Below, in pieces: positions 1 to 27,323 of a stretch of 27,323 bases of DNA; position 1 is the stretch's first letter, and every line of letters begins with the position of its first letter. The position numbers were made by a program, and so were the translations under genes. The DNA lies in IMG/VR virus record IMGVR_UViG_3300031658_000089, positions 1 through 27,323 of that record; one strand, written 5' to 3'. The stretch comes from a virus. The notes beneath the pieces were generated by a model. That model ran no database searches and was not told the DNA's origin. It worked only from the letters and a program-made list of their open reading frames with translations.

Positions 1-87
1 CTACGTGGCACTGGTGGCACCTCAGGCAGTCTAAGGGCCAACCCCGATGACCTAAGGGGTATTGGTCAGACCCTTGACCTACGGGTT

Positions 88-138
88 GTAGGCCATTGGG
101 ACTACGTGGGGTAGGCCATTGGGACTACGTGGGGTAGG
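88..138. repeat. 23-bp tandem direct repeat, about 2.2 copies
   Basis: Two identical 23-bp units start at 88 and 111 (GTAGGCCATTGGGACTACGT followed by GGG), and a third unit begins at 134 before it diverges. Each unit contains CTACGTGG, the same core seen in the 21-bp array further right. A related dyad, CCTACG-GGT-TGTAGG, sits just upstream at 78-92. Confidence 0.85.
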
Positions 139-200
139 TGTGGGTAGCTCATAAGGCACCCACCTCGGCCCTCACTTGTCAACTTATTTCGACCTATAGC

Positions 201-277
201 TCCCATAGGTTATACCGATGTGAACCCAAGGCCGTCCCATAGGTTATACCGATGTGAACCCAAGGTTATACCGATGT
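201..277. repeat. 34-bp tandem direct repeat, 2 copies plus a partial third
   Basis: A 31-base block starting TCCCATAGGTTATACCGATG occurs at 201-231 and again, identical, at 235-265 (period 34). The core AGGTTATACCGATGT returns once more at 263-277. The copies lie directly left of the 21-bp dyad array. No function can be read from sequence. Perfect conservation of a non-coding unit suggests recent duplication or a protein binding site. Confidence 0.85.
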
Positions 278-279
278 CA

Positions 280-449
280 CCTACGTGGCGTAAGGCGGCA
301 CCTACGTGTCGTAGACGATGACCTACGTTCCGTGGGCGACAGGGGTATCACCTACGTGGCGTAGGGTGGCACCTACGGTCGGTCAGTGGTAACCTACGTC
401 ATGTCGGTGTAGACCTACGCTATGCCAGTGGTGTCCTACGGATCGTAGG
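280..449. repeat. Eight-copy, 21-bp-phased array of CCTACG-N3-CGTAGG dyads
   Basis: CCTACG starts at 280, 301, 322, 351, 372, 393, 414 and 435, so all intervals are exactly 21 bp except one of 29. At 351-365 and 435-449 the hexamer is followed after 3 bp by its perfect reverse complement CGTAGG. The units at 280, 301 and 322 have one mismatch in the right arm, and those at 372, 393 and 414 are more degenerate. A 21-bp period is two helical turns, so dyads would lie on one face of the DNA, as for iterons or cooperative operator arrays. Candidate ligands are the small terminase (pac-like site), a replication initiator or a transcription factor. The ligand is not known. Confidence 0.85.
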
Positions 450-519
450 GGGCGGGGGGTCTATTGGGAACTTCTGTTGAACATTAGTACCCACCAATGT
501 ACAATAAAGGTGGATAATC

Positions 520-613
520 GACACCCGTGTAAGTCTTTGTTTTAACAGGAGAAAACATAAGACAACCCGTGTTTAACCGAGGTGTATTAAAGGCGGGGAG
601 ACACCCGTGTAAG
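520..613. repeat. Dispersed repeat GACACCCGTGTAAG (two exact copies, one variant)
   Basis: The 14-mer occurs exactly at 520-533 and 600-613, 80 bp apart. A related GACAACCCGTGT lies at 561-572. Each core has short inverted arms ACAC and GTGT around CC. A second shared word, AACCGAGG, occurs at 575-582 and 623-630. All lie within 160 bp upstream of the terminase promoter, so an operator role is possible but unproven. Confidence 0.6.
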
Positions 614-670
614 ACGTGGGTGAACCGAGGGGGCAACCAAGGGTCCAAGGTAAATAAGATGAGATAAAGC

Positions 671-709
671 TTGACATCTTCAAGTATATGTGCTATACTA
701 ATACTATAG
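671..709 (+). promoter_or_regulatory. Strong sigma70-type promoter (P1) for the terminase/portal operon
   Basis: The -35 box TTGACA (671-676) is followed after 17 bp by TATACT (694-699), preceded by TG at 691-692 (extended -10). Fourteen bases around the -35 (ATAAAGCTTGACAT) are identical in the promoter at 6944. Just downstream, ACTATAG (703-709) is shared by all three promoters of this window. It resembles the start-site end of T7-family phage RNA polymerase promoters. Transcription toward the small terminase gene (817) is expected. Confidence 0.9.
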
Positions 710-747
710 ATACATTAAAACGAACTTAGATTAACTTATTATTAATC

Positions 748-767
748 CTTAATGTATATTCATTAAG
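748..767 (+). promoter_or_regulatory. Small AT-rich hairpin in the leader of the terminase mRNA
   Basis: CTTAATG (748-754) and CATTAAG (761-767) can pair around a six-base loop, between promoter P1 and the terminase start codon. It has no U tract and is AT-rich, so it is weak. It could influence leader stability or translation, or be chance. Confidence 0.3.
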
Positions 768-816
768 AATCTACTACAAGATTACTTAAGTATACTAAGG
801 TGCTCCAAGGATAACT

Positions 817-1212
817 ATGTCAGATGAAGAAATAGCCCCTAAAAAGAAAAGAGGTCGGCCCCCTACAAAGTCCATAGAGTCTAAAAAAAGAGGCAATCGT
901 AAAGCACTAGGTCGCCCCAAAGGTGATGCGGCAATCATTAATGAATTTAAAGCTAGAATGCTGGCTAGTCCTAAATCAGAAAAGGTCTTAGAGTCTATCT
1001 TTAATGCCGCCTTAGATGATGATCACAAACATCAGAGTGCTGCTTGGAAGATCGTCATGGATAGAGTCGCCCCTACGGCGGCCTTTGAACAAGATGTCAT
1101 TAAAGGTGGTGGTCGTTCTGCAATTCAAATTAACATAACAGGCATTGGCGAGTCTGCAACTAAGGCTGTACAAACCCCACTTGAAGGAGCATTTACAACG
1201 GATGATGAATAA
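817..1212 (+). CDS. Probable terminase small subunit (DNA recognition)
   Basis: The 131-residue protein is the first gene after promoter P1 and directly precedes the large terminase, the usual place of the small terminase, which binds the packaging site and hands DNA to the motor. The N-terminus is strongly basic with two AT-hook-like motifs, RGRP (residues 12-15) and GRPKG (32-36), suited to minor-groove DNA binding. The middle (about 38-90) is predicted helical and the tail is acidic. The start is set by AAGG at 807-810, six bases before ATG. The call rests mainly on gene order and DNA-binding character, because small terminases diverge quickly. The dyad array at 280-449 is a candidate target. 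Confidence 0.7.
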   Translation: MSDEEIAPKKKRGRPPTKSIESKKRGNRKALGRPKGDAAIINEFKARMLASPKSEKVLESIFNAALDDDHKHQSAAWKIVMDRVAPTAAFEQDVIKGGGRSAIQINITGIGESATKAVQTPLEGAFTTDDE

Positions 1213-1450
1213 TATTTTAGCAGTTCTTATAGTCTTGTTTATGTCTTTAGTCTTAGTCACGGCTAGTGCCGATGAGGTTCTACGGGCTTTTATAGTCCAA
1301 CAAGAGAGTGGTCAACTAAAGGCGTGTTCGGTACTTTCTTACTCCGAAGCCGTTTGTTGGGATATGGTTGGCCCAGCGTTGTCCTGCATCCCAATCACAG
1401 AAACCAACCCGACTTTACTTTGCAACACCATGGAAGTTAAAACCTATTAG
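1202..1450 (+). CDS. Small exported cysteine-rich protein of unknown function
   Basis: The 82-residue product starts with tandem ATGs overlapping the end of the small terminase gene by 11 bp, preceded by AGGAG at 1185-1189 (spacing 12, a little long). Residues 1-23 look like a Sec signal peptide: short polar start, hydrophobic core ILAVLIVLFMSLVLV, then TASA before D24. The mature part of about 59 residues has four cysteines (42, 52, 62, 74) and could form disulfides in the periplasm. There is no lipobox. It overlaps the open frame of the large terminase by up to 83 bp. No family is recognised; superinfection exclusion or envelope interference would be guesses. Confidence 0.55.
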   Translation: MMNNILAVLIVLFMSLVLVTASADEVLRAFIVQQESGQLKACSVLSYSEAVCWDMVGPALSCIPITETNPTLLCNTMEVKTY

Positions 1451-2702
1451 TGATCTAAACATATCCCTCCTCCCGTGGCAACAGGAAGTCTGGGAGGACG
1501 ACACCCGATTTAAGGTGGTGGCTGCTGGACGTAGAACGGGAAAAACCCGCGAGGCTGCTTGGTTGCTCATTACCCGCTGTCTCAACGCCCAATCGGGTTC
1601 CGTGTTCTACGTGGCACCAACCCAAGGGCAAGCAAGGGACATCATGTGGAAGCTTTTGTTAGAGCTTGCCGCGCCTGTAATCAAAGGTGCTCATATAAAC
1701 AACCTAGAGATCACACTGATCAACGGTGCCACCATTAGCCTCAAGGGTGGTGACAGACCAGAGACCATGCGTGGTGTGTCTTTAAAGTACCTAGTGTTGG
1801 ACGAATATGCCGACATTAGACCAGACGTTTGGGAACAGATACTTAGACCAGCCCTTGCAGATCAGAAGGGTGAAGCAATGTTCATTGGAACACCGATGGG
1901 ACGTAACCACTTTTATGATCTATATAAGTATGCAGAGCTAGGTGATGATCCAGACTTTAAGGCATGGCACTTCACAAGCTATGATAACCCAATGTTAGAC
2001 CCATCCGAGATCGAAGCAGCCAAGAAAAGCATGAGTTCATTTGCGTTTAGGCAGGAGTTCATGGCATCCTTTGAAGCAATGGGTTCTGAAATGTTTAAGG
2101 AAGATTGGGTAATCGTTGAAGAAGACCCACAGATCGCGGGTGATTACTATATCGCATGTGACCTTGCCGGTTTTGAAGAGGTCGGTAAAAAGAAACGAAA
2201 GAAGAACAGACTTGATGACTCAGCAATGGCAGTTGTTAAGGTCGGGGAAGAAGGTTGGGTCGTTGAAGATGTTGTCAATGGACGATGGACGCTTGATGAG
2301 ACTGCCCGTAAGATATTTAATTTGGTACGCAAATATAAACCAATATCCATCGGTATTGAGAAGGGTATCTCCAAACAGGCCGTGATGAGTCCCTTAATGG
2401 ATATGATGAAGAAGGAACAGTTCTTCTTTAGAGTTGAAGAATTAACCCACGGTAATCAAAAGAAGACCGACAGAATTATGTGGGCCTTACAAGGTCGCTT
2501 TGAGAATGGCCTAATAAGATTACAAGAAGGAGAGTGGAATATAAAGTTCCTTGACCAGCTTTTTCAGTTCCCAGACCCGCTGACCCATGACGATTTAATA
2601 GACGCACTTGCGTACATCGACCAATTAGCCAAAGTTGCCTACGCTGGCTCCTTTGAAGAGATAGACGACTATGAACCACTTGATGCATTCACGGGATATT
2701 AA
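1368..2702 (+). CDS. terL: Terminase large subunit (packaging ATPase and nuclease)
   Basis: This is the motor that pumps DNA into the prohead and cuts the concatemer. Numbered from the TTG at 1368, the ATPase has a Walker A GRRTGKT (54-60), Walker B VLDEYAD (143-149) with the catalytic glutamate, and coupling motif FIGTPMGRN (172-180). The RNase H-like nuclease has acidic residues D265 (CDLAG), E331 (GIEKG) and D408/D409/D412 (THDDLIDALAY). The start is unclear. TTG at 1368 has no good ribosome binding site and gives an unusually long N-terminus. An ATG at 1430 would suit the family but lies one frame away across an AAAA run (see findings). Function is certain; the first 30 or so residues are not. 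Confidence 0.95.
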   Translation: MAQRCPASQSQKPTRLYFATPWKLKPISDLNISLLPWQQEVWEDDTRFKVVAAGRRTGKTREAAWLLITRCLNAQSGSVFYVAPTQGQARDIMWKLLLELAAPVIKGAHINNLEITLINGATISLKGGDRPETMRGVSLKYLVLDEYADIRPDVWEQILRPALADQKGEAMFIGTPMGRNHFYDLYKYAELGDDPDFKAWHFTSYDNPMLDPSEIEAAKKSMSSFAFRQEFMASFEAMGSEMFKEDWVIVEEDPQIAGDYYIACDLAGFEEVGKKKRKKNRLDDSAMAVVKVGEEGWVVEDVVNGRWTLDETARKIFNLVRKYKPISIGIEKGISKQAVMSPLMDMMKKEQFFFRVEELTHGNQKKTDRIMWALQGRFENGLIRLQEGEWNIKFLDQLFQFPDPLTHDDLIDALAYIDQLAKVAYAGSFEEIDDYEPLDAFTGY

Positions 2703-2705
2703 TAA

Positions 2706-4370
2706 ATGAGCTACTTGGATGATTACTTAAATGGTTTTGAGAAACCAATACGTGACGCCTTCTTGGGTAAAATTGATCCAAGATCGGGCATGTTGCAAGT
2801 TGCTGGACAGGCGGTATCTCCCATAGGGGATGCCTTTGCGGTGGCTGCTGATTACATGGTACCTGATGAGTTAGGTATTGGAGAGGCCGTTAATAAACAA
2901 ATAAATAGAGCCATGCAGACCGAGAGTGGTCAGGCGTTTATAGCATACATGCAAAAGCACCCAGAGTTTGCGGGTAATGTCACAGCCGTGGGACAGCTTG
3001 GAGAAATCTTTGGACTTAAAGGCGGCAGTGTTGTAATACAACAGCTTGCTAAAAAAGCCCTTAACCCAGATTCTCCCGTTCCAATGTCGAGCGAGTTGGG
3101 TTTATTTGGCGCACCCATACCAAACCTACCAAATCGAGGTCCAACACCGTTCCCTGTCAATAAGGAACTTATGGGGATTGCTGATCAATATGGAATTGAG
3201 AATAATATACCACACGTACCCCTGACACGGTATCAAACCATTGATGCAGATAGGGCAGCCCGTGTTGCAAAAGCCTATGAGGACATGCCCCACGATCCCA
3301 CAAACCCTAAAGTACAGGTCGCTTATCGCGCACTTGCAGAAGAAACCAAAGATCAGTATAGGGTACTATTAAAAGAGGGATACAAACCACATTTTATGAC
3401 AGAGGGGGTTGATCCATATAAAAGTAGTCCCTACGCGGCGGTTTTAGATGTCAATGAAAATAAAGAGTTATCTATATACCCCACATCGGAAGGCTTTGGT
3501 ACAGATGTAGATTTTGATTCTGCTGGAAACCCCTTGTTAGAGGATAGTGGGTTTAAAATAGACGGAAAACCCGCCGTGGTAAATGATTTATTCCGCTTTG
3601 TACATGATGTTTTTGGACACTCTAAGGCGGGTGTTGGCTTCAGAGCCGCTGGTGAAGAAAATGCATATCAGTCTCATGCGGGTATGTACTCGCCGTTGGC
3701 TCGTAAAGCGTTAGCAACCGAGACTCGGGGACAAAACTCTTGGTTAAACTTTGGACCCTTTGGAGAAACGAACCGAACAGCTAATATTGAAAATACCGTC
3801 TTTGGTGATCAAAAGGCGGGGTTGATGCCTGATTGGGCTATTAATGAGGGGGTTAGTACCGCACCTCGAAACTCACAACTCGTTGGAGCCTTAGATGATG
3901 ACGGCCTCTTAGAGATGGTCCATTACTCTAATTCACCCCTAGATATTGTAGATCCTTTTTTTGTAGGTAAGGGGTTATCACGTAATGTAAAATCTGAGGC
4001 TAATCGAAGGGGCGATTCTAATTACGTCAAGCGTTCTTCTTATGGTATAGAGGCTGATGAGAATGCGTACCGGAGAGAAAACGGACTAGGGCCGGTTACA
4101 AACAAGGTAAAAATAGACCCCGCCCGATTATACGACCCACGGGCTGATGTAGAAGACCTTTGGAAAGATGCTAAGGGGGATGTAACATTAGCCGAGAAAC
4201 AAATTAAAGATGCTGGTTATTCAGGGTACTACATCAATCACCCACAGCTTGGTAAAGTAGCTCAAGTTTTTGAAGCCCTACCAGTAACGCCCCCAAGAAA
4301 GCCACTACAGTCGCTGGTACCTGATGATCTGGTACCTGATGATCTTGTATCAAAAGACTTATTTAATTAA
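2706..4370 (+). CDS. Multidomain polyvalent-type phage protein with ADP-ribosyltransferase-like C-terminus
   Basis: The 554-residue protein sits between large terminase and portal, where podoviruses normally have nothing this large. Three parts are visible. Residues 1-125 are helical and virion-associated in look. Residues about 165-365 hold a block rich in invariant-looking residues (HDVFGH at 300-305, GEENAYQSH at 316-324, ETRGQNSWLNFGP at 339-351) that I recall from phage and conjugative-element polyvalent proteins and that looks metal- or catalysis-related. Residues about 402-527 (MVHYSNSP, then SSYG, ending AGYSGYYI and GKVAQVFE) follow the layout of ADP-ribosyltransferase-like domains of such proteins. 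The tail contains LVPDDLVPDD. An injected effector or head-associated enzyme is inferred, not shown. Confidence 0.5.
   Translation: MSYLDDYLNGFEKPIRDAFLGKIDPRSGMLQVAGQAVSPIGDAFAVAADYMVPDELGIGEAVNKQINRAMQTESGQAFIAYMQKHPEFAGNVTAVGQLGEIFGLKGGSVVIQQLAKKALNPDSPVPMSSELGLFGAPIPNLPNRGPTPFPVNKELMGIADQYGIENNIPHVPLTRYQTIDADRAARVAKAYEDMPHDPTNPKVQVAYRALAEETKDQYRVLLKEGYKPHFMTEGVDPYKSSPYAAVLDVNENKELSIYPTSEGFGTDVDFDSAGNPLLEDSGFKIDGKPAVVNDLFRFVHDVFGHSKAGVGFRAAGEENAYQSHAGMYSPLARKALATETRGQNSWLNFGPFGETNRTANIENTVFGDQKAGLMPDWAINEGVSTAPRNSQLVGALDDDGLLEMVHYSNSPLDIVDPFFVGKGLSRNVKSEANRRGDSNYVKRSSYGIEADENAYRRENGLGPVTNKVKIDPARLYDPRADVEDLWKDAKGDVTLAEKQIKDAGYSGYYINHPQLGKVAQVFEALPVTPPRKPLQSLVPDDLVPDDLVSKDLFN
4314..4343 (+). 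repeat. 15-bp tandem duplication in the C-terminal coding region
   Basis: CTGGTACCTGATGAT occurs twice in a row (4314-4328 and 4329-4343), encoding L-V-P-D-D twice near the C-terminus of the multidomain protein, followed by a decayed third unit (CTTGTATC). It is probably slippage in an unstructured tail. Confidence 0.85.
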
Positions 4371-4385
4371 ACACAGGACACAAGT

Positions 4386-6389
4386 ATGATAGATAATAAC
4401 GATGTTGATACTGGCCAAACCCTAGAAGAGTGGGTGATGTACAAAGCTGAAACATGGCAGGAACATTACAGACAAAACTATAAAAGCATTCACGACGAAT
4501 ACTACCGCCTTTGGCGTGGTATTTGGGCAGAAGGGGACAAGACCCGTAAATCCGAAAGGTCTCGAATAATAGCTCCCGCGTTACAACAGGCCGTTGAGTC
4601 TTCCGTTGCTGAGATTGAAGAAGCAACCTTTGGGCGTGGTAAGTGGTTTGACCTAACCGACAATATGGGAGATACAAACAAATCAGACGTAGAGGGTCTT
4701 CGATCTAAATTACACGAAGATTTTATTTTTGCAAAAGTACGTAAGGATATGAGTGAAGTAATTTTAAACTCGGCGGTTTTTGGGACAGGGCTTGCCGAGG
4801 TGGTCCTTGATGTAGTTAAACAATCGACACCCGCTTCCGAACCGCTGCTAAATGGACAATTAAAGGCCGTGGGGGTAAATATTAAGGATCGGACTATAAT
4901 TAAACTTAAGCCTATCCTACCCAAGAACTTCTTTATCGACCCCCTTGCAACGAGCGTTGATGAGGCGATGGGTGTTGGTGTAGATGAATTTGTATCACGC
5001 CATAAAGTCTTAGAGCAAATGGCGTCAGGAATATATGATGATGTTGATATTGGCGAGGCATCTGAAGATTTAGAACTAGAAGCAGATGAATCCTTAACGG
5101 TCTATCAGAATGATAAAATACGTTTAACCCGTTATTATGGTCTTGTTCCAGTAGATTTACTCCGTGAAACTGGAGAACTTATACCGGAAGAACATACGGG
5201 TGAGTTTATTGAAGCCATGGTCGTTGTTGCAAACCAAGGAACGCTAGTTAAGGCCGTGGCAAATCCCTACATGATGCAAGATCGTAACATAATTGCCTTC
5301 TCATGGGACACAGTACCCTCCAGATTCTGGGGAAGGGGCGTATGTGAGAAGGGTTACAACTCTCAGAAAGCACTGGACGCAGAATTACGCGCACGTATTG
5401 ACGCATTGGCCCTCACGGTACACCCAATGATGGCAATTGATGCCACCCGTATTCCCCGTGGTACAAAACCAGAGATTCGGGCGGGTAAACTTCTATTAAC
5501 CAACGGTAATCCTGCTGAAATTCTACAGCCATTTAACTTTGGACAGGTCAATCAGATTACATTTGCACAGGCCAGTGCATTACAAACCATGGTTCAACAA
5601 TCGACGGGTGCTGTGGATACATCGGGCATATCGGGTGCGGTCAATGGTGAATCTACTGCGGCTGGCATATCTATGTCTTTAGGTGCCGTCATTAAACGTC
5701 ACAAACGCACCCTCTTAAACTTTCAAGATGGATTTTTAATTCCATTTGTTGAGAAAGCGGCTTGGAGATACATGCAATTTGAACCAGAAGAGTACCCCGT
5801 TTCAGATTATAAGTTTGTGGCCTCTAGTTCTTTAGGTATTATGGCCAGAGAATATGAGGTAACTCAGCTAGTTCAATTATTACAAACCATGGGTAAAGAG
5901 TCACCAATGTACCTACCACTTATTGGGAGTGTTATTGATAACATGAATATTGCCAATAGAGAAGAGTTACTTGCTCAGATTACGAAAATGCAAGAGCCTG
6001 ATGCGGCAGCACAAGCACAACAACAAGCAACCAGTCAAGCAGCGGCGGCCTTTCAAAGAGCGCAGACGGGTATGCTTGCAGCCCAGAGTAAAGAAAGTAG
6101 TGCTCGAGCTGTTAAGTATATGGAAGAAGCTAAGGCAATACCTAAGGAATTGGAAGTGGCTAAGATTAAAGCAGTCACGGCTAATCTTGACGATGGTGTA
6201 GAAGATGACCGTGAGTTTCTTAAACGCTTAAAAATTGCCGATGTCCACCTACGTGAGAAAGCAATGGATATGAAGCAAGAGGAAGCCCGTGAAGCTCGTC
6301 AAATGCAAATTAATATACCAGTACCGCCACAGACTCAATCGTTGCCTGAGCAGCTTCCTGTGCGGCCTCAGGATATGCCACAGGAGTAA
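4386..6389 (+). CDS. Portal (head-to-tail connector) protein
   Basis: The 667-residue protein matches podovirus portals in size, position after terminase and composition. It forms the dodecameric ring through which DNA enters and leaves the head. The N-terminal part carries the typical helical start (WQEHYRQNYKSIHDEYYRLW). The central region contains SRFWGRGVCEKGYNSQKALD and later TSGISGAVNGESTAAGISM, as in portal stem and crown regions of marine podoviruses. From about residue 536 the C-terminus is Ala/Gln-rich and then highly charged and helical, as expected for a portal barrel extending into the capsid. AGGA eight bases before ATG fixes the start. Assignment is from family resemblance and order. 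Confidence 0.88.
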   Translation: MIDNNDVDTGQTLEEWVMYKAETWQEHYRQNYKSIHDEYYRLWRGIWAEGDKTRKSERSRIIAPALQQAVESSVAEIEEATFGRGKWFDLTDNMGDTNKSDVEGLRSKLHEDFIFAKVRKDMSEVILNSAVFGTGLAEVVLDVVKQSTPASEPLLNGQLKAVGVNIKDRTIIKLKPILPKNFFIDPLATSVDEAMGVGVDEFVSRHKVLEQMASGIYDDVDIGEASEDLELEADESLTVYQNDKIRLTRYYGLVPVDLLRETGELIPEEHTGEFIEAMVVVANQGTLVKAVANPYMMQDRNIIAFSWDTVPSRFWGRGVCEKGYNSQKALDAELRARIDALALTVHPMMAIDATRIPRGTKPEIRAGKLLLTNGNPAEILQPFNFGQVNQITFAQASALQTMVQQSTGAVDTSGISGAVNGESTAAGISMSLGAVIKRHKRTLLNFQDGFLIPFVEKAAWRYMQFEPEEYPVSDYKFVASSSLGIMAREYEVTQLVQLLQTMGKESPMYLPLIGSVIDNMNIANREELLAQITKMQEPDAAAQAQQQATSQAAAAFQRAQTGMLAAQSKESSARAVKYMEEAKAIPKELEVAKIKAVTANLDDGVEDDREFLKRLKIADVHLREKAMDMKQEEAREARQMQINIPVPPQTQSLPEQLPVRPQDMPQE

Positions 6390-6428
6390 ACCATAATGCC
6401 CTTTTTACTACACTACATAGGAATGACC

Positions 6429-6599
6429 ATGATTAAAAAGATGTTAATAGGCTGGCTGTTTGAATCAGCATTTGATGCGATAACGGACTACGCAGAAAAG
6501 CTGGCTAAACGGACTGATACCGACATTGACGACGAAGCGGTGCGTAAGTTTAAAGACAACCGTGAAGTCTTTATTAAGTTTGCAAAAGGTAAACTCTAA
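6429..6599 (+). CDS. Small conserved-looking phage protein, unknown function
   Basis: From ATG 6429 the product is 56 residues with an amphipathic or hydrophobic N-terminus (MIKKMLIGWLFESAFDAI) followed by a charged helical tail ending FAKGKL. AGGA at 6419-6422 gives ideal spacing for this start. An in-frame ATG at 6396, served by GGAG at the portal stop, would add 11 residues and cannot be excluded. Its stop overlaps the next start (TAATG), so the two are translationally coupled. It may associate with the membrane and belong to the same small cassette as the holin-like gene. Confidence 0.7.
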   Translation: MIKKMLIGWLFESAFDAITDYAEKLAKRTDTDIDDEAVRKFKDNREVFIKFAKGKL

Positions 6600-6796
6600 T
6601 GACTGATCAGGGCTTTGCTGCGGGAAAACGAGAAGGGAAGATTGATGCATTGAAAGACCAACAGGTACTCCATGCTTCACGTTTAGACAAACATGATACC
6701 CGCCTAGCAACCCTAGAGAAGACAGCTTATATTGTAATGGGTGCAATCTTATTGTTAGAATTTGCCCCTGCATTTCAAAACATAATGGGAGGTTAA
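6599..6796 (+). CDS. Holin-like small membrane protein (XhlA-type layout)
   Basis: The 65-residue protein has a charged helical or coiled-coil N-terminal half (residues 10-42, DALKDQQVLHASRLDKHDTRLATLEK) followed by a single C-terminal membrane segment (about 43-62). This layout is that of XhlA-like hemolysin/holin-associated proteins in many phages, which act with an endolysin in membrane disruption. AGG nine bases upstream and the TAATG overlap with the preceding gene set the start. The endolysin itself lies 14 kb downstream (20706), so lysis functions would be split. The class is inferred from topology only. Confidence 0.55.
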   Translation: MTDQGFAAGKREGKIDALKDQQVLHASRLDKHDTRLATLEKTAYIVMGAILLLEFAPAFQNIMGG

Positions 6797-6799
6797 TGA

Positions 6800-6940
6800 A
6801 TGTACGTAGATGAGAAGAGGGTAAACCAGTTAGCAGAACAAATTAATGCGGCATTTAAGGCGCAAGAATTAGCAATGGAAGAGATACGGGCAGAAATTAA
6901 GGTAATACGTCTACAGCAAACCGGTAAAAAACCTAAATAA
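6800..6940 (+). CDS. Small charged helical protein, unknown function
   Basis: This 46-residue frame starts at ATG 6800, seven bases after GGGAGG (6787-6792), which ends the preceding gene. The translation is one long amphipathic helix rich in K, E and Q (for example VNQLAEQINAAFKAQELAMEE) ending TGKKPK, so it probably forms a coiled coil. It closes the small-protein cassette and its stop touches the second promoter. Reality is supported by the strong ribosome binding site and tight packing. No family is recognised. Confidence 0.65.
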   Translation: MYVDEKRVNQLAEQINAAFKAQELAMEEIRAEIKVIRLQQTGKKPK

Positions 6941-6943
6941 AGC

Positions 6944-6982
6944 TTGACATATCTAATAAAGTATGCTATACTATTACTATAG
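6944..6982 (+). promoter_or_regulatory. Strong sigma70-type promoter (P2) for scaffold and capsid genes
   Basis: TTGACA (6944-6949), a 17-bp spacer and TATACT (6967-6972) with an upstream TG (extended -10), then ACTATAG (6976-6982). ATAAAGCTTGACAT at 6937-6950 and TGCTATACTA at 6964-6973 are identical to promoter P1. It stands in the only sizeable gap of the head gene region and would boost the genes up to the terminator after the capsid gene. Confidence 0.9.
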
Positions 6983-7015
6983 GAACCTTAAATCCACTTA
7001 AGTAGGTAAACAAGA

Positions 7016-7240
7016 ATGAATGACGAGGAATATCTTGAAGCATTAAACGAGTTGTTTAGTACATCAGGTTGGTCGGCTTTACTTACAGACCTAGACGCAA
7101 CCAAGGAGCGTCTTAACGACCTAACCACCGTTGATACAGTTGAAGCCCTACACTATGCCAAAGGACAACTTAATATGATCAATCATTTCTTAACTCTTGA
7201 ACAACAGGTTCAACTAGCGGGTCAAGATGAAACAGCTTAA
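7016..7240 (+). CDS. Hypothetical small helical protein
   Basis: The 74-residue acidic, helical protein (starts MNDEEYLEALNELF) is the first gene after promoter P2, with AGG ten bases upstream of ATG. Its end overlaps the next gene by 14 bp, so they are coupled. No motif or family is recognised. Position between portal cassette and scaffold suggests a head-assembly or accessory role, without direct evidence. Confidence 0.75.
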   Translation: MNDEEYLEALNELFSTSGWSALLTDLDATKERLNDLTTVDTVEALHYAKGQLNMINHFLTLEQQVQLAGQDETA

Positions 7241-7460
7241 TGATTACCGTTGTTCTTCCTGTAATTCAACAATTGAATACTTAGCCAACCCACAAGACAC
7301 GGTTCATTGCGACTGTGGTTGTGCGGCTGAGATGACCAAAGTTATATCTGGTGGTTTCTTTAGATTAGACGGTGCATGTGGGGATTTTCCCACCGCTGCT
7401 GACAAGTGGACTAAACGCAGAGACAAACAGATAGCGCACGAACAACGATACCAGTCATAA
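7227..7460 (+). CDS. Small zinc-ribbon protein
   Basis: The 77-residue protein has CSSC at residues 9-12 and CDCGC at 28-32, the two knuckles of a FmdB-like zinc ribbon. The C-terminal half is basic (WTKRRDKQIAHEQRYQS). Such small zinc-ribbon proteins often lie just before the scaffold gene in marine podoviruses. They may bind nucleic acid or protein, but their role is not established. The start ATG overlaps the preceding gene and is preceded by CGGG. Confidence 0.7.
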   Translation: MKQLNDYRCSSCNSTIEYLANPQDTVHCDCGCAAEMTKVISGGFFRLDGACGDFPTAADKWTKRRDKQIAHEQRYQS

Positions 7461-7516
7461 GACTACCGTTGTATTACCCCTAACCCACAATGAGTTAAGC
7501 TCACGGGAAATCACGA

Positions 7517-8302
7517 ATGATTATTTTAGAAGAAGAAGCGAGATTGACGGACGAACAACTACTAGCTGAAGAAGACGCTCAACCCGAGTTAACCTTTGAA
7601 GGCACCGAAGAGCCAGTTGACGAACCAGCGGATGAGAATGAATTACCTGAGAAGTATCGTGGTAAGGATTTATCAGATGTTGTAAGAATGCACCAAGAAG
7701 CTGAGAAGCAGATTGGCAAGCAGAGTTCAGAGGTTGGGGAACTTAGAGGCGTGGTAGATTCCTACATCAAGACTCAATTTAAACCAAAAGAGCCAGTAGT
7801 AGAAGAAGAGTTTGATTTCTTTGATGATCCAGACAAGGCAGTTGCAAGAGCAATTGACAGGCACCCAAAAATTAAAGAAGCTCAAGAAGTGTCCGACAAT
7901 TATCGGAGACAGAGCGCAATGGTACAGATACAACAAAAGCATCCTGATATGAATGATATTGTAGCAGATACTTCTTTTGTTGAGTGGATTAACGCATCCA
8001 AGATTCGTACCACTCTTTATCGTAACGCAGATCAAGGTTATGATGCCGATGCTGCGGATGAACTACTCACTAATTGGAAAGAACGCCAAGGTATCGTTGC
8101 TCAGACTGTTGCGCTTGAGAAATCTCAACGGAAAGATGCAATTAAACGAGCATCCACGGGTTCAACCAGAGGGACTGGCGAAACTTCAAGCAAAATCTAT
8201 AGACGATCAGACTTGATTCACCTCATGAAAACCGATCCTGACAAATACGAAGCAAATGCCGCAGAGATAATGCAAGCATACGCGGAGAAACGAGTCAGAT
8301 AA
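7517..8302 (+). CDS. Capsid scaffolding protein
   Basis: The 261-residue protein lies directly before the major capsid gene. It has the expected make-up: very acidic N-terminus (EEEARLTDEQLLAEEDAQPE), then LPEKYRGKDLSDVVRMHQEA with a coiled-coil region KQIGKQSSEVGELRGVV (residues about 43-82), a helical middle and a basic C-terminal helix that would contact the coat protein. Scaffolds guide prohead assembly and are then expelled or cleaved. GGGA about eight bases upstream supports the start. Identification is by position, composition and resemblance to podovirus scaffolds. Confidence 0.85.
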   Translation: MIILEEEARLTDEQLLAEEDAQPELTFEGTEEPVDEPADENELPEKYRGKDLSDVVRMHQEAEKQIGKQSSEVGELRGVVDSYIKTQFKPKEPVVEEEFDFFDDPDKAVARAIDRHPKIKEAQEVSDNYRRQSAMVQIQQKHPDMNDIVADTSFVEWINASKIRTTLYRNADQGYDADAADELLTNWKERQGIVAQTVALEKSQRKDAIKRASTGSTRGTGETSSKIYRRSDLIHLMKTDPDKYEANAAEIMQAYAEKRVR

Positions 8303-8331
8303 CTTAACTTAATTAAATAGGACGTAGCACA

Positions 8332-9309
8332 ATGGCTAACTCAGTATATCCAAATCAAGACGGAACAGTAACGTCTAGTGACGCAGCAAACTTTATCCCC
8401 GAAATGTGGTCAGATGAAATCATCGCCGCATATCACCAGAACTTAGTGCTTGCACCATTAGTTCGTAAGATGTCAATGGTAGGTAAGAAAGGCGATACAA
8501 TGAATATCCCTAAACCTGTCCGTGGCATAGCAACCGCTAAGGCCGCTAGTACAGCGGTGACAATCCAAGAACATTCTGATACCCAATTGCAGATTGTTGT
8601 TGATCAACACTTTGAATACTCGCGTATGATTGAAGACTTTGCCGATGTGCAAGCTCAAACTTCATTGCGTAGGTTCTATACCGAAGATGCTGGCTATGCT
8701 ATGTCTAAGGTTGTTGACGATAACTTGTTTAACCGTGGTACAGAGTTTGGAACAGGTGGCTATGTGGCTGCTCCTGCTCCTGCTGATTGGGTCTCTAATG
8801 CTACTTTCTACAATGACGGTGGTTCTGGCCCCGCAGTTGCTTGGGCTGAGAATGCTGTAACAGCTACCGACATTCTAACAGATGCGTTCATTCGTAACAT
8901 GATTCAAAAGATGGATGATAACGATGTTCCAATGTCAGGGCGTTTCATAGTAATACCTCCTTCTGCACGTAATGCGTTGATGGGTATTGAGCGTTATGTA
9001 TCGAGCGACTTCGGTGGAGGTCAAACAGTTGTTAACGGTAAGCTGGGTAATTTATACGGCATGGACGTGTATGTATCGTCTAACTGTCCGATCATTGAAA
9101 CAGCCGCCGAAAACGGTGCTAGTACTTCCGTTGTTCGTGCCGCAATGCTTGCTCACAAGGACACCATCGTTCTTGCAGAGCAGAAAGGCATTCGGTCGCA
9201 GATTCAGTACAAGCAAGAATTCCTCGGAACCTTGTTGACTTCTGATCGCATCTACGGAACGAAGGTAGCTCGTCCTGAGTCTGGTTTTATTTTAGCTTTA
9301 GCAGACTAA
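8332..9309 (+). CDS. Major capsid protein
   Basis: The 325-residue protein follows the scaffold gene and is followed by a strong terminator, the standard place for the coat gene. The N-terminus (FIPEMWSDEIIAAYHQNLVL, residues about 21-40, then GDTMNIP) is typical of HK97-fold coat proteins of T7-like and marine podoviruses, with the N-arm, an E-loop region around residues 55-80 and a C-terminal P/A domain (LAHKDTIVLAEQKG). Several hundred copies would build the icosahedral head. AGGA nine bases upstream of ATG fits high expression. The HK97 fold is inferred, not tested. Confidence 0.92.
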   Translation: MANSVYPNQDGTVTSSDAANFIPEMWSDEIIAAYHQNLVLAPLVRKMSMVGKKGDTMNIPKPVRGIATAKAASTAVTIQEHSDTQLQIVVDQHFEYSRMIEDFADVQAQTSLRRFYTEDAGYAMSKVVDDNLFNRGTEFGTGGYVAAPAPADWVSNATFYNDGGSGPAVAWAENAVTATDILTDAFIRNMIQKMDDNDVPMSGRFIVIPPSARNALMGIERYVSSDFGGGQTVVNGKLGNLYGMDVYVSSNCPIIETAAENGASTSVVRAAMLAHKDTIVLAEQKGIRSQIQYKQEFLGTLLTSDRIYGTKVARPESGFILALAD

Positions 9310-9331
9310 AGTAACAGGGCAGTAACCAACG

Positions 9332-9367
9332 GGAAGCCCTAGCTCTACAACTAGGGCTTCCTTTTTT
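9332..9367 (+). terminator. Rho-independent terminator after the capsid gene
   Basis: GGAAGCCCTAG (9332-9342) pairs perfectly with CTAGGGCTTCC (9351-9361) around an eight-base loop and is followed by six T (9362-9367). It lies 22 bp after the capsid stop. No promoter is visible between it and the fibre gene, so the tail genes presumably depend on partial read-through, which would keep them below capsid levels. Confidence 0.95.
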
Positions 9368-9386
9368 GTTTGTAATAGGAGCTAGT

Positions 9387-12062
9387 ATGAGTATATACAG
9401 AGGTGATGGTGGAGCAGGGGCTTCTAACGACCAAGTAACATTAAACGACTTCATTGTAGTCCGTGATGCAGTAGATGCTGACAGGGTAGCGGCGGCAGCA
9501 AGCAAGACAGCAGCAGAGGCCGAAGTAGCAACAGCCGCAGCTCATGTTGTACTAACCAACCAAGACACTATAGATACAGCAGCCGATCTTGTATTAACAA
9601 ATGCAGATGTTGTATTAACACATGCAGATGTGGTACTAACCCACGCTGATGTAGTACTAACTCACGCTGATGTAGCCTTAACCCATGCTGATGTATTATT
9701 AACAGCGGCATCGGTTGCTACAGTTAACACAGCGCGTAACATACCTTCACGAAACACCACACTGAACGGCGCAGCAGTCAGCCAAGGCAAGTCAACTCGC
9801 TCAGGCTTTAGTACAGCACTATACACAGGTAATGGTACAAATGGTCATGCGATTAACACTGGTATTAATATGTCTAGTGGTGACTTTGGTGGGCTGGTGT
9901 GGATTAAGGATAGAGACTCAACGGCGTTTCACTCACTAGATGATACTGTTAGGGGTGCAGGCAAAACTTTGTTTGCAAATGATCCACGCGCTCCGATAAC
10001 CTACTCAGATCGTCTTACTGCTTTTACCGCCACAGGATTTACGCTTGGTGCTGATTCTGCTACTGGTGTTAACGGTTCAGGAAGTTTACAAGTAGCATGG
10101 TCATGGCAGACAACCAAGAAAACTACTGGCACAACGAATGGTAATAGAGCGTACACAAGTCACTACAACCCTGACCTTGGATTCTCAATTACAAAGTATC
10201 TTGGTAATAATACGCAAGGTCATCAGATACCACATCACCTTGGGGTTATACCTGAGCTTACGATGACTAAAAATCTTGATGCTGGTGTTGGTTGGTTTGT
10301 TCAATCGTCTTTGCTTACCCCCGAATCAGGTACTTATTTAAGCCTTGAAACCAGCGCCGCAGCCGCTAATAGTACCGCTTTTGCTGGCACTGACTTTGGT
10401 TCAGATGTAGTAACGACTCAAACGGGTACGGGAGTTAATTCCAATAACGTTAACTACATTAGATACCACTTTAGCAACGTCGAAGGCGTGTGTAAGATTG
10501 GGGAATATGTAGGTAATGGTACCGAAAGTCAGGTTATAGACTGTGGTTTTGAACCTGCATTTGTATTAATAAAAAGAACAAACTCTGCTACAAGTTGGGT
10601 ACTGTTAGATTCATTAAGACCTGATAAAGACCTCTACCCAGACTTAGCAAGCGTAGATACCTCAGCAGACCGTTCAAATTTTACCAGTAACGGATTTGAT
10701 TTAATAGGAACAAACGCTATATCTAATGCTGCAAATGGTAAGTATCTTTTCATGGCGTATGCAAAATCAGGTACGGGTGGTACCGGAACAAACACGTATC
10801 ATAAAAGTAATTACTCTTATCCGACCGCAGCAGATACATTATCAATTGCACAAAACACTTTAATATCCTTTGCGCGTGGATTTGATGCTTCTGGTCAGTT
10901 AGATACTCAAGAAAACGTAGCTGCGGGTGTAACACACGCATTGGGTACGAACCATGAAAGTAAAAAGTATTACCTCTATAAAAATTTAGCTGGTAGTTAT
11001 GGCGTGAGTGAGTATCGACCATTAGAAGGTATCACCAGAAATGATGCTGACAAGTATGGAAGAGTCAGTCCGTTAAACCCAGCTCACCGAACTACCGCTA
11101 GACACGCTAACCCTACCAGCCCTACAGGTACGGTCTTTGCGAGTGCTTATTACTCGGGTTTTCACCCATATCAAGCGTTTAATGGTGAACACTTACTATC
11201 AAACGCTACTACAACTCGATGGGTAGTAGAAACTACTAGTGCTTCACACATTGGGTACATAGGTACTGAAAAGAGGGTCTTGAAATCTTATCGTCTTATG
11301 GCTCAAACTGTTGCAAGACTTCCCAAACGATTTACAGTTCAAGGATCACACAACGGCACTAGCTGGACAACCATTGACTCATCTTATACGTCTAGTGATT
11401 ATGTAGGTAATGGGGCATTCCTTTGGGGAGACTTACAGTCAACAGCAGGAAATACTGTAGCTTACCTGTACCACCGTATAAACATTACAGCCAACAATGG
11501 TGATGGTACTTTTACGGTCTTAGACGAGTTGGAGTTCAACACAGTATTACCCAGTGACTACTACTTAATTGACGCTGGTAAAGTGTACAACCACGCTGGG
11601 TCTGTTATCAACCGCACGTATCTTGCGGAGTTTAAAACAGACGAAGATGGTGATGTAATCAACAGCACCCTTAAAAACTTACCTGTTGCTAAACAACGGT
11701 TTAATGAGGTTGAAACTCATGGTGACTTAACGGTGCATGGAGATATTAACAATGTTTCTGTTGCGACAGCTTGGGTAACATTTCATGGCAATTTAGCACC
11801 TCCCCTAATCCGATCAAGCTTTAATATTGCTGACATTGTTCAAACTGGGATCGTGGGGGAATACATTTTCTACTTTGAAAAACCTATGAACACAGCTAAC
11901 TATCTCCCAATGACAAGTTCGGGCGGTGCTGTTACCTATATGGGCGAGGCTTATTCCCTTTCGCTTACCCGAAATCATGTGACTATTCGCTTTAGGTCAC
12001 ATAGCGGTACTGCCTTGGCTACAAGTTTGGGGCATGTGGTTTTTTACGGAGGTCAAGAATAA
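9387..12062 (+). CDS. Tail fibre / receptor-binding protein with lectin-like domains
   Basis: From ATG 9387 (AGGAG at 9377-9381, five-base spacing) the product is 891 residues. A frame-open TTG at 9366 lies in the terminator and is rejected. Residues about 8-60 form an Ala-rich helical stalk. Residues 68-109 carry six 7-residue repeats of the VLTHADV type. Residues about 139-465 contain three diverged copies of a beta-domain opening with GNGT or GNNT (YTGNGTNGHAINTG, YLGNNTQGHQIPHHLG, YVGNGTESQVIDCG), as in DUF7483-type marine phage fibres. Residues about 584-720 (HPYQAFNG, then KRFTVQGSHNGTSWTTID) match a discoidin/F5-8C-type sugar-binding fold. A terminal beta-domain follows. It probably binds surface glycans. 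Confidence 0.82.
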   Translation: MSIYRGDGGAGASNDQVTLNDFIVVRDAVDADRVAAAASKTAAEAEVATAAAHVVLTNQDTIDTAADLVLTNADVVLTHADVVLTHADVVLTHADVALTHADVLLTAASVATVNTARNIPSRNTTLNGAAVSQGKSTRSGFSTALYTGNGTNGHAINTGINMSSGDFGGLVWIKDRDSTAFHSLDDTVRGAGKTLFANDPRAPITYSDRLTAFTATGFTLGADSATGVNGSGSLQVAWSWQTTKKTTGTTNGNRAYTSHYNPDLGFSITKYLGNNTQGHQIPHHLGVIPELTMTKNLDAGVGWFVQSSLLTPESGTYLSLETSAAAANSTAFAGTDFGSDVVTTQTGTGVNSNNVNYIRYHFSNVEGVCKIGEYVGNGTESQVIDCGFEPAFVLIKRTNSATSWVLLDSLRPDKDLYPDLASVDTSADRSNFTSNGFDLIGTNAISNAANGKYLFMAYAKSGTGGTGTNTYHKSNYSYPTAADTLSIAQNTLISFARGFDASGQLDTQENVAAGVTHALGTNHESKKYYLYKNLAGSYGVSEYRPLEGITRNDADKYGRVSPLNPAHRTTARHANPTSPTGTVFASAYYSGFHPYQAFNGEHLLSNATTTRWVVETTSASHIGYIGTEKRVLKSYRLMAQTVARLPKRFTVQGSHNGTSWTTIDSSYTSSDYVGNGAFLWGDLQSTAGNTVAYLYHRINITANNGDGTFTVLDELEFNTVLPSDYYLIDAGKVYNHAGSVINRTYLAEFKTDEDGDVINSTLKNLPVAKQRFNEVETHGDLTVHGDINNVSVATAWVTFHGNLAPPLIRSSFNIADIVQTGIVGEYIFYFEKPMNTANYLPMTSSGGAVTYMGEAYSLSLTRNHVTIRFRSHSGTALATSLGHVVFYGGQE
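9588..9713 (+). repeat. Six tandem 21-bp coding repeats (VLTHADV heptads)
   Basis: Units start at 9588, 9609, 9630, 9651, 9672 and 9693. A typical unit is GTAGTACTAACTCACGCTGA plus T. Synonymous changes between units show selection on the peptide rather than fresh duplication. The 7-residue period with V/L at fixed places fits a trimeric coiled-coil stalk whose length could vary between relatives. Confidence 0.9.
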
Positions 12063-12442
12063 TGTTTGCATATACAGAAGAAGGTGGGACAACAGCGGTT
12101 TGCTCTAAGCAATCAAGCATACCCGATGGTGCAACATGGGTTGAGACTGCCTCAGCGCCTCCTAGCGTGTTCCGCAGCTCTTGGGTTATACTTGGGGAAG
12201 GTATTGACGTAAACCTCTCTATGGCTAAACTAGAGGCTCACAAGGCACGTAGGGATAAACGGGAAACAGCCTTTGGCCCGCACGATGAAGTCATTATGAA
12301 GAAGATACCTACCGCAGATGCCGCCGTTGCTGAGGCTGCGAGAGCGGCTATACGGACAACGGATTCTGCACTTCAAATTACTATTGATGCTTGTGTTGAT
12401 TCCGATACCCTGCTTGAACTCTACACAACTGAGGTCATATAA
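12062..12442 (+). CDS. Probable fibre-associated or chaperone protein
   Basis: The 126-residue protein overlaps the fibre stop (TAATG) and has GGAGG nine bases upstream, so it is coupled to the fibre gene. It has a beta-rich N-terminal half (about 1-50) and a helical charged C-terminal half containing KLEAHKARRDKRE. Small proteins of this kind after fibre genes commonly act as fibre assembly chaperones or as tip proteins. I do not recognise the family, so the role is inferred from position. Confidence 0.6.
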   Translation: MFAYTEEGGTTAVCSKQSSIPDGATWVETASAPPSVFRSSWVILGEGIDVNLSMAKLEAHKARRDKRETAFGPHDEVIMKKIPTADAAVAEAARAAIRTTDSALQITIDACVDSDTLLELYTTEVI

Positions 12443-12444
12443 TA

Positions 12445-13092
12445 ATGACGTACCTCGATGCGGTTAAACAAGTGTTAATGCGGTTACGCGAACCTACGGT
12501 AGCAGACGTTAATCAAACGCCTTACTCATCGTTAATCGGTGTACTACTAAATGATGCCAAGGCCGAAGTAGAAGCTGCATGGGCATGGAGTGGGTTACGC
12601 AGTACAACTACGGTTTCAACCACGCCCTCTGTGTTTGGTTATGAGCTACAAGATACGAATAACTCGTCTACCTTTTTAAGCGTAACCAATGATACAACCA
12701 ACTGTGAGCTGACCTACGCAACTGCCAAACAGTTTAATGATTGGTACATTAAGAATACCCCTGCTTCTGGCTCACCGAAGTATTATACTTTTAATGGTGT
12801 ATCGGCTGATGGAGATACATATATGGAGTTCTACCCACAGCCCAACGCACAAGAGGTTATTAGGATCAACTTTATTCAACGAGGCATGGAGTTAATTCTA
12901 AATACACACACCCTACAAGTTCCTTCTCGGCCTGTGCTTTTATTAGCTTACGCTAAGGCAGTTGAAGAACGAGGTGAAGACGGAGGTGTTGGCAGCGGCC
13001 CAGCTTATAGCATGGCAACTAGATCGTTGTCAGACCATATTGCTTTGGACGCACAGAAGCACCCCGAAGAAACCTTCTGGGAAGCTGTATAA
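12445..13092 (+). CDS. Tail tubular protein A (T7 gp11-like adaptor)
   Basis: The 215-residue protein opens with MTYLDAVKQVLMRLREPTV and contains LLNDAKAEVEAAWAWSGLR (about 34-52), then a beta-rich middle and a helical end. This is the pattern of podovirus gp11-type head-tail adaptor proteins, which form the ring between portal and nozzle. Order agrees, since the next gene, overlapping by one base (TAATG), is the tube B protein. GAGG precedes the start at a slightly long distance. Confidence 0.85.
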   Translation: MTYLDAVKQVLMRLREPTVADVNQTPYSSLIGVLLNDAKAEVEAAWAWSGLRSTTTVSTTPSVFGYELQDTNNSSTFLSVTNDTTNCELTYATAKQFNDWYIKNTPASGSPKYYTFNGVSADGDTYMEFYPQPNAQEVIRINFIQRGMELILNTHTLQVPSRPVLLLAYAKAVEERGEDGGVGSGPAYSMATRSLSDHIALDAQKHPEETFWEAV

Positions 13093-14723
13093 TGACCCGC
13101 CCATTACAGGTCGCATCCATTGCAGCACCTTCGATTAAGGGGTTAAACACTCAGACTTCCTCTGGTAATCTGGAAGATGGGTTTGCACTGAAAGCTAACA
13201 ATTGTATTATTGATAAGTTTGGTCGTCTAGGCTCACGGAAAGGATGGGTAACTACCACCACACAGAAAGACTCAGGTGGTGCTAACAGTGCGAATAATAT
13301 TAATATCTTAGGGATGCACCATTTCATAGACTTTGAAGGGGCCAAGACTGTTATTAGTTGGACACGTACTAAGTTCTATGTGGGCTTAACTAACCTAGTT
13401 GAACTGGCTGTTGAGAACACCACTAACGATGAGGACTTAACACCCGCAGCACATACTGGTAATTGGATGGCTGCAACCTTGAATGATCTTGCATACTTCT
13501 TCCAAGAAGGTTATCTCCCATTGGTCTATGATCCCACAGGTAATTCTAATGCTGGCTCACTAACAACCCTTAAAGACTTTTCTGGACACTCTGGTACGAC
13601 ACCTTCTGCTGGTTTTGTTATGTCGGCCTTTGGTAGAATCTGGGCAACACATACCACAGACAATGTTACAAAGATACACTTCTCAGATGTCAATGATGGT
13701 CGTCACTGGACGGGAGGTACTTCTGGTGTCCTCGACATTACTAGTGTATTTCCCAAGGGTACTGACGTGATCACTGGGCTTGCAACTCAGAACGGAGCGT
13801 TAGTTATTCTCTGTCGAAACTCCATTGTCGTCTATGATGATCAAGTAGGTGGCTTCAACGGTACGCTTACGGTTGCAAACTTAACCCTCACAGATATTAT
13901 CTACGGGGTCGGTTGCATAGCTGCAAAGACAATTGTAAACACAGGTGAGGACGTTCTCTTTTTAGACTCAACTGGTGTGCGCTCATTAGGGCGTACCATC
14001 CAAGAAAAGTCTAGGCCCATGCGTGATCTGTCAATGAATGTGAGAGATGATCTCCTTAACCATGTGCAAGGCACTGTTAATACCGACGAGCTTATAGCTA
14101 TCTATTCTCCCGTTGATGCATTTTATTTATTATCGTTCCCTACACTTGACCTTGCTTATTGTTTTGATACCAAAGGCATGTTACAAGACGGAACCTTTAG
14201 AGTCACCACATGGTCGGGCGTATCACACAAGGCTTATTCCTTTGACCCCCTAACTGATACCATACGTGTGGCACAGGTTAACGGAATTGGTGAGCTTACG
14301 GGCTATTCTGATAATGGAATACCCTACCTGTTTACATACTTTACTAATCATTTTGATATGGGTCAGCCAACAGCTACAAAGATACTAAAGAAAATCAATC
14401 TAGTTCTGATTGGTGCAAGTAATCAAGTAATAAGATTAAAGACGGGATCAGATTACCTTGAGTTATATGAGAATTACGATCTTACCCTACCTACTAATAA
14501 CATAGCGTTGTATGGTGTGTCACTTTATGGTACTAACCCAGCAGTTTCCGCGCCTCGACCAGCACTAGCGCAGTACAGTACAGGTATTTCAATAACAAAC
14601 ATGAAGACTTCGGTAGGTGGAACGGGCGGTACTTTACAAGTAGGTGTAGAAACTGAGATTAACGGAGCGTTAGTGAGCTTACAGAAACTTGACATACTAA
14701 CTAAAATAGGACGTACTATCTAA
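13092..14723 (+). CDS. Tail tubular protein B (nozzle, T7 gp12-like)
   Basis: The 543-residue protein begins IAAPSIKGLNTQTS and has NNCIIDKFGRLGSRKGW (about 36-52), the signature N-terminal stretch of podovirus tail nozzle proteins ("tail protein with unusual sandwich"), followed by a beta-propeller-like region with repeated motifs such as GRIWATHTTDNVTKIHFSDV. It is smaller than T7 gp12 (about 790 residues), as in other marine podoviruses. It starts on the stop of tube A and ends on the start of the next gene, so the three are coupled. Confidence 0.85.
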   Translation: MTRPLQVASIAAPSIKGLNTQTSSGNLEDGFALKANNCIIDKFGRLGSRKGWVTTTTQKDSGGANSANNINILGMHHFIDFEGAKTVISWTRTKFYVGLTNLVELAVENTTNDEDLTPAAHTGNWMAATLNDLAYFFQEGYLPLVYDPTGNSNAGSLTTLKDFSGHSGTTPSAGFVMSAFGRIWATHTTDNVTKIHFSDVNDGRHWTGGTSGVLDITSVFPKGTDVITGLATQNGALVILCRNSIVVYDDQVGGFNGTLTVANLTLTDIIYGVGCIAAKTIVNTGEDVLFLDSTGVRSLGRTIQEKSRPMRDLSMNVRDDLLNHVQGTVNTDELIAIYSPVDAFYLLSFPTLDLAYCFDTKGMLQDGTFRVTTWSGVSHKAYSFDPLTDTIRVAQVNGIGELTGYSDNGIPYLFTYFTNHFDMGQPTATKILKKINLVLIGASNQVIRLKTGSDYLELYENYDLTLPTNNIALYGVSLYGTNPAVSAPRPALAQYSTGISITNMKTSVGGTGGTLQVGVETEINGALVSLQKLDILTKIGRTI

Positions 14724-15565
14724 TGAGTAATTATACAAAGATTACAGACTTTGCCGCTAAGGATGCGATGGCAATTACTAATGCCAATAAGGTTATAAGT
14801 GGCACTACAATTAATAACGAGTTTACTGCTATTGCAACCGCAGTTAATACTAAGGTGGAGAAAAACGCTGGTACGCATACAGGCACAACTACAATGGCTG
14901 TAATTTCAGGGGCTAGTTCAATCACCTCGTCGGTCTTTCAAGGCGCTATAGTTGGCTCTGGTGCGGGACTAACTACTTCTTTACCAGCCGCGTTAGTTCG
15001 GACTGCTGTGGAAGCCGCGACTAACTCTAACGTGTTTACTGATGCAGACCACACAAAACTAAATGGCAATGCGGTTGTGGAGGGTCATGTACGTGCGGGA
15101 AACACTCAGCTTATGAGCGGCACACCCCTATCTAATAGTACTTTAAACACGGCTGCAACTGCCACATATATCGTTACCAGTAACAGCGCGGAAGACGCAT
15201 GGGTAACAGTCGGGCCTACGGGGTCTGGTGCGACTAAGATATGGACTGCTCTAAACCAGCTCCCAGCTAACAGTACCGTTTTGTTAGCGTCAGCATTTAT
15301 CGCAGTAACAACTCAAAGTACTTCCCAGTCGGGTCAGGTTAGACTTAGTGTTGCTAGTGGTGATGCCCCTACTGCACCAGATGTCGCCACTACACAGATA
15401 GCATCCGTTCAATTTGACCCAGCTAGTACAATTGAGATAAACCAACAGGTAATGATACCGTTAAATTCTGCTCGTATCTTTAAAGTTTACTGGCGAGACA
15501 TAGCAAACGTATCTCCAACATCTATAACATTGAAGTACCGTGGTTTTATGTTGGACTCAGCTTAA
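14723..15565 (+). CDS. Tail-associated structural protein, unassigned
   Basis: The 280-residue protein starts on the stop of the nozzle gene. The N-terminal 45 residues (KITDFAAKDAMAITNANKVI, then EFTAIATAVNTK) resemble fibre or tail attachment starts. Residues about 50-130 are low-complexity Thr/Ser/Ala-rich, and residues about 150-280 form a beta-rich domain with TWT-like strands. It may be a second fibre or a tail-tip appendage. Nothing in it is catalytic. Assignment to the virion is by location and composition. Confidence 0.65.
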   Translation: MSNYTKITDFAAKDAMAITNANKVISGTTINNEFTAIATAVNTKVEKNAGTHTGTTTMAVISGASSITSSVFQGAIVGSGAGLTTSLPAALVRTAVEAATNSNVFTDADHTKLNGNAVVEGHVRAGNTQLMSGTPLSNSTLNTAATATYIVTSNSAEDAWVTVGPTGSGATKIWTALNQLPANSTVLLASAFIAVTTQSTSQSGQVRLSVASGDAPTAPDVATTQIASVQFDPASTIEINQQVMIPLNSARIFKVYWRDIANVSPTSITLKYRGFMLDSA

Positions 15566-15594
15566 TATGAATAATACTACACAGGGGAAGGTAC

Positions 15595-16227
15595 ATGCCA
15601 AGTAATGCACCAGATGGTCGGGGAGCAGAAGCAAGCAATGAAGGCGGGGGTGAGGTCAGTGGTTTAGATGATCGTGATTTAGCAGGACTATCCGATGCAA
15701 ACCTAGCAGCAGAGGTAGCGAAAGACAAGGAAGCAAAGGAGCAGGGGTGGAAGACTATGGCCTTTAATGTGTTGGGGACATTGGTGGGCTTAGGTCCCGT
15801 GGGTATGGCCCTCGGACACCTCTCTCTGGGTAACCAAGCTACAGCCGCTGGTATAGGAGCTTCGGTTGCGGGACTAGGGCCGATTGGTTCTATGGTGGCC
15901 TCTGCGGTCGCTTCAGATAACCCAGAAGATGCCGCAATGGGAATGTTGAATTCACAGGTAGCTGGCATAACGGGTAATATTACAGGTGATGTAGTGGGGG
16001 GTTTAACTAATAGCGGCCTTGCCTCCATGGGTACTTCTGCAATAGTGGGGGATCAAGTCGAAGGTATGATGAATAGCGCACAAGCCGGTCAAAGCACCCC
16101 CACGCAGAACCAAGGTTTATCCAATCAAGCACAGAGTTTAGCAGAGGGGCGCGGAAACACACGTTATACAACAAGAGGTATGTTTAACCCTTACATGAAT
16201 ACATACGTAAATAGGAATTTAACATGA
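15595..16227 (+). CDS. Internal virion / ejection candidate, glycine-rich and hydrophobic
   Basis: The 210-residue protein has an acidic head (SGLDDRDLAGLSDANLAAE), two Gly/Ala-rich hydrophobic stretches (about 54-78 and 80-106) and a polar Gln/Ser tail. It is the first of four genes between tail and lysis modules that correspond in position to the T7 internal core genes. Hydrophobic Gly-rich segments fit a protein that enters the cell envelope during DNA delivery. GGGGAAGG before ATG is a strong ribosome binding site. Confidence 0.6.
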   Translation: MPSNAPDGRGAEASNEGGGEVSGLDDRDLAGLSDANLAAEVAKDKEAKEQGWKTMAFNVLGTLVGLGPVGMALGHLSLGNQATAAGIGASVAGLGPIGSMVASAVASDNPEDAAMGMLNSQVAGITGNITGDVVGGLTNSGLASMGTSAIVGDQVEGMMNSAQAGQSTPTQNQGLSNQAQSLAEGRGNTRYTTRGMFNPYMNTYVNRNLT

Positions 16228-17228
16228 GTATATTTGATCCTACAGTAATGGACACACGGAATAATACAGCCTCCATGTTCCAACCATACACGGTGACCAC
16301 GGGAACGGGAACAACCCAAGGTACAGTTGGTGGCAATTTTGGCACTCAACTTAGCGGTCCCTTAAATACAGTTTCAAACATGTCAACTGTGGGTGCGGGG
16401 CAGTCCCAAGCGGCACTTCAGGACTCCATGGCGCAGAACCAAGGCCAGTTCAGTAACCCAGTGTTTAACTCGGCTAACCAAGGGTTGGTGGGGGGAATGC
16501 AAGGTGCCAACTTTATGGCACCCGCCTTTGATATTAACCAAGCCACTGATCAATATTTCCAGCAGGGTATGGATGTGCTTAATCCCGCATTTGCACAACA
16601 GAATGCCAACCTCGCTCAGTCCCTTCAGGGTTCCGGTCGCGGTGGTCTAATGTTAAGCTCTGGTGCCATGGGTGCTGGCGGTGGCGGCATGGTTAATCCC
16701 GATATGTATAACACGGGCGCAGCCCAGAATAATGCACTGGCTAACCTATATCAGCAGTCACGACAGTCTGCGCTTGGTGAACAGAATCAGATGTTTGGTC
16801 AAGGACTAACCGCAGAGCAACAACGGATGAATGCAGGGGGGCAATTGTTTAACCAAGACCTCGCAACGGGTCAGCAGAACTACAATCAGAACCTTGGTGG
16901 TTTTGAAGCCAACCAAGCTCAAATGAATAACCTGTCAAATATTAATCAACAACAGATGGCAAACCTTGGTTTGTTTGGTACGCTTGAAAATAACCTATTT
17001 TCTCAAGGTCTTGCGGCTGAACAAGTCCGTAGTGGTGCAAATGCGTCAAGTATGTATAACCCACAAACACAGGAGAGCCTCCCGTCCAGTTTGGCTGGTG
17101 CCGCAGTTGCCGGTCTTGCGGGAAATGCTAACATTGGCGCGATGACGGGTGGTATGTGGGATGCTATTAAGCAAGGAGGGTCTGACGCTTTCGGCTCCTT
17201 GCAAGATATGTTCAGCTCTCGTTCATAG
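16224..17228 (+). CDS. Internal virion / ejection candidate, Gln/Asn/Gly-rich
   Basis: The 334-residue protein overlaps the previous stop by 4 bp (ATGA). It is remarkably rich in Q, N, G and M and poor in charge, with runs such as GAGGGG and repeated NQxL/QQxL patterns (QNYNQNLGGFEANQAQMNNL) that suggest long helices. The C-terminus (SLAGAAVAGLAGNANIGAMT) is hydrophobic. Similar low-complexity proteins occur among internal or DNA-transfer proteins of marine podoviruses. No enzymatic motif is seen. Confidence 0.6.
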   Translation: MSIFDPTVMDTRNNTASMFQPYTVTTGTGTTQGTVGGNFGTQLSGPLNTVSNMSTVGAGQSQAALQDSMAQNQGQFSNPVFNSANQGLVGGMQGANFMAPAFDINQATDQYFQQGMDVLNPAFAQQNANLAQSLQGSGRGGLMLSSGAMGAGGGGMVNPDMYNTGAAQNNALANLYQQSRQSALGEQNQMFGQGLTAEQQRMNAGGQLFNQDLATGQQNYNQNLGGFEANQAQMNNLSNINQQQMANLGLFGTLENNLFSQGLAAEQVRSGANASSMYNPQTQESLPSSLAGAAVAGLAGNANIGAMTGGMWDAIKQGGSDAFGSLQDMFSSRS

Positions 17229-17279
17229 TAAAGAAAAGGCTGGTCCTTTAATAATTATTTTAAGTACGGAGATACAAAG

Positions 17280-18608
17280 ATGGCACAGAACCTATTTGGT
17301 ACATCACTGGCTGAGGTACAAAAGGCGGCATTTGACGCGCAAGAAAGACGGAGACAACAGGCGGGTCTTATGTCGGGTCAAAACTCCCAGAGTCCGGCAT
17401 TAGCCTCTGGTTTAGGGCAAGCTGTATACCAGATGGCCTCAACCATGGGTAGCGGGGGTGGGTTAACTGCGGCAGAACAACGCGCAACGCAGCAAGAAAT
17501 AAAGAGTAAACACATACAGACGCTTTTTGCCGACCCCAAAGGCACACGGGAAGAAAAGATAGAACTTGCTAATCAGTTAGTAAATTCCGGTAATGAATTT
17601 GGTGTGAACGTAGGTAGATATTATGGTAAAAAATATAGCGATGAGATTCGAGAAGAAACTAGACGGAGCGAGCTAGCCTCTAAGTTAAAACTGAATGCGG
17701 ATATTAGATTAGAAGACCAACAACAGAGATTGTATGGATATAAGCTGGGTCCGAAGGGCAAATACGTGTTTGATGGCTCCGCGGTTACTGGTGATATTAA
17801 TACTGACCATCCCATTGAAGGTCGTTATTATAGCACTAAGTCTCCCAACACTAACGGCATAGCGATTACCAATACTCTTGGTGGGGAAGCTTATGATCAA
17901 AAGCTTATGGATGGGACCATAAAGGTCCTACGAGAAGGGTTAGACGATGTAAAGAATTCAATTCGCAGCCTACGTACTTTTAGTAAAGCGTCCCAGCAGT
18001 TGGATGATCCCGAAACTAAAATATTTTTAGGTGCGGGTTCTGAAATACGGACGAACCTACTAAAGGCGTTTGATGCGGTTGGTTTGGGTAGTCCTGACTC
18101 AAAGAAAGCCATTGCTGATACCGAGGCGTTTCTAGCGTTGATGAATCAGAGTTCCGCTGATTTACTTGCATCGGGAGCCTTCGGAGCAGGAACGGGTATA
18201 TCAGACCGCGACTTGAAGGAAGTCAAGAAGATTGTAGGTGCTTCGCAAGGGCTTACCAAGGACGGAATTAAACTTATCCTGAAGGTACGGGCTGCAATGG
18301 AAATTCATAAGATTAAGGAATATGAGACAGGCTTGGATTTACAAAAACCAAGGGTGTGGGGCGCCGTAGACCAAGAAAAAGCCTTCTTTTATAGGTCGCA
18401 AGCAATCCCCAAATACTGGCAACAGCCCGACCCAAAGGGTGAAGACTCCTCCAGAGGAAAAGGGTGGGTAGTGACAAACAGCCCAGTACCGATTACCGAC
18501 GAAGATTTGAAAAATGTTAAGGTGAGTAGTGACATGGGCGGTACTAAAGTTGTTACCGACGTTGATGCATTTCTTAACGAACTAGCAGCCCAGACTAAGG
18601 AGGACTAA
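17280..18608 (+). CDS. Internal virion protein candidate
   Basis: The 442-residue protein follows a 51-bp gap and has GGAG eight bases before ATG. It is largely helical: a Gln/Arg-rich start (FDAQERRRQQAGLMSGQ), a charged coiled-coil region around residues 100-150 and a helical domain about 215-340 with LLASGAFGAGTGISDRDLKE. No transglycosylase signature such as a catalytic E in an SLT motif is visible. Its location with the two neighbours suggests a core or ejection protein. Confidence 0.6.
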   Translation: MAQNLFGTSLAEVQKAAFDAQERRRQQAGLMSGQNSQSPALASGLGQAVYQMASTMGSGGGLTAAEQRATQQEIKSKHIQTLFADPKGTREEKIELANQLVNSGNEFGVNVGRYYGKKYSDEIREETRRSELASKLKLNADIRLEDQQQRLYGYKLGPKGKYVFDGSAVTGDINTDHPIEGRYYSTKSPNTNGIAITNTLGGEAYDQKLMDGTIKVLREGLDDVKNSIRSLRTFSKASQQLDDPETKIFLGAGSEIRTNLLKAFDAVGLGSPDSKKAIADTEAFLALMNQSSADLLASGAFGAGTGISDRDLKEVKKIVGASQGLTKDGIKLILKVRAAMEIHKIKEYETGLDLQKPRVWGAVDQEKAFFYRSQAIPKYWQQPDPKGEDSSRGKGWVVTNSPVPITDEDLKNVKVSSDMGGTKVVTDVDAFLNELAAQTKED

Positions 18609-18609
18609 A

Positions 18610-20673
18610 ATGGCAACTCAAGCTGAAGTTAACGTAGCAAAGAGGGTGTTAACCGAGAAAATACGTGATGCTCTGAACGGGGGGAATAGAGCACGGGCTG
18701 AAACTCTGGGTAGACAGTACCTAAAGTTAGAAGCCCTTGTTGCCGCAGACCCAAGATTGGGAGACATTAAATTACAAAATTCAGGGGGCGAAGAGGTGTT
18801 GGAGGCGAGTTCTGACACAGTTGTTGACCCTTCGGATGAATCACAGTCGCCGCCAGAGATAATGGCGGACATACCCGACCTCAGGACCACGCCCTCGGAG
18901 AGAGCCATGTTCACATCGGCCCTTGGTCGTGCCTCAGTGTCCTCTGGCGACACTAACAGGAGTATGGATGGTGGTAGGGCTAGTGGTTTGGGTAGTCCAC
19001 AGGCGACTGATAACACGTACTTTAACCAGTACCCGCGAGAGGGTTCACAAGAGGTTATCAAGCAGTACACGGATGTTGGTCTAAGAGCCGATCAAATACA
19101 AAGAATGGACCCAACGGTGACGGATCGGGAATTAGACCAAAGCGGTGTATCTCGGGGACTTGATGCGTTTAATGTAGGCTCAATTTACGGCCCAGATTCA
19201 AGTGTGGGTCGCATTGCGAGAGCATGGGGTCTACGTGAGGATGAGTGGGATGCTATGAAAACACGGTATGCTACAGGGGAGACAAGCACTCTATCAGGGG
19301 CCACTCAAATCGTAGGTAAGCAGTTTGCTGGGCGTTTGATGGATGTGGTGGGTGTAGGAATGGTGGACGCTATGAAAATGGTTGTACCTGACTTTATCGA
19401 GTCTCCTATTGCCGCTAAGATGGTAGAGGGGTTTGAGTACGTTGGTGGCACAGGTTTTGGTAAAGACGTTCTTGCAACTTGGAATTCTTTTGACGAGAAC
19501 GAAAAGGCTAACTGGGAATCACTTGGAAACTTTGCCTCTATTTTTACCTCCGCAAAATTTAACCCAAAAGTACCACGGGGTGATTTAATGAGAATGAATC
19601 AGCTAGGTAAGATGTTTGACCCCCCAAAAACACACGGGCTTAAAAAGATAGACGCAGCTAACCTTGGTGTTCGCAGTTCTGAGAATCAGGCGGTTTTAGA
19701 TACCGTGAGTAAAATAAAAGGGATTAACCCGTATACCGGACCCTTTGCGAGTCGGTGGAAAAAGAACATTCAGGTCATCAACGGTCTTAGGGGGAAGGGC
19801 GGTGAGTTCAACAAGATTGAGGCGTTGTTACAAAAACAACTCAGAAAGGTACGTATACCACTACGGGTGGAAGCTGTTAAAAAACAAATAACCACAAGTG
19901 TAAACAATTATATTGCTAATAAGGGCAGTTCGGTGTTTGCTGGGGATAAGGCCATACGGGCTTCGTTTGATGTACATATTACTAAAATGATGGCATTGAT
20001 AGATGAGAATGCAGACGCAATGGGTAACATTCCAGCATCTTCTTTACTGGTAGCTAGACGGGCCTTAGATCGCTCCATTCTTGCCTCTAAACCAGACGCT
20101 ATGACGCCAAAATTTGAAACCGCAGGATCGGCAGCAACGCGGGTTACACGTATATCAACTAAAGAAATATTAGAAGAGGCCGTAAATGCTTCTGGGACAA
20201 GTTTGTTTAGTAGAAAACAAAAAAGCATACTTCCCACATTTAAAAGGTTCAACCATACGTTACTAGCCTTTGATAACTTACTTGAGAATTCGCTAGAGCA
20301 GAAGAGTCTTTTCGATTCAGTAATTAAGGGAGCAACCAACCACCCCATTTTATCGTTTACCATAGCTTCTGCGTTGGTTACAGCAGGATTTACCCCCAGT
20401 GCCGAAGGTTTAGCGACTGTTGGGGCGGCGGCGTCTTTATTAGCTGGGACAGCGGCCACTCGGGGAGTGTTGAGTCGGAAGTACCCTGCGGTGCTACAGG
20501 GTGCGGTTATGCGTCCAATAGATAAGGGTATTGAAGTAGTTGAAGACACCATTGGGCAAAAACCGACCAATCTAATGCGTCAGTTTACTCCAAGAGCCAT
20601 CGTGCAAGAAGGCGTGGATCGTACAAACGAGGAAATTCAATACCGCAAGCGGCGGGGTATGTTTAATGGGTAA
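18610..20673 (+). CDS. Large internal virion protein candidate
   Basis: The 687-residue protein is the largest of the four core candidates. AAGGAGGAC directly before ATGG is an excellent ribosome binding site that overlaps the previous stop. Residues about 1-50 are helical and basic, about 60-170 are low-complexity and acidic, and about 330-560 are helical and charged. A hydrophobic Ala-rich segment at about 577-618 (ILSFTIASALVTAGFTPSAE, then TVGAAASLLAGTAAT) could insert in a membrane during ejection. T7 gp16-type core proteins are twice as long, so it is not a simple counterpart. Confidence 0.6.
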   Translation: MATQAEVNVAKRVLTEKIRDALNGGNRARAETLGRQYLKLEALVAADPRLGDIKLQNSGGEEVLEASSDTVVDPSDESQSPPEIMADIPDLRTTPSERAMFTSALGRASVSSGDTNRSMDGGRASGLGSPQATDNTYFNQYPREGSQEVIKQYTDVGLRADQIQRMDPTVTDRELDQSGVSRGLDAFNVGSIYGPDSSVGRIARAWGLREDEWDAMKTRYATGETSTLSGATQIVGKQFAGRLMDVVGVGMVDAMKMVVPDFIESPIAAKMVEGFEYVGGTGFGKDVLATWNSFDENEKANWESLGNFASIFTSAKFNPKVPRGDLMRMNQLGKMFDPPKTHGLKKIDAANLGVRSSENQAVLDTVSKIKGINPYTGPFASRWKKNIQVINGLRGKGGEFNKIEALLQKQLRKVRIPLRVEAVKKQITTSVNNYIANKGSSVFAGDKAIRASFDVHITKMMALIDENADAMGNIPASSLLVARRALDRSILASKPDAMTPKFETAGSAATRVTRISTKEILEEAVNASGTSLFSRKQKSILPTFKRFNHTLLAFDNLLENSLEQKSLFDSVIKGATNHPILSFTIASALVTAGFTPSAEGLATVGAAASLLAGTAATRGVLSRKYPAVLQGAVMRPIDKGIEVVEDTIGQKPTNLMRQFTPRAIVQEGVDRTNEEIQYRKRRGMFNG

Positions 20674-20705
20674 CATAACTAGAAACTTTACTAGGGGAGA
20701 ATAGC

Positions 20706-21065
20706 GTGGGCGATATATCGGCAAACTTTAGTAGGCACGAATTTAGTTGCAAATGTGGTTGTGGGTTTAGTGTTGTTGATGCAGAATTAATTAAACTGCT
20801 TGAATTGAGCAGAATACAGTGGGGCGCAGCAGTAACAATTAATAGTGCTGCTAGGTGCGAATATCACAATAACTTTATTGGTGGCGCAAAGAATTCACAG
20901 CATTTGCTAGGCACGGCTGCTGATTTCAAGGTACGAGGGGTTGAGCCAAAGGTGGTATACGAATGGCTCACGGCGCAATACCCAAAGACCTACGGCATGG
21001 GGTTGTACAATAGCTGGGTTCACCTAGATGTACGTCCAGTTAAGGCTCGATGGGACACAACTTAA
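20706..21065 (+). CDS. Endolysin, peptidase M15 (D-Ala-D-Ala / L-Ala-D-Glu type)
   Basis: The 119-residue enzyme starts at GTG 20706, with AGGGGAG eight bases upstream. It carries the M15 zinc site SQHLLGTAAD (64-73; H66 and D73) and WVH (104-106; H106), with SAARC (47-51) before it. Such peptidases cut peptide links in peptidoglycan. An unusual SCKCGCGF (14-21) near the N-terminus has three clustered cysteines, also common in phage M15 proteins. There is no signal peptide, so release needs a holin. The next gene encodes a membrane protein that may serve. Confidence 0.9.
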   Translation: MGDISANFSRHEFSCKCGCGFSVVDAELIKLLELSRIQWGAAVTINSAARCEYHNNFIGGAKNSQHLLGTAADFKVRGVEPKVVYEWLTAQYPKTYGMGLYNSWVHLDVRPVKARWDTT

Positions 21066-21080
21066 TAAAGGAGACATAAA

Positions 21081-21227
21081 GTGTTAGGCATGATTAATGA
21101 TTTGTGGCCCATAGCTGTGAGCTTTGTAACTTTAGTAATCGTGTTGGCTAAGATGTCAAACAACATTGATATGCTAAAAGAAAAGGTTAAAGTTTTATTT
21201 GAATTCCATAATAGGAGAGACAAGTGA
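21081..21227 (+). CDS. One-pass membrane protein beside the endolysin (holin or inner spanin candidate)
   Basis: The 48-residue frame starts at GTG 21081 with GGAG eight bases upstream. Residues about 7-23 (DLWPIAVSFVTLVIVLA) form one membrane segment, followed by a basic, helical tail (KMSNNIDMLKEKVKVLFEFHNRRDK). This resembles small class II/III holins or the start of an inner spanin. Position directly after the endolysin supports a lysis role. Its stop overlaps the next start (GTGA). Confidence 0.65.
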   Translation: MLGMINDLWPIAVSFVTLVIVLAKMSNNIDMLKEKVKVLFEFHNRRDK

Positions 21228-21505
21228 AGGATAGTAGGTTAGCAAAGGTGGGGGTCACGGGTTATAACAAGCCCAAGAGAACACCCTCGCATGCAAAGAA
21301 GAGTCATGTTGTTGTTGCCAAGGAGGGCGACACCATCAAGACAATCCGCTTTGGGGAACAGGGGGCATCAACCGCTGGCAAACCCAAGGCTGGTGAGGGT
21401 GACAAGATGAAGGCCAAGAGAGCCAGCTTCAAGGCACGACACGGTAAGAACATCGCCAAGGGCAAGATGTCTGCGGCATATTGGGCTGATAAGGTGAAAT
21501 GGTAA
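21224..21505 (+). CDS. Small basic phage protein (DUF6321-like)
   Basis: The 93-residue, lysine-rich protein starts at GTG 21224 overlapping the previous stop, with GGAG ten bases upstream. The C-terminal half (RASFKARHGKNIAKGKMSAA, then YWADKVKW) is a conserved-looking pattern seen in many cyanophages and pelagic phages that I recall as DUF6321. The central part RFGEQGASTAG is also typical. Its function is unknown. The strong positive charge suggests nucleic acid or virion association. Confidence 0.75.
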   Translation: MKDSRLAKVGVTGYNKPKRTPSHAKKSHVVVAKEGDTIKTIRFGEQGASTAGKPKAGEGDKMKAKRASFKARHGKNIAKGKMSAAYWADKVKW

Positions 21506-21654
21506 TGGGATTATACTCTAACATACACGCTAAACGGAAGCGCATTAAAGCAGGGTCGAAAGAAACAATGAAGAAGGTGGGTGCAAAAGGAGCGCCCACC
21601 AGTAAAGACTTTAAACAGGCGGCTAAAACCGCAAAGCGGAAGGTGAAGAAATGA
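21505..21654 (+). CDS. Very small basic protein, phage family of unknown function
   Basis: The 49-residue frame begins on the stop of the preceding gene (TAATG at 21503-21507). It reads MGLYSNIHAKRKRIKAGSKE, then GAKGAPTSKDFKQAAKTAK. Almost a third of residues are K or R. The start pattern GLYxNIHAKRxRI and the GAPT segment recur in marine phage genomes to my knowledge. It ends in ATGA with the next start, so the three small genes form one coupled unit. Confidence 0.7.
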   Translation: MGLYSNIHAKRKRIKAGSKETMKKVGAKGAPTSKDFKQAAKTAKRKVKK

Positions 21655-21824
21655 AGGGCGTTAAGCACTACTTAAAGAACGGCACTGAATACAAAGGTGT
21701 CACTCACAAACATGAGGGTAAACTAATGACAGGCAAAACACACACAGCATCAGCTAAATATTTAATCCATGCGGCTAAACCAACGAGCAAGCCTAAGAAG
21801 AAACGGACTAAGCCTTCTTACTAG
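21651..21824 (+). CDS. Very small basic protein (KGVKHYLKNGTEYKG family)
   Basis: The 57-residue frame starts at ATG 21651 overlapping the previous stop by 4 bp. It reads MKGVKHYLKNGTEYKGVTHK, then GKLMTGKTHTASAKYL and a Lys/Pro-rich tail. The KHYLKxGTxYKG and TGKTHTxSAKxL words are those of a widespread small phage family of unknown role. It is the last + strand gene, and its final 17 bp overlap the end of the opposing HNH gene. Confidence 0.7.
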   Translation: MKGVKHYLKNGTEYKGVTHKHEGKLMTGKTHTASAKYLIHAAKPTSKPKKKRTKPSY

Positions 21825-22422
21825 AGATACCATTCCACAGAGCCATACTGCGGTTGCCTTTAGATAGATTCCATACAGCAGGAACTACTTGAAGGTTAGC
21901 CGCAGAGTTTAAGCCGCAAGCATCGGGGTGTTTCACAGGTACGATATGATCTACGTGCCATATACCACCCATGATTTCCTCGCGTAGTCTAGCTAATATA
22001 AAAGCCTCTTCCAGTGCAAACTTATCATGGTCTGTCATGTGATAGTTAGATACCAAGGCTCTACGCTCGGCATTTCGTCTACCATGCGCTGCCTTGTTAG
22101 CCGTATAATACTTCTTCTGCTGCGCTGCTATATATTCCTTATTATCTAGTCTCCATTTCTTCGCTTGTGCTTTGACGGCTTCCGTATCAGCCTCATAGCG
22201 TTTCTTCTGCTGTGCTAATATGGCTTCCTTATTAGCCTTATAGTATTTCTTCTGCTGTACTGATATGGCTTCCTTATTTTCTAGTTTGTATTTAGAAACC
22301 TGTACTGATATGGCTTCCTTATTAGCCTCATAGTATTTCTTCTGCTGTACTGATATGGCTTCCTTATTAGCCTCATAGTATTTCTTCTTTTGCGCTGCTA
22401 TATCTTCGTCAGTCATTCCCAC
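21808..22422 (-). CDS. HNH endonuclease with a seven-fold 15-residue repeat arm
   Basis: The 204-residue protein starts at GTG 22422 (AGGA eight bases upstream; an ATG two codons later is possible). Residues 15-119 consist of seven 15-residue repeats of the type YYEANKEAISVQQKK, a basic helical arm that probably tracks along DNA. The C-terminal nuclease has WHVDHIVPV (155-163; catalytic D158, H159) and N172, N176, N185, N190 in the spacing of phage HNH enzymes. Its isolated position at the junction of converging modules, after a palindrome, suggests a free-standing homing-type insertion. Confidence 0.85.
   Translation of the reverse strand: MGMTDEDIAAQKKKYYEANKEAISVQQKKYYEANKEAISVQVSKYKLENKEAISVQQKKYYKANKEAILAQQKKRYEADTEAVKAQAKKWRLDNKEYIAAQQKKYYTANKAAHGRRNAERRALVSNYHMTDHDKFALEEAFILARLREEIMGGIWHVDHIVPVKHPDACGLNSAANLQVVPAVWNLSKGNRSMALWNGISSKKA
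22066..22380 (-). repeat. 45-bp tandem coding repeats, seven units
   Basis: Counting leftward from 22380 in steps of 45 bp, each unit encodes 15 residues with the core ANKEAI. Units 1, 2 and 4 are nearly identical at DNA level (GATATGGCTTCCTTATTAGC on the + strand recurs), whereas units 5-7 are more diverged. This gradient suggests recent expansion at the N-terminal side of the HNH protein. Confidence 0.85.
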
Positions 22423-22442
22423 TTGTATTATCCTTTAGTAAC

Positions 22443-22468
22443 GAGAGGTATACAATTGTATACCCCTC
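22443..22468. promoter_or_regulatory. Perfect 18-bp palindrome GGTATACAATTGTATACC with outer GAG/CTC arms
   Basis: Positions 22447-22464 are a perfect palindrome, extended across one mismatch by GAG/CTC (22443-22445 and 22466-22468). It lies between the RNR stop (22478) and the HNH start (22422). There is no T tract on either side, so it is not a standard terminator. It could be an operator, a protein-binding or cleavage site, or a processing hairpin that protects the RNR message. Confidence 0.6.
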
Positions 22469-22477
22469 TAGTTTAAC

Positions 22478-24400
22478 TTACAAGTCTACAATCTCACACA
22501 CCCCTGCGGTACATGCCAACGATTGTGTACCTACCGTATTATCCCTGTCTTCATATTCAGAGATCATACTCCAGTCTGTACCCACTGGCATCGTGGACAA
22601 CGCAAGTTCGTACTCGTCCTCACTGCACTCTTGGTAGGGCGCTTGAGCGTAACTGTGCTCACTGTATGGGAGGAACGACACACCGGACACCTCGTCGAAG
22701 TGTTTGTATGCCCACGCTCCAACTTCCAACCACTCTGAATCCTTAACATTTATAGTCACCGAAGGTTTATGTTCACACCAATGCCGCTGATACGTGAGCC
22801 ATGTTTCTAGTTGCTCAACGGCACTCCTGTCCTGAGTCATGATCGCACCCTCTGGTGATTTCATGGGGAAACTGAAGACCACCGTGCTCTCTGGTTTCAT
22901 TTGACAAGGCTCCCAAGGAAACCCTTGGTCTTGCATCATCATAACAATGGGGTCTTTTGTGTCGCCACGCACAGTCCGTATGTAATACTCACTATGACGA
23001 GCGTGTATACCACTAGCACTATCAACCAGTTGACTAACTGTACCACTAGGTTTAACAGCAGTAATCGCCACTGATTGATTGATGCCCAACTTACTAGCCC
23101 ACTCTTTATTTGTTTCAATTGCTATCTCCTTTAGTTGTGTGAGTAGGTTGTCTAGTGATCCACCAAACCCATCTTTTACTACCGTTGGCCCTACTGCACC
23201 ACTAAGCACAGGGTGATCCATTATACCCGTCAGGCTCACACCCAACAGGGCTTCTTCTGCCGTGTTGTCCTTCCATGATTTACCTAAATATCTAAAGTCC
23301 GTGAGGGTAGCTTGGAATGTACCAAAGATTGTAGCGAGTTTAACCTTGTCACGTAAGGTGTTAAACGTATCGTCAGATCGTACAACGACCTCACTAAGAT
23401 TACAGAATTGCCTGTCTCTGAGAATGATCTCGCTGCACGGGTTAGTTCCGAATGCAAACGATGCATCTCTTCGTCCATTTCTTGCAGCTTGTTTCTGACT
23501 TGCTTCTCTGTTAAAGATTCCACGTTCACCACTCTTAGATTCAACCAATGATAACCATTCACGCATGAAAGATTCCATATCGGGCCTCTCTGTATATGCA
23601 ACGCTGTTGTTGGCTAATGCAAACTCAGGGTGTGACTCCCACCACTGACCTGACTTGGCGTGTCTTAACCGATCATCAGAGAAACTAGATAAGGAGATGA
23701 GAGCACTGCGGCGAACACCACCAACGACAACAATCTCAGCAACCTTACAGACCAACCCGTGGACTTCCAGAGTCGAAAGTCTCCGACCAGCAGCATTACG
23801 AAACACGTCCACAGTATACTTAAACAAACTAACCAAAGGCTCAGGGCCACTTGCTCTTCCTCCAAATGTCTTCAACGGCGCACCAGCAGGGCGCACCTTA
23901 GATATATCCCACAGTGGGACTTTACCAGCCCACAAGAGACTCAGTAGCTCACGGTAGGCCGATGCCCACCCGATCTTGCTGTCACTAACCATGATGGTAG
24001 TTGGCGTGTCGTGCATTTCCTCGGACACTAAAGGTAACTTAGCTACCTCACCTCGCTCACAACTAAAGCCAACACCCGTACCACACATGAGGATGTACAT
24101 TAGCTCATCGAAGGCGCGTACCCTGTTCATCGCTAGGTAGCTACAGTTAAAGCCAGCTACATTGTCACGATCTAATGCTTCGCCCGCACACATCAAGGCT
24201 CTCATTGAGGGCATGGTCTTGAGGTCGTGTATGGCGGCATGTAGCTCATCATACAACTCACTGGTCAGTACCTCTGGATACTTAGTCTGCCAGAAATCCA
24301 TGTATCTACTAACTGTCTCCTCCCAATTCTCACGGCGCTGAAGCTCAGGAAGCCATCGGGCGTAACGGGATAGGGCTATAAAGTGTTGATACTCATTCAT
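22478..24400 (-). CDS. Adenosylcobalamin-dependent ribonucleoside-triphosphate reductase (class II)
   Basis: The 640-residue enzyme reduces ribonucleotides to deoxyribonucleotides with B12-generated radical chemistry, without oxygen. All key residues are visible: C86 in AGFNCSYL, the active site NPCSE (C322, E324), the second dithiol cysteine C333 in RQFCNLSEV, and the C-terminal relay pair C630 and C635 in ACTAGVCEI. These correspond to C119, C408, E410, C419, C731 and C736 of the Lactobacillus leichmannii enzyme, which is about 100 residues longer. Start and MazG stop overlap (ATGA). Dependence on cobalamin implies a host that makes or imports B12. Confidence 0.95.
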   Translation of the reverse strand: MNEYQHFIALSRYARWLPELQRRENWEETVSRYMDFWQTKYPEVLTSELYDELHAAIHDLKTMPSMRALMCAGEALDRDNVAGFNCSYLAMNRVRAFDELMYILMCGTGVGFSCERGEVAKLPLVSEEMHDTPTTIMVSDSKIGWASAYRELLSLLWAGKVPLWDISKVRPAGAPLKTFGGRASGPEPLVSLFKYTVDVFRNAAGRRLSTLEVHGLVCKVAEIVVVGGVRRSALISLSSFSDDRLRHAKSGQWWESHPEFALANNSVAYTERPDMESFMREWLSLVESKSGERGIFNREASQKQAARNGRRDASFAFGTNPCSEIILRDRQFCNLSEVVVRSDDTFNTLRDKVKLATIFGTFQATLTDFRYLGKSWKDNTAEEALLGVSLTGIMDHPVLSGAVGPTVVKDGFGGSLDNLLTQLKEIAIETNKEWASKLGINQSVAITAVKPSGTVSQLVDSASGIHARHSEYYIRTVRGDTKDPIVMMMQDQGFPWEPCQMKPESTVVFSFPMKSPEGAIMTQDRSAVEQLETWLTYQRHWCEHKPSVTINVKDSEWLEVGAWAYKHFDEVSGVSFLPYSEHSYAQAPYQECSEDEYELALSTMPVGTDWSMISEYEDRDNTVGTQSLACTAGVCEIVDL

Positions 24401-24741
24401 GCTGTTTGTTCCTCAGTTAGTTTAGTTTTAACGTATAACCCATCTCTCATTTCACCATCTCTTGCTGCGATCTTAGCGACTGCCTTCGATAAACAGGTCG
24501 TCGGATCAAGCCCCCAGAACTGTGCTTGTACAATGGCTGTCACCAGTACATCACCAAGCTCGTCCTCCACTGAGTCTCTATCGTTAGTTGAGATTGCATA
24601 CTTTAGTTCATATACTTCTTCTACCATCTTACCATGCTGTAGTAGGGCTGTTGATTTATTAAAGATACCCTTATCTAATGCCCAGTAGAGAACCTTGTTG
24701 GCTGCATTGGTGAAAGATTGTCCGCGAAGCGTACTCATCAT
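24397..24741 (-). CDS. mazG: MazG-like nucleotide pyrophosphohydrolase
   Basis: From the ATG at 24741 (AGAGGA six bases upstream, overlapping the preceding stop by 4 bp) the product is 114 residues. It has the MazG metal-binding pattern E42-x2-E45 (EEVYE) and E61-x2-D64 (EDELGD) within an all-alpha fold. A longer frame from GTG 24780 lacks a ribosome binding site and overlaps the neighbour. Phage MazG proteins hydrolyse (d)NTPs, and a role in ppGpp control was proposed but is disputed. Coupling to the RNR gene points to nucleotide pool management. Confidence 0.85.
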   Translation of the reverse strand: MMSTLRGQSFTNAANKVLYWALDKGIFNKSTALLQHGKMVEEVYELKYAISTNDRDSVEDELGDVLVTAIVQAQFWGLDPTTCLSKAVAKIAARDGEMRDGLYVKTKLTEEQTA

Positions 24742-25064
24742 TTGTCTTCCTCTGCCGCAATCATACGCTCGACAAACCACTGTATCTTCTTTAGATCATA
24801 CATGACGGTGACGCTCTCTTTAGCACCTAAACGGTAGCAAGCCTTGAAGATGTTACCCAAGCTAAAGCTCATGTTTCTGTACTCGATCAGGTCTTGTAGT
24901 TGATTGGCCTCCTCTGGTAGCTTATACTGTGAATCAGTTGATCCCCCCTTGTGTTGACTCTCTACTACACCTAAGCCGTCCTCCTCTTCCGCAGCCATAC
25001 GCTCCCAGTTGTCCCGATGGTCGCGCATTAAGCGATTCATTGTTTCTGCTCTTTGTATATTCAT
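24738..25064 (-). CDS. DUF3310 protein (T7 gp1.7-like nucleotide kinase family)
   Basis: The 108-residue protein has the DUF3310 core: QLQDLIEYRNMSFSLGNIFK (55-74), CYRLGAKE (76-83) and DLKKIQWFVERM (90-101). The family includes T7 gp1.7, reported as a nucleotide kinase acting on dGMP and dTMP. The N-terminal 45 residues are charged and not part of the domain. GGAG eight bases before ATG fixes the start. It lies between the GIY-YIG-like gene and MazG, fitting a nucleotide metabolism group. Confidence 0.75.
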   Translation of the reverse strand: MNIQRAETMNRLMRDHRDNWERMAAEEEDGLGVVESQHKGGSTDSQYKLPEEANQLQDLIEYRNMSFSLGNIFKACYRLGAKESVTVMYDLKKIQWFVERMIAAEEDK

Positions 25065-25067
25065 GTT

Positions 25068-25484
25068 CTATCTCCAGCGTGTTTTTAGTAATCTCATCTG
25101 GGCTTCATCAGTACCCACCATTTTAAGTGTTCCCTTGCAATTATCGAAGCTCCAATTAATACCCTTCTTGTTGGGCCAGTAGGATTCGCTAAGTATAATT
25201 GCCGTTGTCTCCGCAAACCTCAAGCAACTCTTGGAACTAAAGACTGCCAACACCGCACGGCTCTTGATGTTGTCTAGGTCTTTCTTGACGTTCTTACTGC
25301 TTGAGGTGTAGCTCTCCCAATCATTTAACTTCCAGCCTGATCCAGCTTTGCGCCAGAATTGCTTACGTCCAATATAGTAGCCACCATCCTTCATGTCAAT
25401 TTGATAGATGAAACCAAGATGATCGTCCATGTTACGACGAAAGTTAAAGCCCGTCTTGTTTACCCAATCAGGTAACTTACTCAT
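25068..25484 (-). CDS. GIY-YIG-like phage endonuclease
   Basis: The 138-residue protein shows GFIYQI (24-29), YYIGRKQFW (36-44) and SYTSSSKNVKKDL (58-70), the motif order of a GIY-YIG nuclease domain, with R40 as candidate catalytic arginine. The first motif is FIY rather than GIY. In T7 the gene near the exonuclease region encodes the junction resolvase gp3. This protein may fill that slot, or be a homing-type enzyme. Its start overlaps the end of the acidic gene by 8 bp. Confidence 0.7.
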   Translation of the reverse strand: MSKLPDWVNKTGFNFRRNMDDHLGFIYQIDMKDGGYYIGRKQFWRKAGSGWKLNDWESYTSSSKNVKKDLDNIKSRAVLAVFSSKSCLRFAETTAIILSESYWPNKKGINWSFDNCKGTLKMVGTDEAQMRLLKTRWR

Positions 25485-25653
25485 CTAAATACTCCTCCGT
25501 TATATCAAACAGTTCATCAAACTTATCCTGTTCCTCAATCAGTCTATCTTCAAAAGCATCCATCAGTTCTTCCACTGTAATCTCTAGGACATCAACGAAA
25601 GTTTCTGGATCACAACAATATGCTAATCGTTCCTTAAAGTCTTCAATATACAT
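25477..25653 (-). CDS. Very acidic 58-residue protein, unknown function
   Basis: The frame starts at ATG 25653 on the last base of the nuclease stop (TAATG), with GGAG ten bases upstream, and ends inside the next gene (8-bp overlap). It holds 22 Asp/Glu against 4 Lys/Arg (net charge about -18) in one predicted helical chain starting MYIEDFKERLAYCCDPETF. Such composition fits DNA mimics, inhibitors of DNA-binding host proteins, or a partner of the neighbouring nucleases. No family is recognised. Tight overlaps on both sides make it very likely real. Confidence 0.75.
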   Translation of the reverse strand: MYIEDFKERLAYCCDPETFVDVLEITVEELMDAFEDRLIEEQDKFDELFDITEEYLDE

Positions 25654-26498
25654 TAGAACTCATCTCCTGCACGAACTTTGGGTTGACGGGCAACCTTGGT
25701 TAAGTACCTCGGCCCCGTTGAATAATAGAATGTCTTAAGGTTGGGCCAACAGTGAGCCTTAAATTTACAGTAAGAACAATTGATTGATAACTTACGGTTA
25801 CCGCTCTTTCCATCAGGTACATCCTTGAAGCATCTCTCAGGCGCATCTGGTGATGCCACCACGCCCTTTAAATGCTTGATCCTATCTACCACACTAGGTG
25901 CTTTTGGTAGATCACTCAAGCCGTACTGGAGCACCGTGAGGTGTCCATGCTGCTTGTCCATTGCCAACCAACCGAAGTCTTCTTGGTCGAGACCGTGAGC
26001 GTACCCCTTGATCTGATCTATATAACCAAACGGGTCATCGTGTTTAAGAGTACCTTCTTTGAACTTCTTAAAACCAAAGGTCGAGGCACTCTTAATGTCC
26101 ATCAGTTTACCATCGATGAAGCAATCGATGTGACCCTTGATCCCCTCAACCGTGACCTCTTCCTGCTCATGGGTCACCTTATGTCCTGAAGTTCTAATCA
26201 GGAAAATTAACATCTCTTCGATCAGGTGTCCATACATGAACTTAATCAGGGTAGGTGCTGTTAATTCCTCACCCTCCAATCGTTGCGCCTCATTCCAGAG
26301 GTAGCGATCTCCCTTACCAATGTTACTCATTCGTAACCTTGGGTTCTGCTCTCGTTTCTCTGTGAATATATTACCAATCAAGGTCTTTACATTTTCCCCA
26401 AAGCGATCAACTTCTAATCCGAGGTTTACTTCCTCTGAAATATCTTTGTTAATCATTAGGTCATAAATATCTTCAACTAACGTATCAATTGTTTTCAT
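25653..26498 (-). CDS. PD-(D/E)XK exonuclease, RecB/Cas4-like, with cysteine cluster
   Basis: The 281-residue enzyme takes the place of the T7 gp6 exonuclease after the polymerase. Nuclease motifs are GHIDCFIDG (122-130; D125), LMDIKSAS (132-139; D134, K136) and QIKGY (162-166). Four cysteines (C223, C241, C244, C250) near the C-terminus could bind an iron-sulfur cluster, as in Cas4/AddB-type nucleases, though here none lies N-terminal. The start is ATG 26498 with GGAG eight bases upstream. An in-frame start 30 bp earlier lies inside the promoter and is rejected. Degradation of host DNA or end resection is likely. Confidence 0.85.
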   Translation of the reverse strand: MKTIDTLVEDIYDLMINKDISEEVNLGLEVDRFGENVKTLIGNIFTEKREQNPRLRMSNIGKGDRYLWNEAQRLEGEELTAPTLIKFMYGHLIEEMLIFLIRTSGHKVTHEQEEVTVEGIKGHIDCFIDGKLMDIKSASTFGFKKFKEGTLKHDDPFGYIDQIKGYAHGLDQEDFGWLAMDKQHGHLTVLQYGLSDLPKAPSVVDRIKHLKGVVASPDAPERCFKDVPDGKSGNRKLSINCSYCKFKAHCWPNLKTFYYSTGPRYLTKVARQPKVRAGDEF

Positions 26499-26509
26499 AT
26501 TTGTTACTC

Positions 26510-26547
26510 CTATAGTATAGTATAACACGTATTGGCCTACTTTGCAA
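26510..26547 (-). promoter_or_regulatory. Promoter (P3) for the nuclease-to-RNR operon
   Basis: On the - strand TTGCAA (26547-26542), 17 bp, then TATACT (26524-26519) with TG upstream (extended -10), followed by ACTATAG (26516-26510). The -10 and ACTATAG elements match promoters P1 and P2; the -35 is weaker. It begins 2 bp after the polymerase stop codon and gives a leader of only about 14 bases before ATG 26498. Confidence 0.8.
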
Positions 26548-26549
26548 CC

Positions 26550-27323
26550 TTAATGGGTTTGGGACCAATTATCTCCAATCTTATACTCACCGTCAATCGG
26601 TAATCTAAACCCCAGTCGCTTCCCTGCGGCAATCATGGACTGAACCGCGAGTCGTCCAAACTTGATGGCATCGGCCTCTAGTACCTCGGCCTGTATTTCG
26701 TCATGGATGTTACCGACAAACTTGTAATCCAAACCTTGTAAAAAGGCATACTCATCTAGGATTACCAGTGCCTTCTTCATGACGACAGCACCAGCCGATT
26801 GCAGTAGGGTATTGAGTGCGGCATGTGGTGAGCGCACCTCTATCTTACGACCATCAATGGCGTTCAGGTAGCCCTTCTTACAGGCCCGATCAACAGCGTC
26901 CCGAAGGTCAGCAAGGGCTGGTGTGTTATCAAGAAACTTCTTTTTAAGTTTACGCCCTGCTCCTGCACCATTACCAACGATTGAGCCTATCTTGGCATCA
27001 CCAGCCCCGTATAGGAACGCATAGATGAATGTCTTGGCTTGGTCTCTCGACGTTAATCCTGCTGCTTTCATGTTAGCCGTGTGTATATCGCCAAGTAATA
27101 GCTCTGCCGTATACCCCTCGTCATTCATGTAGTGTGCCAACATCCGAAGCTCCAAACCTGACGCATCCATACCGACCAGTTTGTAACCCGTAGGTACTGT
27201 CCAACAAGCACGACACCGCTGCCCGTAGGGACTCTTAGATGATGGCACTTGGGCTAGGTTAGGGCTACTGTGAGTCATCCTGTTAGTAACAGCACCGAGC
27301 GGATTAACATAACCATGCACCCT
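26550..27323 (-). CDS. DNA polymerase family A (T7-like), C-terminal part; cut by window end
   Basis: About 257 C-terminal residues are present; the frame continues past the window edge. The polymerase motifs of T7 gp5 are clear: RMTHSSPNLAQVPS, motif A VGMDASGLELR with the metal-binding aspartate, motif B RDQAKTFIYAFLYGAG with the fingers lysine and tyrosine, and motif C GNIHDEIQAEV with the second aspartate. The end GDNWSQTH matches short-tailed phage polymerases. Any exonuclease domain lies outside the window. It replicates the phage genome, and the promoter just after it gives the downstream genes separate expression. Confidence 0.97.
   Translation of the reverse strand, partial: RVHGYVNPLGAVTNRMTHSSPNLAQVPSSKSPYGQRCRACWTVPTGYKLVGMDASGLELRMLAHYMNDEGYTAELLLGDIHTANMKAAGLTSRDQAKTFIYAFLYGAGDAKIGSIVGNGAGAGRKLKKKFLDNTPALADLRDAVDRACKKGYLNAIDGRKIEVRSPHAALNTLLQSAGAVVMKKALVILDEYAFLQGLDYKFVGNIHDEIQAEVLEADAIKFGRLAVQSMIAAGKRLGFRLPIDGEYKIGDNWSQTH

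Follow-up and report, generated by a model that had tools for sequence, protein, structure and literature searches.

The eight-unit CCTACG repeat upstream of the terminase genes of an uncultured phage was found to occupy a slot that is hypervariable among related phages and lies beside a fixed core. Our preferred reading, to which we give a little better than an even chance from sequence comparison, is that the repeat is a swappable docking array, probably for a host protein, that would promote replication and/or early transcription.

Sequence organization of the repeat region

The repeat is carried by IMGVR_UViG_3300031658_000089, an IMG/VR fragment that was analysed over its whole length of 27,323 nt (hereafter, the window) and whose left end falls inside the repeat region. 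Its packaging-side genes run rightward and comprise a 131-aa small terminase (TerS) candidate beginning at 817, the terminase large subunit (TerL), portal and capsid genes, and the leftward genes at its other end encode a ribonucleotide reductase, a Cas4-type exonuclease and a DNA polymerase. A DNA search against cultured phages returned no match to the window, the best TerL matches in cultured phages reached about 43-45% identity over about half the length, and an Rfam search returned no match. Assignment of a host from genome bins was rejected, as the bins belong to unrelated phyla. The full gene order was visible in a relative of about 35 kb with overlapping ends (G001), in which the repeat region is where a leftward arm with ribonucleotide reductase, exonuclease, polymerase, T7-type helicase-primase and small genes adjoins the rightward genes for packaging and structural proteins. 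Judging by the gene order of such relatives, the window's array probably also lies where the two arms diverge. The features of the region are as follows.

78-92, 101-115 and 124-138: three imperfect CCTACG-N3-CGTAGG dyads in 23-bp steps
155-183: left border GGCACCCACCTCGGCCCTCACTTGTCAAC, of the type common to relatives
201-265, plus strand: 34-bp repeat in 1.9 copies, a near-duplicate (CCCATAGGTTATACCGATGTGAACCC)
280-449: main array of eight CCTACG units with graded dyads, perfect at 351-365 and 435-449
448-459, plus strand: G-tract GGGGGCGGGGGG, constant in the group and overlapped by the last perfect dyad
487-513, plus strand: conserved core block GTACCCACCAATGTACAATAAAGGTGG, its anchor (500) lying 52 bp after the G-tract start
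671-699, plus strand: sigma70-type promoter TTGACA-17-TATACT with TG before the second hexamer, directed toward the packaging genes
817-1212, plus strand: putative small terminase, 131 aa, with RGRPP and GRPKGD motifs, so named by position only
1368-2702, plus strand: terminase large subunit, likely start near 1446

The CCTACG units start at 280, 301, 322, 351, 372, 393, 414 and 435, giving successive spacings of 21, 21, 29, 21, 21, 21 and 21 bp, and the periodicity of the array is greatest at a lag of 21 (z 24.5). None of the eight units deviates from CCTACG in its left half-site, although the sequences separating them differ, and the right half-sites match CGTAGG at 5, 5, 5, 6, 3, 4, 2 and 6 of the six positions. 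CCTACG-N15-CCTACG occurs six times against an expectation of 0.00 (none in 100 dinucleotide shuffles), and the CCTACG-N3-CGTAGG dyad, allowing up to two mismatches, occurs 10 times in 27 kb against 0.71 expected, with nine of the 10 located within 78-449. No ORF of 60 or more amino acids was present to the left of position 817. These results bear out a preliminary description of the array as eight units with six 21-bp steps, one 29-bp step and two perfect dyads in a gene-free region. That description had missed the three imperfect dyads, the 34-bp repeat, and the G-tract together with its overlap (from 448) by the last dyad.

Searches of IMG/VR with a three-unit CCTACG pattern yielded no perfect dyad near the array among the at least 120 matches listed, and a paired-dyad pattern yielded two unrelated matches, neither in another phage of the group. 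The window's slot contained no DnaA boxes and its array no CtrA-type TTAA-N7-TTAA sites.

Constant and variable parts of the slot in related phages

Relatives were collected via TerL and, independently, via the core block used as a DNA pattern. About 250 contigs of the group displayed a single architecture ahead of the terminase genes, consisting in order of a left border, a repeat array (in many cases with a 10-12 or 21-23 bp phase), the G-tract, a spacer of near-fixed length and the conserved block. A left border of the CTCACAC type was found at 158 of 201 loci compared with two of 222 control regions, and that of one relative (L007, GGCACCCACCTCGGCCCACACTTGTCAAC) is near-identical to the border of the window. 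The G-tract was present at 199 of 213 loci. The group's block reads GTACCCACC...ACAAAAWAG (also written ...ACAAWA), with GTASYMMCYNAGAYACAAAAWAGRGTCAAAATT summarizing the sequences listed. Measured from the start of the G-tract, the block anchor lay at 51-52 bp in nine of 11 records and at 46 in the other two, in which the first part of the G-tract is missing. In the pattern-based set the G-tract lay 30-39 nt before the block in 108 of 116 matches, 60 of them at 32 nt. The block was kept without a G-tract in a relative with 62% TerL identity (L463). In four relatives the GC-skew minimum fell at the G-tract, a signal that diverging transcription would equally give. A promoter equivalent to that at 671-699 was present in most relatives.

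The left border and the core block of the window (155-183 and 487-513) have an ACCCACC core in common, in the same orientation. The pair flanks the array and G-tract, similar pairs were noted by eye in relatives, and the two could be copies of one recognition site. An exact 14-mer, GACACCCGTGTAAG, occurs twice, 80 bp apart (520-533 and 600-613), in the stretch that separates the core block from the promoter. In a distant relative (L461), a parS-like GTTCCACGTGAAAC lies at about 6840-6856, right of the putative core block.

The sequences filling the slot were typed at the 213 loci with enough sequence to the left. Periodicity of the arrays was mostly well above that of coding controls (largest z 3.9-98 versus 0.9-8.4, the ranges overlapping at the low end), and the commonest best lags were 10-11, followed by 26-29 and 21-23. 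Strict DnaA boxes were found at 68 loci, numbering at least three at 43 and one or two at 25; two or more TGCAA-N6-TGCCA pairs were found at 52 loci, and 93 loci contained neither. DnaA boxes in the same orientation were mostly 11/12, 22/23 or 33 bp apart. The last strict box ended 2-7 nt from the G-tract at 43 of 54 loci, an arrangement resembling that of the window, where the last dyad likewise abuts the G-tract. In three records the slot contained seven, eight and five DnaA boxes, compared with zero, zero and one elsewhere. The closest relative (L005, 97% TerL identity) carried seven TTAA-N7-TTAA sites in 11-bp steps in its slot and none in the remainder of its 7.4 kb. Further fillings included GAGAATCATT repeats and AGTTC-N7-GAACT repeats, and many arrays in the group matched no named regulator.

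Several resemblances were noted by eye. The GAGAATCATT arrays resemble Fur boxes, and L234 and L313 have Fur-like palindromes to the left of their arrays (ATGAGAATCATTCTCAT and TTGAGAATCATTCTCAT, respectively), the array of L234 also containing GAGAATCGTTATC repeats. The TGCAA-N6-TGCCA arrays (L017, L031, L056 and others) look like rows of leftward sigma54 promoters, with GG-N10-GC on the other strand.

Array type changed at least 22 times on a TerL tree of 56 rows, an approximate figure given that arrays were typed by simple motif counts, and identical TerL proteins were found with different array types. For instance, starting at about the left edge of the G-tract, L073 (DnaA boxes) shares 97% identity with L078 (TGCAA type) across 4.7 kb, and their arrays have nothing alike except a 38-nt match at the border. 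For 133 pairs sharing stretches of 88% identity or more both to the left and to the right of the array, median array identity was 0.76, and the lowest values, 0.48-0.6, were those seen between unrelated pairs (0.53); the medians for the core and the right flank were 0.92 and 0.97, respectively. The pairs are not independent, and these counts describe a pattern rather than probabilities. As far as these comparisons reach, the array is a local hypervariable island.

Candidate binders and alternative explanations

In the preferred reading, a dimeric, sequence-specific DNA-binding protein would dock on the predicted sites of the array, those two helical turns apart facing the same side of the DNA. 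The hypervariable slot would thereby place this protein beside the fixed core of G-tract and block, at the divergence of the leftward replication and early genes from the rightward packaging and structural genes, and binding there would promote replication initiation and/or early transcription. A role as an origin or in early control is the most likely, and the core may itself be the packaging site. The origin reading is suggested by the DnaA boxes that, in some members of the group, adjoin a GC-rich element, and by the position of the slot beside the replication arm and at a GC-skew minimum, bearing in mind that diverging transcription also produces such a minimum. The preliminary description had listed an origin and an operator as alternatives on a par with a packaging signal read by the small terminase; we place both above recognition by that protein.

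The docking protein is probably host-made. Array type differs between pairs that are alike on both sides, such as L262 and L263, which points to a binder encoded elsewhere, either by the host or by a phage gene farther away. The sites in some relatives' slots are those of DnaA and CtrA, both host proteins. The binder may instead be phage-encoded: the window's left arm, about 8-9 kb to judge from relatives of 35-38 kb, lies beyond the fragment, and small helix-turn-helix proteins occur in the left arms of relatives. A text search of the literature with the two half-sites brought up no paper recognisable, from the text searched, as naming the owner of the CCTACG dyad. A GP88-family protein present in three genomes with DnaA arrays was considered as a covarying binder and rejected, as it is not a known DNA binder.

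More tentatively, we consider it possible that lineages exchange docking cassettes in front of one fixed origin or packaging core and so plug into different host DNA-binding proteins, namely DnaA, a CtrA-type protein, a Fur-like protein and the owner of CCTACG-N3-CGTAGG, with replication or early expression tuned to the host or its cell-cycle state.

An alternative, which we hold to be unlikely, confines the array to transcription: it would act on leftward early promoters, and perhaps on the terminase promoter, as an operator or enhancer and would have no part in replication. This explanation would suit the location of the array between divergent arms in relatives, the strong promoter at 671-699 and the Fur-like palindromes of L234 and L313, and CtrA-controlled phages are known to carry clusters of sites in such gaps (PMC9437464). 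It does not account for the array stopping at a fixed G-tract, which is not a promoter element, nor for the many relatives that place boxes for a replication initiator, DnaA, right against that G-tract.

Still less probable is a packaging role for core and array together, as a cos or pac region whose dyads would be bound by the small terminase or a helper protein. The region lies directly upstream of the terminase genes, the spacing of G-tract and block is near-fixed, the block is kept in the relative with 62% TerL identity, homology between right arms frequently ends at the G-tract or linker, a pattern that a physical end would also give, and a few contigs begin at the G-tract. Conversely, many contigs and the circular genome G001, whose ends overlap elsewhere, run through the site, and contig G004 is interrupted both left and right of the array, which is what assembly breaking at a variable repeat would produce. 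The core of the TerS candidate is, moreover, nearly invariant among phages with unrelated arrays; L046, L058 and L064, for example, differ in their arrays and hardly at all in this protein. The TerS candidate is therefore unlikely as the array binder. The profile search against Pfam gave no match for it, and its structure model (pLDDT 61) was too poor for a fold search. It appears to be a poor reader of the array and could read the core. The proposal of the preliminary description that the small terminase reads the array accordingly finds no support here, the more so as one and the same TerL accompanies different arrays, and its packaging idea is retained for the conserved core only. Contig termini were also considered as a guide to physical ends and are ambiguous, graph breaks at the hypervariable array explaining them equally well.

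An unselected satellite, in which slippage and recombination produce changing repeats in a gene-free gap, would fit the hypervariability of the array and the finding of the paired-dyad pattern in no second phage of the group within IMG/VR, yet is very improbable in light of the perfect CCTACG in all eight units despite differing intervening sequence, the recurrence of helical phasing with unrelated sequences, and the recurrence in many lineages of DnaA boxes confined to the slot. The earlier preference for cooperative protein binding over neutral satellite DNA gains support from the helical phasing, the dyads and the presence of phased arrays at the corresponding position in relatives, which together are consistent with such binding. 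The expectation that the array should accompany the same genes in close relatives fails for the literal CCTACG array and holds for the array slot itself, which is conserved.

Comparison with known systems

In the iteron origins of plasmids, direct repeats recur roughly every two helical turns next to a conserved core. The window's repeats are spaced similarly beside a conserved core, but the type of repeat is exchanged between close relatives, and among those left-arm proteins of relatives that were examined, Pfam recognised no Rep initiator; the left arm of the window itself lies outside the fragment. Lambda cosN-cosB exemplifies a cos or pac region beside terS. The window resembles such regions in that its terminase genes are preceded by a G-rich element and, a near-fixed distance behind that element, a conserved block, and differs in that the arrays of the group do not covary with the TerS candidate.

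Some relatives resemble bacterial oriC in having several DnaA boxes directly adjoining a GC-rich element where the replication arm begins, whereas the window has no DnaA box. The search rule for the basal unwinding system places the DnaA-trio no more than 16 bp from a box (PMC8287927). A trio-like TAGTAG, the only form searched for, was found at 10 of 54 loci with DnaA boxes, 35-45 nt from the box, and hence beyond the spacing of that rule.

Clusters of CtrA sites in divergent intergenic gaps have been described in vB_BsubS-Delta and other alphaproteobacterial phages, with CtrA binding assayed, and no clustering of DnaA sites was found in the phages of that study (PMC9437464). The window resembles these phages in that a single motif recurs in phase within a gene-free gap flanked by gene blocks that are probably divergent, and its closest relative, L005, carries TTAA-N7-TTAA itself. 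In contrast, the window's dyad is not a CtrA site, and in the present group the type of site switches between near-identical phages beside a fixed G-tract core. We would place the window's array with the known clusters of host-regulator sites in phage control regions, its new aspect being the exchangeable cassette beside a fixed core.

If the preferred reading is true, a group of uncultured phages common in metagenomes times its replication via host regulators and a replaceable cassette of sites. The array would then provide a clue to host identity or physiology for phages represented by metagenomes only, and the group would constitute a natural library for how different initiators act on one core. 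The case also illustrates how a phased repeat next to a terminase gene may be mistaken for a packaging signal if no comparison with relatives is made.

Other features of the window were noted in passing. A 21-bp in-frame coding repeat (VLTHADV) at 9591-9704, in a long gene after the capsid gene, is unrelated to the array. On the minus strand, 25068-25484 encodes a GIY-YIG endonuclease of the SegE family between replication genes, and a 204-aa ORF at 21808-22422 contains repeats of about 15 aa (YEANKEAISVQQKKY; DNA period 45 bp) followed by an HNH-like end.
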